64,000 bases of DNA from Leifsonia shinshuensis (lineage in GTDB: Bacteria; Actinomycetota; Actinomycetes; Actinomycetales; Microbacteriaceae), in assembly GCF_013410375.1 (NCBI RefSeq), contig NZ_JACCFL010000001.1, positions 310,001-374,000 on the forward strand. Direction: 5' to 3'. A model generated the notes under the pieces. The model did not search any database. It was not told where the DNA came from and worked only from the letters and a program-made list of their open reading frames with translations. A program made the translations under genes and the position numbers. Shown one piece after another: positions 1-64,000 of the stretch (the stretch's first letter is position 1; each line of letters opens with the position of its first letter).

Positions 1-1112
1 TTGGCGGAGACGATCGACTGCTTGATGTCGTCGAGGAGGTTGAGGCCGAGCACCTTGCGGTCCTCGCTCACGTAGGCGAGGCCGTTGTCGATCGCCTCGG
101 AGACGGTTCGGAGCTGGATCTGCTTGCCGTCCTTGTAGGCCTCGCCGGAGACGAAGGTGCCGTAGGAGCGGCCGAAGACGCTCATCGCGAACTCGGTGCG
201 CCCGGCGCCCATCAGGCCGGCGAAGCCGACGATCTCGCCGCGGCGCACGGTGAAGCTGGAGCCCTTGACCACGAGCCGGTCGGCGACCTGCGGGTGCTGC
301 ACGACCCAGTCGCGGACCTCGAACAGGACCTCGCCGATGTTCGGCGTGCGGTCGGGGAACCGGCTCTCGAGCGTGCGGCCGACCATCCCGCGGATGATGC
401 GGTCCTCGTCCACGCCGTCGCCCTTGACGTCGAGGGTCTCGATCGCGCGGCCGTCGCGGATGATCGTGATCTGGTCGGCGACCTTCTCGATCTCGTTGAG
501 CTTGTGGCTGATGATGATGGAGCTGACGCCCTTGTGCTTCAGACCGACGATGAGGTCGAGCAGGTGGGCGGACTCCGCCTAGTTCAGCGCGGCGGTCGGC
601 TCGTCGAGGATGAGGAGCTTGACGTCCTTGTTGAGCGCCTTGGCGATCTCGACGAGCTGCTGCTTGCCGACGCCGATGTTCTTGATCTGGGTGTCCGGGT
701 CGTCGCTCAGGCCCACGCGGGCGAGCAGCTCGACGGCGCGGCGCTTGGCCTCGTTCCAGTCGATGACGCCGCCGCGCCCCGGCTCGTTGCCGAGGAAGAT
801 GTTCTCGGTGATCGAGAGCTCGGGGATGAGCGCGAGCTCCTGGTGGATGATGACGATGCCGCGCTGCTCGGACGAGCGGATGTCCTTGAACCGCATCACC
901 TCGCCCTGGTAGACGATGTCGCCCGTATAAGTCCCGAACGGGTAGACGCCGGACAGGACCTTCATCAGCGTGGACTTGCCCGCGCCGTTCTCGCCGCAGA
1001 TGGCGTGGATCTCGTTGGCGTGGACGGTGAGGGAGACATCCTCGAGCGCCTTCACGCCCGGGAACTCCTTGGTGATCGCGCGCATCTGCAGGATGACTGC
1101 GTTCGACGGCAT
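1..1112 (-). pseudogene. Sugar ABC transporter ATP-binding protein, interrupted by an in-frame TAG; runs off the window
   Basis: This encodes the cytoplasmic ATPase of a CUT2-type sugar importer (MmsA/XylG/RbsA-like, two fused ATPase domains). Starting at 1112 the first domain is normal: Walker [11 protein letters not shown]-loop IIHQELAL, signature VGKQQ and Walker [12 protein letters not shown]. The amber codon at 579-581 follows TAALN, where family members usually have Glu (GAG). Read past the stop, the same frame stays open to base 1 and gives family sequence: the H-loop region SIIISHKLNEIE, then the second domain with IVGFAGLMGAGRTE and AYVSEDRKVLGL. One G-to-T change would restore it, so it is a fresh nonsense mutation, a sequencing error or an unusual readthrough. 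The ROK regulator gene lies upstream on the same strand. Confidence 0.8.
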
Positions 1113-1173
1113 CGTCGCTCCTTGGTGTGCTGTTCGGGCTGGGTCCCCGCTGTGCGGGTGCGTGGGTTGCGCC

Positions 1174-1208
1174 TAAGTAGTAAACGCTAAATTCAGTCTT
1201 GACGTCAA
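1174..1208 (-). promoter_or_regulatory. Candidate promoter/operator of the sugar ABC unit
   Basis: The 213-base gap between the ROK gene and the ABC ATPase is GC-rich except for this AT-rich patch. On the minus strand it reads TTGACG (1208-1203), then after 18 bases TTTACT as a possible -10. The -35 lies in the perfect palindrome TTGACGTCAA (1199-1208). The stretch TTTAGCGTTTACTACTTA next to it resembles the AT-rich half-sites that ROK repressors bind. Binding by the adjacent ROK protein is inferred from position only. Confidence 0.35.
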
Positions 1209-1325
1209 ATAGTGAAGACAACGGATCGGTAACGACGAGGTGGACCGCACGGTCCACCGGTGGCGGCCAGTGGCCCACCGGCTTCGGCGCCTGCGCCCGC
1301 GCCCGCGTCCGCGCGTCCCGGAGGG

Positions 1326-2516
1326 CTATTCGTTGCCGTCGAGGGCGCCCTGGATGACCAGGGCCGCGGCGCCGAGCGACTCGGCGCGGTCGCCGAGCGA
1401 GGAGATCCGCACGATCGTCGTCTCGGCGATGACGGGGATCGCGTTGCGCTGGATGCCGCGCCGGATCGGCCCGAGCAGGGCGTCGCCGAGCCCGACCAGC
1501 GGTCCGCCGATGAGCACCAGCTCCGGGTTGATGACGTTGGCGATGTTGCCGATCGCCTGCCCGATCGCGGTGCCGGCGTCGCTCACCACGCGCAGCACGG
1601 CGGGGTCGCGTTCGCGTCCCCGCTGCAGGATGTCAGCGGTGCTGACCGGCGCGTTCACCCCGTGGCCGAGCGTCTCGATCATCACGCTCGTGGACGCGAT
1701 CGTCTCCAGGCAGCCGCGGTTGCCGCAGCGGCAGATGACGCCCTGCTCGGCGACCGGGGTGTGCCCGAGCTCGCCCGTGATCCCGAGGAACCCGTAGTAC
1801 GGCAGGCCGTTGAGGATCAGCCCGGCGCCGATGCCGGTGCCGATCTTGACGAAGATCAGGTTGCGGACCCCGCGGTTGGCGCCCCAGGTGACCTCGGCGA
1901 GGGCGCCGAGGTTGGCGTCGTTGTCCACGACCACCGGGAACCGGAACGCCTCCTCCAGGTCGCGCAGTCGCACACCGACCCACTCCGGGAGGATGGCGCC
2001 CTGGAGCACCGTTCCCGTGCGCCGGTCGATGGGGCCGGGGATGCCGATCCCGACCGCGAGCACCGAGAGCCGGTCATGCGCGCCGGCCACGAGCATCCGG
2101 TCGAGGAGCGCCGCCGCCTGGAGCACGGCGCCGGGGACGTCGTAGCCGAGCGGCAGCGCCATCGCCTCCTCGGCGATCACCTCGTAGCCGAGGGTCGAGA
2201 GCACGATGCGCACGTGCCTGCGGCCGAAGTCCACCCCGACCGCGATGTCACCCGTGTCGGTCAGCTGCACCAGCAGCGCCCGGCGGCCGCTCGAGGTCAC
2301 CGGCGAGGTCGCCACGACGCCCTTGACCGCCATGTCCCGCACGATGTTGGAGACGGTGGCGGTGGAGAGTCCCGTCCCGCGCGCCAGCTCTGCCTGGGTG
2401 GATGGTCCGTTGGCCAGGAGGAACTCGACGAGCCGCTCCTGGTTCAAGTGCCTCAGCGCGCCCTGCGACCCGGGATTGCGTGCGCCACGCGGGGGAAGAC
2501 CCGGAGTGGCGGTCAT
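1326..2516 (-). CDS. ROK family transcriptional regulator
   Basis: A 396-residue repressor of the NagC/XylR ROK type, which usually senses a sugar and controls its uptake genes. An N-terminal winged helix-turn-helix (about residues 25-75, TQAELARGTGLSTATVSNIV) precedes an ASKHA sugar-kinase-like fold. It has the ROK signature (KIGTGIGAGLILNG followed by GELGH) and the zinc motif CRCGNRGCLE near residues 262-272. The frame stays open far upstream, but the ATG at 2516 (MTATPG) places the HTH where the family has it, so the extension is rejected. The likely target is the downstream ABC importer operon. The sugar cannot be told from sequence. Confidence 0.9.
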   Translation of the reverse strand: MTATPGLPPRGARNPGSQGALRHLNQERLVEFLLANGPSTQAELARGTGLSTATVSNIVRDMAVKGVVATSPVTSSGRRALLVQLTDTGDIAVGVDFGRRHVRIVLSTLGYEVIAEEAMALPLGYDVPGAVLQAAALLDRMLVAGAHDRLSVLAVGIGIPGPIDRRTGTVLQGAILPEWVGVRLRDLEEAFRFPVVVDNDANLGALAEVTWGANRGVRNLIFVKIGTGIGAGLILNGLPYYGFLGITGELGHTPVAEQGVICRCGNRGCLETIASTSVMIETLGHGVNAPVSTADILQRGRERDPAVLRVVSDAGTAIGQAIGNIANVINPELVLIGGPLVGLGDALLGPIRRGIQRNAIPVIAETTIVRISSLGDRAESLGAAALVIQGALDGNE

Positions 2517-2618
2517 GCGATAAGAGTGAATGATCGCTGAGATGTAGTCAAGTTGTGAACGTAACGGTTCGGCCTGGACGGCTGCGAAGGTGTTCAGGCG
2601 CCCTGCCACAATGGATCC

Positions 2619-3434
2619 ATGCCCATCCTGAACAAGGACATGCAGGTCTGCATCTCGCTCTCCGGCCGCCCGAGCAACATCGGCACGCGGTTCCACAACT
2701 TCCTGTACGACGAGCTCGGGCTGAACTTCGTCTACAAGGCGTTCAGCACCGACGACCTGGAGGGCGCGGTCCGCGGCATCCGGGCGCTCGGCTTCCGCGG
2801 CTGCTCGGTGTCGATGCCGTTCAAGGAGGCGATCATCCCGCTGGTCGACAACCTCGAGCCGTCGGCGCTCGCGATCGAGTCGGTCAACACCGTCGTCAAC
2901 GAGGACGGCCTGCTCACCGCGTCCAACACCGACTACGAGGCCGTGGCCCAGCTCCTCGCCGAGCACGCCGTCGACCCCGCGTCGCGGGTGATCCTGCGCG
3001 GCTCCGGCGGTATGGCCAAGGCCGTCGTCGCGGCCTTTCGCGGAGCCGGGTTCGACGACCTCACCGTGCTGGCGCGGAACGAGGCGGCGGGGAACGCCCT
3101 GGCCGAGAAGTACGGCTACTCCTGGACGGCGGCGGAGCCCGCGCCCGACTTCGACGTCATCGTGAACGTCACGCCGCTCGGCATGCGCGGCGCCGACGAG
3201 GACACGGTCGCGTTCGACCACGAGTTCGTCGACCGCGCCGCCGTCGTCTTCGACGTGGTCGCGTTCCCCTCGGAGACACCGCTCATCGCGGCGGGACGCG
3301 CCGCGGGCAAGCGGCTCATCACCGGCGCGGAGGTGATCGCGCTGCAGGCGGCGCGGCAGTTCGAGCGGTACACCGGCGTCGCGCTCACCCCGGACCAGGT
3401 GGCCAGGGCGTCGGAGTTCTCCCGCGCCGAGTGA
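2619..3434 (+). CDS. Shikimate dehydrogenase family protein (SDH-like)
   Basis: A 271-residue protein of the AroE superfamily. It has an N-terminal substrate domain with SVSMPFKE (the catalytic-Lys region), then a Rossmann domain (VILRGSGGMAKAVVAAF). It ends at normal length. The divergent N-terminus (MPILNKDMQVCISLSGRP) fits the SDH-like subgroup (Haemophilus HI0607 type), which has weak shikimate activity and unclear true substrates, better than canonical AroE. There is no clear Shine-Dalgarno; CACAAT lies 6 bases before the ATG. It is followed 16 bases later by the OhrR-like regulator, probably in one transcript. Confidence 0.8.
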   Translation: MPILNKDMQVCISLSGRPSNIGTRFHNFLYDELGLNFVYKAFSTDDLEGAVRGIRALGFRGCSVSMPFKEAIIPLVDNLEPSALAIESVNTVVNEDGLLTASNTDYEAVAQLLAEHAVDPASRVILRGSGGMAKAVVAAFRGAGFDDLTVLARNEAAGNALAEKYGYSWTAAEPAPDFDVIVNVTPLGMRGADEDTVAFDHEFVDRAAVVFDVVAFPSETPLIAAGRAAGKRLITGAEVIALQAARQFERYTGVALTPDQVARASEFSRAE

Positions 3435-3450
3435 CGGGACGGAGCCTAGA

Positions 3451-3897
3451 ATGACCGACGTGTCCGAAGACCTCCTCGCCCTGGAGAACCAGGTCTGCTT
3501 CGGTCTCGCCGTCGCCGCGCGCAGCGTGATCGCCCTGTACCGGCCGGTGCTGGAGCCGCTCAACCTGACCCACCCGCAGTACCTCGTCATGCTCGCGCTC
3601 TGGGAGCGCGAGCCGCGCTCGGTGCGGGAGCTCAGCGACGCGCTGCAGCTGGAGCCGGCGACCCTCTCCCCGCTGCTGAAGCGCCTGGAGGCGACCGGCT
3701 ACGTCGAGCGCAGGCGCTCGGCCGCCGACGAGCGCGCGCTGGAGGTCACGCTCACCCCGGCCGGGCGCGAGCTCCGCGCCGAGGCCGAGAAGATCCCGCC
3801 GCGGATCGTCGAGCGGCTCGGGCTGCCGATGGAGGACATCCTGAACCTCCGGGAGAGCCTGCGCACCATCATCGCCGCGGCCGTCCGCGAGCGCTGA
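3451..3897 (+). CDS. MarR family regulator, OhrR-like
   Basis: A 148-residue winged-helix repressor. The N-terminus (LENQVCFGLAVAARSV, then NLTHPQYLVMLALWE) closely matches OhrR, where the Cys of NQxCF is the peroxide-sensing residue. The DNA-binding helix (LEPATLSPLLKRLEATGYV) and wing (RRSAADERALEVTLT) follow. The known OhrR family represses ohr, an organic-peroxide reductase, through oxidation of this Cys. No ohr gene is in the window. It lies 16 bases after the SDH-like gene, and a palindrome 290 bases downstream (4184-4205) is a candidate target. Confidence 0.88.
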   Translation: MTDVSEDLLALENQVCFGLAVAARSVIALYRPVLEPLNLTHPQYLVMLALWEREPRSVRELSDALQLEPATLSPLLKRLEATGYVERRRSAADERALEVTLTPAGRELRAEAEKIPPRIVERLGLPMEDILNLRESLRTIIAAAVRER

Positions 3898-3940
3898 GGC
3901 CCGAGAGCCGAGAGCGCTGAACGCCCTCGCGGGCGAGCGG

Positions 3941-4162
3941 TCAGGCCGCGACCGGGCAGACCAGCCGGGTGGCGTCGCGCTGTCCCTCGGGCCGGAGCAC
4001 GGAGTGCTCGGTCATCGGGCGACCGCACATCGGGCACGGCGCGGCCGCCGAGCGGAGGTCCGGTCCCTCGGGATGGCCTGCGCCGAGCTGCGCCGGGCCG
4101 GCGACGCGGATCAGCTTGGCGTTCCAGTTCGCATACCACTGAGCGAAGCGACCGGACATCAC
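3941..4162 (-). CDS. Small zinc-ribbon-like protein, function unknown
   Basis: A 73-residue protein (72 if the next Met is used) convergent with the OhrR-like gene. The first 35 residues are basic and aromatic (RFAQWYANWNAKLIRV). The C-terminal half carries CPMCGRPM and a later single Cys (LVCPVAA), so only three Cys are visible and metal binding is uncertain. I do not recognise a named family. The AT-rich palindrome just upstream of its start suggests it is the target of a MarR-type repressor, most simply the neighbouring OhrR-like protein. Confidence 0.6.
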   Translation of the reverse strand: MMSGRFAQWYANWNAKLIRVAGPAQLGAGHPEGPDLRSAAAPCPMCGRPMTEHSVLRPEGQRDATRLVCPVAA

Positions 4163-4183
4163 GATTCTCCTACCGACATTCTT

Positions 4184-4205
4184 ATTCGTTAGTGTACTAA
4201 CTAAT
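4184..4205. promoter_or_regulatory. MarR-type operator palindrome
   Basis: A 22-base near-perfect inverted repeat of pattern ATTnnTTAGTnnACTAAnnAAT in an AT-rich patch between the divergent 73-residue gene and the MerR gene. MarR-family sites are typically AT-rich palindromes of about this length that overlap the promoter of the controlled gene. The OhrR-like gene two positions away is the obvious candidate regulator; this is inferred. Confidence 0.65.
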
Positions 4206-4254
4206 AGTGTAGCGCGGTTTGACCATGACCCGGGGGTCAGGGTTTACGCTGACG

Positions 4255-4280
4255 GCGGAGCGGAAACGTCTGCGCTCCGC
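4255..4280. repeat. Inverted repeat before the MerR-type gene
   Basis: GCGGAGCG and CGCTCCGC form a perfect 8-base inverted repeat with a 10-base spacer, ending 10 bases before the MerR start. MerR proteins bind inverted repeats in their own promoters, so this may be an autoregulatory site. It could equally be a hairpin in the leader. Confidence 0.4.
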
Positions 4281-4290
4281 GAGGTGGGAC

Positions 4291-4704
4291 ATGCAGATCG
4301 GAGAACTGGCCGAGCGCGCCGGCGTCACGGTGAAGGCCGTCCGCTACTACGAGCGCCTCGGACTGCTCGCGCCGCGGCGGCTGTCGAACGGCTACCGCGA
4401 CTACGACGACGCCCAGCTGCGCGCGGTGCGCGAGATCCGCGACCTCGCCGCCACCGGCATCCCGCCCGGCAAGGCGGCGCCCTTCGTGGCCTGCCTCGGC
4501 GCCGGCCACGCGCGCAGCGACGAGTGCCCCGCCTCGGTCGCCGCCTACCTCGACGGCCTCGCCGAGGTGGAGGCCGCGATCGCCGTGCTGGAGGCGCGGC
4601 GCGAGCAGCTGGCCCGGCGGCTCGCCTCCGCGACGGGCGACCTGTCCGCCCTGCCCGGCGCCCCGGACACCGGCTGCGGCTGCACGGTCGGCGCCCGCGC
4701 CTGA
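4291..4704 (+). CDS. MerR family transcriptional regulator
   Basis: A 137-residue regulator. The ATG at 4291 gives the canonical MerR start MQIGELAERAGVTVKAVRYY; upstream in-frame codons would add a non-homologous tail. The N-terminal winged helix covers residues 1-70 and an antiparallel dimerisation helix (LAEVEAAIAVLEARREQL) follows. Cys occurs at DEC in the middle and as CGC near the C-terminus, which could bind metal or sense redox state, but the spacing does not match CueR or MerR exactly. No metal transporter lies nearby, so the signal is unknown. Confidence 0.85.
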   Translation: MQIGELAERAGVTVKAVRYYERLGLLAPRRLSNGYRDYDDAQLRAVREIRDLAATGIPPGKAAPFVACLGAGHARSDECPASVAAYLDGLAEVEAAIAVLEARREQLARRLASATGDLSALPGAPDTGCGCTVGARA

Positions 4705-4855
4705 CCCCGCAGGATCATCCCACGGGATGACCCGGTCCCGACCTCGGGCCGATGTCCGCCGGGCGCGCCCCGGCTTGACTCGATGTCGTGGCCGGCCGCA
4801 TGCAGGGGCGGGCCGCTCCCGACCGGCCGGACGGCCGGCGGAGGAGGGGAGACCG

Positions 4856-5080
4856 ATGACCACGCTGGGGCACCGCCACCACCAGGGGGGACTGGTGCGA
4901 GCACGGGGAACGCTCGCGGGCGTGGCGGACAACGCCTACCTCAGGCTGCTCTCGCTGCTGGTCATCCTCGCGGCCGGCGCCGCGCTGCTGGTTCTCGCGA
5001 TCGGATTCGCGCTCGACGTGGTCGTGCCGCTGGTCTTCGGGAACGAACTGCGCGCGCTGGCCGTGCTCCTGCCGCACTGA
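4856..5080 (+). CDS. Small membrane protein, unknown
   Basis: A 74-residue protein with a good ribosome site (GGAGGAGGGG) before the ATG. The first 30 residues are His/Arg-rich and cytoplasmic in character, then comes one long hydrophobic stretch (LLSLLVILAAGAALLVLAIG) and a second, weaker one. No family is recognised. The 150-base gap upstream holds the palindrome TCATCCCACGGGATGA at 4715-4730, a possible operator. Confidence 0.6.
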   Translation: MTTLGHRHHQGGLVRARGTLAGVADNAYLRLLSLLVILAAGAALLVLAIGFALDVVVPLVFGNELRALAVLLPH

Positions 5081-5119
5081 GCCCTCCCCTTTCCGGGCGC
5101 GCGAGCATAGGGTCGCGGC

Positions 5120-5683
5120 ATGTCCCTCGTCTTCTCCGCTCTCGCGTCCCTCGACGGCTACACCGTCGACGCCTCCGGCTCGTTCGACTGGGCCGCACCC
5201 GATGAGGAGGTGCACGCCGCCGTCAACGCCAGGGAGCGCGGGATCGGCACCTATCTCTACGGCCGCCGGATGTTCGAGACGATGCGCGTCTGGCAGGACA
5301 TCGGCGGCGACGAGGTCCCCGCAGTCATGCGGGAGTACGCCGACATCTGGCGCGCGGCCGACAAGATCGTCTACTCCGCGACGCTCAGCGGCGTCACGAC
5401 GCCGCGCACGCGGGTCGAGCCGGCCTTCGACCCCGCGGCCGTCCGGGCCCTGGTGGAGGCCGCGCCCACGGACGTCTCGATCGGCGGCCCCACCCTCGCG
5501 GCGGAGGCCTTCCGCGCCGGCCTCGTCGACGAGGTGCAGCTCTTCCTCGTCCCGGTGTCCGTCGGCGGCGGCACTCCCGCCCTGCCGACCGACCTGATGC
5601 TCCACCTGGAGCTGCGCGAGGAGCACGCGTTCCCGTCCGGGACCGTGATGCTCCGTTACCGGGTCACGCCACCCGCAGGGTGA
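5120..5683 (+). CDS. Dihydrofolate reductase family protein (RibD C-terminal domain)
   Basis: A 187-residue single-domain protein of the RibD_C/DHFR-like fold. The start SLVFSALASLDGYTVDASGSF matches the family's NAD(P)H-binding first strand. DVSIGGPTLAAEAFRAGLVDE is the conserved glycine-rich cofactor loop, and LFLVPVSVGGGTPALP the C-terminal motif. Members are stand-alone reductases of unknown substrate, not true folate reductases. It overlaps the 3' end of the convergent next gene by 20 bases. Confidence 0.85.
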   Translation: MSLVFSALASLDGYTVDASGSFDWAAPDEEVHAAVNARERGIGTYLYGRRMFETMRVWQDIGGDEVPAVMREYADIWRAADKIVYSATLSGVTTPRTRVEPAFDPAAVRALVEAAPTDVSIGGPTLAAEAFRAGLVDEVQLFLVPVSVGGGTPALPTDLMLHLELREEHAFPSGTVMLRYRVTPPAG

Positions 5684-6227
5684 CGCTGGGCCGGTCGAGC
5701 GCGAACTCCAGGTCGCTCACGGTGACGCCGTGCTCGCCCAGGATGGCGACCGGGTAGAAGAACGCGTCGTACGCGGTGCCGGTGCCGGGCAGGTGCACGC
5801 CGTCCGCCTCGAACGGCAGCGGGTGACCGGAGGTGCGCGTGACCAGGTCGCCGTCGTCGCCGAGCTCGACCGAGACCGATCGGGTGGCCGCGCCGCGCTC
5901 CAGGAAGCTCCAGCTCATCGCCGGCAGGCGGACGTCGATGGTCGCCCGGTAGACGTCGCGCTGCTCGCTGAGCAGCCCGGCGGCCCAGCCGACGGTCTCG
6001 CTGGCCCCGTTGAGCAGCATCCACCCGTTCATCGCGGAGGTGAGGACGAGCAGCCCGGAGCCCTCGCCGAGGTGCGGGTTCTCGCACCAGGAGAACTGCT
6101 CGTCGAGGATCTCCGCCTCGAGCTCGGTCGCCACGGCGCGAGCCGGGCCGGCGGGCAGGAAGATCCAGCTCCCGCTCGCGAACACGTCGAAGAGCGGCTC
6201 GCTCAGCACCGGGACGTCCTCGGACAC
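5664..6227 (-). CDS. Conserved hypothetical protein
   Basis: A 187-residue soluble protein with a GTG start (VSEDVPVLSEPLFDVFASG). It lacks a signal peptide or membrane segments. It is acidic and rich in beta-strand-like alternation, with no recognised catalytic motif. The family is not known to me. Codon use matches its neighbours, which supports a real gene. Confidence 0.65.
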   Translation of the reverse strand: MSEDVPVLSEPLFDVFASGSWIFLPAGPARAVATELEAEILDEQFSWCENPHLGEGSGLLVLTSAMNGWMLLNGASETVGWAAGLLSEQRDVYRATIDVRLPAMSWSFLERGAATRSVSVELGDDGDLVTRTSGHPLPFEADGVHLPGTGTAYDAFFYPVAILGEHGVTVSDLEFALDRPSVTLRVA

Positions 6228-6316
6228 GCGACGATTCTACGGCGCGGCGATCCGCCGGGGCCGGGGTGCTTCGGGAGGCGTGGCTCGAGGGGCCCGTCGA
6301 TGGCTCACCGACGGGC

Positions 6317-7738
6317 TCAGGCCTCCGCCGCGCCGGTCGCGAGCCGGTCGACGCGGCGCAGCGAGCGGTCCACGAGCGTGATGACCAGGAACAGAGCGCT
6401 CGCGCCGAGCATGAACCAGGCCAGATCGTGCAGCCCTGCCGTGTCGGCGGTGGTGTGGAAGAAGGCGCCCGTCGCCGCCGACGCGAGCATCGCGCCCACG
6501 TACATGAAGGTGCGCAGCAGTCCGGAGGTCGCGCCCATCCGGGCCGGGTCGGCCTGGTGGTACAGCGTGTTCTGGATGGCGAGGTTCACCAGCCCCTGCG
6601 GCACGCCGACGACCACCGCGATGAGGACGAGGAACCAGAGCGCGGCCTCCGGTCCGACCAGGAGCAGCAGCACCGCCATCACCACCTGACCGGCGGCGCC
6701 GACGAGGAGCTTCCAGCGGATCTCCGGGCGACGGCCGAACACGGACGCCACCAGGATCCCGATGCCGAAGGTCGGCAGCAGGATGAGCCCGGCCGCCGCC
6801 GGGGAGAGACCGCGCCCGCCCTCCAGCCACTGCGTGAAGCCGTAGAGGTAGCAGTACGAGACGGTCGCCGCCAGCACTCCGCGCGCGTAGGTGATGAGCA
6901 GAGGGACGTTGCCGGCGAAGACCCGGACGTCGATGAACGGGTCGGGCCGGCGCAGCTCCCACAGCGCGAACGCCGCGCCGAGGACCGCGGCCAGCGCGAG
7001 GAGCCAGAGCTGGGCGAGGCGGATGTCCATGAGGAACAGCAGGAGGGACACCAGCGTGCCCGCGAACAGCGCGATCCCGAGGTAGTCCAGCCGGCTGCGG
7101 GCGGGCCGGTCCGCGTCCGTCCGGCTCGGATCGAGCGCCGTGGTCCGCGGAAGGAAGAGGAGGCTGAGCACCAGCGACGCCAGCGCGAGCGGGATGTTGA
7201 CCGCGAAGGTGGCGCGCCAGCCGCCCACCTGGATCAGGAGGCCGCCGAGCGTCGGCCCGATCACCGCGATCGTCTGCGTCGTCACCGAGAGCGCGGTCAG
7301 CACGCCCGCCGGGCTCCGCATCCCCGTGCGGGTGGCCTCGCTGCGGATCAGGTACATCGCGGCCGGATAGCCCGCGCAGGTGCCGAAGCCGAGGATGACG
7401 CGCGCGACGACGAGGATCGCGATGTTCGGCGCGAAGACGCCGATCACTCCGGCGAGCCCGGTGAGGATCGCCCCCGCGATGGAGAGCCGGCGCGGGCCGA
7501 ACATGTCCACCAGCCGCCCGACGAGCGGCTGGCCGATCGAGGTCGCCAGGTAGAGCGACGACACCAGCCATGCCGTCTGGGAGGCCGGTGCGCCGAGCGC
7601 TGTCGCGATCGGGACGAGCGCGACGGCGATGATGGACGAGTTCACCGGGTTGAGCACGGCGCCGATCATCATCGGCGCGAGCAGCCGCCGGTCGAAGCGG
7701 TCCGCCGGACCGGGCTTGGCGGCGATGAGGTCGATCAC
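6317..7738 (-). CDS. MFS drug-efflux-type transporter (DHA2-like)
   Basis: A 473-residue membrane transporter with about 14 hydrophobic segments, the DHA2 layout. LVGRLVDMFGPRRLSI fits the MFS motif A loop after TM2, and GFGTCAGYPAAMYLIRSE lies in the TM4-5 region. The start is GTG at 7738, overlapping the stop of the upstream marR gene by four bases (GTGA), so the two are translationally coupled. MarR-MFS pairs usually form drug or phenolic efflux units repressed by the MarR. The substrate is unknown. Confidence 0.88.
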   Translation of the reverse strand: MIDLIAAKPGPADRFDRRLLAPMMIGAVLNPVNSSIIAVALVPIATALGAPASQTAWLVSSLYLATSIGQPLVGRLVDMFGPRRLSIAGAILTGLAGVIGVFAPNIAILVVARVILGFGTCAGYPAAMYLIRSEATRTGMRSPAGVLTALSVTTQTIAVIGPTLGGLLIQVGGWRATFAVNIPLALASLVLSLLFLPRTTALDPSRTDADRPARSRLDYLGIALFAGTLVSLLLFLMDIRLAQLWLLALAAVLGAAFALWELRRPDPFIDVRVFAGNVPLLITYARGVLAATVSYCYLYGFTQWLEGGRGLSPAAAGLILLPTFGIGILVASVFGRRPEIRWKLLVGAAGQVVMAVLLLLVGPEAALWFLVLIAVVVGVPQGLVNLAIQNTLYHQADPARMGATSGLLRTFMYVGAMLASAATGAFFHTTADTAGLHDLAWFMLGASALFLVITLVDRSLRRVDRLATGAAEA

Positions 7739-8175
7739 GGACGCACCAGCTTCTCGATGAGCGCGGTCGCCGCGAGGATGGTCCGGCGCTCCTCCTCGGT
7801 GAGCCGGTCCTCCATCGCGTGCGCGAGCCACTCGCGGCGGGCGTCGAGGTTGCCGCTCTCCGCCTCCCGGCCGGCGTCGGTCAGCGAGACGAGCTGGCGG
7901 CGGCCGTCGGTCGGGTCCGGCGTGCGGGTCACCAGGCCGAGCTCCTCGAGCGATGCGATGGTGGTCGCCATCGACTGCGGCCGGACGCCCTCCAGCTCGG
8001 CGAGGCGGGAGGCGGTGCCGGCCTCGCCTTTGCCGATGCGCGCGAGCGCGGACGACTGCTGCGCGCTCAGCCCGGCGCCCTCGGTCGCCACCTCCCGGAG
8101 GCGGCGGCGGAGGCGGGCGAACGCGACGCGGAGGTCGAGCGCCGCGCGGACGGAGGAGGCGGAGGGATCGGGCAT
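7735..8175 (-). CDS. MarR family transcriptional regulator
   Basis: A 146-residue winged-helix protein: recognition region AELEGVRPQSMATTIASLEELGLV and wing RTPDPTDGRRQLVSLTDAG are typical. It is the first gene of a two-gene unit with the MFS exporter. Three tandem palindromes lie directly upstream (8181-8219), between this gene and the divergent permease. It therefore probably represses its own operon and perhaps the permease. Confidence 0.9.
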   Translation of the reverse strand: MPDPSASSVRAALDLRVAFARLRRRLREVATEGAGLSAQQSSALARIGKGEAGTASRLAELEGVRPQSMATTIASLEELGLVTRTPDPTDGRRQLVSLTDAGREAESGNLDARREWLAHAMEDRLTEEERRTILAATALIEKLVRP

Positions 8176-8180
8176 ATCGT

Positions 8181-8219
8181 CAGTCTAACTGATCAGTCCG
8201 AACTGTGCAGTCTGAACTG
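8181..8219. promoter_or_regulatory. Triple palindromic operator in the marR/permease divergon
   Basis: Three copies of CAGT-n(3-4)-ACTG occur in phase: CAGTCTAACTG (8181-8191), CAGTCCGAACTG (8194-8205) and CAGTCTGAACTG (8208-8219). Starts are 13 and 14 bases apart. They fill the 82-base gap between divergent starts at 8175 and 8258. The regular spacing suggests cooperative binding by the adjacent MarR. Confidence 0.72.
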
Positions 8220-8257
8220 TCTAATTGGTGGTCATCTCGTCTCGCTAAGCTTCCGCC

Positions 8258-9514
8258 GTGACCGCTCCCGCCTCCCCTCCGTCCGGTGCGCTCGCCCGGC
8301 GGCTGAACCTGGGCGACGCCGTCGTGATCGGCCTCGGCTCCATGATCGGCGCCGGGATCTTCGCGTCGTTCGCCCCCGCGGCGGCGGCCGCAGGCGCCGG
8401 GCTGCTGATCGGCCTGGTGCTGGCCGGCTTCATCGCGTTCTGCAACGCGACCTCCTCCGCGCAGCTGGCGGCCCAGTACCCGACCTCGGGCGGCACGTAC
8501 GTCTACGGCCGCGAGCGGCTCGGCGCCTGGCCCGGCTTCGTCGCCGGCTGGTCGTTCGTGGTCGGCAAGACCGCGAGCTCGGCGGCGATGGCGATCACCT
8601 TCGCCACCTACGCGGTTCCGGCGGCATGGGTGAAGCCGGTGGCCATCCTCGCGGTGCTGGCGCTGACGGTCGTCAACACGCTCGGGATCACCCGGACCGC
8701 GCTGCTCACCCGCATCCTGGTCGCGGTGTCGCTGCTCGCGCTGACCGTCGCGATCGTGATCGGCTTCAGCCACACGGCGGCGAGCGCCGCCGCGCCCGGC
8801 GTCGCCGTGACCCCGTACGGCGTCCTCCAGTCGGCCGGCTTCCTGTTCTTCGCGTTCGCCGGTTACGCCCGGATCGCCACGATGGGCGAGGAGGTCGTGA
8901 ACCCGGCGCGCACCATCCCCCGGGCGATCACGACCGCCCTGGCGATCGCCCTCGTGGTCTACGCGCTGGTGGCGGTATCCGCCCTCCATGCGCTCGGCCC
9001 GGCCGGCCTGGCCTCGGCCACGGCGCCGCTCAGCGCGGTCGCCGACACGACCGGAGCCGCCTGGCCGGGCGTCGTCATCCGGATCGGCGCGGCCGCGGCC
9101 GCCCTCGGCGCCCTGCTGGCGATGATCGCCGGGATCGGCCGCACGAGCCTGGCGATGGCCCGCAACCGCGACCTCCCCGGCTGGTTCGCGGCGGTGCACC
9201 CCCGCTTCCACGTCCCCTACCGTGCGGAGCTCGCCCTCGGTCTGGTGGTCTGCGTGCTCGTCGCGGTCACCGATCTGCGAGGCGCGATCGGCTTCTCGTC
9301 GTTCGGCGTGCTCCTCTACTACTTCGTCGCGAACCTGTCGGCGTGGACGCAGGACCGCGCGAACCGGCGCTACCCGCGGGTGCTCGCGCTGCTGGGAGCC
9401 CTCGGCTGCCTGGTGCTGGTGGTGACGCTGCCGCTCGGATCGATCGTCGCGGGGGTCGTGGTGCTGGCGGTGGGTGTCGGCTACCGGGCGGTGCGGGTGC
9501 GACTCGCGCGTTGA
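8258..9514 (+). CDS. APC superfamily amino acid/polyamine permease
   Basis: A 418-residue permease with a GTG start and about 12 hydrophobic helices. LGDAVVIGLGSMIGAGIF is the TM1 G-x-x-G-A-G substrate motif of APC transporters. YPTSGGTYVYGRERLG after TM2 and FAFAGYARIATMGEEVVNPART in the middle are also diagnostic. It is divergent from marR-MFS and shares the operator region. The substrate (amino acid or amine) cannot be fixed. Confidence 0.88.
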   Translation: MTAPASPPSGALARRLNLGDAVVIGLGSMIGAGIFASFAPAAAAAGAGLLIGLVLAGFIAFCNATSSAQLAAQYPTSGGTYVYGRERLGAWPGFVAGWSFVVGKTASSAAMAITFATYAVPAAWVKPVAILAVLALTVVNTLGITRTALLTRILVAVSLLALTVAIVIGFSHTAASAAAPGVAVTPYGVLQSAGFLFFAFAGYARIATMGEEVVNPARTIPRAITTALAIALVVYALVAVSALHALGPAGLASATAPLSAVADTTGAAWPGVVIRIGAAAAALGALLAMIAGIGRTSLAMARNRDLPGWFAAVHPRFHVPYRAELALGLVVCVLVAVTDLRGAIGFSSFGVLLYYFVANLSAWTQDRANRRYPRVLALLGALGCLVLVVTLPLGSIVAGVVVLAVGVGYRAVRVRLAR

Positions 9515-9554
9515 CGCTCGCCTATTTACAACGAGCGGCGATTGGAGGACCCTC

Positions 9555-9570
9555 TCAGATATCAATCTGA
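9555..9570. repeat. Palindrome TCAGAT-n4-ATCTGA before the oxidase gene
   Basis: A perfect six-base inverted repeat with a four-base spacer, ending 13 bases before the oxidase start, in an AT-rich patch. It could be an operator or a leader hairpin near the ribosome site. TTTACA at 9532-9537 is a possible -35. Confidence 0.35.
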
Positions 9571-9583
9571 ATGAGGTTTGCTC

Positions 9584-12500
9584 ATGTTTGTGCCGCATCG
9601 GAGCCGGTTCGCCGCCTTCGCCGCCCTCGCCGGCCTCGCCGCCCTCACCCTCACCCCGGTGTCCACCGCGACGGCCGCCACCGGCCTCGCCACCGACGTG
9701 GTGGTCAGCGGGCACCAGACCACCGCGTCCTCCACCGTGGTCTCACCCGTCTTCAGCACGACGCAGAGCGGCGAGCTGCTCCTGGCCTTTGTCACCGCCG
9801 ACGGACCGGCGGTGGCGGGGAGCGAGACCTTCCCCTCGGTCACCGGCGCCGGCCTCACCTGGCAGCTCCGCAAGCGGGTCAACGCGCAGTACGGGACCGC
9901 GGAGATCTGGCAGGCCGTCTCCGGCAGCGTCATCACCAACGCCACCGTCACGGCCACCCACGGCGGCTCCGCTCTGGCGGCCATCACCGTCGTCGGCTTC
10001 ACCGGCGCCGACACCGCCACGGCGGGCGCGGTCGCGGGCGCGAGCGGTGCGTCGGGCGCGCCCTCCACGACGCTCACCACGACGCGGACGGGTTCCTGGG
10101 TCTGGGGAGTCGGCGAGGACTGGGACAACGCCGCCGCACGAACGGTCGGGTCCGGCCAGACCAAAGTCGATGAGGACCTGGCGTCATCCGGGGACACGTT
10201 CTGGACGCAGCGGCAGACGTCCGTGACCACCGCGGCCGCACCGACGAGCGTCACCATCAACGACACCGCGCCGACGAACGACCGGTGGAACCTCGCCGCG
10301 ATCGAGGTCCTCCCGGCGAACACGCAGGACACGACTCCGCCCACCGTCAGCATGTCCGGCCCGGCCGACGGCAGCACCGTCACCGGCACGGTCGCGGTGT
10401 CGGCGACCGCCACCGACAACGTCGGGGTCGCCTCCGTGCAGTTCCTGCTCGACGGAGCGCCGGTGGGTGCGGTCGTCACCAGCTCTCCGTACACGATCCA
10501 GTGGGACAGCACCTCGGTCGCCAACGGGACACACACCCTGTCCGCGACCGCGCGCGACGGCGCCGACAACCAGGCCACCGCTCCGCCGGTCACGGTCACC
10601 GTGAGCAACAGCGCGAACGATCCGTCGGTCGTCGGATCCTGGGGTCCGGTCGTCCCGTGGCCCGAAGTCTCGATCCATGCGGCGCTCACCGACACCGGCA
10701 AGGTCCTCACCTGGCAGGGCGACTTCTCCGCCAACGGCCAGCAATACCTGCTCGATCCGGTGAGCGGCGACTACATCCAGGTCCCGAACGGCGCCGTCGA
10801 CCTGTTCTGCGCCGGCCAGGCCGTGCTCGCCGACGGCCGGATCGCCGTGATCGGCGGGACCGCGACGAGCGGCGGCCTCGGGATCACCGCGGTGAACGCT
10901 TTCGATCCGAGCACCCAGACCTGGGCGCCGCTGAAGTCGATGAACCATCCGCGCTGGTACCCGACCGGGACAACGCTCGCCGACGGCCGCGTCCTGGTCA
11001 CCTCCGGATCGAACACCGGCCTGACCGACATCGTCCCGATCCCCGAGGTGTACAACCCGCCCGCCAACACCTGGACGGACCTCACCGCCGCGAGCAACCC
11101 GATCCCCTACTACCCGTTCATGTACCAGTTGCCGGACGGGAGGGTGCTCCAGGCCGGCGCGTCGGAACAGGCCACGTCGACCCAGGCCCTGGACGTCGCC
11201 AAGCAGCAGTGGACCACGATCGACAGCCAGGTGCTGGACGGCGCGTCCATCACCAACTACGCCCCCGGCAAGTTCCTGAAGGCGGGCACCGCGTCCGACG
11301 GCGGCTTCACCGGCCTGTCGGCGAACACCGCCTACACCCTCGACATGAACCAGCCGAACCCGGCCTGGAAGGCGACCGCCTCCATGGCCTACCCGCGCAG
11401 CTTCGTCGATCTCACCAACCTCCCCGACGGGACCGTGCTCGCCACCGGCGGCGGGACCGACAAGTCCGGGCAGGACGTCACCAAGGCGGTGAAGCCCGCC
11501 GAGATCTGGAACCCCGGCACCGGGACCTGGACGACCGTGGCCGCCCTGACCGCGCCGCGGCTGTACCACTCGGTCGCGCTCCTGCTCCCCGACGGTCGCG
11601 TGTTCGTCTCCGGCGGCGGAGGCGACAACGGCGTGACCAACCAGTTGAGCTACCAGATCTACTCGCCTCCCTACCTGTTCAAGGGCGCGCGGCCGACCAT
11701 CACCTCCGCTCCGTCGACGGTCCAGTACGGCTCGACCGCGTTCATCCAGACCCCGGATGCGGCAGGCATCACCTCGGTTTCGCTGATCCGGACCGGCTCG
11801 GACACCCACGCGTTCGACCAGAACACCCGCGGGATGCAGCTGTCGTTCACGCAGACGGCGGGCGGACTGAACGTGCAGCTGCCGCCCAACGGGAACTGGG
11901 CGCCCCCCGGCTACTACATGCTCACGATCGTGAACGGCAAGGGCGTGCCCTCCACCGCCGCCATGGTGCGCTTCCCCGCGCCCTACGAAGACACCGTCCC
12001 CCCGACGGCGCCCGGCGCCCCGACGGCGACCGGAGCGGTCGGCAGCGTCACGCTGGGCTGGACCGCCTCCACCGACAACGTGGGAGTGACGGGCTACGAC
12101 ATCTACCGGTCCACCACCTCCGGCTTCACCCCGAGCGCGGCGAACCTGGTGAAGCAGGTCGGCGGCAGCACGACGAGCTACACCGACACCGGGCTCGCGG
12201 CCGGCACGTACTACTACCAGGTCGAAGCGGTGGACGCGGCCGGGAACGCGAGCCCGCCCTCGGGGGAGGTCTCCGGGACCGCACTCGCCGACACGACCCC
12301 GCCCTCCGCGCCCGGCAACCTCACCGCGTCGGCCGGGGCGGCGGGCATTGCGCTCAGCTGGACGGCGAGCACGGATGACGTGGGCGTCGTCCGCTACAAC
12401 ATCACCCGGAACGGCTCGCCGCTCACGACGACGACCGGGACCGGCTACACGGACGCCGCGGTCGTGGGCGGCACCTCCTACACCTACACGGTGACCGCGC

Positions 12501-13198
12501 AGGACGCGGCGGGGAACGTCAGCGCGGCCTCCAACAGCGCCACGGCCACCGCCGTGTCCGGACCGAAGGCGATCACCGTCGACAAGCTCGTGACGAAACA
12601 TCAGGGCACGGCCGCCTCCACGGTCGCGGTCGGCGGCCTCACGACGACCGGCACGAACGAGCTCCTGCTCGCCTTCATCAGCTCCGACGGCGGGAACGCC
12701 GCCCAGATCGGCTCGGTAAGCGGAGGCGGCCTGACCTGGACGCTGCGGCAGCGCGCGAACATCCAAGCGGGCACGGCGGAGGTCTGGCAGGCCGTGGCGC
12801 CGACGCCGCTCTCGAACGTGACCGTCACGGCCACCCAGAAGTCGGGATCGTGGCAGTCGTCGCTCACGGTCGCCGGGTTCCTCGGCGCCGACAGCGGCGC
12901 CGGAGCGGTCACCGCCGCGAACGGTTCGAGCGGCGCGCCGAGTGCGACGCTCACCACGACCCGCGCCGGCTCCTGGGTGTGGGGCGTCGGGACCGACTGG
13001 ACCGCGGCGCGCGCACGGACGGTCGGCGCCGGCCAGACGCTCGTCGACCAGTACCTCTCCCCCTCGGGCGACACCTACTGGCTGCAGCGGACGAACGCCC
13101 CGACCGCGGCGGCGGGCACGGCCGTGACCATCAACGACACCGCGCCGACGACCGACCTGTGGGACCTGGCGCTGGTCGAGATCCTCCCGGCGCCGTGA
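9584..13198 (+). CDS. Secreted galactose-oxidase-like copper radical oxidase, multidomain
   Basis: About 1204 residues; start chosen at ATG 9584, placing GAGG nine bases upstream and giving a signal peptide (RFAAFAALAGLAALTL, cleavage near ATAA). Order: N-terminal beta domain (33-245); Ig-like domain (247-343); seven-bladed kelch oxidase (345-800); two fibronectin III domains (about 805-990); C-terminal copy of the first domain (995-1204). The copper radical oxidase residues are present: Cys409 (DLFCAGQ) and Tyr459 (HPRWYPTG) for the thioether cofactor, Tyr661-His662 (RLYHSVALLLPDG) and His742 (GSDTHAFDQ). Relatives (galactose oxidase, GlxA) oxidise alcohols to aldehydes with H2O2 release. 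No LPXTG or membrane anchor is seen, so it is probably secreted or wall-associated. Confidence 0.88.
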   Translation: MFVPHRSRFAAFAALAGLAALTLTPVSTATAATGLATDVVVSGHQTTASSTVVSPVFSTTQSGELLLAFVTADGPAVAGSETFPSVTGAGLTWQLRKRVNAQYGTAEIWQAVSGSVITNATVTATHGGSALAAITVVGFTGADTATAGAVAGASGASGAPSTTLTTTRTGSWVWGVGEDWDNAAARTVGSGQTKVDEDLASSGDTFWTQRQTSVTTAAAPTSVTINDTAPTNDRWNLAAIEVLPANTQDTTPPTVSMSGPADGSTVTGTVAVSATATDNVGVASVQFLLDGAPVGAVVTSSPYTIQWDSTSVANGTHTLSATARDGADNQATAPPVTVTVSNSANDPSVVGSWGPVVPWPEVSIHAALTDTGKVLTWQGDFSANGQQYLLDPVSGDYIQVPNGAVDLFCAGQAVLADGRIAVIGGTATSGGLGITAVNAFDPSTQTWAPLKSMNHPRWYPTGTTLADGRVLVTSGSNTGLTDIVPIPEVYNPPANTWTDLTAASNPIPYYPFMYQLPDGRVLQAGASEQATSTQALDVAKQQWTTIDSQVLDGASITNYAPGKFLKAGTASDGGFTGLSANTAYTLDMNQPNPAWKATASMAYPRSFVDLTNLPDGTVLATGGGTDKSGQDVTKAVKPAEIWNPGTGTWTTVAALTAPRLYHSVALLLPDGRVFVSGGGGDNGVTNQLSYQIYSPPYLFKGARPTITSAPSTVQYGSTAFIQTPDAAGITSVSLIRTGSDTHAFDQNTRGMQLSFTQTAGGLNVQLPPNGNWAPPGYYMLTIVNGKGVPSTAAMVRFPAPYEDTVPPTAPGAPTATGAVGSVTLGWTASTDNVGVTGYDIYRSTTSGFTPSAANLVKQVGGSTTSYTDTGLAAGTYYYQVEAVDAAGNASPPSGEVSGTALADTTPPSAPGNLTASAGAAGIALSWTASTDDVGVVRYNITRNGSPLTTTTGTGYTDAAVVGGTSYTYTVTAQDAAGNVSAASNSATATAVSGPKAITVDKLVTKHQGTAASTVAVGGLTTTGTNELLLAFISSDGGNAAQIGSVSGGGLTWTLRQRANIQAGTAEVWQAVAPTPLSNVTVTATQKSGSWQSSLTVAGFLGADSGAGAVTAANGSSGAPSATLTTTRAGSWVWGVGTDWTAARARTVGAGQTLVDQYLSPSGDTYWLQRTNAPTAAAGTAVTINDTAPTTDLWDLALVEILPAP

Positions 13199-13216
13199 GA
13201 GGGCCGGGCCCACAGC

Positions 13217-13263
13217 AACACAGAAGGCCAGTCAACACAGAAGGCCAGTCAACACAGAAGGCC
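13217..13263. repeat. 17-base tandem repeat, 2.8 copies
   Basis: AACACAGAAGGCCAGTC occurs at 13217-13233 and 13234-13250, and a partial third copy at 13251-13263 runs into the terminator stem. Each copy contains GAAGGCC, which can pair with the GGCCTTC at the end of the hairpin. It may have arisen by slippage in the terminator arm. Confidence 0.8.
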
Positions 13264-13290
13264 GGATCGACTTCCGTCGATCCGGCCTTC
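13257..13290. terminator. Strong bidirectional hairpin between oxidase gene and tRNA-Leu
   Basis: A perfect 15-base stem (GAAGGCCGGATCGAC / GTCGATCCGGCCTTC) closes a TTCC loop. It lies between the convergent oxidase gene and tRNA-Leu. There is no U-tract on either side, as is common in high-GC actinobacteria. Confidence 0.8.
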
Positions 13291-13297
13291 TCGTTCG

Positions 13298-13381
13298 TGC
13301 GCGAGGGGGGACTTGAACCCCCACGCCCTTTCGAGCACTGGCACCTGAAGCCAGCGCGTCTGCCAATTCCGCCACTCGCGC
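13298..13381 (-). tRNA. tRNA-Leu (anticodon CAG)
   Basis: The acceptor stem GCGCGAG / CTCGCGC, anticodon stem-loop CTGGC-TTCAGGT-GCCAG, long variable arm and T-arm GGGGGTTCAAGTCCCCC define a class II tRNA of 84 bases with discriminator A and no encoded CCA. Its position beside fhaA matches the order known in mycobacteria (leuT). Confidence 0.96.
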
Positions 13382-13496
13382 GAACCAAGGAAGAGTAACA
13401 CGACACCGTCTCCGCAGACGAATCCGCGGGTGGGCCCTGGGGATGATCTTCACCTGGCAGTCAGCCGCGCGGGGGTGCCTTCCAGGACGTTCCGAC

Positions 13497-13502
13497 TAAC
13501 AT
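13497..13502 (+). promoter_or_regulatory. Candidate -10 of the fhaA-pknB cluster
   Basis: TAACAT lies 33 bases before the fhaA start in the only AT-rich patch of the 154-base gap after tRNA-Leu. It overlaps the start of the palindrome ACATGCATGT. No good -35 is seen. Confidence 0.35.
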
Positions 13503-13535
13503 GCATGTAGCTGGCAAGCCGGGAGCGGGAGACTA

Positions 13536-14249
13536 GTGGGCATTCTGGACAACTTCGAGCGGGGGCTCGAGCGCGCGGTCAACGGCGCGTTCGCGAAGAC
13601 CTTCCGTTCCGGGCTGCAGCCCGTGGAGCTCACCAGCGCCATCCGCAAGGAGATGGACACCAAGGCGGCCGTCGTCGCCCGGGATCGGGTCCTGGCTCCC
13701 AACCGCTTCGTGCTGCGGATGTCGGCCGCCGACTACAAGCGCATGAGCTCGATGGGGGCGGCGCTCACCGACGAGCTCGTCTCGTTCGCGCAGAAGCACG
13801 CCACCAGCCAGCACTACGCGTTCGCCGGCGGCCTCTCCATCGAGCTGCGGGAGGATCCCGACATCAGCGTGGGGATGCTGCAGATCGACTCGGAGAACGT
13901 CAAGGGCGACGTCGCCTGGACCCCGGTGCTCGACATCGACGGCCGGCACTACCCGCTCACCGGCGGCCGCACCGTCGTCGGGCGCGGCAGCGACGCGGAC
14001 ATCACCGTCGACGACACCGGCATCTCCCGCCGCCACGTGCTGATCACCTGGGACGGCCACCGAGCCCAGGTCGAGGACCTCGGCTCCACCAACGGATCGA
14101 AGCTGAACGGGCAGCCGGTGAAGAAGGCGATCCTCGAACCCGACTCCGTCGTCACCATCGGCCGCACCCGCATCGTGTTCCGCGTGCTCCCCCAGGCGGC
14201 GCCCTCCCCGCACTCCCCGCAGGGCGACAACTTCTGGAGCACCTCGTGA
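13536..14249 (+). CDS. fhaA: FhaA-type protein (DUF3662 + FHA domain)
   Basis: A 237-residue GTG-start protein. The N-terminal DUF3662 domain (GILDNFERGLERAVNGAF) spans residues 1-115. A C-terminal FHA phosphothreonine-binding domain carries VVGRGSDADITV, the S-R-R-H motif ISRRHVLI and the LGSTNGSKLNG loop. The mycobacterial homologue binds phosphorylated MviN/MurJ and tunes wall synthesis. It is shorter than mycobacterial FhaA because it lacks the long disordered linker. It heads the fhaA-fhaB-pstP-rodA-pbpA-pknA run and overlaps fhaB by GTGA. Confidence 0.93.
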   Translation: MGILDNFERGLERAVNGAFAKTFRSGLQPVELTSAIRKEMDTKAAVVARDRVLAPNRFVLRMSAADYKRMSSMGAALTDELVSFAQKHATSQHYAFAGGLSIELREDPDISVGMLQIDSENVKGDVAWTPVLDIDGRHYPLTGGRTVVGRGSDADITVDDTGISRRHVLITWDGHRAQVEDLGSTNGSKLNGQPVKKAILEPDSVVTIGRTRIVFRVLPQAAPSPHSPQGDNFWSTS

Positions 14250-14848
14250 ACCCGAGCGAGCTCACCCTCCTGGTGCTGCGGTTCGGCTTCCTGCTGCTGC
14301 TGTGGCTGTTCGTCTTCGGCATCGTCTACGCCCTCCGCACGGACCTGTTCGGCCAGCGCGTCCGCAAGCTCCCGGAGTCGCAGGCGCCCGCCTCGCCCTT
14401 CCCGACGCCCGCCGCCGCTCCCGCCGCACCGGCTCCGGCGCCGGTCGTCGCTCCCGGCCCCGCCGGCCCGACCGAGCCGGTCATGAAGCACGCGCCGGTC
14501 TCCAGCCTCCCGGCCGGCGCGAACACGGCGGTCGGCGGCACCAACGCCAGCGTCCAGACCGCCCACCGCCTGGTCATCACCTCCGGGCCCCGCGCCGGCA
14601 CCGAGCTCGCGCTGGGACGCGACCCGATCACGATCGGGCGCTCCAGCGAGTCCGGGCTCGTCATCCGCGACGACTACACCTCGACACACCACGCCCGCCT
14701 GCTCCTGTGGAACGACGAGTGGATGATCCAGGATCTCGACTCGACGAACGGCACGTTCCTCGACGGCCGCCGCGTCACCGTCCCGACCCAGGTCCCGCTC
14801 GACACCCCGATCAAGATCGGGACGACCACGTTCGAGCTGCGACGGTAA
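14246..14848 (+). CDS. fhaB: FHA domain protein FhaB (FipA-like)
   Basis: A 200-residue protein with GTG start overlapping the fhaA stop. A single N-terminal membrane helix (LLVLRFGFLLLLWLFVFGIV) is followed by an Ala/Pro-rich linker and a C-terminal FHA domain (TIGRSSESGLVI, STHHARLLLW, DLDSTNGTFLDG). In mycobacteria FipA links phosphorylated FtsZ to FtsQ under oxidative stress and is a PknA substrate. Context makes the same role here likely. Confidence 0.92.
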   Translation: MNPSELTLLVLRFGFLLLLWLFVFGIVYALRTDLFGQRVRKLPESQAPASPFPTPAAAPAAPAPAPVVAPGPAGPTEPVMKHAPVSSLPAGANTAVGGTNASVQTAHRLVITSGPRAGTELALGRDPITIGRSSESGLVIRDDYTSTHHARLLLWNDEWMIQDLDSTNGTFLDGRRVTVPTQVPLDTPIKIGTTTFELRR

Positions 14849-14851
14849 CCC

Positions 14852-16099
14852 GTGGCAGGCAATCGCGCGGCGGCCGTCTCCCACGTCGGGAAGATCCGCT
14901 CGAACAACCAGGACTCCGGCTACGCGGGTCATGAGCTGTTCGTGGTGGCCGACGGCATGGGCGGCCACGCCGGCGGCGACGTCGCCAGCGCGATCGCGGT
15001 CAACCGCATCCGGGAGGCCGACGGCGAGTACCAGACGGCCGCCGAGGCCGAGTTCGCCCTGCAGTCGGCGCTGATCGCCGCCAACTCGCTGCTCGCCGAG
15101 ACGGTCTTCGAGCACCCGGAGCTCACCGGGATGGGCACCACCGTCAGCGCGCTCATGCGCGTCGGCGACGAGATGGCGATCGCCCACATCGGCGACTCCC
15201 GCATCTACCTCTTCCGCGACGGCGAGCTCAGCCAGGTGTCGGTGGACCACACCTTCGTGCAGCGCCTGGTCGACAGCGGCCGGATCACCGAGGAGGAGGC
15301 GATGGTCCACCCGCGCCGCTCGGTGCTGATGCGGGTGCTCGGCGACGTCGACGCCTCCCCCGAGATCGACACCCTGATCCTCGCGACCCGGCCGGGCGAC
15401 CGCTGGCTGATCTGCTCGGACGGGCTCAGCGGCGTCGTCAAGCACGATGACCTCCTCGCGGCCCTCGCCACGCGCGACGCCCCCAAGCAGGTCGCCGACA
15501 AGCTCCTCAAGCAGAGCCTGGACGCGGGAGCGCCCGACAACGTGACCGTCGTGATCCTCGACATCGCCGACGTCGCGCGCGGCGACATCGTGAAGGAGCC
15601 GATCACGGTCGGCTCGGCCGCGGCGCCGCTCCAGTTCGGCGAGCCCAAGCCGACGACGCGCGCCGCCCGCCTCCCCACGCTGCGGCTCCACCCGATGCGG
15701 CCGGCGACCGGGCCGACGCACTTCGAGCCGCAGTCCGACGACTACCTCGACGAGCTCATCGAGGAGGACGAGCGCCGGGCGCGGCGCAGACGGCTGACCT
15801 GGATGATCGGCCTGGCGGCGCTCGTCGTCGCGATCGTCCTCGCCGTGCTCTTCGGCTACCAGTGGACCCAGTCCCGCTTCTTCGTCGGGGCCTCCCCCGC
15901 CGGGAAGGTCGCCATCTACCAGGGGGTGCAGCAGAACCTCGGACCGATCGTGCTCTCGCACGTGTACGAGGAGTCCACCGTGTCCGTCAAGAGCCTCCCG
16001 CAGTACGACAAGCAGCTCGTGCAGCAGACCATCAACGCCGACGACCTGGCAGCAGCCCGGGCCATAGTGGACCAGTTGACCGATGCCGCAAAACACTAG
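14852..16099 (+). CDS. pstP: PP2C-family Ser/Thr protein phosphatase PstP
   Basis: 415 residues, GTG start. The PPM/PP2C core (residues 1-235) has the metal-binding motifs SNNQDSG, VADGMGGHAGGD, GMGTTVSA, HIGDSRIYLF, ICSDGLSG and APDNVTVV. An Arg-rich juxtamembrane segment, one transmembrane helix (about 310-332) and a short extracytoplasmic tail follow. It reverses PknA/PknB phosphorylation. Its end overlaps rodA by 17 bases. Confidence 0.95.
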   Translation: MAGNRAAAVSHVGKIRSNNQDSGYAGHELFVVADGMGGHAGGDVASAIAVNRIREADGEYQTAAEAEFALQSALIAANSLLAETVFEHPELTGMGTTVSALMRVGDEMAIAHIGDSRIYLFRDGELSQVSVDHTFVQRLVDSGRITEEEAMVHPRRSVLMRVLGDVDASPEIDTLILATRPGDRWLICSDGLSGVVKHDDLLAALATRDAPKQVADKLLKQSLDAGAPDNVTVVILDIADVARGDIVKEPITVGSAAAPLQFGEPKPTTRAARLPTLRLHPMRPATGPTHFEPQSDDYLDELIEEDERRARRRRLTWMIGLAALVVAIVLAVLFGYQWTQSRFFVGASPAGKVAIYQGVQQNLGPIVLSHVYEESTVSVKSLPQYDKQLVQQTINADDLAAARAIVDQLTDAAKH

Positions 16100-17480
16100 C
16101 GTCCAGGAGCGGAACCAGGCCGGGCCGGCCACCGGCCCGGTCAAGCGGCTGCGCCTGCCCGCCAAGCTGCGCAACCTCGAGCTGTTCCTCCTCCTCATCG
16201 CCTGCGGCATCAACGCCGCGGCGGTGGTCCTCGTCCAGCTCGGCGCGCTGGGCCACCTGGATCTCACGCTCGTGTACCTCGGCGCCGGGCTCGCCGCGCT
16301 GGTGATCGGGATGCACATCGCACTGCGGATCGTCGCCCCGCAGGCCGACCCGTTCCTGCTGCCGATCGCCACCGTCCTCACCGGCATCGGGATCGCCGAG
16401 ATCTACCGGATCGACATCCACTTCAAGGACGCGGGCTGGGACAGCGCGGGCGTCAAGCAGATCGCCTGGGCGGCCATCGCGATCGCCTGCGCGATCGGCG
16501 TCATCGTCGTCATCCGCAACCACCGCGTCCTGCAGCGCTACACCTACATCTTCGGCCTCGCCGCGCTCGTGCTGCTCCTCCTGCCGATGCTGCCCGGCAT
16601 CGGCCGCGAGATCTACGGCGCGCGCGTGTGGATCGGCATCGGCCCGTTCAGCTTCCAGCCCGGCGAGCTCGCCAAGCTGTGCCTCGCGATCTTCTTCGCC
16701 GGCTACCTGGTGCAGGCCAGGGACTCGCTCTCCATGGTGGGCAAGAAGGTCCTCGGCATCCGCTTCCCGCGCGCCCGCGACCTCGGCCCGCTGCTCATCG
16801 TCTGGCTGATGTCGATGGCCGTTATCGTGTTCCAGCGCGACCTGGGCACCGGTCTCCTCATCTTCGGGCTGTTCCTCGTGATGGTGTACGTCGCCACCGC
16901 CCGGATCAGCTGGGTCATCCTCGGCGTGCTGCTGATCGGCGGCGGCGCGATCGTCGCCAGCCAGCTGCTCCCCTACGTCCACGACCGGTTCGAGAACTGG
17001 CTCGATCCGTTCGCCCAGAAGGTCTACGACGCGCAGGGCGGCAGCTTCCAGCTCGTCCAGGGCCTCTTCGGCCTCGCGCACGGCGGCCTCATCGGCACCG
17101 GGCTCGGCCAGGGGCAGCCCTGGGTCACCCCGGTGTCGCAGAGCGACTACATCATCGCCAGCATCGGCGAGGAGCTCGGGCTGGCCGGCCTGTTCGCCAT
17201 CTTCGCGCTCTACCTGATCTTCGTCGCGCGGGGACTCCGGATCGGCTTCGCCGGGCAGGACGACTTCGGCAAGCTGCTCGCCGTCGGCCTCTCCTTCACC
17301 GTCGGCCTCCAGTGCTTCATCGTCATCGGCGGCGTGACGCGGGTGATCCCGCTGACCGGTCTGACCACTCCCTTCCTCGCGGCGGGAGGCTCGTCCCTGG
17401 TCGCGAACTGGATCATCGTCGCGCTGCTGCTCCGGCTGTCCGACACCGTCCGCAACCAACCCCGTCTGGTGGTGAGCTGA
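16083..17480 (+). CDS. rodA: SEDS peptidoglycan glycosyltransferase RodA
   Basis: A 465-residue polytopic SEDS protein (FtsW/RodA/SpoVE). It polymerises lipid II with a cognate class B PBP. Visible signatures: GARVWIGIGPFSFQPGELAK, QRDLGTGLLIFGLF with the conserved Asp, and the C-terminal VIPLTGLTTPFLAAGGSS. Its partner pbpA begins 4 bases downstream, which makes it RodA rather than FtsW. The start ATG lies inside the end of pstP, indicating coupling. Confidence 0.95.
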   Translation: MPQNTSVQERNQAGPATGPVKRLRLPAKLRNLELFLLLIACGINAAAVVLVQLGALGHLDLTLVYLGAGLAALVIGMHIALRIVAPQADPFLLPIATVLTGIGIAEIYRIDIHFKDAGWDSAGVKQIAWAAIAIACAIGVIVVIRNHRVLQRYTYIFGLAALVLLLLPMLPGIGREIYGARVWIGIGPFSFQPGELAKLCLAIFFAGYLVQARDSLSMVGKKVLGIRFPRARDLGPLLIVWLMSMAVIVFQRDLGTGLLIFGLFLVMVYVATARISWVILGVLLIGGGAIVASQLLPYVHDRFENWLDPFAQKVYDAQGGSFQLVQGLFGLAHGGLIGTGLGQGQPWVTPVSQSDYIIASIGEELGLAGLFAIFALYLIFVARGLRIGFAGQDDFGKLLAVGLSFTVGLQCFIVIGGVTRVIPLTGLTTPFLAAGGSSLVANWIIVALLLRLSDTVRNQPRLVVS

Positions 17481-17483
17481 ACG

Positions 17484-18938
17484 ATGAATCGCGAGATCAA
17501 GCGGGTCAGCACGATCGTGCTCGTGATGTTCCTGGCACTCCTGGTGTCCACGTCGATCCTCCAGGTGGTGCAGGCCGACAACCTGGCCGCCGACGCGCGC
17601 AACACCCGCGCGCGCAACGACAGCTACTCGGCCCAGCGCGGCGCGATCCTCGTCGCCGGGCAGCCGATCGCGCAGTCGGTCCCCTCCAGCGACGTGTACA
17701 AGTGGCAGCGCCAGTACAGCAATGGGCCGCTGTACTCGGCCGTGACCGGCTTCTACCCGGTGAACGGCGAGGCCACCGGGCTGGAGGGCGCCCTCGACGA
17801 CAAGCTGTCCGGCACCTCCAACTCGCAGTTCTTCGAGCGGATCAACTCGATCCTGACCGGGAAGAACCCGCAGGGCGCGACCGTGGAGACCACGATCGAC
17901 CCGAAGGCGCAGCAGGCCGCCTGGAACGCGCTCGGCAACTACCAGGGCGCCGTCGTGCTGCTGGAGCCGAAGACCGGCAAGATCCTGGCGATGGTGTCGA
18001 AGCCCACTTACGACCCGAACGTGCTCGCCTCCCACGACACCGCCGCCGTCAACGCGGCCTACCAGCAGTTGCTCGACGCCTCGGGCAGCCCGCTCACCAA
18101 CCGGACCATCGGCGGCAACCTCAACCCGCCCGGCTCCACCTTCAAGCCGGTGATGAGCGCGTCCGCCTTCGGCACCGGCCAGTACACCAAGGACAGCCAG
18201 CTGCCGAACCCGGCCGAGCTGACGCTGCCGAACTCCCCCACCGTCGTGCGGAACGACTCGCTGACCACCTGCGGTCCCGGCGCGACGGTGTCGATCGCGA
18301 CCGCGCAGATCCTCTCCTGCAACATCCCGTTCGCCGAGCTCGGCATGCAGCTCAAGCCGGAGGTCATCAAGGACCAGGCCGACAAGTTCGGCTTCAACCA
18401 GTCGCTGAGCATCCCGATCCCGGTCGAGAAGAGCGTCTACCCGCTCTACACCGACCCGGCGGAGCGCGCGCTCGGCTCCTTCGGACAGAAGGACGACCGG
18501 GCCACGCCGCTGCAGATGGCGATGGTCTCCGCGGCGGTCGCGAACGGCGGCAAGCTGATGACGCCGAACCTGGTCGACTCGATCCGCTCGTCGGACCTGC
18601 AGCCGATCGAGACCTTCCAGCCCCAGCAGTTCTCGCAGCCGATGACCCAGCAGAACGCCGACACCATCAAGCAGATGATGGTCGACGGCGTCGATCACGG
18701 CGTTGCGAGCAATGCAAGAATAGACGGGGTCCAGGTCGGCGGTAAGACGGGGACGGCGCAGAACGGCGCGACCGACCCGTACACCCTGTGGTTCACAGGG
18801 TTCGCGCCGGCGAACGACCCTCAGTTCGCTGTGGCGGTAGTCGTTGAAAATGGCGGTGGACTCGGTCAGAGCGGCACGGGCAACCAAGTCGCCGCGCCGA
18901 TCGCGAGAAAAGTACTAGAGGCGGTGCTGAATAAATGA
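17484..18938 (+). CDS. pbpA: Class B penicillin-binding protein PbpA
   Basis: A 484-residue peptidoglycan transpeptidase: cytoplasmic start, one membrane anchor (TIVLVMFLALLVSTSILQV), PBP dimerisation region, then the transpeptidase domain. Active-site motifs are all present: SxxK in NPPGSTFKPV, SxN as LSCNIPF, and KTG in VGGKTGTAQ. It forms the elongation or septal synthase with RodA upstream. The stop overlaps the pknA start (ATGA). Confidence 0.95.
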   Translation: MNREIKRVSTIVLVMFLALLVSTSILQVVQADNLAADARNTRARNDSYSAQRGAILVAGQPIAQSVPSSDVYKWQRQYSNGPLYSAVTGFYPVNGEATGLEGALDDKLSGTSNSQFFERINSILTGKNPQGATVETTIDPKAQQAAWNALGNYQGAVVLLEPKTGKILAMVSKPTYDPNVLASHDTAAVNAAYQQLLDASGSPLTNRTIGGNLNPPGSTFKPVMSASAFGTGQYTKDSQLPNPAELTLPNSPTVVRNDSLTTCGPGATVSIATAQILSCNIPFAELGMQLKPEVIKDQADKFGFNQSLSIPIPVEKSVYPLYTDPAERALGSFGQKDDRATPLQMAMVSAAVANGGKLMTPNLVDSIRSSDLQPIETFQPQQFSQPMTQQNADTIKQMMVDGVDHGVASNARIDGVQVGGKTGTAQNGATDPYTLWFTGFAPANDPQFAVAVVVENGGGLGQSGTGNQVAAPIARKVLEAVLNK

Positions 18939-20647
18939 GACCCACAGCAGGGCTCACCTTCGGAGGACGTTACGAGCTGCAGTCGCGCATCGCGATCGGC
19001 GGCATGGGCGAGGTCTGGCAGGCGACCGATCTGGTCATCGGCCGCACCGTCGCGATCAAGATCCTCAAGGACGAGTACCTCGGCGACCCCGGCTTCCTGG
19101 AGCGCTTCCGCGCAGAGGCCCGGCACGCCGCGCTCGTCAACCACGAAGGCATCGCGAACGTCTACGACTACGGCGAGGAGGAGGGCAGCGCCTACCTCGT
19201 GATGGAGCTGGTACCCGGTGAGGCGCTCTCGACCATCCTGGAGCGGGAGCACGTCCTCAGCACCGACCGCACCCTCGACATCGTCGCGCAGACCGCCGCC
19301 GCCCTGCACGCCGCGCACGCAGCCGGGCTGGTCCACCGCGACATCAAGCCGGGCAACCTGCTCATCACGCCGGACGGCCGGGTCAAGATCACCGACTTCG
19401 GCATCGCACGCATCGCCGACCAGGTCCCGCTCACCGCCACGGGCCAGGTCATGGGCACGGTGCAGTACCTGTCGCCCGAGCAGGCGTCGGGCCACCCGGC
19501 CTCGCCGACCACCGACATCTACTCGCTCGGCATCGTCGCGTACGAGTGCCTCGCCGGCCGCCGCCCCTTCACCGGCGAGTCCCAGGTCGCGATCGCGATG
19601 GCCCAGATCAACGAGGCCCCGCCGGAGCTGCCGGCGACCGTGGCCGAGCCGGTGCGGAACCTGGTGTTCGCGTGCATCGCGAAGAACCCGGCCGACCGGC
19701 CGGCCTCCGCGGCCCACCTGGCGCGCGCGGCGCAGGCCCTGCGGCGCGGCGACATCCGTGCGGCGGCCGCGTCCGTCCCCGCCGTGCTCGGCGCCGCGGT
19801 CGCGGCCGACGCCGCCACCGTCCTGATGACCTCGCAGAACCCCGCCCCGACGCAGGCCACCACGGTGCTGCCCGCGGCGGCGGCCGGCGCCGTCACCGAA
19901 GAGGAGGAGACGGAGGAGCCGGTCGAGGAGAAGAAGCGCAGCCCCTGGACCTGGCCGCTGATCGCGCTCATCGCCCTGCTCGCGCTGGTGCTGATCGGCA
20001 CGATCATCGCGCTGTTCCTGCAGCCGAAGACGCCGGCGCCGACGGCGACCACGCCTCCCGTCGTCCACACGACCCCGCCTCCGTCGCCGTCGGCCACCCC
20101 GACCGAGACGAGCAGCACGGTGCAGATCAGCGAGGGCGACTACCTCGGTCTCACTGCCGACCAGGCGCGGCAGAAGCTGCAGGGCGTCGGGATGGTCGCG
20201 GACGTGCAGACGGGCAGCGCGGCGACCTCGGCCGGCCAGGTCAACACGGTGTACTCGGTGAACCCGACCGGCCCGGTGCAGAAGGGCTCGACCATCACGG
20301 TCAAGGTCTACGGACCGGTCACGCCGATCCCGACGCCGAGCGACACGGTCTCCGCCAACCCGCCCTCGGGTCAGGGCGCGGCCAACTCGCAGATCACGGT
20401 GTCGTTCGGCTCGGCGACCTGCCCGGCCGGCCAGAACCTCACCGGGCGACGCCTCTTCGTGAACGGCCAGCCGCAGGCTCCGGTCAACGACAGCAAGTTC
20501 ACGTGGTCGCCGACCTCGGCGGGCAACTACACGCTGAGCTACTCGATCTTCTGCAACCAGGGCGAGTCCGTCGAGTCGGCCCAGTCGCCCACCACCCCGT
20601 ACACGGTCGTCCCGGCCGGAGGCTCGACCTCCCTCCCGACACCGTGA
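18935..20647 (+). CDS. pknA: Serine/threonine protein kinase PknA with a PASTA domain
   Basis: 570 residues. The kinase domain (residues 1-270) has the P-loop IAIGGMGEVW, catalytic Lys in VAIKIL, HRDIKPGN, DFGIARI, and the activation loop TATGQVMGTVQYLSPEQ. After a Pro/Thr linker and a membrane helix (LIALIALLALVLIGTIIALF) comes one PASTA repeat (SEGDYLGLTADQARQKLQ to TVKVYG) and a second Ig-like domain with two Cys (TCPAG, IFCNQ). Mycobacterial PknA has no PASTA, so the outside part differs. It should phosphorylate division and wall proteins. Confidence 0.93.
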   Translation: MRPTAGLTFGGRYELQSRIAIGGMGEVWQATDLVIGRTVAIKILKDEYLGDPGFLERFRAEARHAALVNHEGIANVYDYGEEEGSAYLVMELVPGEALSTILEREHVLSTDRTLDIVAQTAAALHAAHAAGLVHRDIKPGNLLITPDGRVKITDFGIARIADQVPLTATGQVMGTVQYLSPEQASGHPASPTTDIYSLGIVAYECLAGRRPFTGESQVAIAMAQINEAPPELPATVAEPVRNLVFACIAKNPADRPASAAHLARAAQALRRGDIRAAAASVPAVLGAAVAADAATVLMTSQNPAPTQATTVLPAAAAGAVTEEEETEEPVEEKKRSPWTWPLIALIALLALVLIGTIIALFLQPKTPAPTATTPPVVHTTPPPSPSATPTETSSTVQISEGDYLGLTADQARQKLQGVGMVADVQTGSAATSAGQVNTVYSVNPTGPVQKGSTITVKVYGPVTPIPTPSDTVSANPPSGQGAANSQITVSFGSATCPAGQNLTGRRLFVNGQPQAPVNDSKFTWSPTSAGNYTLSYSIFCNQGESVESAQSPTTPYTVVPAGGSTSLPTP

Positions 20648-20716
20648 GCGGCCCGGCGCCCCTCCGACACCGACCGTCCGCACACCACCCCGGGGAGACA
20701 TCCAGAGTCGGCCCGC

Positions 20717-20722
20717 TACACT
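20717..20722 (+). promoter_or_regulatory. Candidate -10 for pknB
   Basis: TACACT lies in the 115-base gap between pknA and pknB, about 40 bases before the TTG start. The same hexamer in the same CCCGCTACACT context precedes crgA. It suggests pknB can be transcribed separately from the rod/pkn operon. Confidence 0.45.
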
Positions 20723-20762
20723 AGCCGTCAGCCACCCGCCACCACCCGAGAAGGAGTTCGTC

Positions 20763-22457
20763 TTGAGCCCAGATAGCCGCCTGCTCGCAGGCCGATATCA
20801 GGTGGGCGAACTCATCGGCCGCGGCGGCATGTCCGACGTGCACCGCGGAACGGACACCCGGCTGGGCCGGACCGTGGCCATCAAACTGCTGAAGCCGTCC
20901 CTCGCGACGGATCCGGCCTTCCGCACCCGATTCCGCCAGGAGGCCCAGGCGGCGGCCCGGATGACGCACCCCACCATCGTCCGCGTCTTCGACGCAGGCG
21001 AGGAGACGGTGCGCGAGCCGAACGGCCACGAGGCGCAGCTGCCCTTCATCGTGATGGAGTACGTCGACGGCGTTCTTCTGAAAGATCTCATCAAGCGCGG
21101 CCCGCTCGAGGTCGCGGAGGCCGTGCGGATCTCCGAGGGCATCCTGACCGCCCTCGAGTACTCGCACCGGGCAGGCGTCGTGCACCGCGACATCAAGCCG
21201 GGCAACGTCATGATCACGACGACCGGCCAGGTCAAGGTCATGGACTTCGGCATCGCCCGCGCGATCAGCGACTCCTCGGCGACGGTCGCGCAGACCACCG
21301 CGGTGCTCGGCACCGCCAGCTACTTCTCGCCCGAGCAGGCCAAGGGCGAGACGGTCGACGCGCGCACCGACCTGTACTCGACCGGCGTCGTGCTGTTCGA
21401 GATGCTCACCGGGCGGCCGCCGTTCCGCGGCGACACCCCGGTCGCGGTCGCCTACCAGCACGTCAGCGAGACGCCCGTCGCGCCCAGCACGATCAACCCC
21501 AAGGTCTCGCCCGCGATGGACGTGGTGGTCGCGCGCGCTCTCACCAAGGACCGCTTCGAGCGGTACCAGACCGTCGCCGACTTCCGCGCCGACCTCGAAG
21601 AGGCCGCCGCCGGGCGCGTGCCCGTCCACAAGCAGCCCGACGAGTTCTCGGAGACCCTGTTCGGCGCGCCGCCGAGCTCCGTCTCCGGCCCGGAGGCCGC
21701 GTTCCGCCAGCTCGCCGAGGACCAGACCATGGTCCGCACGCAGCGCCGTCCACCGGTCATCTGGATCTGGGCCGGCATCGCCGTGATGGCGGTCGTGATC
21801 GTCGCGGTCCTGGCCTGGGTGCTCCGGCTGGGGCCGAGCAACACCATGCCGGACAGCTCCCGCGAGGTGCCCAACCTTTCCGGGCAGACGCTCGACAAGG
21901 CGACCAAGCAGCTCGAGGACCTCAAGCTCAAGTGGACCCAGTCGACGGAGGCGAGCTCCACCTACGCGGAGGGCCAGGTCATCCGCACCGACCCGGCCGC
22001 GGGCATCGTCGTGGCGACCGGCGACACGATCAACGTCTTCGTCTCCACGGGCAAGAAGGCGGTCGCCGTCCCGGACGTGACGAACATGACGCAGGACGCG
22101 GCCAAACAGGCGCTGACGGCGGCCGGGCTCACGCTCGGGCCGGTCACGACGCAGAACTCCGCCACGGTGCCGGCCAACGTCGTCATCCAGACCGATCCGG
22201 CCGCGGGGAGCAACGCGCACGAGGGCGACGCCATCGGCCTCACCGTGTCGAGCGGCAAGGTCACGCTGACCGACCTCACCGGTCAATCCCTGCCGGCCGC
22301 GACGTCGCTGCTCCAGCAGCTCGGGCTGACGGCCGATCCGAAGGCCGACGCCAGCTGCAAGCAGAACAGCGGAGCGCCGCTGGTGCACACCCAGACCGTC
22401 GCGCCGGGAGACGTCCCGCAGGGAAGCACGGTCGGGCTCACCTACTGCTCGGGCTGA
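20763..22457 (+). CDS. pknB: Serine/threonine protein kinase PknB with three PASTA repeats
   Basis: 564 residues with a TTG start after a strong AAGGAG. The kinase domain (1-275) has GRGGMSDVHRG, AIKLLK, HRDIKPGN, DFGIAR and the Thr-rich activation loop SSATVAQTTAVLGTASYFSPEQ ending at the APE equivalent. A transmembrane helix (about 337-358) leads to three PASTA repeats (ReVPNLSGQTL, VPDVTNMTQ, TDLTGQSLP). The last carries two Cys (ASCKQ, TYCSG) likely in a disulfide. PASTA repeats sense muropeptides or lipid II. It is the master wall kinase in actinobacteria. Confidence 0.96.
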   Translation: MSPDSRLLAGRYQVGELIGRGGMSDVHRGTDTRLGRTVAIKLLKPSLATDPAFRTRFRQEAQAAARMTHPTIVRVFDAGEETVREPNGHEAQLPFIVMEYVDGVLLKDLIKRGPLEVAEAVRISEGILTALEYSHRAGVVHRDIKPGNVMITTTGQVKVMDFGIARAISDSSATVAQTTAVLGTASYFSPEQAKGETVDARTDLYSTGVVLFEMLTGRPPFRGDTPVAVAYQHVSETPVAPSTINPKVSPAMDVVVARALTKDRFERYQTVADFRADLEEAAAGRVPVHKQPDEFSETLFGAPPSSVSGPEAAFRQLAEDQTMVRTQRRPPVIWIWAGIAVMAVVIVAVLAWVLRLGPSNTMPDSSREVPNLSGQTLDKATKQLEDLKLKWTQSTEASSTYAEGQVIRTDPAAGIVVATGDTINVFVSTGKKAVAVPDVTNMTQDAAKQALTAAGLTLGPVTTQNSATVPANVVIQTDPAAGSNAHEGDAIGLTVSSGKVTLTDLTGQSLPAATSLLQQLGLTADPKADASCKQNSGAPLVHTQTVAPGDVPQGSTVGLTYCSG

Positions 22458-22484
22458 CCCGCGCCGGGCGTGACCCGGGTGGTC

Positions 22485-23123
22485 TCAGCCCAGCTTGACC
22501 AGCGGGTTGAGCGACCGCGAGGCCTCGGCGGCTCCAGCCAGCCCGGCCTGCTCGAGCCAGTTGCCGAGCATGCGGTAGCCGCCCTCGGTCAGCACCGACT
22601 CCGGGTGGAACTGCACTCCGTAGATCGGGGCCTCGCGGTGCTGCAGCGCCATGATGACCCCGCCGGCAGTGCGCGCCGTCACGGTCAGCTCGTCGGGGAG
22701 CGTCCCGTCGACGACGGCGAGGGAGTGGTACCGCGTCGCGGTGAACGGCTGCGGCACCCCGTCGAAGAGGACGCTGTCGTCGTGCTCGACCTGGGAGGTC
22801 TTGCCGTGCATGAGCTCCTCGGCGTTCGTGACCACGCCGCCGAACGCCTCGGCGATCGCCTGGTGCCCGAGGCACACGCCGAGCAGCGGCGTCCCGGTCG
22901 CCAGGGCGAGTTCGACCACGGGGATGGAGACCCCGGCGTCGGCCGGCTTGCCCGGGCCCGGCGAGACGAGCACGGCGTCGAACGCGGCCACGCGGGCGGC
23001 GAGGTCCTCGACAGCGATGTCGTCGTTCCGCACCACCTCGGTTTCGGCGCCGAGCTCACGCAAGTAGCCGTTCAGGGTGTAGACGAAGCTGTCGTAGTTG
23101 TCGATGACGAGTACGCGGGTCAC
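22485..23123 (-). CDS. pabA: Glutamine amidotransferase, anthranilate/aminodeoxychorismate synthase component II
   Basis: A 212-residue class I amidotransferase. The GTG at 23123 gives the canonical start VTRVLVIDNYDSFVYTL. The nucleophile Cys is in GVCLGHQAI and the His-Glu pair in VQFHPES. It supplies ammonia to a PabB or TrpE partner for folate or tryptophan synthesis. Homologues next to pknB in mycobacteria are named trpG or pabA and may serve both. The start overlaps the 52-residue upstream gene (GTGA). Confidence 0.9.
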   Translation of the reverse strand: MTRVLVIDNYDSFVYTLNGYLRELGAETEVVRNDDIAVEDLAARVAAFDAVLVSPGPGKPADAGVSIPVVELALATGTPLLGVCLGHQAIAEAFGGVVTNAEELMHGKTSQVEHDDSVLFDGVPQPFTATRYHSLAVVDGTLPDELTVTARTAGGVIMALQHREAPIYGVQFHPESVLTEGGYRMLGNWLEQAGLAGAAEASRSLNPLVKLG

Positions 23124-23278
23124 GGCCCAACGGTACCTTCCTGCGGACCGAGGAGCGAATCCACCCACGGGAAGACCCAGGTCACCAGCGCCCAGAGCAC
23201 CACGACGGCGAGGGCGATGAGGATGAGGATGCGCAGCCAGACCGGTCCGGGCAGGATGCGCCACAGGGCACCGTACAT
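23120..23278 (-). CDS. 52-residue single-pass membrane protein
   Basis: A short frame from ATG 23278 encodes MYGALWRILPGPVWLR, then a hydrophobic helix (LILIALAVVVLWALVTWVF) and a short acidic tail ending EGTVGP. It fits exactly between the sortase stop (23281) and the pabA start, overlapping the latter by GTGA. It has codon use like its neighbours. Tight coupling makes it a real gene. Function unknown; similar tiny helices are often annotated only as hypothetical in this cluster. Confidence 0.75.
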   Translation of the reverse strand: MYGALWRILPGPVWLRILILIALAVVVLWALVTWVFPWVDSLLGPQEGTVGP

Positions 23279-23280
23279 GT

Positions 23281-24087
23281 TCAGCCTCCCGTCACCGCGG
23301 CGCGGATCTCACTCGGCACGTCCTGCGTGGGCTGGAAGCCCTCGAAGACGTTGTACGCGATCAGCCGCTCGCCCGCGTGGAACGGCGGGTTGCACGTCGT
23401 GATGGTCATCAGCCGGTCGACGGGCTGCACGTCGGGATGGTGCGGCACCGCCGCGATCACCTGCACCTGCGTGGGCTGCACGAACTCGAAGTTGCGGAAG
23501 ACGTAGGTGTACCAGCCGTCCTTGGTCTGCACGTAGATGCGGTCGCCGAGATGCAGCTTGGACAGGTCGATGAAGGTGTTGCCCCAGCCGGAGTCGTGGC
23601 CCGCGACGGCGAAGTTGCCCACCCCGCCCGGCATCTGCGTGCCGGGATAGTGGCCGACGCCGGCGGTGTAGCTGTTCAGCACCTTCTCGACGTCCACGGT
23701 CTGCCGGATGGTGCGCTTCCAGTCCGCGCCGAGCCGCGGGATGTAGAGGACCGCGAACGCCTCGTAGTCCGCGGGCTGCGCCATCACGGGAGGGTCGACC
23801 GCCTGAGGGCTGGAGGGATCCGTCGGGGTGGCCCGCGGCGCCCGGACGGCGTCGTCGATCCACTTCTTGCTCTGCTGCTCGGCCACCGAGGTCTGCTGAC
23901 CGGAGAGGATGAGGTTGTTCCACCAGACCTGCCAGCCCAGGAACAGCCCGACCAGCACCCCCGCGGTGATGAGGAGCTCGCCGATCACCGTCAGAACGAC
24001 CTCGCCGGCGCTGCGCTTGCGGCGGGAACGACGTGCCGCACGACGCGAGCCGGCGCGGGTGCGCTCGGGCTCTGCGGGTGCGGTCAT
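23281..24087 (-). CDS. srtE: Class E sortase
   Basis: A 268-residue transpeptidase that attaches LAxTG-type surface proteins to peptidoglycan. It has an Arg-rich cytoplasmic N-terminus (RRAARRSRRKRS), a membrane anchor (LTVIGELLITAGVLVGLFLG) and a C-terminal sortase barrel. The catalytic residues are His in FAVAGHDSG, Cys in TITTCNPPF and Arg in GERLIAYN. The Tyr before Asn/Gly in class E is consistent. It is first in the srtE-52aa-pabA unit, with the start set at ATG 24087. No sortase substrate is visible in the window. Confidence 0.92.
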   Translation of the reverse strand: MTAPAEPERTRAGSRRAARRSRRKRSAGEVVLTVIGELLITAGVLVGLFLGWQVWWNNLILSGQQTSVAEQQSKKWIDDAVRAPRATPTDPSSPQAVDPPVMAQPADYEAFAVLYIPRLGADWKRTIRQTVDVEKVLNSYTAGVGHYPGTQMPGGVGNFAVAGHDSGWGNTFIDLSKLHLGDRIYVQTKDGWYTYVFRNFEFVQPTQVQVIAAVPHHPDVQPVDRLMTITTCNPPFHAGERLIAYNVFEGFQPTQDVPSEIRAAVTGG

Positions 24088-24180
24088 ATGACAGATTCTA
24101 AGGGGCGACCGCCCGGTCAACCGGGATGTTTCCCGGGAACCGCACGCCTCCGTCGCCACGAACGTTCAGATCCCGCCCGC

Positions 24181-24194
24181 TACACTTGTGTGCT
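24181..24194 (+). promoter_or_regulatory. Promoter of crgA giving a probable leaderless mRNA
   Basis: TACACT (24181-24186) ends 8 bases before the crgA ATG and there is no Shine-Dalgarno in between. Transcription starting 7-9 bases after a -10 would begin at or next to the A of the ATG. Confidence 0.55.
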
Positions 24195-24455
24195 ATGGCA
24201 CGCACCAAGTCCAAGACCAAGCTCGAGCGCTCCGCCCGTCCCGAGCGCAGCTCGGCCGCAACCGGCGAGGACGCCCCCAACCCCGTCTGGTTCAAGCCCG
24301 TCATGTTCGGCTTCATGCTGCTCGGGCTCATCTGGATCATCGTCTTCTACGTCAGCCAGAACCAGTACCCGATCCCGGCCCTCGGCGCGTGGAACATCCT
24401 GGTCGGCTTCGGGATCGCCTTCATCGGCTTCCTGATGACCACCCGCTGGCGCTGA
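24195..24455 (+). CDS. crgA: Cell division protein CrgA
   Basis: An 86-residue protein: a basic N-terminus (ARTKSKTKLERSAR), then two membrane helices (VMFGFMLLGLIWIIVFYVS and NILVGFGIAFIGFLMTTRW) joined by the conserved loop QNQYPIPALGAWN. CrgA recruits FtsI/PBPs and FtsQ at the septum in actinobacteria. It stands beside pknB-srtE as in other members, divergent from srtE. Confidence 0.96.
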   Translation: MARTKSKTKLERSARPERSSAATGEDAPNPVWFKPVMFGFMLLGLIWIIVFYVSQNQYPIPALGAWNILVGFGIAFIGFLMTTRWR

Positions 24456-24481
24456 GCCGTCCACACCCTGCCGTCGTCCAC

Positions 24482-24612
24482 TTATCCACAGCAGTTCTCC
24501 CCACAGCCCACACTCCCGCAGTCGGCTTCTCCCCAGTGTTAATAAGCCTGTGGAGAGTTACACCGGTGTAATTATCCCCACTGTTAATAAGGCTGTGGAT
24601 AACTTATCCACG
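24482..24612. other. DnaA-box cluster (oriC-like element), not at oriC
   Basis: The 207-base gap between crgA and the rhomboid gene is AT-richer than its surroundings. Boxes: TTATCCACA (24482-24490, perfect, plus strand), TTATCCCCA (24572-24580, one mismatch), TGTGGATAA (24594-24602, perfect, minus strand), TTATCCACG (24604-24612, one mismatch) and a weaker TGTGGAGAG (24549-24557). TTATCCCCA followed by TGTTAATAA recurs at oriC (38902-38921). It is a candidate DnaA titration or initiation-control site. Confidence 0.75.
24534..24606. repeat. Imperfect direct repeat of a TGTTAATAA-TGTGGA module
   Basis: Two copies of about 27 bases start at 24534 and 24579 (CAGTGTTAATAAGCCTGTGG and CACTGTTAATAAGGCTGTGG), each followed by a purine-rich stretch and TTA. 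Related sequence occurs in oriC at 38702-38719. Confidence 0.75.
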
Positions 24613-24662
24613 CGTTGTGGGAAGTGGCCGCGGCGCAGCGGTCCGCGACGGAGCGGCCGGCG

Positions 24663-25520
24663 TCAGGCGAAGTGCAGCAGGCTGGCGCCCACCAGCACCA
24701 CGCAGAGCGCGACGATCAGCGGCGTCTGCCAGCGGCGGCGCGAGGGCTTGCGGGTCTCGACGTAGATCAGGCCTGCGAGGGCGCCGCCCACCAGGCCGCC
24801 GACGTGCGCCTGCCAGGCGATGTTCATGCCGGGCAGGAAGCCGATCGCGAGGTTGAGCCCGACCAGCACCAGGATCTGCATCCCGTTGCCGCCGAGCCTC
24901 CGCTGGATGACGAAGAACGCGCCGAGCATGCCGAAGATGGCCCCGGAGGCCCCGATCACCGGCTGGCCGGCCGGCGAGAGCAGCAGGACGCCGAGCGAGC
25001 CGGCGAACCCGCTGATCAGGAACAGCGTGAGGAACCGCGCGCGGCCGAGCACGGGCTCGAGCGCCATGCCGAAGATCCACAGCGTGTACATGTTGAGCGC
25101 GATGTGGATGATGTTCGCGTGCAGGAAGACCGAGGTCAGCATCCGCCACGGCTCGAAGCCGATCTGCGGCGACAGCGACCCGGACGGGTACGAATAGGCG
25201 CCCGCGTACAGCAGCGAGTTCGTGACCTGGGAACCGATGATCGGCAGGTTCTGCAGGATGAACACCACGATGCAGACGCCGATGATCGCGTACGTGACGA
25301 CCGGGGCGCCCGGCCCGGTCAGGCGGGACACCCAGGGCGAGCGCGTGCGTGGCGCGGTGGCACGCTGCTGTGCCATGCACTCCGGGCAGATCACCCCGAC
25401 CGCTGCCGGAGTCTGGCACTCACCGCAGATCGGCCGGCCGCAGCGCTGGCAGCGGACGTGGCTGACGCGATCGGGATGGCGGTAGCAGACGCTCGTCGGA
25501 GCGTCGACGGGCTGAGACAT
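24663..25520 (-). CDS. Rhomboid family intramembrane serine protease with N-terminal zinc finger
   Basis: 285 residues. A B-box-like zinc finger (CYRHPDRVSHVRCQRCGRPI, then CGECQ and CPECM) occupies residues 12-50. Six or seven membrane helices follow. The catalytic Ser is in GASGAIFGML and the His in QAHVGGLVGG; the HANIIHIALNMY helix carries the oxyanion His/Asn. Rhomboids cleave membrane proteins in the bilayer; this substrate is unknown. Codon use is normal. Confidence 0.93.
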   Translation of the reverse strand: MSQPVDAPTSVCYRHPDRVSHVRCQRCGRPICGECQTPAAVGVICPECMAQQRATAPRTRSPWVSRLTGPGAPVVTYAIIGVCIVVFILQNLPIIGSQVTNSLLYAGAYSYPSGSLSPQIGFEPWRMLTSVFLHANIIHIALNMYTLWIFGMALEPVLGRARFLTLFLISGFAGSLGVLLLSPAGQPVIGASGAIFGMLGAFFVIQRRLGGNGMQILVLVGLNLAIGFLPGMNIAWQAHVGGLVGGALAGLIYVETRKPSRRRWQTPLIVALCVVLVGASLLHFA

Positions 25521-25553
25521 CGTTCCTTCCCCGCCCGTTCCCCCCGGCAGGCC

Positions 25554-26093
25554 TCAGGCCTGGTCGATCTCGACCGACTCGATCACGACGTCGTCGAGGG
25601 GACGGTCGCGGGCGTCGGTCGGGAGCTCGGCCAGCTTGTCGACGATCTTGCGGGACGCGTCGTCCGCGACCTCGCCGAAGATCGTGTGCTTGCCCTGCAG
25701 CCAGGTGGTGGGGGCGACGGTGATGAAGAACTGCGAGCCGTTCGTCCCGCGGCCGCCCTGGATGCCCGCGTTGGCCATCGCGAGGATGTAGGGCTGGGTG
25801 AAGTCGAGCTCGGGGTTGATCTCGTCGTCGAACTGGTAGCCCGGGCCGCCGATGCCCTGACCGAGCGGGTCGCCGCCCTGGATCATGAAGCCGGGGATGA
25901 TGCGGTGGAAGACCACGCCGTCGTAGAGCGGCTTGTTGGTCTTCTCACCGGTGGCGGGGTGCGTCCACTCGATCTCACCGGTCGCGAGGCCCACGAAGTT
26001 ACGGACCGTCTTCGGAGCGTGGTTGCCGAAGAGGTTGACCTTGATGTCTCCGTAGTTAGTGTGGAGCGTGGCGACAGCGGTGTGCTTAGACAT
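25554..26093 (-). CDS. ppiA: Cyclophilin-type peptidyl-prolyl cis-trans isomerase
   Basis: A 179-residue cytoplasmic cyclophilin (no signal peptide). Catalytic and binding motifs: FHRIIPGFMIQGGDPLG, MANAGIQGGRGTNGSQFFI and GKHTIFGEV. It catalyses proline isomerisation during folding. The start ATG at 26093 gives MSKHTAVATLHTNYGDIKV; upstream in-frame codons add unlikely sequence. Confidence 0.95.
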   Translation of the reverse strand: MSKHTAVATLHTNYGDIKVNLFGNHAPKTVRNFVGLATGEIEWTHPATGEKTNKPLYDGVVFHRIIPGFMIQGGDPLGQGIGGPGYQFDDEINPELDFTQPYILAMANAGIQGGRGTNGSQFFITVAPTTWLQGKHTIFGEVADDASRKIVDKLAELPTDARDRPLDDVVIESVEIDQA

Positions 26094-26217
26094 GGCACCA
26101 ATTCTTGCACAGGGCCCTGTTGGGTTTCGGGAAGCCTCTTCGGCTCTCGGGCCATCCTCAGGGCTTTCGGTGGCAAGATGGAGTGAGTTCGCCCAGCCGA
26201 CGCAATGGAGGTCCAGA

Positions 26218-26772
26218 ATGAGCCTGACACGGAAGCGCCAGAAGGAGCTCGACCGTCTGCGGAGTGACGCGCAGCAGCTGTGGGAGCAGCAGCAGGACGT
26301 GATCGCGAACGCGAACGCACTGGCGGCGGCCGCCCGCAAGCAGGCCGCCCACTACTCCCGTGAAGAGCTCGCACCGCGCGTGCGCGAGGGCTACGAGTCG
26401 TATGTGCGCCCCGCCGCGCAGACGGCGAAGGAGTCGGCGGGACGCTACGCGGGCGTCGCGCGCGATCGCCTCGTCGGCGACGTGATCCCCGCGGTCGGCA
26501 CCGCGGTGGGAACGGCCCTGTCGGTCGTCGACCATGCACGCGCCGCACGCAGCGCCGCCTTCGCCGGCGAATTCACCAAGGCCCGCAAGGAGATCACCAA
26601 GCGCGCGTCCGCCGCCACCGGCAAGTCGGGCCCCGGCGCCGGCACGGTGATCGCGGTCGGTCTCGGGATCGTCGCGGCGGCCGGCCTGCTCTACGCGGTC
26701 TGGCAGACCTTCCGCGCCGACGACGAGCTCTGGGTCGCCGACGAGGAGCCGACGGCCCCGTCCGGCGAGTAA
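26218..26772 (+). CDS. Membrane-anchored helical protein, unknown
   Basis: 184 residues after the ribosome site TGGAGG. The first 130 residues are highly helical and Ala/Arg/Glu-rich (RKRQKELDRLRSDAQQLWEQQ), coiled-coil-like. One C-terminal membrane helix (VIAVGLGIVAAAGLLYAVWQ) and an acidic tail follow. It is a conserved type in Microbacteriaceae, but I know no function. Confidence 0.7.
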   Translation: MSLTRKRQKELDRLRSDAQQLWEQQQDVIANANALAAAARKQAAHYSREELAPRVREGYESYVRPAAQTAKESAGRYAGVARDRLVGDVIPAVGTAVGTALSVVDHARAARSAAFAGEFTKARKEITKRASAATGKSGPGAGTVIAVGLGIVAAAGLLYAVWQTFRADDELWVADEEPTAPSGE

Positions 26773-26861
26773 CGCCGACCACGCTGCAGAGTACCGGCCC
26801 CAGGGTCGAATCGGGGGTTTCCCCGATGGTGCAGGCCTCGTCGCACGACGAGACTCGAGGC

Positions 26862-27062
26862 ATGAACACACTGGAACGACCCCTTGGCGACCGCATCCTC
26901 GGCGGCGTCTGCGCAGGACTCGCCCGCCGCTTCGGCCTCAAGCCGCTGACCGTCCGGGTCCTGTTCCTGCTGTCCCTGCTGCTGCCGGGACCGCAGGTGC
27001 TCGCCTACATCGCGATGTGGATCATCATCCCGTCCGAGCAGCGCGACGTCCGGGTGGTCTGA
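26862..27062 (+). CDS. PspC domain protein
   Basis: A 66-residue protein made only of a PspC domain: LGGVCAGLARRFGLKPLTVRV then a hydrophobic hairpin (LFLLSLLLPGPQVLAYIAMWII) and IPSEQ. PspC domains occur in phage-shock and membrane-stress systems. The ATG at 26862 is preferred over an upstream in-frame start because the domain begins here. Confidence 0.88.
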   Translation: MNTLERPLGDRILGGVCAGLARRFGLKPLTVRVLFLLSLLLPGPQVLAYIAMWIIIPSEQRDVRVV

Positions 27063-27107
27063 CCCCGGGCGACCGAGCCACCGCCGGCCGGGCTACCGCA
27101 CGCCGGG

Positions 27108-27545
27108 CTACCGCTCCGGCCGGGCCAGGTCGCCGAGCCCGGCCATCCGCAGCGCGACGTCGACCAGGTCGACCCGCCGATTCGGGATGCTCGCCAGCGC
27201 GAACCAGGCCGCCTCGTCGGTGGTGCCGCCCAGCTCGTTCCGGAGGCTGCCGCCGGTCACCGTCGCACGGTAGACGATGCGCAGCGCGTGCAACGGTCCG
27301 GCATCCGGCACGAAGCGCGCCTCGGCCGGGACGATCTTCGAGTCGATGCCGAGCAGCTCGTCGGCTCGCGCCTCGAAGCCGGTCTCCTCCGCGATCTCGC
27401 GCACGACGGCGTCGAGCGGATCCTCCCCGGGCTCGATCCCGCCGCCCGGCAGCGTCCAGCCCGAACGCCCGCCCTCGTTCCAGTGCGCGAGCAGGATGCG
27501 CGGGCCGTCCACGATGACGCCGTAGGCGGCGACCCTGATGTCCAT
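27108..27545 (-). CDS. NUDIX hydrolase
   Basis: 145 residues with a full Nudix box, GGGIEPGEDPLDAVVREIAEETGF, carrying the REUxEE metal ligands. It hydrolyses nucleoside diphosphates linked to another moiety, substrate unknown. It is divergent from the Fpg/Nei gene 48 bases away, so a link to oxidised-nucleotide clean-up is plausible but unproven. Confidence 0.93.
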   Translation of the reverse strand: MDIRVAAYGVIVDGPRILLAHWNEGGRSGWTLPGGGIEPGEDPLDAVVREIAEETGFEARADELLGIDSKIVPAEARFVPDAGPLHALRIVYRATVTGGSLRNELGGTTDEAAWFALASIPNRRVDLVDVALRMAGLGDLARPER

Positions 27546-27593
27546 GCCGACACCCTACTGCCGCTCGTCGGTGGGGAGCGGCAGTATGGGGTG

Positions 27594-28457
27594 GTGCCCG
27601 AACTGCCGGAAGTCACCGCCCTCGCCGCCGACCTGGGCGAGCGGCTCAGCGGTCGCGTCATCGACCGGCTGAGCATCGCCGCGTTCTCCGCGCTGAAGAC
27701 CTTCGATCCGCCACCGGAGGCCCTGAAAGGCCAGACGATCACGGGGGTGAGCCGGCACGGCAAGTTCCTCGACATCGCGGCGGGCGACCTGCACATCGTC
27801 ATCCACCTCGCGCGGGCCGGGTGGATCCGCTGGCGCGACACCCCTCCTCCGAAGCCGACCGGGCGCCCGACCAAGGGCCCGCTGGCGGCGCGCCTGGTGC
27901 TCGACGACGGCTCCGGCCTCGACATCACGGAGGCCGGCACCAAGAAGAGCCTCGCCATCTCGATCGTCCGCGACCCGTCGGAGGTGCCCGGCATCGCCCG
28001 CCTCGGCCCCGACCCGCTCGACGCGGCCTTCACGCGGGACGCGTTCGCGGCCATCCTCGCCGGACAGGGCCGCGCCCAGATCAAGGGGGTGCTGCGCAAC
28101 CAGGCGCTCATCGCCGGCATCGGCAACGCCTACTCGGACGAGATCCTCCACGTCGCCAAGATGTCCCCGTTCAAGCCGGCGTCGATGAGCGCCGAGGAGA
28201 TCGACCGTCTCTACGCGGCGCTCGAGTCGACGCTGCACGACGCGTTGGAGCGCTCGGAGGGCCTCGCGGCATCGGAGCTGAAGGGCGAGAAGAAGTCGGG
28301 CATGCGCGTCCACGGCCGAACGGGCCAGCCGTGCCCGGTCTGCGGCGACACCATCCGCCAGGTGATCTTCGCCGACTCCACTCTGCAGTACTGCCCGACC
28401 TGCCAGACCGGCGGCAAGCCGCTGGCGGATCGAGTGCTGTCCCGGTTGTTGAAGTAG
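27594..28457 (+). CDS. Fpg/Nei family DNA glycosylase
   Basis: 287 residues. The GTG at 27594 is chosen because the family needs Pro2-Glu3 after Met removal (V-PELPEVTALA). The conserved Lys region (SRHGKFLDI), H2TH domain (KGVLRNQALIAGIGNAYSDEIL) and C-terminal zinc finger (CPVCGDTI, YCPTCQTGG) are intact. It excises oxidised bases and cleaves the abasic site. The finger carries QYCPTCQTGG rather than the standard Fpg ending, so it may be a Nei-type paralogue. Confidence 0.92.
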   Translation: MPELPEVTALAADLGERLSGRVIDRLSIAAFSALKTFDPPPEALKGQTITGVSRHGKFLDIAAGDLHIVIHLARAGWIRWRDTPPPKPTGRPTKGPLAARLVLDDGSGLDITEAGTKKSLAISIVRDPSEVPGIARLGPDPLDAAFTRDAFAAILAGQGRAQIKGVLRNQALIAGIGNAYSDEILHVAKMSPFKPASMSAEEIDRLYAALESTLHDALERSEGLAASELKGEKKSGMRVHGRTGQPCPVCGDTIRQVIFADSTLQYCPTCQTGGKPLADRVLSRLLK

Positions 28458-28468
28458 CCGCTCGGGCC

Positions 28469-28921
28469 TCAGCAGGCGCAGCTGATGGAGTCGACCGGCG
28501 CCGTCAGGGGGTCGGCGCTGCGGGTAACCGGACCGTTGTCGTCTTCGACAGGCAGCCCTTCCCGCGCCCAGTACTCGAACCCGCCGATCAGCTCCCGCAC
28601 CTGGTAGCCGAGCAGGCTGAACGCGAGTGCGGCGCGGGTAGACCCGTTGCAGCCGGGACCCCAGCAGTACACGACTACCGGCTGGTCGCGCGGCACCAGC
28701 CCCGCGGCGCGCTCCGCGATGTCCGCTGTCGGAAGATGCACGGCGCCCGCGATCCGGCCCTGACGCCAGGCGGCCTCGCCGCGGCTGTCGATCAGGACGA
28801 ACCGCTCCCCCGCGACCTGCGCCGCGCGTACGTCGGAGGGGTCGGTCTCGAACCGGAGCTTCGCCGCGAAGTGCTGTGCGGCCTCGCTGGCCGTCGAGGT
28901 GGTTGTCGAAGTCATCGTCAT
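28469..28921 (-). CDS. Rhodanese domain protein
   Basis: 150 residues (148 from the next Met). A single rhodanese domain: FVLIDSRGEAAWRQGRIAGA, then the active-site loop VYCWGPGCNGSTRAA with catalytic Cys at the YCWGPGC motif. It transfers sulfane sulfur. The C-terminus ends in ISCAC, an extra Cys pair. It is divergent from the Lrp gene, which may regulate it. Confidence 0.87.
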   Translation of the reverse strand: MTMTSTTTSTASEAAQHFAAKLRFETDPSDVRAAQVAGERFVLIDSRGEAAWRQGRIAGAVHLPTADIAERAAGLVPRDQPVVVYCWGPGCNGSTRAALAFSLLGYQVRELIGGFEYWAREGLPVEDDNGPVTRSADPLTAPVDSISCAC

Positions 28922-29014
28922 GGACACAACGGTATTGAGGCCGCAGTCTGAAATGAACAGACGATCGACGGCATCGGTCGCCGCCAGCCGCGATTTCCAT
29001 GCCAGAATCGCGCC

Positions 29015-29476
29015 ATGACCGCGAATCCTCCATTCACCGCCGACGGGGTCGACCGCGCACTCCTCGCAGAGCTGCAGCGGGACGGCCGGCAGTCGATCGC
29101 GGAGCTCGCCCGCACCGTCCACATGTCGAACAGTGCGGTGGCCGAACGCATTCGGAGGTTGGAGGAGGCCGGCGTGATCTCGGGCTACCGGGCGGTGGTC
29201 GACCCCGAGCGCGTGGGCTACGGCATCCTCGCGTTCCTGCGGCTGCGCTACCCGAGCAGCCAGTATGCACCGCTCCACGAACTGCTGGCCGCGACCCCGG
29301 AGGTCGTGGAGGCCCACCATGTCACGGGCGACGATTGCTTCATCCTGAAGGTCGTCGCGACGTCGATGCGCCACCTGGAGCGGGTGTCCGGCGCCATCGG
29401 AACGCTGGGCAGCGTCACGACCAGCATCGCCTACTCGAGCACAGTGCCGGCCAAGCCGATCGAGCCACCGAAATGA
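29015..29476 (+). CDS. Lrp/AsnC family transcriptional regulator
   Basis: 153 residues. An N-terminal HTH (DGRQSIAELARTVHMSNSAVAERIRRL, residues about 18-50) and a C-terminal RAM ligand domain (VVEAHHVTGDDCFILKVVATSM) are complete. These respond to amino acids. The divergent rhodanese gene, 93 bases away, is the likely target. It is convergent with tRNA-Ala. Confidence 0.93.
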   Translation: MTANPPFTADGVDRALLAELQRDGRQSIAELARTVHMSNSAVAERIRRLEEAGVISGYRAVVDPERVGYGILAFLRLRYPSSQYAPLHELLAATPEVVEAHHVTGDDCFILKVVATSMRHLERVSGAIGTLGSVTTSIAYSSTVPAKPIEPPK

Positions 29477-29482
29477 AATGAG

Positions 29483-29557
29483 TGTGGAGCCTAGGAGATT
29501 CGAACTCCTGACATCCTGCTTGCAAAGCAGGCGCTCTACCAACTGAGCTAAGGCCCC
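29483..29557 (-). tRNA. tRNA-Ala (anticodon TGC)
   Basis: The acceptor GGGGCCT pairs with AGGCTCC with one G-T, and the D-arm AGCTCAGTTGGTAGAGC, anticodon loop TTTGCAA and T-arm AGGAGTTCGAATCTCCT are canonical. It follows tRNA-Ile in the gyrA-DUF3566-tRNA arrangement. Confidence 0.96.
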
Positions 29558-29581
29558 GGGAGAAGGTGCCGTCATGGCACG

Positions 29582-29658
29582 TGGTGGGGATACGAGGACT
29601 TGAACCTCGGACCTCTTCGTTATCAGCGAAGCGCTCTAACCGCCTGAGCTATATCCCC
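29582..29658 (-). tRNA. tRNA-Ile (anticodon GAT)
   Basis: The acceptor GGGGATA / TATCCCC, anticodon stem CTTCG-CTGATAA-CGAAG and T-arm CGAGGTTCAAGTCCTCG are canonical. The 3' CCA is encoded (29582-29584), unlike in the neighbouring tRNA-Ala. Confidence 0.96.
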
Positions 29659-29723
29659 GAATGGGCAACAGATAAGAGGGTACCTGATCTGGCCCGGATG
29701 GTGAAATCGAGTGCCGGCCGCGC

Positions 29724-30137
29724 TCAGTTGTTGGTGAAGCCCACGAGCAGGCCGCCCGTGATCTTGACCGACAGGTTGTAGAGCAGCGCGAAGACGGCGC
29801 CGAGCGCGGTCACCACGACGATGTCGAGGATGCCCACCACCAGCGAGAAGCCCATGACCTGGCCGAGGCCGAGGACCGACCGGAGGTCGCCGCCGCCCGC
29901 GCCGGAGATGTCCTTCACCAGGCCGTTGAGCTGGTCGAAGATGCCGGTGCGGTCGAGGACCGTCCAGATCAGGAAGGTGCCCACGATCGCGATGATCGCC
30001 AGGCAGATGCCTGCGAGGAACGAGAGCTTCACGGTCGACCAGAAGTCGACGTAGACGAGCTTCAGTCGCACCTGCTTGGCGGACGTGGGTCGTCGTGTCG
30101 ACTTCCTCGCGAGTTTCTCGGCGACGCTACTGCTCAT
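29724..30137 (-). CDS. DUF3566 membrane protein
   Basis: 137 residues. A basic N-terminus ([18 protein letters not shown]) precedes two membrane segments ([21 protein letters not shown] and [20 protein letters not shown]). The gene sits at the end of the gyrB-gyrA operon in nearly all actinobacteria; its start lies inside gyrA (11-base overlap). Function is unproven. Confidence 0.92.
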
Positions 30138-32685
30138 CTACGGCTTCATCCTTCCCGGCACGACCGGTTTCATCGTCGGCTACCGATTCTGCATCGGCTT
30201 CCTGGGAATCCAGGTTGCGCTCGGTGTTCTTCGCCAGAGCGATGATCTTGTCGGACTCGGCGAAACGTGCAAAAACGACACCCATGGTGTCTCGGCCCTT
30301 GGCGGGTACCTCGGCCACGGCAGAGCGTACCACCTTGCCGCTGGCAAGAACCACCAGGACCTCGTCGTCCTCGTCGACGATGAGAGAACCCACGAGATCC
30401 CCTCGGTCGTCGCTCAGTTTCGCCACCTTGATGCCGAGTCCTCCGCGGTTCTGGAGGCGGTACTGGTCGGCCGAGGTGCGCTTGGCGTAGCCGCCCTCCG
30501 TCACCACGAAGACGTAGCCCTCGTCCGAGACGACGGCCGCGTCGAGCAGCCGGTCCTCGCCGCGGAAGTGCATCCCGATGACCCCGGAGGTGGAGCGTCC
30601 CATCGGGCGCAGCGCCTCGTCGCTCGCCGTGAACCGGATCGACATACCCTTGCGGGAGACCAGCAGGAGGTCGGAGTCCTCCTCCACCAGCAGTGCGGAG
30701 ACGAGCTCGTCGTCCTCGCGCAGCTTGATCGCGATGATGCCGCCGGACCGGTTGGTGTCGTACTCCTCGAGCGCGGTCTTCTTGATGAGGCCGTCGCGGG
30801 TGGCGAGCACCAGGTACTTCGCGGCCTGGTAGTCACGGATGTCCAGGATCTCCGCGATCTCCTCGTCCGGCTGCATGGCGAGCAGGTTGGCGACGTGCTG
30901 ACCCTTGGCGTCGCGGCCGGCCTCCTGCACCTCGTAGGCCTTGGCGCGGTACACCCGGCCCTTGTTGGTGAAGAAGAGGAGCCAGTGGTGCGTCGTCGTC
31001 ACGAAGAAGTGGTCGACCACGTCCTCGCCGCGCAGCTGGGCGCCCTTGACACCCTTGCCGCCGCGGTGCTGGCTGCGGTAGTTGTCGCTGCGCGTGCGCT
31101 TGATGTACCCGCCGCGCGTGACGGTGACCACCATCTCCTCTTCGGGGATGAGGTCCTCGACGCTCATGTCGCCGTCGAAGCCGAACATGATCTCGGTGCG
31201 GCGGTCGTCGCCGAAGCGGTCGACGATCTCGGTGAGCTCCTCGCTGACGATCGTACGCTGGCGCACCGGGTCGGCGAGGATCGCCTTGAGGTCCGCGATC
31301 TCGAGCTCGATCTGGTCGTGCTCCTCGATGATCTTCTGGCGCTCCAGGGCGGCCAGGCGGCGGAGCTGCATGGCGAGGATGGCGTCGGCCTGCACGTCGT
31401 CGACGTCGAGCAGGTCCTTCAGGCCGTCGCGGGCGTCCTCGACGGTCGGCGACCGGCGGATGAGCGCGATCACCTCGTCCAGCGCGTCGAGCGCCTTGAG
31501 GTAGCCGCGCAGGATGTGGGCGCGCTCCTCCTTCTTGCGGAGGCGGAAGCGGGTGCGGCGCACGATGACGTCGATCTGGTGGTCGACCCACGCCGTGATG
31601 AAGCCGTCCAGCGCGAGCGTCCGCGGGACGTTGTCCACGATCGCCAGCATGTTGGCGCCGAAGTTCTCCTGCAGCTGGGTGTGCTTGTAGAGGTTGTTGA
31701 GCACGACCTTCGCGACGGCGTCGCGCTTGAGGACGATGACCAGGCGCTGGCCGGTGCGGCCGGAGGTCTCGTCGCGGATGTCGGCGATGCCGCCGACGCG
31801 GCCGTCCTTCACCAGCTCGGCGATCTTGATCGCGAGGTTGTCGGGGTTCACCTGGTACGGCAGCTCGGTGACCACCAGGCACACGCGGCCCTGGATCTCC
31901 TCGATGTTGACGACGGCGCGCATCGTGATCGAGCCGCGCCCGGTGCGGTAAGTGTCCTGGATGCCCTTGACGCCGAGGATCTGCGCGCCGGTCGGGAAGT
32001 CCGGGCCCTTGATCCGCTTGATCAGCTCTTCCAGCAGCTCCTCGCGCGAGGCGTCGGGGTTGGCGAGGTGCCACAGGGCGCCGTCCGCGACCTCCCGCAG
32101 GTTGTGCGGCGGGATGTTCGTGGCCATGCCGACCGCGATGCCGACCGAGCCGTTGACCAGCAGGTTCGGGAAGCGGCTGGGGAGGACCGACGGCTCCTGG
32201 GTGCGGCCGTCGTAGTTGTCCTGGAAGTCGACGGTCTCCTCGTCGATGTCCCGGACCATCTCGAGCGCCAGCGGGGCCATCTTGGTCTCGGTGTACCGCG
32301 GGGCCGCCGCGCCGTCGTTGCCCGGCGAGCCGAAGTTGCCCTGGCCGAGGGCCAGCGGGTAGCGCAGGCTCCACGGCTGGACGAGACGGACCAGCGCGTC
32401 GTAGATGGCGGAGTCGCCGTGCGGGTGGAACTGGCCCATCACGTCGCCGACGACGCGGGCGCACTTCGAGAAGGCCTTGTCCGGGCGGTAGCCGCCGTCG
32501 AACATCGCGTAGATCACGCGGCGGTGCACAGGCTTCAGGCCGTCGCGCACCTCGGGCAGCGCGCGCCCGACGATCACGCTCATCGCGTAGTCGAGGTACG
32601 ACCGCTGCATCTCCGACTGCAGGTCGACCTGGTCGATCCTGCCGTGGATGCCGAAGCTCTCGCCGGTGGGGGTCTCGTCCGTCAC
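30127..32685 (-). CDS. gyrA: DNA gyrase subunit A
   Basis: An 852-residue type II topoisomerase subunit with GTG start ([10 protein letters not shown]). The active-site Tyr is in [10 protein letters not shown]. The quinolone-resistance region reads [17 protein letters not shown], Ser and Asp at the main resistance positions, so it looks wild-type. The C-terminal pinwheel has the GyrA-box variant QHRGGKG. It follows gyrB by 46 bases and gives negative supercoiling with it. Confidence 0.98.
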
Positions 32686-32731
32686 AGTGCTCTCTTCTCG
32701 TAACCGAGGGGGTGTCTTCGCTGCGGTGTCC

Positions 32732-34864
<2,133 letters not shown>

Positions 34865-35341
34865 TCAGCCGTAAGTATCGCGCGGACCGCGCCCTGGAAT
34901 CGACCTGGGACCGCGTTTCCAGGAGGGGGCGTCCGGCCCTTGAAAACGGATCGACTGGATGTCGGCGTCGGGGAAGCGTTCGCCGATGCGCGCCAGGAGC
35001 TCCGACCGCATCATCCGCAGCTGCGTCGCCCACGCCGTGGACTCGCAGCGCACCACCAGGACGCCGTCGGCGATCTGGTCGGGGACGGCGTGCTTCGCGG
35101 TCTCCTCGCCGGCGAGCTGCTCCCAGCCCTCCAGCAGGTCGGACTTCGCCAGCGGCGCGGTCCAGCCGAGCTGCTGGGCGAGCGCGTCGACCACGTCGCC
35201 GAGGCCGCGCGGGTCGCGACCGGCCCCGAAGGGCTTCGACGCGGACGGGTCGTCCTGCTCGCGGCGGGCGCGACGGCTGCGGGAGGGGGTGCCCGTGAAG
35301 AGCTCCTTCATCCGCAGGTAGACGGCCGACGCCTCGCTCAC
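34865..35341 (-). CDS. dciA: DciA-like DUF721 protein
   Basis: 158 residues, GTG start overlapping the recF stop (GTGA). A disordered basic N-terminus (SRSRRARREQDD) precedes the DUF721 fold (LAKSDLLEGWEQLAGEETAKH, LVVRCESTAWATQLRMM). In bacteria without DnaC, DciA loads the DnaB helicase. The recF-dciA-gyrB order is the usual actinobacterial one. Confidence 0.9.
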   Translation of the reverse strand: MSEASAVYLRMKELFTGTPSRSRRARREQDDPSASKPFGAGRDPRGLGDVVDALAQQLGWTAPLAKSDLLEGWEQLAGEETAKHAVPDQIADGVLVVRCESTAWATQLRMMRSELLARIGERFPDADIQSIRFQGPDAPSWKRGPRSIPGRGPRDTYG

Positions 35342-36492
35342 GATCCCACGATAGTCCCGGCCTCGATCCGCACGGTGTGGGCGGTGAGGGTCTCGGGGAC
35401 GTCGTCGTAGACGGCGGCGGTGATGAGCACCTGCTCGTAACCGGCTACGGCGGTTGCAAGCATGCGCCTGCGGGCCTGATCGAGTTCGGCGAAGACGTCG
35501 TCGAGGATGAGCACAGGGTCGCCGGTGGAGGACTCACGACGCAGCAGCTCGGCGGAGGCGAGCTTGAGCGCGAGCGCGAACGACCAGGACTCGCCGTGGC
35601 TGGCGTACCCCTTGGCCGGCAGCCCGTTGAGCTCGAAGAGCACGTCGTCGCGATGCGGCCCGACCAGGGTGAGCCCGCGCTCCAGCTCCTTCGGGCGCAC
35701 GGCCGCCAGGGCGCCGCGGAACACCTCGGCAGTGTCACCGGCTGAGGTGGTTACAGCGGTGTCGTCCTCATCGTCCTCGTCGTCGACGTGCGCGCCGCGG
35801 ATGGTGAGCTGCGGCAGGAGCCGGGGGTGGTGGTCGTCGCCCGCGACCGACCGGTAGGCCGCGACCAGCGGATCGCTCAGCCGCGCGACCAGATCGAGGC
35901 GCGCGTCCAGGAGCTCCGAGCCGAGCGCGACCAGCCGTTCGTCCCAGATGTCGAGGGTGCCGAGCTGATCGGCCTTCACCCGCGAGGCGCGAGCCGACTT
36001 GAGCAGGGTGTTGCGCTGCTTGAGCACGCGCTCGTAGTCGGCGATGACGGCCGAGAAGCGCGGGTTCCGCTGGATCAGCAGCTGATCGAGGAAGCGCCGG
36101 CGGATCCCCGGCTCACCCCGGACGAGCGCGAGGTCCTCCGGAGCGAACAGGACGCTGGAGAAGTAGCGCGGCAGCTCGCGGGGCTTGATCGCGCCGCGGT
36201 TCACCTGCGCCCGGTTGGGCGAGGACCGGTTGAGCTGCACCTCCACGAGGAGCTCGCGACCGTCGTGCTCGATGCGCGCCCGGACGATCGCCGACTCGGC
36301 ATCCTTGCGGATCATCGCCTGATCGCTCGACACCCGATGCGACCCGAGGGTGCTCAGGTAGCCGAGCGATTCGACGAGGTTGGTCTTCCCCTGACCGTTG
36401 CGGCCGACGAACAGATTGGCGCCGGCCGCGAACGGGACATCCGCGGTGCGATAGTTGCGGAAATCGGTCAGGGAAAGATGCGTAACTCTCAA
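35338..36492 (-). CDS. recF: DNA replication/repair protein RecF
   Basis: 384 residues. Walker A GRNGQGKTNLVES near residue 30, LTLVGPHRDD and the Walker B / D-loop LILDDVFAELDQARR are intact. It helps load RecA at gaps. The start is TTG at 36492, 6 bases after gnd, with no clear Shine-Dalgarno; the N-terminus MRVTHLSLTDFRNY matches the family. Confidence 0.96.
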   Translation of the reverse strand: MRVTHLSLTDFRNYRTADVPFAAGANLFVGRNGQGKTNLVESLGYLSTLGSHRVSSDQAMIRKDAESAIVRARIEHDGRELLVEVQLNRSSPNRAQVNRGAIKPRELPRYFSSVLFAPEDLALVRGEPGIRRRFLDQLLIQRNPRFSAVIADYERVLKQRNTLLKSARASRVKADQLGTLDIWDERLVALGSELLDARLDLVARLSDPLVAAYRSVAGDDHHPRLLPQLTIRGAHVDDEDDEDDTAVTTSAGDTAEVFRGALAAVRPKELERGLTLVGPHRDDVLFELNGLPAKGYASHGESWSFALALKLASAELLRRESSTGDPVLILDDVFAELDQARRRMLATAVAGYEQVLITAAVYDDVPETLTAHTVRIEAGTIVGS

Positions 36493-36498
36493 GGAGGG

Positions 36499-37386
36499 TT
36501 AGTCCACGGCCTTCACGGCGTGGCCGCCGAACTGGTTGCGCAGGGCGGCGACCGCCTTCATCGCAGGCGAGTCCTCCTGGCGCGAGACGAAGCGGGCGAA
36601 GATCGACGCGCTGATGGTCGGCACGGGGACGGCGTTGTTGAGCGCCTCCTCGACGGTCCAGCGGCCCTCGCCCGAGTCCTGCACGAAGCCCTCGATGTGC
36701 TCGAACTCCGGGTCCTGCTCGAGGGCGCGCACCAGGAGGTCGAGCAGCCAGGAGCGGACGACCGTGCCGCGCTGCCACGCCTTGAACGTCCCGGTGACGT
36801 CCTTGATGATGTCCTTCCGGGTGTCGAGGAGCTCGTAGCCCTCGGCGTACGCCTGCATGAGCGCGTACTCGATGCCGTTGTGCACCATCTTCGCGTAGTG
36901 GCCGGCGCCGACCTCCCCGACGTGGACGAAGCCCTCGTCGCGCGGACCCTCCGGGCGCAGCGCGTCGAAGACCGGCATGACCCGCTCGACCTGCTCCTTG
37001 GAGCCGCCGACCATCAGGCCGTAGCCGTTCTCGAGGCCCCAGATTCCACCGGAGACGCCGGCGTCCATGAAGTCGATGCCCTTGGGCGCCAGCTGCTCGG
37101 CGTGCTTGAAGTCCTCGGTGAACTTGGAGTTGCCCCCGTCGATGACCAGGTCGCCCTTCTCGAGCAGCGGTTCCAGGTCGGTGATGACCGAGTCGGTGAT
37201 CTGGCCGGCCGGCACCATGACCCACACGGTGCGCGGAGCGGCGAGCGCGGCGACGAGGTCGGCGAGGGTGGCCACATCCGACACCTCGGGATTGGTGTCG
37301 TAGCCGGTGACCTCGATGCCCTTCTTCTCCAGGCGAGCACGCATGTTGTTGCCCATGCGTCCGAGACCGATGAGGCCGATGTGCAT
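36499..37386 (-). CDS. gnd: 6-phosphogluconate dehydrogenase (decarboxylating, short type)
   Basis: 295 residues, the short NAD-preferring type (YqeC/GntZ), versus about 470 for the long form. Rossmann start MHIGLIGLGRMGNNMRARL, the signature VIDGGNSKFTEDF, and catalytic region GHYAKMVHNGIEYALMQ are present. It makes ribulose 5-phosphate. Lying between dnaN and recF is characteristic of actinobacteria. Confidence 0.95.
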   Translation of the reverse strand: MHIGLIGLGRMGNNMRARLEKKGIEVTGYDTNPEVSDVATLADLVAALAAPRTVWVMVPAGQITDSVITDLEPLLEKGDLVIDGGNSKFTEDFKHAEQLAPKGIDFMDAGVSGGIWGLENGYGLMVGGSKEQVERVMPVFDALRPEGPRDEGFVHVGEVGAGHYAKMVHNGIEYALMQAYAEGYELLDTRKDIIKDVTGTFKAWQRGTVVRSWLLDLLVRALEQDPEFEHIEGFVQDSGEGRWTVEEALNNAVPVPTISASIFARFVSRQEDSPAMKAVAALRNQFGGHAVKAVD

Positions 37387-37422
37387 GATTGTCCTTCTTC
37401 TCTCGTGGAGCGGGACCGGGTC

Positions 37423-38568
37423 CTAGCGCAGCAGCAGGTTGGGCTGCAGCAGGTACTTGTAGGAGTCCGAACCGGACTGATCCTTCGAGGTCTGACTCGT
37501 GATGAGCACCGGACCCGGCTTGTTGGGGTTCTCGGTCTTGGTGAAGGAGATGCGCACGAATTCCGAGTGCACGGCACCGAGACCATCGAGCAGGAACTGC
37601 GGCTTCAATGAAACCACCGTCTCCTGGCCAGTGAGGAGAGCGTCGATGCTCTCGGATGCTTGCGCCTGCTCCGAGCCGATCGCTTCCAGCGTCAGCCCGT
37701 CGGCGGTGAAGGTGTAGCGGAGCGCTGCCTCGCGCTCCAGGACGAGCGACACGCGGCGGGTGGCCTCGATCAGCTCGGCGGTGTTGATGACCGCGTAGTT
37801 GTCGACCTGCTCGGGGAAGAGCCGGCGGACGGGCGGGAAGTTGCCCTTGATGAGCAGCGACGTGACGGTCTTCTTGTCGGCCGTGAACGCGATCAGCTCG
37901 CGGTCGTCGCGGTTGGTGATGGAGATCGACACCGTGCCGGAGTGGCCGAAGGTCTTGCCGATCTCGGTGAGCGTGCGCGCGGGGACCAGCGCGGTCTGCG
38001 GCTCGCCGGAGGTGGTCCCGTTGTCCCAGTCGATCTCGCGGACCGCGACGCGGTAGCGGTCGGTCGCGACGAGGCCGAGCGTGTTGTTCCCGACCTCGAG
38101 CTGGACACCGGTGATGACCGGGGTGACGTCGTCGCGCGACGCGGCGACGCCCACCTGGGCGACAGCCTCGGCGAATTCCTCGGCGGGGACGAGCCCGGCC
38201 TCCCCGCCGACCTGCGGGATGCTCGGGTATTCCTCGACCGGCATGGAGAGCAGCGTGAAGTTCGCGGATCCAGCGCGGACCACGATCTTGGACTCCTCCG
38301 TCGAGAACCGCACGGGCGCGTTCGGCAGCTTGGCCGCGATCTCCGCGAGGAGGCGCCCGGAGACGAGGACGCGCCCCGGCTCCTCGACCTCGGCCGCGAT
38401 CTCGGTCTGCGCGGAGACCTCGTAGTCGAACGACGAGAGCTGCAAGCCGGTGTCGGTCGTCTCGATCAGCACGCCGCTCAGGATGGGGAGGGTGGTCCGC
38501 TGCGGAAGAAGCTTCACGGCGAAGGAGACGGCCTCACTGAAGACATCCCGATTGGCTTGGAACTTCAC
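37423..38568 (-). CDS. dnaN: DNA polymerase III sliding clamp subunit
   Basis: A 381-residue, three-domain beta clamp with GTG start (VKFQANRDVFSEAVSF). LPILSGVLIET and the C-terminal LITSQTSKDQSGSDSYKYLLQPNLLLR are close to the family pattern. It tethers DNA polymerases to DNA. oriC lies immediately upstream; TAGGAT at 38609-38614 (minus strand) is a possible -10. Confidence 0.97.
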   Translation of the reverse strand: MKFQANRDVFSEAVSFAVKLLPQRTTLPILSGVLIETTDTGLQLSSFDYEVSAQTEIAAEVEEPGRVLVSGRLLAEIAAKLPNAPVRFSTEESKIVVRAGSANFTLLSMPVEEYPSIPQVGGEAGLVPAEEFAEAVAQVGVAASRDDVTPVITGVQLEVGNNTLGLVATDRYRVAVREIDWDNGTTSGEPQTALVPARTLTEIGKTFGHSGTVSISITNRDDRELIAFTADKKTVTSLLIKGNFPPVRRLFPEQVDNYAVINTAELIEATRRVSLVLEREAALRYTFTADGLTLEAIGSEQAQASESIDALLTGQETVVSLKPQFLLDGLGAVHSEFVRISFTKTENPNKPGPVLITSQTSKDQSGSDSYKYLLQPNLLLR

Positions 38569-39006
38569 GAAGTCTCCCCTGGTCGGCGCTCGGATACGAA
38601 CGACACCGATCCTAGCGCTTGGCCTTCGGCGCAGAAGTTGTCATTCGAGCAAGCGCTTGAGGTTGTCGGCCGGCCTTAACTGAGAAGGATTAATCATTAA
38701 TGGTGTTAACCGCTGTGGAAAATGTGGATAACTCGGTGGATACCTTGCAATCACCGGGAACTACAGCTCCGTGACTTGTTGATGAGCGGTGGATTCCCAC
38801 TGTTGACAAGGATGTCGGACGAGAAGCCGCCGCACGGCTTTTCACAGCCGTGGACCGTTCGTCCCCATTAATCGAGCGACTTTCCGGAACTTCTCCACAA
38901 GTTATCCCCAGGTGTTAATAACGAACTCTCCCCACTCTGGGGATCAATCTGTGGATAACTTTCTCGAGCGGCCGCGGCGTGGCGTGCTCCCGTGCCCGGC
39001 CGCCGG
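38569..39006. other. oriC: Chromosomal replication origin region (dnaA-dnaN intergenic)
   Basis: A 438-base gap between dnaA and dnaN, the known place of oriC in actinobacteria. DnaA boxes seen: TGTGGATAA at 38723-38731 and 38950-38958 (perfect, minus strand); TGTGGAAAA 38714-38722, TTCTCCACA 38891-38899 and TTATCCCCA 38902-38910 (one mismatch each). AT-rich stretches (TTAATCATTAATGG near 38690, GTGTTAATAA 38912-38921) are candidate unwinding sites. Confidence 0.9.
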
Positions 39007-40431
39007 CTACTTGCCGTAGCGGTGGTTCTGCTTGATCCGGCTGGTGAGCTCCGTCACCTGGTTGTAGATCGAGCGCCGCTCCTTCATGAGCTCGCTGATC
39101 TTCTTGTTCGCGTACATCACGGTGGTGTGGTCGCGGCCGCCGAAGAGCTGCCCGATCTTCGGGAGCGAGAGGTTGGTCAGCTCGCGGCACAGGTACATCG
39201 CGATCTGGCGCGCGGTGGCGACGGCCTGCGAACGGCTCGACCCGTAGAGGTCGTCGACGCTGAGCTTGAAGTACTCCGCGGTGTTGGTGATGATGTCCGT
39301 CGGCGCGATCACGTTGTCGTCGTCGAGGGTGATGAGGTCCTTCAGCACCGTCTGCACCAGCGGCATGTCGACCGGGGTGCGGTTGAGGCTCGCGAACGCG
39401 GTGACCCGGATGAGGGTCCCTTCCAGCTCGCGGATGTTGCTGGAGACCTTCGACGCCATGAACTCGAGGATGTCGTCGGGGACGAGGATCTTCTCGCTCT
39501 GCGCCTTCTTGCGGAGGATCGCGATGCGGGTCTCGAGGTCCGGAACCTGGACGTCGGTGATCAGGCCCCACTCGAACCGCGACCGCATCCGGTCCTCGAA
39601 GCCGGTCAGGTGCTTCGGCGGGAGGTCGCTGGTGATGACCACCTGCTTGTTGTGGTCGTGGAGGGTGTTGAAGGTGTGGAAGAACGCCTCCTGCGTCTCG
39701 ACCGCCCGCTGCAGGAACTGGATGTCGTCGATCAGGAGGATGTCGATGTTCCGGTAGCGCGCCTGGAACGAGGAGCCGCGGTTGTTGGCGATCGAGTTGA
39801 TGAAGTCGTTCGTGAACTCCTCGCTCGACACGTAGCGGACGCGGATGCCCGGGTACAGGCTCATCGCGTAGTGGCCGATGGCGTGCAGGAGGTGCGTCTT
39901 CCCCAGCCCGGAGTCGCCGTAGATGAAGAGCGGGTTGTACGCCTTGGCCGGGGCCTCCGCCACGGCGACGGCAGCGGCGTGGGCGAAGCGGTTGGACTGG
40001 CCGATGACGAAGTTGTCGAAGCTGTACTTGGAGTTGAGGCGGGTGTCGCCGTTGCGCGGGGGCGCCGTGATCTCGGTCGGCGGCGCCACCATGGGCGCGA
40101 CGGCCTCCAGATACGGGGCGGGCTCCGGCTCGGACGGGCCGGCCATCGACTCCTGCTGGATCTCGGGGTTGACCACGATCGCGAAGGTGTTCACCTCGAG
40201 CGCCTGGTCGAGGTTGCCGATCGCGTTGAGGAGCGGGACCCGGCTGCGCTGCTCGATCATCCCGCGCGTGAACTCGTTGGGCACTTCGAGGTAGAACGTG
40301 CCGGCCATGATGCCCTTGGGCTCGACCAGGCTGAGGAAGCCGTGCAACTGCGGGGTGATGCGGTCGTCCGTCTCGAGATTGTCGAGCACGTTCTGCCATG
40401 CCGCAGAAATGGACTCTTCGCCGCCTGCCAT
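39007..40431 (-). CDS. dnaA: Chromosomal replication initiator protein DnaA
   Basis: 474 residues. Domain I, a Pro-rich domain II (residues about 95-135), and AAA+ domain III with Walker A GDSGLGKTHLLHAIG and Walker B LLIDDIQFL follow. Domain IV has the box-binding helix GGRDHTTVMYANKK. It initiates replication at the adjacent oriC. Boxes upstream of its start suggest autoregulation. Confidence 0.98.
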   Translation of the reverse strand: MAGGEESISAAWQNVLDNLETDDRITPQLHGFLSLVEPKGIMAGTFYLEVPNEFTRGMIEQRSRVPLLNAIGNLDQALEVNTFAIVVNPEIQQESMAGPSEPEPAPYLEAVAPMVAPPTEITAPPRNGDTRLNSKYSFDNFVIGQSNRFAHAAAVAVAEAPAKAYNPLFIYGDSGLGKTHLLHAIGHYAMSLYPGIRVRYVSSEEFTNDFINSIANNRGSSFQARYRNIDILLIDDIQFLQRAVETQEAFFHTFNTLHDHNKQVVITSDLPPKHLTGFEDRMRSRFEWGLITDVQVPDLETRIAILRKKAQSEKILVPDDILEFMASKVSSNIRELEGTLIRVTAFASLNRTPVDMPLVQTVLKDLITLDDDNVIAPTDIITNTAEYFKLSVDDLYGSSRSQAVATARQIAMYLCRELTNLSLPKIGQLFGGRDHTTVMYANKKISELMKERRSIYNQVTELTSRIKQNHRYGK

Positions 40432-40544
40432 CGTTCCCCGTCTTCGAATTCGTGGATGCCGTCGGCCCGCCGTGAGACGAGTCGTCCCCCGTGTGACTCA
40501 CGTCGGGCTGGCGGCAAGGATGCCGCCGTGGGGTATTCACAGAG

Positions 40545-40649
40545 TTATCCACCGCTGTGTGTGCAATACCGTAGCGATCTCCGGCCGCTTTTGGGATGGG
40601 CTGGGGATAACTTTCGAGTTCACGCTAACTTGTCCACAGGTGTGGATCA
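40545..40649. promoter_or_regulatory. DnaA boxes upstream of dnaA
   Basis: The 442-base gap between the divergent dnaA and rpmH contains TTATCCACC (40545-40553), TGGGGATAA (40602-40610), TTGTCCACA (40630-40638, perfect actinobacterial form) and TGTGGATCA (40641-40649). These probably autoregulate dnaA and could add to origin function. No gene is seen in the gap. Confidence 0.72.
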
Positions 40650-40734
40650 AATTCGGTTCCCGGAATACTCCGGCGCGTCGATCGCGCGCTTCCTGCTAAT
40701 CCCGTGCATAATCAAGGGTTTCGGGACGATCGGT

Positions 40735-40764
40735 TTGACCTCGGTCACCCTCAGGTCGTAGTTT
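40735..40764 (+). promoter_or_regulatory. Candidate rpmH promoter
   Basis: TTGACC at 40735-40740, then after 18 bases TAGTTT at 40759-40764, followed by a small perfect hairpin CAGCCG-TTT-CGGCTG at 40779-40793 in the leader of rpmH. This starts the rpmH-rnpA-yidD-yidC-jag run. Confidence 0.55.
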
Positions 40765-40873
40765 TAATCAGTTGACTTCAGCCGTTTCGGCTGCCCAGAA
40801 ACTTTCCTGGCCTCCCCGTGCTGGCCGAATCCACTCAGCACCGGCCTGTGAAGAGACCATCACGGAGATAGAT

Positions 40874-41011
40874 ATGAGCAAGAGAACGTTCCAGCCGAAC
40901 AACCGCAAGCGCGCCAAGACCCACGGCTTCCGCCTCCGCATGCGCACGCGTGCGGGCCGCGCTATCCTCTCGGCGCGCCGCGCCAAGGGTCGCGAGAAGC
41001 TCTCGGCCTGA
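40874..41011 (+). CDS. rpmH: Ribosomal protein bL34
   Basis: A 45-residue, extremely basic protein, [20 protein letters not shown], then [20 protein letters not shown]. This is a full-length bL34 of the large subunit. rpmH-rnpA are adjacent in nearly all bacteria. Confidence 0.98.
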
Positions 41012-41054
41012 TCCCTTCCGGGACAGAGCCGCTTCCGGGAGAAGGGCACGACGC

Positions 41055-41471
41055 GTGCTCGCGAAGAACCATCGCATCACGCGGGGCGCGGAGTACCGGG
41101 CGACGGTCCGACGAGGTGCTCGCTTCAATGGAGCGAGCACCGTCGCGTACGTCCGGTTCAACCGCGACTCCGACGTGGTGCGCTTCGGATTCATCGTGAG
41201 CAAGGCCGTCGGCAACGCGGTCGTGCGCAATCGCGTGCGACGTCGGCTCAAGGCCGCGGCCTACGACCTCCTCCCCCGGCTCGCGCCGGCGGCAATCGAC
41301 GGCGCCGGAATCGACGTGGTCATCCGGGCATTGCCAGCGTCCGCTCACCTGACGTGGGCTAACCTGCACGGTGAGGTCTCGGGTGCCGCCGACCGGTTCC
41401 TCAGCCGCCACACCACCCGTCCGCGCGACCTCGGTCCGCGCGGCACCAGCGAAGGCAACGTCCGTCCATGA
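41055..41471 (+). CDS. rnpA: Ribonuclease P protein component
   Basis: 138 residues with GTG start (VLAKNHRITRGAEY). The RNR motif NRVRRRLKAAAYDLLPRL and the FGFIVSKAVGNAVVRN strand are diagnostic. It binds the RNase P RNA for tRNA 5' maturation. It overlaps yidD by ATGA. Confidence 0.96.
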   Translation: MLAKNHRITRGAEYRATVRRGARFNGASTVAYVRFNRDSDVVRFGFIVSKAVGNAVVRNRVRRRLKAAAYDLLPRLAPAAIDGAGIDVVIRALPASAHLTWANLHGEVSGAADRFLSRHTTRPRDLGPRGTSEGNVRP

Positions 41472-41779
41472 ACACCGCGATCGCAGCTGTGCTCCTCGCT
41501 CCGAGGAACGCTGCCGTGTTGGTGCTCCGGGCCTACCGCGCTGTGATCTCTCCACTGTACGGCGACGTCTGCCGCTACTACCCCTCGTGCTCCGCCTACG
41601 CGCTCCAGGCGATTCAGGAGCACGGAGTGATCGTCGGGAGCGCGCTCGGGATCCGCAGGATCGCCCGCTGCCACCCGTGGGCAGCCGGAGGGGTCGATGA
41701 CGTCCCCCTCAAGAAGAAGCGCCGCTACCGGGTCACTCCGTTCGGATTCGTCGTCGCCACCAGCCAGGGAAAGGCCTAG
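41468..41779 (+). CDS. yidD: Membrane protein insertion efficiency factor YidD
   Basis: 103 residues. The core RAYRAVISPLYGDVCRYYPS and CSAYALQAI, with conserved Cys and the RIARCHPW motif, is typical. It assists YidC in membrane insertion. The order rnpA-yidD-yidC is conserved. Confidence 0.96.
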   Translation: MNTAIAAVLLAPRNAAVLVLRAYRAVISPLYGDVCRYYPSCSAYALQAIQEHGVIVGSALGIRRIARCHPWAAGGVDDVPLKKKRRYRVTPFGFVVATSQGKA

Positions 41780-41788
41780 CACCCAGAC

Positions 41789-42757
41789 ATGGACATCATC
41801 GGTACCATCCTCTGGCCCATCAAATGGGTCGTGGAGCTCATCCTCGTCGCCTGGCACTGGGTGTTCAGCGCCATCGGAATGGACCCGGCGGCGGGTATCA
41901 CCTGGGTGCTGTCCATCGTCGGTCTGACGGTCGTCGTGCGTGCGGCCCTCATCCCGATCTTCGTCCGGCAGATCAAGAACCAGCGACGCATGCTGGAGAT
42001 CGCGCCGCAGCTGAAGAAGATCCAGGACAAGTACAAGGGCAAGAAGGACCAGTTCTCCCGCGAGGCGATGTCGCGCGAGACCATGGAGCTCTACAAGAAG
42101 ACGGGCACCAACCCGCTGAGCTCGTGCCTCCCGCTGCTGCTGCAGATGCCGGTGTTCTTCGCCCTGTTCCAGGTGCTGAACGGAGCCCAGAGCGGCAAGG
42201 CCGGCGTCGGTCCGCTGAATGCGACACTCGCCGAGCAGTTCGGCAGTGCGACGCTGTTCGGTGTCGCCCCGCTGCACCAGAGCTTCCAGGGCGCGATGAA
42301 CGCCCACCCGCAGCAGGTCGCCGTCATGGTGATCGCCGCGGTGATGGTCGTGCTCATGACCGGGTCGCAGTTCCTGACCCAGCTCCAGATCGTCTCCAAG
42401 AACATGTCGCCGGAGACCAAGGCGAGCCCGCAGTTCAAGCAGCAGCGCATCCTGCTGTACCTGCTCCCCTTCGTGTTCCTGTTCTCGGGCTTCGCCTTCC
42501 CGCTCGGCGTCATGTTCTACTGGCTGACCTCCAACCTGTGGACGATGGGACAGCAGTTCCTCGTCATCCGCAACATGCCGACGCCGGGGTCCGACGCGGC
42601 CATCGCCCGTGAGGCCCGCCTGGCCCGCAAGGGCAAGCTCGTGCAGGACGGCGCCGTCGTTCTGCAGGTGAACGAAGTGCCGCAGAAGCCGGTGACGACG
42701 CAGCGCACGCAGCCGGTGAGCAAGAACCGCGCGAAGAAGCAGGCCGGAAAGAAGTAG
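41789..42757 (+). CDS. yidC: Membrane protein insertase YidC
   Basis: A 322-residue Oxa1/YidC type protein with five or six helices (Gram-positive form, no large periplasmic domain). The cytoplasmic coiled segment KNQRRMLEIAPQLKKIQDKY, the conserved Arg groove and the helix GTNPLSSCLPLLLQMPVFFAL are present. The C-tail is Lys/Arg-rich. Confidence 0.96.
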   Translation: MDIIGTILWPIKWVVELILVAWHWVFSAIGMDPAAGITWVLSIVGLTVVVRAALIPIFVRQIKNQRRMLEIAPQLKKIQDKYKGKKDQFSREAMSRETMELYKKTGTNPLSSCLPLLLQMPVFFALFQVLNGAQSGKAGVGPLNATLAEQFGSATLFGVAPLHQSFQGAMNAHPQQVAVMVIAAVMVVLMTGSQFLTQLQIVSKNMSPETKASPQFKQQRILLYLLPFVFLFSGFAFPLGVMFYWLTSNLWTMGQQFLVIRNMPTPGSDAAIAREARLARKGKLVQDGAVVLQVNEVPQKPVTTQRTQPVSKNRAKKQAGKK

Positions 42758-42761
42758 GGAT

Positions 42762-43316
42762 ATGACCGACGTGCAGACCGAGTTCACGCCTTCCGACGAG
42801 GAAGCCGTCCACTCCCCCATCACCACCGATGTCGAGGGCGAGACGGCGTCGGCGGCCCCCGCCGACCTCGACCGCGAGGGCGACATCGCCGCGGACTACA
42901 TCGAAGAGCTGCTCGACATCGCCGACATCGACGGTGACATCGACATCGACACTCGCAACGGCCGTGCTTACATCTCGGTGAACGCCGAAGAGGGCACGAA
43001 CCTGCGTCTGCTGTCGAAGCCGGAGACGGTCGCGGCGCTGCAGGAGCTCACCCGGCTCGCGGTCCAGAACCAGACCGGTGGCTTCTCGCGTCTCATCCTC
43101 GACATCGCCGGCTCGCGCGACGCGCGCCAGGCGGAGCTGGCCACCCTAGTCGACCGGGCGATCGCCCGCCTCGAGGAGGGCTCGTCGGAGGCGTCGCTTC
43201 CCGCGATGTCGTCGTACGAGCGCAAGCTGGTGCACGACATCGTGTCCGAGCGCGGCTACGTGTCCAACTCCCGCGGCGAGGGTCGTGACCGCCACACGGT
43301 CATCACCGCCGCGTAG
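42762..43316 (+). CDS. jag: RNA-binding protein Jag/KhpB (R3H domain)
   Basis: 184 residues. An acidic N-terminal region and KH-like fold (ADIDGDIDIDTRNGRAYISV) precede the R3H domain (LPAMSSYERKLVHDIVSERG) with its Arg-x3-His pattern. It binds RNA; in other Gram-positives it partners KhpA and affects division. The stop overlaps the first base of a parS site. Confidence 0.9.
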   Translation: MTDVQTEFTPSDEEAVHSPITTDVEGETASAAPADLDREGDIAADYIEELLDIADIDGDIDIDTRNGRAYISVNAEEGTNLRLLSKPETVAALQELTRLAVQNQTGGFSRLILDIAGSRDARQAELATLVDRAIARLEEGSSEASLPAMSSYERKLVHDIVSERGYVSNSRGEGRDRHTVITAA

Positions 43317-43329
43317 TTTCACGTGAAAC
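43316..43329. other. parS: parS site 1
   Basis: GTTTCACGTGAAAC, the 14-base perfect core of the consensus ParB site. It lies between jag and rsmG and begins at the last base of the jag stop. Confidence 0.93.
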
Positions 43330-43330
43330 G

Positions 43331-43960
43331 GTGACTGATTCCGTCGAGACCGAACCCGCGGTCGCCTCGCAGCTCTTCGGTGAGCGCCTCGATGTCGCGC
43401 GCGCGTTCACTGCCAACCTCATCGCGCAGGGTGAAGAGCGTGGCCTGATCGGCCCCCTCGAACTCCCCCGCATCTGGTCGCGCCACATCCTGAATTGCGC
43501 GATCGTCGCGCCCCTGCTGCGGCCGGGGCTCGTCGGCGATGTCGGGAGTGGTGCCGGATTGCCGGGACTGGTGCTGGCGATCGCACGGCCCGACGTCGAG
43601 TTTGTGCTGATCGAGCCGATGGAACGCCGCGTCGCCTGGCTGACCGAACAGGTGGAAGAACTCGGCCTCGGGAATGTCACCGTCGTCCGCGATCGGGCCG
43701 AGGATGTCCGGCTCGCCCGGCAGCTGGACCAGGTGACCGCACGCGCAGTGAGCGCCTTCCGGAAGCTGATTCCGCTGACCGCTCCCCTCCTCCGCGACGG
43801 CGGCGAACTGGTGCTGATGAAGGGCGCTGGCGCGGCGGCGGAGGTCGACGCAGCGGCCAAGGAACTGCGGAAGTTCAAGGTCCATGACGTCGAGGTGCTC
43901 ACGCTCGGAGAGGGCGTCTTGGAGGACATCACCCGGGTGATCCGGGCACAGGTTCGCTGA
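43331..43960 (+). CDS. rsmG: 16S rRNA (guanine527-N7)-methyltransferase
   Basis: 209 residues, GTG start. SAM-binding motifs VGSGAGLPGLVLAIARP and VLIEPMERRVAWL, and the TARAVSAFRKLIPLTAPLL motif, are conserved. It methylates 16S rRNA; loss gives low-level streptomycin resistance. It precedes parA-parB. Confidence 0.95.
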   Translation: MTDSVETEPAVASQLFGERLDVARAFTANLIAQGEERGLIGPLELPRIWSRHILNCAIVAPLLRPGLVGDVGSGAGLPGLVLAIARPDVEFVLIEPMERRVAWLTEQVEELGLGNVTVVRDRAEDVRLARQLDQVTARAVSAFRKLIPLTAPLLRDGGELVLMKGAGAAAEVDAAAKELRKFKVHDVEVLTLGEGVLEDITRVIRAQVR

Positions 43961-44095
43961 GGACAGATCCGTTCTCCACACCCTCCGCGATGCTGGGAGG
44001 TGTGGTCGGACATGCAAGCTAGAGTTGACGAGTGGTGCGCTCCGCGTTCCCGTTCCGACCCCGCGGCGAGGCCGTGCACTGAACCAAGCGACGAG

Positions 44096-44109
44096 GTTTC
44101 ACGTGAAAC
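44096..44109. other. parS: parS site 2, overlapping the parA start codon
   Basis: GTTTCACGTGAAAC is a perfect 14-base site. The GTG inside it (44103-44105) is the probable parA start codon, giving VKQPDQDA. GAGG at 44093-44096 is a suitable ribosome site before that GTG. Confidence 0.92.
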
Positions 44110-45020
44110 AACCCGATCAGGATGCTCCTGCTGAAGTGGGTGAAGCGACATTCGATGCGTCGACCCCACTTGCGCGGGAGATTCAAGATCTGGCCAGGAG
44201 GAGACAAGCCATCGCGTCCACGACCCTGCCACTGCCGGCCCGAACGAGGATCTTCACGATCTCCAATCAGAAGGGCGGTGTCGGCAAGACCACCACGGTC
44301 GTGAACCTCGCTGCAGCGTTGGCGAAATCCGGTGCGCGCGTGCTTGCGATCGACCTGGATCCGCAGGGGAACGCGTCCACCGCACTCAGCGTCGAGCATC
44401 GGGAGGGCACTCCAAGCGTCTACGACGTCATCGTCAACGACAAAGAGCTCGAAGACGTCATCCAGAAGAGCCCCGAGTTCGATGGACTCTTCGTGGTTCC
44501 GGCCACCATCGACCTCGCCGGCGCCGAGATCGAGCTCGTCTCCATGGTCGCGCGCGAGCAGCGGCTGTCCCGGGCGCTCGGCCGGTTCCTCGACGAATAC
44601 GACATCGACTACGTGCTCATCGACTGCCCGCCGTCGCTCGGGCTGCTCACCATCAACGCGTTCGTCGCCGCCACTGAGGTGCTCATCCCGATCCAGTGCG
44701 AGTACTACGCGCTGGAGGGTCTGAGCCAGTTGCTGAAGAACATCCAGCTCATCGAGCGTCACCTGAACCCGAAACTGCGCGTCTCGACGATCCTTCTCAC
44801 CATGTACGACTCGCGCACGAACCTCGCCCACCAGGTGGCCGAGGACGTTCGCCAACACTTCCCCGACGAGGTGCTCGACACGATCATTCCGCGGTCCGTA
44901 CGGATCTCGGAGGCGCCGAGTTACGGACAAAGCGTCATCAGTTATGACGCCAACTCGTCTGGCTCGCTCTCGTACCTCGAAGCGGCCGCAGAAATCGCAC
45001 GAAGAGGAGTACCCCGCTAA
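44103..45020 (+). CDS. parA: Chromosome partitioning protein ParA
   Basis: 305 residues from the GTG inside parS. A deviant Walker A, NQKGGVGKTTTVVNLA, IDLDPQGNAST, the Walker B LIDCPPSLGLL and NAFVAATEVLIP are intact. It forms DNA-bound ATP dimers and moves ParB-origin complexes. An upstream TTG would extend the frame with unlikely sequence. It ends one base into parB (TAATG). Confidence 0.94.
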   Translation: MKQPDQDAPAEVGEATFDASTPLAREIQDLARRRQAIASTTLPLPARTRIFTISNQKGGVGKTTTVVNLAAALAKSGARVLAIDLDPQGNASTALSVEHREGTPSVYDVIVNDKELEDVIQKSPEFDGLFVVPATIDLAGAEIELVSMVAREQRLSRALGRFLDEYDIDYVLIDCPPSLGLLTINAFVAATEVLIPIQCEYYALEGLSQLLKNIQLIERHLNPKLRVSTILLTMYDSRTNLAHQVAEDVRQHFPDEVLDTIIPRSVRISEAPSYGQSVISYDANSSGSLSYLEAAAEIARRGVPR

Positions 45021-45979
45021 TGGCAGCGAAGCGCACCGGATTGGGACGAGGCATCGGAGCGCTCATCCCGACGAGCGATCAGTCCACGCGACCGGTCGAT
45101 GTGTTCTTCCCGGAGTCGTCGTCGGCTGTGATGACGGAGGAGCTCGTCGCGGTCCCGGGCGCCCGGCTCGCCAACCTCTCCCCCGCCAGCATCGTTCCCA
45201 ACGCCGTGCAGCCGCGTGTGGAGTTCGATCGCGACGCGCTCGATGAGTTGGTCGCGAGCATTCGCGAGGTTGGCGTGCTCCAGCCCGTCGTGGTCCGTCC
45301 GGTCGTCGGTCAGCCGGACAAGTACGAGCTCATCATGGGCGAGCGCCGGCTGCGCGCGACCAAGGAGCTCGGGCTCGACAGCATCCCGGCGGTCATCAAG
45401 GACACCGCCGACGAGGACATGCTGCGGGATGCCCTCCTCGAGAACCTGCACCGCTCCCAGCTCAACCCGTTGGAGGAGGCGTCGGCTTACCAGCAGCTCC
45501 TCGCGGACTTCGGCATCACGCAGGAGCAGCTGGCGACGCGGATCGGCCGCTCGCGTCCCCAGATCACGAACACGATCCGCCTGCTGAAGCTGCCCGCGCC
45601 TGTGCAGTCGCGCGTGGCGGCGGGCGTTCTCAGCGCCGGCCACGCCCGTGCGATCCTCTCGGTGGGCGAGGACGAGGAGGCGATGGTCCGCCTCGCGGAC
45701 AAGATCGTGAATGAGGATCTGTCGGTCCGTGCCGCCGAGGCGGCGGCGAGCAAGGCGCCGAAGCCGGTTCGTACCAAGGCCTCCCCCGGCAAGCACCGCG
45801 GGCACCTCGACGAGGTAGCCGAGCGCCTCGGTGACCGCCTGAACACCCGCGTCAAGATCACGCTCGGCGCCCGCAAGGGTCAGATCGTGGTGGACTTCGC
45901 GACGATCCAGGACCTGAACCGCATCCTGGACGAGATCGGCCAGCCGACCTACAGCAGCTCGACGGTCCGTTTCACGTGA
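45020..45979 (+). CDS. parB: Chromosome partitioning protein ParB
   Basis: 319 residues. The CTPase domain has LDELVASIREVGVLQPVVV and the GERRLRA motif, the HTH domain has LLADFGITQEQLATRIGRSR, and the C-terminal dimerisation domain runs through VKITLGARKGQIVVDF. It loads as a CTP clamp at parS. The stop TGA lies within parS site 3. Confidence 0.96.
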   Translation: MAAKRTGLGRGIGALIPTSDQSTRPVDVFFPESSSAVMTEELVAVPGARLANLSPASIVPNAVQPRVEFDRDALDELVASIREVGVLQPVVVRPVVGQPDKYELIMGERRLRATKELGLDSIPAVIKDTADEDMLRDALLENLHRSQLNPLEEASAYQQLLADFGITQEQLATRIGRSRPQITNTIRLLKLPAPVQSRVAAGVLSAGHARAILSVGEDEEAMVRLADKIVNEDLSVRAAEAAASKAPKPVRTKASPGKHRGHLDEVAERLGDRLNTRVKITLGARKGQIVVDFATIQDLNRILDEIGQPTYSSSTVRFT

Positions 45980-45982
45980 AAC
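45969..45982. other. parS: parS site 3, containing the parB stop codon
   Basis: GTTTCACGTGAAAC overlaps the end of parB: the last codons CGT TTC ACG and the stop TGA are all inside the site. Coding and binding sequence are superimposed. Confidence 0.93.
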
Positions 45983-45998
45983 GTCCGCGGACATGACA

Positions 45999-46026
45999 AC
46001 GGGGAGGCCTGACCAGGCCTCCCCGT
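45999..46026. terminator. Hairpin terminator between parB and the ddl-like gene
   Basis: A perfect 12-base stem ACGGGGAGGCCT / AGGCCTCCCCGT with loop GACC, between convergent genes. Its last two bases (GT) are also the first two of parS site 4. Confidence 0.85.
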
Positions 46027-46038
46027 TTCACGTGAAAC
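46025..46038. other. parS: parS site 4
   Basis: GTTTCACGTGAAAC, perfect 14-base site, six bases from the stop of the ddl-like gene and overlapping the hairpin terminator. Confidence 0.93.
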
Positions 46039-46043
46039 CCCGG

Positions 46044-47006
46044 CTACTCCCCCGCGTCAGCGATGGCGGCCGCGGCGAGCGTCGCATAGACGTCGCCGAG
46101 GTCGCGACCAGAGGCGGCGATCGCCTGCGGCATGATCGACGTCTCGGTGAGCCCGGGCAGGACGTTCGCCTCGAGGAACCACGGCACACCGTTCGCGTCC
46201 ACGATCAGATCGACCCGCGAGAGGTGGCGGAGGCCGAGAGCGGAGTGGGCCGCGGTGGCTGCGGCGGAGACAGCCTCCGTCGTGTTCGAATCGAGTCGCG
46301 CCGGAACGTAGAACCGGGTCTCCCCCGCGTTGTACCGGGCGTCGAAGCTGTAGGTGCCCTCGATCGGCTCGATTTCGACCGGGGGAAGCGCGATCGGGCC
46401 GTCCCCGGTGTCCAGCACTGCGACGGACACCTCGACCCCGTCGATCTTCTGCTCGATCAGTGCGACGTCGGCATACGTGTAGGCGTCGACCATCGCGCGC
46501 GGCAACTCGTCCGCGGCCGTGACGATGGTGACGCCCTGTGCTGAACCGCCGTGGGCCGGTTTGACGACGAGCGGGACCTGGAACGCACTCATGACTGTCG
46601 CCAGCACGCTGTTCGCGCCGAGCTCCCGGAAGGTCTCCTTCGGGAGGGTCACCGACGCCGGCGTCGAGACACCCGCACGCGCGACCACCGTCTTGGCGGT
46701 CGGCTTCGACCAAGCGAGTCGCGCAGCGTCGGTCGTCGAGCCGACGAAGGGCACTCCGGCGAGCTCCAGGAGCGCGCGGAGAGCGCCGTCCTCTCCGCTC
46801 GACCCGTGCAGTGCGGGCCAGACGACGTCCGGCCGGGTGTCGGTGAGGAAGCCGAGCAACTCACCGTCGGGCTCGCGCACCGTCACGCGGTGACCGAGCG
46901 ACTGCAGGCCGTCGGCGACCCGTCGTCCGCTGCGCAGCGAGATGTCGCGCTCGTGCGAGATGCCGCCGGCGAGAACGACGATGTCGAGGGCTTCTTTTTG
47001 GGCCAT
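46044..47006 (-). CDS. ddl: D-alanine-D-alanine ligase family protein (ATP-grasp)
   Basis: 320 residues from ATG 47006 (MAQKEALDIVVLAGGISHE). The Ddl hallmarks are SHERDISLRSG, the ATP-grasp loop VKPAHGGSAQGV, the dipeptide-binding YNAGETRFYVPA and WFLEANVLPGLTETS. Ddl makes D-Ala-D-Ala for peptidoglycan. It may be the main enzyme or a paralogue (the substrate-binding Lys/Tyr set is slightly changed). Mycobacteria have other genes here. Confidence 0.8.
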   Translation of the reverse strand: MAQKEALDIVVLAGGISHERDISLRSGRRVADGLQSLGHRVTVREPDGELLGFLTDTRPDVVWPALHGSSGEDGALRALLELAGVPFVGSTTDAARLAWSKPTAKTVVARAGVSTPASVTLPKETFRELGANSVLATVMSAFQVPLVVKPAHGGSAQGVTIVTAADELPRAMVDAYTYADVALIEQKIDGVEVSVAVLDTGDGPIALPPVEIEPIEGTYSFDARYNAGETRFYVPARLDSNTTEAVSAAATAAHSALGLRHLSRVDLIVDANGVPWFLEANVLPGLTETSIMPQAIAASGRDLGDVYATLAAAAIADAGE

Positions 47007-47037
47007 GATCTGCTCTTTCTCTGGGCGGACGGCCCGG

Positions 47038-48387
47038 TCAGCGGAGGTCGGTCGGCGGGTTCGGGCTGGTGCGGTCGGCGCGCGCCGCGGTGAGCGGGCC
47101 CGTGCCGGCGAAAGTGTCCAGGAGGTCCTGCTCGCCGTTGATGACGTTGGCCAGGCGGCGGACGCCGACCTTGATGTTCTCCGGCGTGGGGTAGCAGAAC
47201 GACAGCCGGATGTTCTGCGCACCCGACCCGTTCCCGTAGAACGCAGTGCCCGGCGTGTAGGCGACCAGCTCGGTCACCGCGCGCGGCAGCATCGCCTTCG
47301 AGTCGAGGTGCGGCGGCAGCGTGAGCCACACGTAGAAGCCGCCGTTGGGGTTCGTCCAGGACAGCTCGGGGAGGTACTCCTCCAGCGCGGAGATCATGGC
47401 CTCCTTGCGCTCCCGGTACACGCCGCGGAACGTGTCGATCTGCCCGCGCCAGTCGGCGTCGCGCAGATACTCGGAGATCACGAGCTGGCTGAAGGAGCTC
47501 GGACTCAGCACGGCCGCCTCGTTGGCGAGGATCAGCTTCTCCCGGATGGCGTGCGGGGCGAGCGCCCAGCCCACCCGGAAGCCGGGCGCCAGGGTCTTCG
47601 AGAACGTGCCGAGGTAGACCACGCCGTCGCGCTCGACGGAGCGCATCGCCGCAGGCGGCTTCTCGCCGAAGTAGAGCAGGCCGTACGGGTTGTCCTCCAG
47701 CACGAGGATGTCGTTCTGGCGGGCGATCTCGAGGATCTCCAGCCGGCGCTCCCACGACAGCGTCACTCCGGCAGGGTTGTGGAACGTCGGCACCGTGTAG
47801 AGGAACTTCACCCGCCGGCCCGCTGCCTTCAGCCGCGCGATGTGCTCGCGCAGGGCCTGCGGGATCATGCCGTGCTCGTCCATCGGGACGTGGTCGACCT
47901 CCGCCTGGTAGGAGCGGAAGATCACCATCGCCGTCACGTAGCTCGGTCCCTCGGCGAGCACGACGTCGCCCGGGTCGATGAACAGCTTGCTGAAGAGCTC
48001 CAGCGCGTGCTGGGACCCCGTCGTGACGATGACATCGTCGGCGCTGCCGCTGATCCCCTCGAGCGCCATGACCTCCAGGATCTGCTCCCGCAGCGCGGGA
48101 ACGCCCTGACCGGAGCCGTACTGCAGCGCAACCGGACCCTGCTCGCGCATGACGCGGTCCATCGCGCCGACCACGAGGTCCTCGGGGAGCGCCGCGACGT
48201 ACGGCATGCCGCCGGCCAGCGAGACCACCTCGGGGCGGCTGGCGACGGCGAACAGGGCTCGGACCTCACTGGCGGCCAGGCCGCTGGTGCGCTGCGCGTA
48301 GTGGTGATACCACGGGTCCAGATTGTTGCCCTGCTGGCGAGGGCTGCCCTGTTCTGTCACGAATCGTCCGTTTCTCGTGTCGTTCAT
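47038..48387 (-). CDS. PLP-dependent aminotransferase (class I/II)
   Basis: 449 residues. The PLP Lys is in GTFSKTLAPGFRVGW; NPYGLLYFGEK and PTFHNPAGVTLSWERR are family motifs. It resembles MocR/ARO8/2-aminoadipate aminotransferases but has no HTH at the N-terminus, so it is an enzyme, not a regulator. The substrate is unknown. It lies between the ddl-like gene and trxA. Confidence 0.88.
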   Translation of the reverse strand: MNDTRNGRFVTEQGSPRQQGNNLDPWYHHYAQRTSGLAASEVRALFAVASRPEVVSLAGGMPYVAALPEDLVVGAMDRVMREQGPVALQYGSGQGVPALREQILEVMALEGISGSADDVIVTTGSQHALELFSKLFIDPGDVVLAEGPSYVTAMVIFRSYQAEVDHVPMDEHGMIPQALREHIARLKAAGRRVKFLYTVPTFHNPAGVTLSWERRLEILEIARQNDILVLEDNPYGLLYFGEKPPAAMRSVERDGVVYLGTFSKTLAPGFRVGWALAPHAIREKLILANEAAVLSPSSFSQLVISEYLRDADWRGQIDTFRGVYRERKEAMISALEEYLPELSWTNPNGGFYVWLTLPPHLDSKAMLPRAVTELVAYTPGTAFYGNGSGAQNIRLSFCYPTPENIKVGVRRLANVINGEQDLLDTFAGTGPLTAARADRTSPNPPTDLR

Positions 48388-48445
48388 TCATGCTAGGGGC
48401 GGCACGTATCCCTCTGGAAATCGAGCCGACTCCCGGATACACGAA

Positions 48446-48479
48446 AGACCCGCCCGGCGGATGAGCGCCGGACGGGTCT
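48446..48479 (-). terminator. Hairpin terminator after trxA
   Basis: AGACCCG-C-CCGGCG pairs with CGCCGG-A-CGGGTCT (one mismatch, six-base loop), lying 32 bases after the trxA stop and ahead of the aminotransferase. It should end trxB-trxA transcription. Confidence 0.75.
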
Positions 48480-48510
48480 GACAGTGTGTGGAAGCTGCCT
48501 GGCTGTCGCG

Positions 48511-48837
48511 CTACGCGAGGTAGGCGGCCAGGTCGGCCTCGAGGGCGGGCTTCGGCTTGGCGCCGATGACGGTCTTGACGACCTCGCCACCCTGGTAGAC
48601 CTTCATCGCGGGGATGGACGTGATCTGGTACTTCGCCGCGGTCTGCGGGTTCTCGTCCACGTTGAGCTTGACGATCTCGATCTTGTCCGCGTGCTCGGCG
48701 GCGATCTGGTCGAGGATCGGGCCGACGGCCCGACACGGGCCGCACCACTCGGCCCAGAAGTCCACGAGGACGGTCTTGCCGCTGCTGAGGACGTCCTGCT
48801 CGAAGGTGGCGTCCGTGACGGAACGTGCTGCTGACAT
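48511..48837 (-). CDS. trxA: Thioredoxin
   Basis: A 108-residue classical thioredoxin with the redox motif WCGPCRAVGP and the cis-Pro loop TSIPAMKVYQGG. It donates electrons to ribonucleotide reductase and other proteins. It is 15 bases after trxB. Confidence 0.97.
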   Translation of the reverse strand: MSAARSVTDATFEQDVLSSGKTVLVDFWAEWCGPCRAVGPILDQIAAEHADKIEIVKLNVDENPQTAAKYQITSIPAMKVYQGGEVVKTVIGAKPKPALEADLAAYLA

Positions 48838-48852
48838 AGTTGCTGTTTCTCC

Positions 48853-49839
48853 TTATGCGGTGGTCGTGAGTTCGAGATCGCCGGCCGCGCCCTCCACGGC
48901 GCGCTCCAGCAGGTCCTTGGGGAGGGTCGTGAGGTAGTGCTCGGCGTCGAGCGCGGCGACCGTCCCCGACGCGGCGGCGGTGACCGCCTGCCGGTAGGTG
49001 GGGTCGATCACGTCGCCCGCGGCGAACACGCCCGCGACCTTCGTCTTGGAGCTCCGGCCGGCGACCGCGATGGTCCCCTCCGGAGTGAGGTCCAGCTGGC
49101 CGTGGACCAGGTGGACCCGCGGGTCGTTGCCGATCGCGATGAACAGGCCCTGCAGCTCCAGCTCGCTCTGCTCGCCGGTCTCCAGGTTGCGCAGCGTCAC
49201 CGCGCGCACCTGCTCGTCGCCGCTGATGCCGACGACCTCGGAGTTCCAGATGAACTCGATCTTGTCGTTGGCGAACGCGCGCTCCTGCATGATCTTGGAG
49301 GCGCGCAGCGAGTCGCGGCGGTGGATGACGTACACCTTGTCCGCGAAGCGGGTCAGGAAGGTCGCCTCCTCCATCGCGGAGTCGCCGCCGCCGACGACGG
49401 CGATCGTGCGCTCGCGGAAGAAGAAACCGTCGCAGGTGGCGCACCAGGAGACGCCGTGACCGGAGAGGCGATCCTCGTCCTCCAGGCCGAGCTTGCGGTA
49501 CGCGGAGCCCGTGGCGAAGATGACCGCGAGCGCCTCGTGGACCGCGCCCGAGCCGAGCGTCACCGTCTTGACGTCGCCGGAGAGGTCGACGGACACGACG
49601 TCGTCGAGGACGATGTCGGTGCCGAACTTCTCGGCCTGCGCCTGCATCTTGAACATGAGGTCGGGGCCCATGACACCGTCGGGGAAGCCGGGGAAGTTCT
49701 CGACCTCCGTGGTGTTCATCAGCTCGCCGCCCGCCTCGACGGAGGAGGCGATCAGCAGCGGCTTGAGGTTGGCGCGAGCGGCGTAGATGGCCGCCGTGTA
49801 ACCGGCAGGGCCGGAACCGATGATGATGATCTGCCGCAC
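48853..49839 (-). CDS. trxB: Thioredoxin-disulfide reductase
   Basis: 328 residues; GTG at 49839 gives VRQIIIIGSGPAGYTAAIYA, preceded by AAGGAG. The redox centre is WCATCDGFF, NADPH motif VVGGGDSAMEEA and FAD motif GVFAAGDVID are intact. It regenerates the downstream TrxA with NADPH. Confidence 0.97.
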   Translation of the reverse strand: MRQIIIIGSGPAGYTAAIYAARANLKPLLIASSVEAGGELMNTTEVENFPGFPDGVMGPDLMFKMQAQAEKFGTDIVLDDVVSVDLSGDVKTVTLGSGAVHEALAVIFATGSAYRKLGLEDEDRLSGHGVSWCATCDGFFFRERTIAVVGGGDSAMEEATFLTRFADKVYVIHRRDSLRASKIMQERAFANDKIEFIWNSEVVGISGDEQVRAVTLRNLETGEQSELELQGLFIAIGNDPRVHLVHGQLDLTPEGTIAVAGRSSKTKVAGVFAAGDVIDPTYRQAVTAAASGTVAALDAEHYLTTLPKDLLERAVEGAAGDLELTTTA

Positions 49840-49921
49840 GGAGGAACTCCTTGATGGTCTGCGGTGCTCCGTCCGGAGACACCGCCCTGTAGAACACATC
49901 CTAGGCGGATGCTATTCCGTG

Positions 49922-51529
49922 TCACCTGCGAGCGGAGAAACGGCCCGCGGCGCGCTCCAGAACCGGCGCGAGACCGGCCTCCAGGTCGTCTGAACGCAGG
50001 ATCCCGAGGAAGCCGAGGTAGACGACGAGCATCACGGCGCCCACGATCGCGGTGGACACGATGGCGGCGATGGGGTTGCTCACGGGGAACGCCCCGGGCG
50101 ACACCCCGCCGAGGATGACGAGGAAGCCCGCGCCGGCGATCATCGCGGCGACCCCGGCGACGAGGAACCGCCAGAGCGAGGCGAAGATCCGGGTCCCATC
50201 CACTCCCCCGGTGCGCCGGCGCAGCAGCCAGAACGCGAGGATCGCCTGGAGGAGGCTCGCCAGCGAGACGACGAGCGCGACGGCGGCCGCACGCACCGAC
50301 GGGGGAACGGCGAAGCAGATCAGCACGCCGATCACGATCACGACGACCTGCGCCAGCGTGAAGAAGAACGGCGTGCGGGTGTCGCCGAGCGAGTAGAACG
50401 CCCGCTGCGCCATGAACACCAGCGAGAACGGCACCAGGCCGATCAGGTAGGCGATCAGCACGAGCCCCAACGCCTGGAAGTCGCCGGTGAACACCCGCGC
50501 GATCGGGTACGCCGTGACAATGAGCGCGGCCGACGAGAACACGATGAACAGCATGATCGAGCGCGCCGCCGACGAGAAGTCCTGCCGGAACGAGTTCACC
50601 GCGCCCCGGTGCGCGTGCTCGGCCATCCGCGTGTAGAACGCGGTGACGATCGAGACCGCGATGATGCCGTGCGGCAGCATGAAGATGAGCCAGGCGTTCT
50701 GCATGACGAATGAGCCCGCGTAGCCGGGGCCGGCGGAGTTGGAGACGTTGACCTCGATCAGGCCGGCGAGCTGCGTGGCGATGAGCATCGCGAACGTCCA
50801 GCCCGCCGCCTTGCCCGCCGTCCCCAGGTTGACGCCCCGCCAGCCGAAGTCGAACCGGAAGGTCAACCCGACGCGGCGCCAGAAGACGAACAGGACGAGC
50901 GCCTGCACCGCGATCCCGAGGGTCGCGCCGCCGGCCAGCAGGGCGATCATCCAGAACGACCACTCGGTGCCGTGGCCGCCGCGCGACGCCGTGCCGAAGG
51001 CGAGGATGAAGGCGATGAGCAGGACGATGGCGACGATGTTGTTCACGACCGGCGCCCAGGTGAACGGTCCGAAGGACTTGCGGGCGTTCAGCACCTCGCC
51101 GAGCAGCGTGTACAGCCCGAGGAAGAAGATCTGCGGCAGCGACCAGTACGCGAACGCGGTCGCCAGCCCGCGCTGCTCGAGGGGGACGCCGAACAGCGCG
51201 ATCAGCGCGGGGGCGAGGAAGGTCGCGACGAGGGCGATCGACGCGAAGATCACCATCCCCAGCGTCACGAGCTTGTTGATGTACGCGCGGCCGCCGTCCG
51301 GATTGACCGACGCCCGGACGATCTGCGGGACGAGCACCGCGTTCAGGATGCCCTGGGCGATGATCGCGTACAGGCTGTTCGGGATGGTGGTCGCCGTCGC
51401 GTAGGCGTTCGCGGCGAACGAGACCGCACCGATCGCCTGCACGAGCAGCCAGGCCTTGGCGAAGCCGAGGAGGCGCGAGACGAGGGTGCCGGAGGCGAGC
51501 ATCGCGCTCGCGCGGCCGACGCTAGCCAT
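49922..51529 (-). CDS. murJ: Lipid II flippase MurJ
   Basis: 535 residues from ATG 51529 (MASVGRASAMLASGTLVSRL), about 14 helices. FAANAYATATTIPNSLYAI and VNPDGGRAYINKL are typical of MviN/MurJ. It exports lipid II. The mycobacterial long C-terminal kinase-like tail is absent. The start overlaps the end of the DUF6049 gene by 8 bases. A Pro-rich upstream extension in the frame is rejected. Confidence 0.94.
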   Translation of the reverse strand: MASVGRASAMLASGTLVSRLLGFAKAWLLVQAIGAVSFAANAYATATTIPNSLYAIIAQGILNAVLVPQIVRASVNPDGGRAYINKLVTLGMVIFASIALVATFLAPALIALFGVPLEQRGLATAFAYWSLPQIFFLGLYTLLGEVLNARKSFGPFTWAPVVNNIVAIVLLIAFILAFGTASRGGHGTEWSFWMIALLAGGATLGIAVQALVLFVFWRRVGLTFRFDFGWRGVNLGTAGKAAGWTFAMLIATQLAGLIEVNVSNSAGPGYAGSFVMQNAWLIFMLPHGIIAVSIVTAFYTRMAEHAHRGAVNSFRQDFSSAARSIMLFIVFSSAALIVTAYPIARVFTGDFQALGLVLIAYLIGLVPFSLVFMAQRAFYSLGDTRTPFFFTLAQVVVIVIGVLICFAVPPSVRAAAVALVVSLASLLQAILAFWLLRRRTGGVDGTRIFASLWRFLVAGVAAMIAGAGFLVILGGVSPGAFPVSNPIAAIVSTAIVGAVMLVVYLGFLGILRSDDLEAGLAPVLERAAGRFSARR

Positions 51530-53870
51530 CGGCGCCTCCCGGACGGGTCGGGGCCTCGGCCTCTCGGTCGGTGGGATCGGCGGCGGTGGGCGCGGCGGCG
51601 GAGGGCGCGGCGGCGGAGGGCGCGGCGGCGGAGGGCTCGGCGGCGGAGGGCTCGGCTTCGGTGGGCGCGTCATCCGTCTCAGGGCCCTCGCCCTCCGGCC
51701 GCAGCTCCCCCTTCTTGCGCTGATCGCGGCGGCGCAGGATGTTGCGGACGATCCCGAACCCGAACAGCAGCACGAGCAGGCCGCCGAAGATCAGTGCGCC
51801 GATGCCCTCCCAGTCGGCGTGCACATCCACCGTGACCGAGCTGGGATCCCCGATCGGCACCCCGGTCGGGCTGTACAGCTGCAGCGACAGGATCACCTGG
51901 CCGTTGCCCACCTTCGCCTTCACCGGGACGAGCATCGTGGCGCGGGAGTCCTGCGGGATCGTCTTCGTCGTCGGCGCGTCGATCTCCAGGCGGCTGTTCG
52001 ACGGCGACGCGCTGAGCACGACGGTGACCGCCTCGTTCGTGAGCTCGTTGCTGACGGTGAACGGGATGGAGCCCTGCGCGCTCACCAGGTTGACGTTCTC
52101 GGTCGGCAGGATGTGCACCGCGTGCAGCGTCCTGATCGTGCCCTGTCTGCTCGCGTCGACCGCGGCCGTCCAGTCCGTGCGCGGGTTCTGCCAGGAGACC
52201 GCGAGGAGGGTGAGCAGCTGCGCCCGGGTCTGCCCGGTGAGCGTCGTCGGGTCGGCCAGGATGGTCGCGAACTCGTCCATCGACTTCTCGTCCTGGAGCA
52301 GCAGGTGGATGCTGTCGATCCGGGTCTGCGACTCCGGGGAGTCCGTGAGCGACAGCTCGGGGGACTGCGACGCCTTGAGCAGTGCGGGGAAGGTGGACGG
52401 CGCCGCCCACGGGCTCGTGAACAGGGCGTCCAGCGTGCGCTGGAGCTGCGTCCCGCTCGACGGCCAGGAGCGGTCCATCGCGACGAGCACATGGTGGGAG
52501 GCCGTGCCCTCCGCGCTGATCAGCTCCAGCTGAGCGTTGAGCTTCGACATCGCGGTGTTCCAGGCGAGGTCGCTCGGCGCGGACACGGCCTGCCGGAGCG
52601 CGTCGGACAGCCGCTGGTCGGACACCGCGAGCGTCGACGAACCGTTGCGAGCGGGGGCGTTCGGGGTGGCCGCGAGCTTGTCCGCGTTGGTGTTGCTCCC
52701 GGAGAGGATGACGGTCCCGAGGCCGGACGCGGCGAGCGGGGCCAGGTCGGCGGTCCGAACAGTGTCGTCGCCGGGCCAGGCGACCCCGCTGAGGCTGTAC
52801 TTCCACGCCAGGAGGCGGTCCAGCGTAGGGAGGGACGGGCTGGTCCCTGGCGTGGGCGTCGGACTCGGGGTCGCGGCCGGCGTCGCCGTCGCGGTCTGCG
52901 GTTCGCCGATCGAGGTCGGGGTCGGCGTGAAGTTCTTGGGGTCGAGCGCGTAGCCGAGGGCGGTCGGCTGCAGTGGTGCGGGAAGACCGGCCTGGAGCTG
53001 TCCGGCGACGTCCGCGTCGCCGTAACCGAGTGAGAAGGTGTCGTTCGGGAGCGAGCTCAGCCGGTCGAGCCAGGCCGTCGCGGTCGGCGGCGCGGAGTTC
53101 CCCAGGGCGCGGATGGAGGCGATGATCATCGGGTCGATGCCGATCGCGACGGTGGCGTGGTTCTGCACCCCGTCGAGGTCGCGGGTGAGGACGCCGTTCG
53201 CCGCCGTGTACGTCGTCAGCTCGTCGGCGGACAGGAGCCCGTTCCCGGTGGACGGGCTGACGATGGGCATGACCACGCCGACGTCCGAGCGGGCGGCCGG
53301 AGCACCGGGATTCCAGACCACCGAACCGCGCGCGCTCGCATCGGCCTGGCCGGCCTCCACGGTGGCGCCGATCCCGTACACGGCGGACGTCGGCCGCGCG
53401 CCGAACGGGATCGCGGCAGCGGGGACGGTCACCCGCACGACCGCGCTGGCGCCCGGCTCCAGGGTCTGCAGGGTGGCCTTCCCGAGGTCGACGCGGCCTG
53501 AGACGGCGTCGGACGAGGTGAGCCAGGAGGCGAGATCGCTCCGCGAGGTGCGCGGCTTCGGGTCGAGCCAGAGGGCGACGGAGCCGGGCTCGTACGCCGT
53601 TCCGGTGCTGTTGGTGACCGTGACGGAGGCGACGAGGTCCTGCCCGGGTGCGAGCACTCCCCCGTTGTCGGTGGTCAGCGACGCGGTGACAGCGGCTTCG
53701 CCGGCCGCGCGCTGCGGCTGGACGGCGATCGAGCCCGCGGGCGAGGCGGTCGCCGGGGCCGCCGCCGGGCCGGCCAGCAGGGCCACGAGCGCGACTCCGG
53801 CGCCGATCAGGGCAGCAGGCAGTCGCGCACCCCGGAGGGTGAAGCCGGATGCGCTCATGCGCCGACGCAC
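51522..53870 (-). CDS. DUF6049 secreted/membrane-anchored protein
   Basis: 782 residues (778 from the next Met). Signal-like N-terminus (LIGAGVALVALLAGPAAAPATA), a large extracytoplasmic region including a Pro/Thr linker (TPTPTSIGEP to TPTPGTSPS), one C-terminal helix (IGALIFGGLLVLLFGFGIV) and a charged cytoplasmic tail with Ala-Pro-Ser repeats. It is the Rv3909-type gene always next to murJ, so a role in wall assembly is inferred. No catalytic motif is seen. Confidence 0.86.
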   Translation of the reverse strand: MRRRMSASGFTLRGARLPAALIGAGVALVALLAGPAAAPATASPAGSIAVQPQRAAGEAAVTASLTTDNGGVLAPGQDLVASVTVTNSTGTAYEPGSVALWLDPKPRTSRSDLASWLTSSDAVSGRVDLGKATLQTLEPGASAVVRVTVPAAAIPFGARPTSAVYGIGATVEAGQADASARGSVVWNPGAPAARSDVGVVMPIVSPSTGNGLLSADELTTYTAANGVLTRDLDGVQNHATVAIGIDPMIIASIRALGNSAPPTATAWLDRLSSLPNDTFSLGYGDADVAGQLQAGLPAPLQPTALGYALDPKNFTPTPTSIGEPQTATATPAATPSPTPTPGTSPSLPTLDRLLAWKYSLSGVAWPGDDTVRTADLAPLAASGLGTVILSGSNTNADKLAATPNAPARNGSSTLAVSDQRLSDALRQAVSAPSDLAWNTAMSKLNAQLELISAEGTASHHVLVAMDRSWPSSGTQLQRTLDALFTSPWAAPSTFPALLKASQSPELSLTDSPESQTRIDSIHLLLQDEKSMDEFATILADPTTLTGQTRAQLLTLLAVSWQNPRTDWTAAVDASRQGTIRTLHAVHILPTENVNLVSAQGSIPFTVSNELTNEAVTVVLSASPSNSRLEIDAPTTKTIPQDSRATMLVPVKAKVGNGQVILSLQLYSPTGVPIGDPSSVTVDVHADWEGIGALIFGGLLVLLFGFGIVRNILRRRDQRKKGELRPEGEGPETDDAPTEAEPSAAEPSAAAPSAAAPSAAAPTAADPTDREAEAPTRPGGADG
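51583..51655. repeat. 15-base tandem repeats in the DUF6049 C-terminal tail
   Basis: Five near copies of GCGGCGGCGGAGGGC encode the repeated tail motif (EPSAA / APSAA) on the minus strand. Copy number is likely to vary between strains by slippage. Confidence 0.75.
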
Positions 53871-53897
53871 GTTCCCGGTTCCGCCTCCATGTCGATG

Positions 53898-53903
53898 ATT
53901 CTA
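53898..53903 (-). promoter_or_regulatory. Candidate -10 for the DUF6049-murJ operon
   Basis: TAGAAT on the minus strand, 27 bases before the GTG, with GGAGG 13 bases before the start in between. Confidence 0.5.
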
Positions 53904-53975
53904 GAGGCCGGCCCCTGTGAGAGCCCGGCGAGCACGCGGCCGTCCGCCGAGGTGGGCGGGGCTCCCGCCTCCCAT

Positions 53976-53989
53976 TAAACTGAGGCACC
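53976..53989 (+). promoter_or_regulatory. Promoter of cca giving a probable leaderless mRNA
   Basis: TAAACT (53976-53981) ends 8 bases before the cca ATG, the same geometry as at crgA. The leader would be zero to two bases. Confidence 0.5.
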
Positions 53990-55414
53990 ATGCAGTCCGT
54001 CGCCGAATCCCTCGACCGCCTCGGCACCCTGGCGAAGACCCCGACGGTCGATCGGCTCGCCCGGGCGTTCGCCGCGGCGGGCTACGAGCTGTCGCTCGTG
54101 GGAGGCCCGGTCCGCGACGCGCTCCTCGGCCGCGACGTGCACGATCTGGACTTCACGACCGACGCGCGACCCGACGACATCCTCGGCGTCGTGCGGCCCA
54201 TCGCCGACGCCGTGTGGGACATCGGCCGCGCGTTCGGGACGATCGGGGCGCGCTTCGGCGACGACACGGTCGAGATCACGACCTACCGCAGCGACAGCTA
54301 CGACGGTGCGACCCGGAAGCCGGAGGTGCAGTTCGGGGACACGCTCGACGGGGACCTCCTGCGCAGGGACTTCACGGTCAACGCGCTCGCGCTCCGCGTC
54401 CCCGAGGTCCGCCTGGTCGATCCGTCCGGCGGCGTCGAGGACCTCCTGGCCCGCCGGATCACGACGCCCTCGAGCCCGGAGGTGTCGTTCGGCGACGACC
54501 CGCTGCGGATGATGCGCGCCGCGCGGTTCGCCGCCCAGCTCGGCTTCGTCGTCGACGAGGAGACGCGCGAGGCCATGGCGGACATGGCCGGCCGCATCGG
54601 GATCGTCAGCGCCGAGCGCGTGCGCGACGAGCTGACCAAGCTGCTGCAGGCCGACGACCCGCGGCCCGGCGTGGAGCTCCTCGTGGACTCCGGGCTGGCG
54701 GACCACGTCCTGCCGGAGGTGCCCGCGCTGCGGCTGGAGGTGGACGAGCACCACCACCACAAGGACGTGTACCAGCACAGCCTCACGGTGCTCGACCAGG
54801 CGATCGGCTATGAGAAGGAGCGTCACCCCGGGACGCCGCCGGACCTGGTGCTGCGGATCGCGGCCCTCCTGCACGACATCGGCAAGCCGGCGACCCGGCG
54901 GTTCGAGCCGGGCGGCGCGGTCAGCTTCTACCACCACGACGTCGTCGGGGCGAAGCTCGCGAAGAAGCGGCTCACCGCGCTGCGCTTCGACAAAGCGACG
55001 ATCGACTCCGTCGCGCGGCTGATCGAGCTGCACCTCCGCTTCTTCGGCTACTCGGACGCGCACTGGACGGACTCCGCCGTGCGCCGGTACGTGCGGGACG
55101 CCGGCGGGGAGCTGGAGCGCCTCCACATGCTGACCCGGGCCGACGTGACCACCCGCAACCGGCGCAAGGCCGACCGGCTCGGGTTCGCCTACGACGACCT
55201 GGAGCAGCGGATCGCCGAGCTGAAGGCGCAGGAGGAGCTGGACGCCGTCCGGCCCGACCTGGACGGCGAGCAGGTCATGCGCCTGCTCGGTCTGAAGCCC
55301 GGGCGGGAGGTCGGCCAGGCGCTCGCGTTCCTGCTGGAGCTGCGGCTGGACGAGGGCCCGCTCGGCGAGGAGGAGGCCACGCGGCGGCTGCTGGCGTGGT
55401 GGGAGTCGCGGTAG
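53990..55414 (+). CDS. cca: CCA tRNA nucleotidyltransferase
   Basis: 474 residues. Class II nucleotidyltransferase head (LVGGPVRDALLGRDVHDLD, ITTYRSDSY, RRDFTVNALAL), RNA-binding body, then an HD-type domain (DVYQHSLTVLD, ALLHDIGKPATR). It adds or repairs the 3' CCA of tRNAs, which fits the tRNA-Leu and tRNA-Ala genes here lacking encoded CCA. It is divergent from the DUF6049-murJ operon, as in mycobacteria. Confidence 0.94.
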   Translation: MQSVAESLDRLGTLAKTPTVDRLARAFAAAGYELSLVGGPVRDALLGRDVHDLDFTTDARPDDILGVVRPIADAVWDIGRAFGTIGARFGDDTVEITTYRSDSYDGATRKPEVQFGDTLDGDLLRRDFTVNALALRVPEVRLVDPSGGVEDLLARRITTPSSPEVSFGDDPLRMMRAARFAAQLGFVVDEETREAMADMAGRIGIVSAERVRDELTKLLQADDPRPGVELLVDSGLADHVLPEVPALRLEVDEHHHHKDVYQHSLTVLDQAIGYEKERHPGTPPDLVLRIAALLHDIGKPATRRFEPGGAVSFYHHDVVGAKLAKKRLTALRFDKATIDSVARLIELHLRFFGYSDAHWTDSAVRRYVRDAGGELERLHMLTRADVTTRNRRKADRLGFAYDDLEQRIAELKAQEELDAVRPDLDGEQVMRLLGLKPGREVGQALAFLLELRLDEGPLGEEEATRRLLAWWESR

Positions 55415-55575
55415 TCGTCCTCCACAGGGTCGGTCGGCGGACGAGTTCTCCACACATCGTCGATCTCCGGCCTCGGGTGCTCGCATCGTCGCGAGGCTGG
55501 ACGCATGAGCATCGCAGAGACCGTCGCAGCCACCACCGACCAGCGCCCGGATTGGCGCGGGACCAGCCCATCCGC

Positions 55576-55581
55576 TACCCT
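55576..55581 (+). promoter_or_regulatory. Candidate -10 of the rpsF operon
   Basis: TACCCT, a TAnnnT-type -10, sits about 95 bases before rpsF, just ahead of the structured leader. The 268-base gap after cca otherwise holds no gene. Confidence 0.45.
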
Positions 55582-55625
55582 TGGTAAGTTGCCCGGGCGG
55601 AGTCCTGCCTGCGCAACCGATGTCA

Positions 55626-55677
55626 AACCCTCCTGCTGCAGAACGTCTGCAGCCGCTGAGACCAGAGGAGGTGGGTT
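55626..55677 (+). promoter_or_regulatory. Candidate S6:S18 ribosomal protein leader
   Basis: The leader can form an outer helix (AACCC-TCCT, 55626-55634, with AGGA and GGGTT around 55666-55677) that buries the rpsF Shine-Dalgarno, and an inner hairpin GCTGCAG-AACGT-CTGCAGC (55635-55653) followed by CCG. Helix, bulged CCG and hairpin is the known S6:S18 architecture, where the S6-S18 dimer represses rpsF translation. Assignment is by structure only. Confidence 0.6.
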
Positions 55678-55681
55678 AGTC

Positions 55682-56077
55682 ATGCATCAGTACGAGTTGA
55701 TGGTCATCCTCGATCCCGAGATCGATGAGCGCACCGTTGCTCCCAGCCTTGACAAGTTCCTCAACGTCGTTCGCAACGACGGCGGAACCATCGACAATGT
55801 CGACATCTGGGGCCGTCGCCGCCTGGCGTACGAGATCAACAAGAAGTCCGAGGGCATCTACGCCGTCGTGCAGCTCACCGCGACCGGTGACACCACGAAG
55901 GAGCTCGACCGCCAGCTGAAGCTCAGCGAGGCCGTCATGCGCACCAAGGTGCTCCGTGCCGAAGAGGCCATCGCCCAGGTCGCGGCCGCTCAGAAGCGCG
56001 CCGACGAGAAGGCCGCCCGCAAGGCGTCCTCCTCCGCCGACAAGGCCGCTGCCGTCTCCGAGAAGGCCGGCGCCTAG
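55682..56077 (+). CDS. rpsF: Ribosomal protein bS6
   Basis: 131 residues with AGGAGG upstream. [19 protein letters not shown] and [18 protein letters not shown] are canonical; the C-tail after about residue 100 is an Ala/Lys-rich extension. It heads rpsF-ssb-rpsR-rplI. Confidence 0.97.
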
Positions 56078-56081
56078 TCCC

Positions 56082-56585
56082 ATGGCCGGCGAGACCGTCA
56101 TCACCGTGGTGGGCAACCTCACGGCCGACCCCGAGCTGCGCTACACGCAGAACGGGCTGGCCGTCGCCAACTTCACCATCGCGTCCACTCCCCGCACGTT
56201 CGACCGTCAGGCGAACGAGTGGAAGGACGGTGAGGCTCTCTTCCTGCGCGCGAGCGTCTGGCGCGAGTTCGCCGAGCACGTCGCAGGCTCGCTGACCAAG
56301 GGGTCCCGCGTCATCGCCCAGGGACGTCTCAAGCAGCGTTCCTACGAGACGAAGGAGGGCGAGAAGCGCACCTCCATCGAGCTCGAGATCGACGAGATCG
56401 GGCCGTCGCTGCGGTACGCCACCGCTCAGGTGACCCGTACCCAGTCGTCGCGCGGTCCTGGCGGCTTCGGCGGCGGCGCTCCCGCTGTCGAGGAGCCGTG
56501 GGCCGCCTCCGCCCCCGCGGACCCGTCCGCGGGCGCCGACGTCTGGAACACTCCGGGCTCCTACAACGACGAGACCCCGTTCTAA
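56082..56585 (+). CDS. ssb: Single-stranded DNA-binding protein
   Basis: 167 residues. An OB fold ([20 protein letters not shown] to [14 protein letters not shown]), a Gly/Pro-rich linker and the acidic tip ending DETPF. The C-terminal tip recruits other replication proteins. It starts 4 bases after rpsF. Confidence 0.97.
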
Positions 56586-56650
56586 CGGGTCCGAACAACT
56601 GAGTTTGTCTGGCAGGCCCTGCGCCTGCCAGGCGGAAAGCAAAGGAAATC

Positions 56651-56914
56651 ATGGCTGGAAAGTCGAGCGGCGACCGCCGCAAGCCGATCCGCAAGGGCAA
56701 GGACGGGAAGAACGCCGCCCCGGCGAAGTCCGTCCGCGTCGGCGTCATTGACTACAAGGACGTCGCGACCCTGCGGAAGTTCATCTCGGAGCGTGGAAAG
56801 ATCCGCGCCCGCCGCATCACCGGTGTCTCCGTCCAGGAGCAGCGCCTGATCGCCCGCGCCGTCAAGAACGCGCGCGAGATGGCTCTCCTCCCCTACGCCG
56901 GCTCTGGCCGTTAA
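56651..56914 (+). CDS. rpsR: Ribosomal protein bS18
   Basis: 87 residues, canonical: [44 protein letters not shown]. No Cys4 zinc motif is present. The small hairpin TGGCAGG / CCTGCCA at 56610-56630 precedes its ribosome site and may tune translation. Confidence 0.97.
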
Positions 56915-56928
56915 CGAGAAGAGACACA

Positions 56929-57381
56929 ATGTCGAAGGTTATTCTCACGCACGAGGTCACCGGCCTCGGTTCCGCCGGTGACGTCGTCGACGTCAAGAAC
57001 GGCTACGCACGCAACTACCTCGTCCCGCAGGGCTTCGCCATCGTGTGGAGCCGTGGTGGCGAGAAGCAGGTCGAGCAGATCAAGGCGGCGCGCGCCGCTC
57101 GCGAGCTGCACACGATCGAGGCTGCCCAGGACCTCAAGGCGAAGCTGGAGGCGACCCGCGTCAAGCTCGTCGTCAAGGCCGGCCGCGAGGGCCGTCTGTT
57201 CGGTTCCGTGAAGACGGGCGACGTCGCCGACGCGGTCAAGGCCGCCGGCATCGGCGAGCTCGACAAGCGCAAGATCGAGCTCCCCAACCCCATCAAGGTG
57301 ACCGGTGACCACGAGGCCACCGTCCGCCTGCACGACGACCTCTCGGCCGTCATCTCCCTGCAGGTGGTCGCCGCCAAGTAG
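56929..57381 (+). CDS. rplI: Ribosomal protein bL9
   Basis: 150 residues. [30 protein letters not shown] and a C-terminal domain ([16 protein letters not shown]) are typical. Last gene of the rpsF operon; a strong terminator follows. Confidence 0.97.
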
Positions 57382-57398
57382 CGGTCGGAAATCTCACA

Positions 57399-57430
57399 GT
57401 GTAGCGGCGGGCTCCGGCCCGCCGCTACAC
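57399..57430 (+). terminator. Terminator of the rpsF-rplI operon
   Basis: A perfect stem GTGTAGCGGCGGGC / GCCCGCCGCTACAC (14 bases) with loop TCCG, 17 bases after the rplI stop. No U-tract. Confidence 0.88.
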
Positions 57431-57578
57431 CGCGTTAAGGGAGTTTTCCCCGGCTCCATCCACAGAGCAGAAACACCCGTGGACACCGCAGATCACAGGG
57501 CGCCGAGAAGTTTTTACACACAGCCTGGGGAATAGGAAAAAGCTGGTCAAGAGCTGTTTTCTCCGCAAAGAATTCTGG

Positions 57579-57690
57579 TTTTCCACAGCGCATCCCACAT
57601 CTTGTGCACAGACGCGTCGGCGTTTCGCCCAGATTCTCCCCACACTTATCCACAGGTGGAGTTGTGGGGGCGGTGAGCGCTTCGTAGGGT
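57579..57690 (+). promoter_or_regulatory. DnaA boxes and candidate dnaB promoter
   Basis: The 552-base gap between rplI and dnaB holds TTTTCCACA (57579-57587, one mismatch) and a perfect TTATCCACA (57646-57654). Directly after it come TTGTGG (57662-57667) and, 17 bases on, TAGGGT (57685-57690), a plausible -35/-10. DnaA control of the replicative helicase gene is thus possible. No gene is seen in the remaining GC-rich leader to 57933. Confidence 0.5.
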
Positions 57691-57933
57691 GGAGCGACGT
57701 CGACGGAAGACCGCCGAGGATCGGCTCGCACAGGGTGCGGGGCGTTGTCGGTGGCCGTCCGTAGTCTGCGAGCGGACGCGCTTCGGCGCGGTCTCCCCGG
57801 GACAGCCTGAATCGGGCGTGACCGGGGCGGCCGCACTCGGCGTGCCCGCGCGCCGTTCGGTCGCGGGCGGCGCAGGCTGGAGTGGCGGCCGCATCGAACG
57901 GTGCGTGCCGAACAGGAGAAGTGAGGAGAGCAC

Positions 57934-59307
57934 GTGTCGATCGCCCATATCGGTCTCGCCGACAGCCGCGAACCGGGCGAGGCCCGTTCTCCCGAGCGCA
58001 CCCCTCCCCACGACCTCCTCGCAGAGCAGAGCGCCCTCGGCGGCATGCTGCTCAGCAAGGACGCCGTCGCGGACGTCGTGGAGGTCGTGCGCGGCACGGA
58101 CTTCTACATTCCCAAGCACGAGATCATCTACGACGCGATCCTCTCGCTGTACTCGCACGGCGAGCCGACCGACGTCATCACCGTGACCGACGAGCTGACC
58201 AAGCTCGGCGAGCTCTCCCGCGCCGGCGGCGCCGAGTACCTGCACACGCTCACCAGCCTCGTCCCGACCGCCGCCAACGCCGGCTACTACGCCAACATCG
58301 TCACCGAGAAGGCGCTGCTGCGCCGCCTGGTGGAGGCGGGCACCCGCATCACGCAGATGGGCTACAAGGCGGAGGGCGAGGTCCTCGACCTCGTCAACAA
58401 CGCCCAGGCCGAGATTTACTCCGTGACGGGGCACCAGGAGGTCGAGGACTACGTCCCCCTCACCGAGGCCGTGACGGTCGCCATCGACGAGATCGAGGCC
58501 GCCAAGCACAAGGACGGCTCGATGACCGGCGTGCCCACCGGCTTCGCCGAGCTGGACGAGCTGACCAACGGCCTCCACCCCGGGCAGATGGTGATCGTCG
58601 CCGCCCGCCCCGCGCTCGGAAAGTCGACCCTCGCGCTCGACTTCGCGCGCGCCGCCGCCATCAAGCACGACATGCCGACCATCTTCTTCTCCCTCGAGAT
58701 GGGGCGCAGCGAGATCGCGATGCGCCTCCTCTCAGCCGAAGCGTCGGTGCCGCTGCAGCACATGCGCAAGGGCACCGTCGACAACCGCGACTGGACCACC
58801 ATCGCCTCCACCCGCGGCCGCATCAACGACGCCCCGCTCTACATCGACGACAGCCCGAACATGACGCTGGTCGAGATCCGCGCCAAGTGCCGCCGCCTCA
58901 AGCAGCGGGTCGGCCTCAAGATGGTCATCATCGACTACCTCCAGCTCATGACGAGCGGCAAGCGCGTCGAGAGCCGCCAGCAGGAGGTCAGCGAGTTCTC
59001 CCGCGCGCTGAAGCTCCTCGCGAAGGAGCTGCAGGTCCCCGTGATCGCCCTCTCCCAGCTGAACCGAGGCCCGGAGCAGCGCGCCGACAAGCTCCCCGCC
59101 CTGAGCGACCTCCGCGAGTCCGGCTCGATCGAGCAGGACGCGGACGTCGTCATCCTCCTCCACCGCGAGTCGGCCTACGAGAAGGACAACCCCCGCGCCG
59201 GCGAGGCCGACCTGATCGTCGCCAAGCACCGCAACGGCCCCACCAAGACCGTGACGGTGGCCTTCCAGGGCATGTACTCCCGCTTCGCGGACATGGCGCC
59301 GATCTGA
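57934..59307 (+). CDS. dnaB: Replicative DNA helicase DnaB
   Basis: 457 residues, GTG start. The N-terminal domain (PPHDLLAEQSALGGMLLSKD) and RecA-like domain (Walker A ARPALGKSTLALDFA, MGRSEIAMRLLS, the IIDYLQLM Walker B, DLRESGSIEQDADVVILLHR) are complete. No intein interrupts it, unlike some actinobacterial dnaB genes. It unwinds DNA at the fork. Confidence 0.97.
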   Translation: MSIAHIGLADSREPGEARSPERTPPHDLLAEQSALGGMLLSKDAVADVVEVVRGTDFYIPKHEIIYDAILSLYSHGEPTDVITVTDELTKLGELSRAGGAEYLHTLTSLVPTAANAGYYANIVTEKALLRRLVEAGTRITQMGYKAEGEVLDLVNNAQAEIYSVTGHQEVEDYVPLTEAVTVAIDEIEAAKHKDGSMTGVPTGFAELDELTNGLHPGQMVIVAARPALGKSTLALDFARAAAIKHDMPTIFFSLEMGRSEIAMRLLSAEASVPLQHMRKGTVDNRDWTTIASTRGRINDAPLYIDDSPNMTLVEIRAKCRRLKQRVGLKMVIIDYLQLMTSGKRVESRQQEVSEFSRALKLLAKELQVPVIALSQLNRGPEQRADKLPALSDLRESGSIEQDADVVILLHRESAYEKDNPRAGEADLIVAKHRNGPTKTVTVAFQGMYSRFADMAPI

Positions 59308-59356
59308 GCGGAGCCAGAGCCGACGCGACACGCCCCCGAGGGATAGCGTGGCGGGC

Positions 59357-59833
59357 ATGACCACCATCGACGTCGCCGTCCCAGCCGCACTCGAGAGCAC
59401 GGACGTGGAGGCGTTGCGCCGGCTGCTGCCGCAGCTGTCCCGCTCCGCGGCCTTCGACGAAGAGCGCCTTGCCGCGATGATCGGCCACCCGGGAACCGAC
59501 CTGTTCCTGGCCCGGATCGATGGCGAGGTGGGAGGGATGGCGACGCTCGCGTCGTTCCCGCTCCCGACCGGGTGGCGTGGTCATGTCGACGATGTCGTGG
59601 TCGACGACGCGCACCGCGGGAGGGGCATCGCCCGGAAGCTCCTGGAGGCGATCATCGATCTGGCCGAGCAGCGCGGGCTGCGGACGCTGGACCTGACCTC
59701 CCGCCCCAGCCGCGCCGCGGCGATCGCCCTCTACGAGTCGGTCGGATTCGTCCGTCGCGACTCGACGCTCATGCGGTACGCGGGCCGGCCGGCGTCGCGC
59801 ACCGACCTGACCGCCGAACGCGCCCACCGCTAA
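59357..59833 (+). CDS. GNAT family N-acetyltransferase
   Basis: 158 residues. The acetyl-CoA motif VDDVVVDDAHRGRGIARKLLEA (Q/R-x-x-G-x-G/A equivalent) and the C-terminal ALYESVGFVRRDS are typical. The substrate is unknown. The start is the ATG at 59357; an in-frame GTG nine bases earlier is possible. Confidence 0.88.
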   Translation: MTTIDVAVPAALESTDVEALRRLLPQLSRSAAFDEERLAAMIGHPGTDLFLARIDGEVGGMATLASFPLPTGWRGHVDDVVVDDAHRGRGIARKLLEAIIDLAEQRGLRTLDLTSRPSRAAAIALYESVGFVRRDSTLMRYAGRPASRTDLTAERAHR

Positions 59834-59842
59834 GCTTCCCCC

Positions 59843-60100
59843 ATGCCCCAGCACCGCGTCGTCGCGCCCGTGATCGCCCCCGGCGAGAAGGTCATGGGGC
59901 CGCCCTCCTACTTCCCGAGCATCGAGAAGAACTACGGACGGCCGGTCCAGGAGTGGCTGGACCTCGTCGTGGAGCGGCTCGACACCGGTGCCACGCACAT
60001 GGAGGTCGTGGGCTGGCTGAAGTCCGAGTTCGGCATGGGGCATGGCCACGCGAACGCGCTCGTCGGGTACGCGAAGGCCAAGCTCGCTGAGGAGAAGTAG
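59843..60100 (+). CDS. DUF4287 domain protein
   Basis: 85 residues dominated by a DUF4287 domain (SYFPSIEKNYGRPVQEWLDL, then VGWLKSEFGMGHGHANALVGY). Function unknown; some relatives are fused to DUF5655. A small hairpin at 60141-60157 (GCCGGC-CGAAA-GCCGGC) follows. Confidence 0.82.
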   Translation: MPQHRVVAPVIAPGEKVMGPPSYFPSIEKNYGRPVQEWLDLVVERLDTGATHMEVVGWLKSEFGMGHGHANALVGYAKAKLAEEK

Positions 60101-60230
60101 CCCGTTCGCCGAGGAGCCCTGACCGGCACGCCGCCGCTGGGCCGGCCGAAAGCCGGCTGAGAGCGTTCTCCGAGCGCGGATCATCCTCAGGGAGGACGCG
60201 CGTCGCCGCCGTTCCGCGTGGAATGGAAGA

Positions 60231-60740
60231 GTGAACACCATCCTCATCCCGTTGCTGCAGGGCGCAGGGCCCGTCGCGCTCGCCGTGGTGTCGTTCGCGC
60301 TGGCCTTCACCTGGCCCACCCTCATCGAGCCCGTCGGCCGGCTCGGCTCCGAGCGCGGCCGGCTCACCGGCTTCGCCGCCGTCGGCGTGCTCCTCCTGCT
60401 CGCCGCGACCGTCGTGTACGTCGTCCCGGGCGTCCTGCTCCGCGACGACTTCGGCGCGGTCGTAGTCGCGCCGATCGCCGCCACCTGGGTCATCGTCGCC
60501 GCCGCGCTCGGCGTGCGTTCGCTCCTCCAGACCGGGATCGCGCGCGTGGTCTCCGTGGCGTTCTCGATCGTCACCCTGTTCGGCGCCGCCGCCGGCGTCC
60601 TGACGGCGCTCAGCTGGCACCACCCGATCAGCAGCACCATCCTGCCGACCGGGGCGTTCGTCCTCATCGTGGGCGCCATCGCGGGGATCGTCGCCTGGGC
60701 GCGGCCCGACAGCGACGACGCGACCGCGGTCGCCGCCTAA
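60231..60740 (+). CDS. Four-helix membrane protein, unknown
   Basis: 169 residues, GTG start. Four hydrophobic segments (PVALAVVSFALAFTWPTL, GFAAVGVLLLLAATVVYV, VIVAAALGVRSLL and the final AFVLIVGAIAGIVAW) and no soluble domain. No family recognised. It ends 15 bases before a convergent membrane gene. Confidence 0.65.
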   Translation: MNTILIPLLQGAGPVALAVVSFALAFTWPTLIEPVGRLGSERGRLTGFAAVGVLLLLAATVVYVVPGVLLRDDFGAVVVAPIAATWVIVAAALGVRSLLQTGIARVVSVAFSIVTLFGAAAGVLTALSWHHPISSTILPTGAFVLIVGAIAGIVAWARPDSDDATAVAA

Positions 60741-60755
60741 GACAGAGGCGAGGAG

Positions 60756-61454
60756 TCAGGCGGTCGCCGAGTCGCCCGGGAGGGCGCGGCCGCCCCGCCA
60801 GCGCCGCGACGCCCAGACCACGCCGTAGCCCGCGCACAGGATCACCGCGGCGATCAGCACGATGTAGGACGCGACCGACAGATAGCCGTTCGGAGATGTC
60901 TGAGGGTTCAGGAACGGGTACGGGTACCACGGCTGCCGCCCGGTGACCGCGTCGGCGGCGAACGGTCCGCGCACCAGCGTGTACACCGCCCACACGATCG
61001 GGAACGCCGCGATCCCCCACACCGTGCGGCGGCGCAGCGGTACGCGTCCGGGCGCGAGCAGCCAGTCCAGCACCAGGTAGAGCGGCGCGACGACGTGCAG
61101 CACCTCGTTCGACCAGGCGACCGTCGTGCCCTGCGGGAGCGGGATGTTGCGCAGCAGCAGGTTGTAGACGACGCCCGTGGTCAGCATGTAGGTGACGACC
61201 GCCGCGCGAAACGCCCCGAACCACGCCGGATCGTCCGTGCGCGTCCCGAGCAGCAGCACCGCGCCGATCGCGAGCACCACGACGGTGGCGGCATTCGACT
61301 CGATTGTGAAGAAGCTGAAGAAGTTCACCACGAAACCGGCGACGTCGCCGCCCTTGCCGGCCACCGTCCGCACACTCGTCGCGAGCTGGGCGACGATCGC
61401 CGCCAGCACCAGCAGCGCGATGAGCGCGCGGAGCACACCGAAACCGACCCGCAT
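60756..61454 (-). CDS. Pr6Pr family membrane protein
   Basis: 232 residues with about six helices. NFFSFFTIESNAATVVVLAI, LHVVAPLYLVLDWLL and WYPYPFLNP match the Pr6Pr (FAR-17a/AIG1-like) membrane family of unknown function. The conserved His/Asp in helix 4 (LHVVAPLYLVLD) suggests an enzyme. Confidence 0.82.
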   Translation of the reverse strand: MRVGFGVLRALIALLVLAAIVAQLATSVRTVAGKGGDVAGFVVNFFSFFTIESNAATVVVLAIGAVLLLGTRTDDPAWFGAFRAAVVTYMLTTGVVYNLLLRNIPLPQGTTVAWSNEVLHVVAPLYLVLDWLLAPGRVPLRRRTVWGIAAFPIVWAVYTLVRGPFAADAVTGRQPWYPYPFLNPQTSPNGYLSVASYIVLIAAVILCAGYGVVWASRRWRGGRALPGDSATA

Positions 61455-61514
61455 GGCGCGATCGTAGCGGCGCCGGGAGGCCGTCGCGCGGCAAACGCGC
61501 AGGTAGCCCGCGAC

Positions 61515-61520
61515 TAGACT
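61515..61520 (+). promoter_or_regulatory. Candidate -10 for the DUF308-like gene
   Basis: TAGACT, 34 bases before the GTG start, followed by AGAGAGG as ribosome site. Confidence 0.45.
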
Positions 61521-61553
61521 GGGAAGCGAATCCTGACTGAGAGAGGTCGCCGA

Positions 61554-62153
61554 GTGGCACCCGCCGTTCCCCAGAATCAGGGCGATCCGAACTCGAGCCG
61601 GTATTGGGTCGTCCCCGCCGTGCGCGCGATCGTCGCGCTCGCCGCGGCCGCCGTCGTCACCTTCACCCGGGACGCGCACACCGCCCAGTTCGGCCTCATC
61701 GTCTTCGGCGTCTTCGCGGTGGCCGACGGCCTCGCGACCAGCGTCCTCACCCTCCTCTTCGCCGCGAAGGGGCTCACCCGGACCCTCTTCGCCGTCCAGG
61801 GCTGCATCGGCATCCTCGCCGGAGCGATCGCGATCGCCCTCAACACCAGCGGCCTCGGCCTCTACCTCTACATCGTGACCGTCTGGGCCGCGCTGACGGG
61901 CGTGCTCGAGCTCTACAGCTGGGTGCGCGAGCGCCGGCGCGACGCCGCCGCCCGCGACTGGCTCATCACCGGGGCGCTCACCGCGATCCTGGCCCTGGTG
62001 CTCCTGTTCGTGCCGGCCGACGCGGTGCTCGCCATCGGCCTCTTCGGTGCCTGGGCGGTCATCGTCGGCGTCTTCCAGGGCATCGGAGCGGCGTCGCTGC
62101 GTTCCGCCGCCCGGTCCGCCACGGCCGCACGCCGGACGGGGAGCGGATCGTGA
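61554..62153 (+). CDS. DUF308 (HdeD-like) membrane protein
   Basis: 199 residues with six helices in a 3+3 repeat (GLIVFGVFAVADGLATSVLTLLF and a second copy later at LYIVTVWAALTGVLEL). This is the DUF308/HdeD layout; function is unclear. It overlaps the next gene (GTGA). Confidence 0.72.
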   Translation: MAPAVPQNQGDPNSSRYWVVPAVRAIVALAAAAVVTFTRDAHTAQFGLIVFGVFAVADGLATSVLTLLFAAKGLTRTLFAVQGCIGILAGAIAIALNTSGLGLYLYIVTVWAALTGVLELYSWVRERRRDAAARDWLITGALTAILALVLLFVPADAVLAIGLFGAWAVIVGVFQGIGAASLRSAARSATAARRTGSGS

Positions 62154-62518
62154 CCAAGCGCGACAAGAAAGACCCCAGTGTGACCAACAGCCTCCAGCCG
62201 ACCCGCCGCGACCGCTTCCTCCCCGCCGAGCTGCTCGGCATCTCCGCCGGACTCGGGGTGTTCGTCGGCCTCATCGTCCTCATCGCGACGCGCGAGTTCA
62301 TCCTCGCGGGCGTCGCGCTCGGGATCGCGTTCATCCTGTCGCTCGTGCTGATGGCGCTGTTCGCCCTCGCCTTCAAGCCGACCGCGGCCGAGGTGGAGGA
62401 CATCCACGAGCAGGACGCGGAGGCGCAGGAGAAGGCCGCAGGCCACGGCGACGCGGCGAAGCCGAGCGTCGAGCGCGACGACCGCCGCGGACGCGACGAC
62501 GGGCCGCGCGGGCACTGA
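62150..62518 (+). CDS. Small two-helix membrane protein, unknown
   Basis: 122 residues, GTG start coupled to the gene upstream. A basic N-terminus (TKRDKKDPSV), two helices (LGISAGLGVFVGLIVLIA and LAGVALGIAFILSLVLMALF) and a charged, disordered tail (RDDRRGRDDGPRGH). No family recognised. Confidence 0.7.
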   Translation: MTKRDKKDPSVTNSLQPTRRDRFLPAELLGISAGLGVFVGLIVLIATREFILAGVALGIAFILSLVLMALFALAFKPTAAEVEDIHEQDAEAQEKAAGHGDAAKPSVERDDRRGRDDGPRGH

Positions 62519-62533
62519 GCCCGGCCCACGCGT

Positions 62534-62556
62534 TCTCGACCGGCATCCGGCCGAGA
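62534..62556. terminator. Candidate bidirectional terminator before purB end
   Basis: TCTCG-A-CCGG / CCGG-C-CGAGA with loop CAT; one mismatch. It lies between the convergent membrane gene and purB. Confidence 0.5.
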
Positions 62557-62599
62557 GGGGGCGTCGGCCGGGACCGTCCAGCGGCCCCGGCCGCAGACC

Positions 62600-63979
62600 T
62601 CAGAGCCGGTCGACCAGCTCCGACGCCAGCCCGATGTAGCCGGCGGGCGTGAGCGCCAGCAGCCGGTTCTTCGCGGCCTGCCCGATCTCCAGGCCGTCCA
62701 CGAACGCCGTCAGCGCCTCGTGGTCGACGCGCTTGCCGCGGGTCAGCTCCTTGAGCAGCGCGTAGGGGTCGGAGATCGTGGACCGGCCGGCGGTGACCTC
62801 CGCGCGGATCACCGTCTGGATGGCCTCCGCGAGCACCTCCCAGTTGAGGTCGAGGTCCGCCGCGAGGGCGTCGCGGTCGAGCGAGATCTGGGCGAGGCCG
62901 CGCTGGATGTTGTCGAGCGCCAGGAGCGAGTGGCCGAGGCCCACACCGATGTTGCGCTGCGTGGTCGAGTCGGTCAGGTCGCGCTGCAGGCGGCTGGTGA
63001 CCAGGGTGGCGGCGAGCGAGTCGAGGACCGCGCTGGAGAGCTCGAGGTTGGCCTCCGCGTTCTCGAAGCGGATCGGGTTGACCTTGTGCGGCATGGTCGA
63101 GGAGCCGGTCGCGCCGGGCTCCGGGGTCTGCCGGAAGTAGCCGAGCGAAATGTACGTCCAGATGTCGGTGCACAGGTTGTGGAGGACGCGGTTCGCGTGC
63201 GAGATGCGGGAGTACAGCTCGGCCTGCCAGTCGTGCGACTCGATCTGCGTGGTGAGCGGGTTCCAGTCGAGGCCGAGGCTCTCCACGAACTCCTGCGAGA
63301 TACGGGGCCAGTCGGCCTCGGGGTCGGCCACGAGGTGAGCCGCGAAGGTGCCGGTCGCGCCGCTGAACTTGCCCAGGTACTCGGTGGCCTCCACCTGCTT
63401 CCGGATGCGGTCGAGGCGGTGCACGAAGACTGCGAGCTCCTTGCCCATCGTCGTCGGCGTCGCGGGCTGGCCGTGAGTGCGGGCGAGCATGGCGTCGTCC
63501 CGGTACTGGACGGCCTGGGCGCGCAGCTCGGCGATCACGTTGCGGAACGCGGGCAGCCAGACCTGCGCGACCGCCGCGCTGACCGTGAGCGCGTAGGAGA
63601 GGTTGTTGATGTCCTCGCTGGTCGCGGCGAAGTGGGTGAGCTCGGCGATGTGGTCCAGGCCCAGCGCGTGCAGGCGCTCGCGGACCAGGTACTCGACGGC
63701 CTTCACGTCGTGCTTGGTGGTGGCCTCCAGCTCGGCGAGCCGGTCGATCTCGGGCTGGCCGAACTCGTCCGCGAGCGCGCGGAGCTGCGCGATCTGCTGG
63801 TCCGTCAGCGGGGAGGAGCCGAACATCCGGTGGCCGGTCAGGTAGATGAGCCACTCGACCTCGACCTGGACGCGCGCCCGGTTGAGACCCGCCTCCGAGA
63901 GGTGGTCGCCGAGGCCGAGCACCGCGGACCGGTAGCGGCCGTCCAGGGGGCTGAGCGGCTGGGGAGGCAGGGCGGTCAT
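62600..63979 (-). CDS. purB: Adenylosuccinate lyase
   Basis: 459 residues of the fumarase/aspartase superfamily. The signature SSTMPHKVNPIRFENAEAN carries the flexible catalytic loop, TSEDINNLSYAL and ARTHGQPATPTTMGKE (general acid His) are also present. It acts twice in purine synthesis (SAICAR and adenylosuccinate cleavage). The ATG at 63979 leaves 21 bases before the window ends. Confidence 0.96.
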   Translation of the reverse strand: MTALPPQPLSPLDGRYRSAVLGLGDHLSEAGLNRARVQVEVEWLIYLTGHRMFGSSPLTDQQIAQLRALADEFGQPEIDRLAELEATTKHDVKAVEYLVRERLHALGLDHIAELTHFAATSEDINNLSYALTVSAAVAQVWLPAFRNVIAELRAQAVQYRDDAMLARTHGQPATPTTMGKELAVFVHRLDRIRKQVEATEYLGKFSGATGTFAAHLVADPEADWPRISQEFVESLGLDWNPLTTQIESHDWQAELYSRISHANRVLHNLCTDIWTYISLGYFRQTPEPGATGSSTMPHKVNPIRFENAEANLELSSAVLDSLAATLVTSRLQRDLTDSTTQRNIGVGLGHSLLALDNIQRGLAQISLDRDALAADLDLNWEVLAEAIQTVIRAEVTAGRSTISDPYALLKELTRGKRVDHEALTAFVDGLEIGQAAKNRLLALTPAGYIGLASELVDRL

Positions 63980-64000
63980 GGGGCTCCTCGCGGGATCGGC

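What the first reader, a model, noticed from the sequence alone, without database searches (positions are those of the whole stretch)
24482..24612. oriC-like DnaA-box cluster about 14 kb from oriC
Two perfect and two near-perfect boxes in 131 bases share the compound module TTATCCCCA + TGTTAATAA with oriC (38902-38921) and a TGTTAA-CTGTGGA module twice. This looks like a duplicated origin fragment serving as a DnaA reservoir or timing element, like datA or DARS elsewhere, or a second initiation site.
Basis: partly seen in the sequence, partly recalled or inferred. Interest (0 to 1): 0.75.

Follow-up and report, generated by a model that had tools for sequence, protein, structure and literature searches.

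The report
Conserved DnaA control site near oriC
A short stretch of DNA about 14 kb from the replication origin, between two convergent genes, carries paired DnaA-binding modules and a palindrome that recur beside the same gene across much of the actinobacteria, so it is probably a long-lived control site linking chromosome replication to cell division rather than a stray copy of the origin.

Summary
The boxes are real. The conserved unit is an 86-bp element (24527-24612) in the convergent crgA-rhomboid gap: two tandem three-box DnaA modules around a palindrome (TTACACCGGTGTAA). In the genus (Leifsonia) it is more conserved than the adjoining gene stretches and the compared part of oriC; it is intact in 26 of 28 genomes. 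The composite recurs beside crgA in many families of the class (42 of 61 CrgA loci, not a random sample) and in 7 of 11 loci examined outside it. It is the likely counterpart of a DnaA-bound site known in mycobacteria (Rv0010c-Rv0011c), whose variants lengthen cells as dnaA variants do. Box order (one against two) and II-III spacing match the cores of E. coli DARS1 and DARS2; I-II spacing differs (10 versus 14). The palindrome recurs at WhiB-gene promoters, so it may be the operator of a division-linked regulator. Best reading: an extra-origin DnaA regulatory site that works like DARS (inferred), not a duplicated origin and not a second initiation site. DnaA binding, nucleotide exchange and the palindrome's binder are untested in Leifsonia.

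The parts
24195..24455 (+). crgA, the gene on the left; its 3' end faces the element
   Evidence: PF06781, E 3.2e-30
24482..24490 (+). exact DnaA box TTATCCACA, outside the conserved 86-bp core; boxes in this flank vary between species
24527..24612 (.). 86-bp conserved element, ungapped within the genus
   Evidence: alignment of 26 genomes, mean column identity 95%
24527..24535 (+). module 1, box I: TTCTCCCCA
24537..24545 (-). module 1, box II: TTATTAACA (TGTTAATAA on +)
24549..24557 (-). module 1, box III: CTCTCCACA
24558..24571 (.). palindrome TTACACCGGTGTAA, possible operator of an unknown dimeric regulator; only match to TTACANNNNTGTAA in the window even at 1 mismatch, and the only exact one in this genome
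24572..24580 (+). module 2, box I: TTATCCCCA
24582..24590 (-). module 2, box II: TTATTAACA; in many other genera of the family this position reads TGTGGA-type
24594..24602 (-). module 2, box III: exact TTATCCACA
24604..24612 (+). extra box TTATCCACG, head to head with box III
24663..25520 (-). rhomboid protease gene, convergent with crgA
   Evidence: PF01694, E 4.7e-35
38569..39006 (.). oriC region between dnaN and dnaA, with the shared module at 38902-38921
39007..40431 (-). dnaA
   Evidence: TIGR00362, E 1.8e-157
57579..57654 (.). DnaA boxes between rplI and dnaB, likely counterpart of the mycobacterial DnaA site upstream of dnaB
   Evidence: PMC7738170

Best explanation
The element is an ancient DnaA regulatory site outside the origin. 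DnaA binds two tandem three-box modules (box I facing boxes II and III), and a second, dimeric DNA-binding protein X binds the palindrome between them. The most likely mode of action is like E. coli DARS: DnaA molecules facing each other at boxes I and II are helped to release ADP, which raises active DnaA and so influences when replication starts. X, which probably also controls a WhiB2-type division gene, would play the part that IHF and Fis play at DARS2 and couple DnaA activity to division. Shown here: the anatomy, its conservation, its place near oriC in the genomes checked, and a shared palindrome at WhiB-gene promoters. Shown by others, in mycobacteria only: DnaA binding in vitro and in vivo at the counterpart site, and a cell-length phenotype of site variants. 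Inferred: DnaA binding in Leifsonia, the positive sign of the effect, nucleotide exchange, and the existence and identity of X.
For: Conservation: 26 of 28 genus genomes intact; mean pairwise identity 91.7% for the element against 78% for an 86-bp stretch at the dnaA-side end of oriC, 84% for 240 bp of crgA and 71% for 300 bp of the rhomboid end, in 10 genomes. Family model: 251 of 299 genomes and 75 of 85 genera match; 23 of the 24 non-genus loci fetched also hold crgA. Class: 42 of 61 loci chosen by their CrgA gene score above threshold, against 0 of 183 shuffles. Distance: in 6 of 6 further genus genomes oriC was found 13.2-16.1 kb from the palindrome. Literature: PMC7738170, sections 7, 9, 10, 12 read. 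DARS-like geometry: one box against two, II-III spacing 12, as computed for E. coli DARS1 and DARS2. Sign: site variants lengthen cells to a similar degree as dnaA variants, whose phenotype the authors compare with hypomorphic dnaA. Palindrome: 6 of 7 strict copies away from crgA lie 66-130 bp before a WhiB gene; 28 of 28 genus genomes have a near-match 66-80 bp before their WhiB gene.
Against: Box I-II spacing is 10 here and 9-12 in most relatives, against 14 in both E. coli cores. In the mycobacterial work the measured initiation rate was unchanged, so an effect on timing is not shown. The class scoring presumed this box order, so the class orientation counts are partly built in; the Microbacteriaceae counts (61 of 74 in this order) are not, but those species are related. 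Hicks et al. describe the palindrome as two sequences resembling DnaA boxes, so X may not exist. One of the 7 strict copies away from crgA is not near a WhiB gene. 19 of the 61 CrgA loci are below threshold, among them 7 of 7 from f31, 6 of 6 from f33 and the one from f45; 5 of 80 named Microbacteriaceae loci lack the palindrome. The link to the mycobacterial site rests on gene order and motif; I did not read the M. tuberculosis sequence.
Confidence: 0.5

Rival explanations
1. Titration or datA-like site: the boxes soak up DnaA, or promote ATP hydrolysis, soon after oriC fires, because the site is copied early, and so prevent re-initiation.
For: Close to oriC in the genomes checked; several boxes; [quoted passage not shown] subtilis and Streptomyces coelicolor repress untimely initiation.
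Against: datA's essential boxes all point one way and these do not. Loss of a sink should free DnaA, yet mycobacterial site variants resemble dnaA variants that the authors liken to reduced-activity alleles.
Confidence: 0.27
2. Operator-centred site: the palindrome-binding regulator is the main actor and DnaA boxes tune its binding or a local transcript, for example of crgA or an unannotated RNA.
For: Palindrome shared with WhiB-gene promoters; strong conservation.
Against: The gap lies between convergent 3' ends, so no promoter is expected. RNA folding shows no covarying pair (0 of 24). In mycobacteria neither neighbour's expression changed in dnaA mutants.
Confidence: 0.13
3. Chromosome-organisation site: DnaA and X bind here to position or anchor the origin region rather than to change DnaA activity.
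For: Place near oriC in the genomes checked; in the genus the exact palindrome occurs at one place in 21 of 28 genomes, two in 6, none in 1.
Against: No evidence of a segregation function was seen; in some lineages the module sits at the dnaA promoter or in oriC itself.
Confidence: 0.06
4. Second initiation site, or an inert duplicated piece of oriC.
For: Shares TTATCCCCA + TGTTAATAA with oriC.
Against: No AT-rich unwinding stretch, no skew turn; found far beyond the genus and, in the genus, more conserved than the compared part of oriC.
Confidence: 0.03

Closest known systems
DnaA interaction site Rv0010c-Rv0011c of mycobacteria (PMC7738170; abstract, sections 7, 9, 10, 12 and passages read)
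   Same: Beside crgA (that Rv0011c is crgA is recalled), near oriC, a cluster of DnaA-like boxes with a palindrome. The paper also lists DnaA sites at rpmH-dnaA and upstream of dnaB; DnaA boxes lie at both kinds of place in this window too.
   Different: In the Leifsonia loci the gap is between convergent crgA and rhomboid genes; in M. tuberculosis it lies upstream of Rv0010c. The Leifsonia element has two tandem three-box modules. The paper finds no obvious correspondence in other species.
E. coli DARS1 and DARS2 (loci found by recalled neighbours: bioD-uvrB, and beside mutH)
   Same: Three-box core with box I opposite to II and III; II-III spacing 12.
   Different: I-II spacing 10 rather than 14; two modules; a palindrome, whereas DARS2 has IHF and Fis sites; 14 kb from oriC; nucleotide exchange untested.
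E. coli datA
   Same: Intergenic DnaA-box cluster outside oriC.
   Different: datA's essential boxes share one direction and need an IHF site.
Streptomyces DnaA-box clusters (Smulczyk-Krawczyszyn 2006; paper not held, known from citing text in PMC5742627 and from recall)
   Same: Extra-origin DnaA-box clusters; 6 of 6 loci of family f33 keep DnaA boxes between crgA and rhomboid (that f33 is Streptomyces-like is my guess from genome size).
   Different: The composite there is below threshold; whether one of the published clusters is this locus was not checked.

Membership tests
DARS | Core of three DnaA boxes, box I opposite in direction to II and III | tested here: met
   Both modules in the window read +--; 61 of 74 Microbacteriaceae loci and 27 of 42 class loci do, and 10 of the 42 read ++-, the same order inverted; 13 of 74 and 5 of 42 read otherwise
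DARS | Same spacing between core boxes as DARS1 and DARS2 (14 and 12, computed) | tested here: not met
   II-III is 12 as in E. coli, but I-II is 10, so it is not filed as a DARS, only as working like one
DARS | Stimulates ADP release from DnaA | not testable with these tools
   needs purified protein
DARS2 | IHF and Fis binding sites | not tested
   a palindrome takes a comparable place; its binder is unknown
datA | Essential boxes all in one direction | tested here: not met
   mixed directions; rule from PMC5742627
datA | Promotes hydrolysis of DnaA-bound ATP | not testable with these tools
   needs purified protein
mycobacterial Rv0010c-Rv0011c DnaA site | Next to crgA, near oriC, DnaA boxes with a palindrome | tested here: met
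   naming f21 as mycobacterial is my inference from size, gene order and motif
mycobacterial Rv0010c-Rv0011c DnaA site | Bound by DnaA in vitro and in vivo | not testable with these tools
   published for mycobacteria only
replication origin | AT-rich unwinding region, skew turning point | tested here: not met
   the skew profile covers only 22-42 kb of the window, so this is weak

The most novel reading that the evidence does not exclude
A DARS-like DnaA reactivation site, present in the common ancestor of at least two actinobacterial classes, in which the operator of a regulator of a WhiB2-type division gene replaces IHF and Fis, so that one regulator sets both the division gene and the activity of the replication initiator.
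Probability: 0.28. Interest if true: 0.92.

Novelty: new variant of a known kind. Interest (0 to 1): 0.78.

Why it matters
How actinobacteria control DnaA outside oriC is poorly known; PMC7738170 left the function of its site open and saw no correspondence in other species. A widely conserved composite site with a defined box geometry and a palindrome shared with WhiB-gene promoters turns this into tests that can be done in harmless laboratory species, and offers a possible physical link between replication and division control.

Tried and rejected
Structured RNA: the consensus fold has 24 pairs and none shows a change on both sides, so the element was treated as DNA. Palindrome as a FtsR (Rv1828) site: the published 25-bp FtsR motif does not resemble it (PMC6683498, abstract and passages). 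HigA2 (PMC11205783, passages) binds ATCAC-N6-GTGAT, which fits the mycobacterial form, and its authors equate one of its sites with the DnaA site; kept only as a lead, because I did not test its distribution. BldD, WhiA and ResR/Rv1830 as binders are recalled leads that come from no call. Palindrome halves as DnaA boxes: argued against by the outer AAT kept in most of 42 sites (sites selected by a score that includes it) and by copies at WhiB-gene promoters where I saw no neighbouring boxes by eye; not excluded. A model from class alignments was not built. No tree and no structure prediction were made.

Full report
Observation. The window lies in a 4.42-Mb genome at 310001-374000. The two flanking genes converge: crgA ends at 24455 and the rhomboid gene ends at 24663. 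Ten named Leifsonia contigs have the same lengths as contigs of genomes of this genus set, so I take the genus to be Leifsonia, family Microbacteriaceae.

The element in the genus. CrgA was found in 28 of 28 genus genomes. Downstream of it, 26 of 28 hold an 86-bp ungapped element; one (G023) is cut by a contig end and one (G003) has an insertion within it. Mean column identity is 95%. In 10 genomes the element has 91.7% mean pairwise identity, an 86-bp stretch at the dnaA-side end of oriC 78%, 294 bp of oriC 74%, 240 bp of crgA 84%, 300 bp of the rhomboid end 71%. The palindrome TTACA-N4-TGTAA has variable central bases and fixed arms. The exact form is present in 27 of 28 genomes: one place in 21, two in 6; in one of those six (G023) the second place is on another contig and I take it to be contig overlap. 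G022 has one changed base in the arms.

Wider occurrence. A sequence-only model of the genus element matches 251 of 299 family genomes and 75 of 85 genera. Not every match was inspected: of the 24 non-genus loci fetched, all 24 show the palindrome followed by boxes and 23 also hold crgA. Among 80 named CrgA loci (the best 80 of 408, itself a capped list), 38 have the exact palindrome after crgA, 37 have it with one or two mismatches of ten, and 5 have none; one or two mismatches alone are weak evidence, but boxes follow in most of those printed. In many of these genera the place of TGTTAATAA reads TGTGGA-type, so it occupies a DnaA-box position. A broader model matches 350 of 396 order genomes and 292 of 394 class genomes, but weak matches can be plain DnaA boxes, oriC included. 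The sounder count starts from CrgA, found in 391 of 394 class genomes: of 61 such loci (the 30 best matches and 31 that I picked over families from the list, so not a random sample), 42 score at or above 33; 0 of 183 shuffles do. The 19 below threshold are 7 of 7 from f31, 6 of 6 from f33, two of f6 and one each of f2, f24, f40 and f45; 6 of 6 f33 and 6 of 7 f31 loci still have DnaA boxes between crgA and rhomboid. Outside the class, 11 loci were looked at, all among the best matches: 7 have ACA-N4-TGT, boxes and a CrgA hit, one has the palindrome without a CrgA hit, and three are box clusters near dnaA. Of the 149 phylum genomes 55 matched at all, many over the box part of the model only.

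Place. In the window the element is about 14 kb from oriC. In 14 genomes that I picked because the match lay near a contig start, dnaA proved to be at that start and the element is 10.4 to 18.3 kb from it; this choice favours short distances. In 6 further genus genomes I fetched the place where oriC should be if the distance held, and found it in 6 of 6, 13.2 to 16.1 kb away. In family f3 the module lies just upstream of dnaA in L296, and at the end of contigs that begin with dnaA in G514 and G406 (L227, L228, taking the contigs as circular); L297 looks alike but its dnaA was not read. In one f6 genome a copy sits just after dnaA (L301).

Known counterpart. PMC7738170 (abstract, sections 7, 9, 10, 12 and passages read) maps five strong DnaA sites with purified M. 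tuberculosis DnaA, and homologous sites by ChIP-seq in M. smegmatis; one is Rv0010c-Rv0011c, with a palindrome in which most recurrent changes fall. Site variants lengthened cells as dnaA variants did. The authors see no obvious correspondence in other species and leave function open. Genomes of family f21 have forms of AATCACAC-N2-GTGTGATT followed by boxes beside crgA. I therefore treat the Leifsonia element as the counterpart; this rests on gene order and motif. Likely counterparts of the same paper's dnaB and dnaA-promoter sites are also in this window.

How it works. PMC5742627 (passages) describes DARS cores as three boxes with I opposite to II and III, and datA's essential boxes as all in one direction; PMC10380432 (passages) agrees on the head-to-head pair. 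I fetched the E. coli stretches that should hold DARS1 and DARS2 (places recalled) and computed the one box triple that both share: +-- with spacings 14 and 12. Both Leifsonia modules are +-- with 10 and 12. In Microbacteriaceae 61 of 74 loci are +--, with II-III of 12 in 46. The class set gives 27 +-- and 10 ++- (the same order inverted) of 42, but its selection presumed this order. Together with the cell-length phenotype in mycobacteria, which the authors liken to reduced-activity dnaA, this favours a positive, DARS-like role over datA or titration. The unequal I-II spacing, the unchanged initiation rate in the mycobacterial work and the lack of any biochemical test keep this an inference.

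The palindrome. A strict form (ATYACACNNGTGTRAT, which the window's own copy does not fit at one base) occurs in 21 of 128 class genomes, 22 sites, control 0. Of these 22, 15 are the element beside crgA or its rhomboid neighbour; 6 lie 66-130 bp before a WhiB-family gene, four of them from one family, f37; the last (G189, second copy) has no WhiB-like frame within about 1 kb. In 28 of 28 genus genomes the matching whiB gene has a near-match 66-80 bp before its start, AATGACAACGGTGTAATT in 26 of 28, in the -10 region of a TTGAC-type promoter. In 43 whiB upstream regions over many families, 26 reach a palindrome score of 17; of 860 shuffles the 99th percentile is 16.0 and the maximum 17.5. Two cautions: the right half of the palindrome coincides with the -10 hexamer, so part of that conservation may be promoter; and the 43 include the loci in which the pattern was first seen. 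The name WhiB2 is recalled resemblance; Pfam says only WhiB.

Literature scope. In the titles and abstract starts listed (up to 20 a search, of as many as 6,898 papers) I saw no report of this element outside mycobacteria; the lists are capped and the library lacks most subscription papers, so this is not proof of absence.

Noticed in passing
57440-57660, between rplI (56929-57381) and dnaB (57934-59307): DnaA boxes upstream of dnaB, as reported for mycobacteria; suggests a shared set of DnaA sites.
   Followed up: partly
40545-40649, upstream of dnaA: Four DnaA boxes with one mismatch each in the dnaA upstream region, consistent with autoregulation.
   Followed up: no
L345:2261-2495 (genome 399760-399994): Three DnaA boxes in 235 bp downstream of a fliD-like gene (family scores below the curated cut-offs), 51 kb from oriC, with a GTGTAATTCACAC motif nearby; unexplained.
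   Followed up: partly
L009 (G003): An insertion interrupts the element in one reduced-genome species; the mycobacterial paper reports recurrent insertions at its site.
   Followed up: no
L112, L115, L121, L134, L143: Two Rathayibacter, one unnamed Microbacteriaceae and two Naasia loci have no palindrome after crgA.
   Followed up: no
L296, L301: The palindrome-and-box module lies at the dnaA promoter in an f3 genome and just after dnaA in an f6 genome.
   Followed up: partly
L462:974 (G189, second strict palindrome): A strict copy of the palindrome with no WhiB-like or crgA neighbour seen; unexplained.
   Followed up: partly
gaps printed: A terminator-like hairpin follows crgA in several genus members, before the element.
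   Followed up: no
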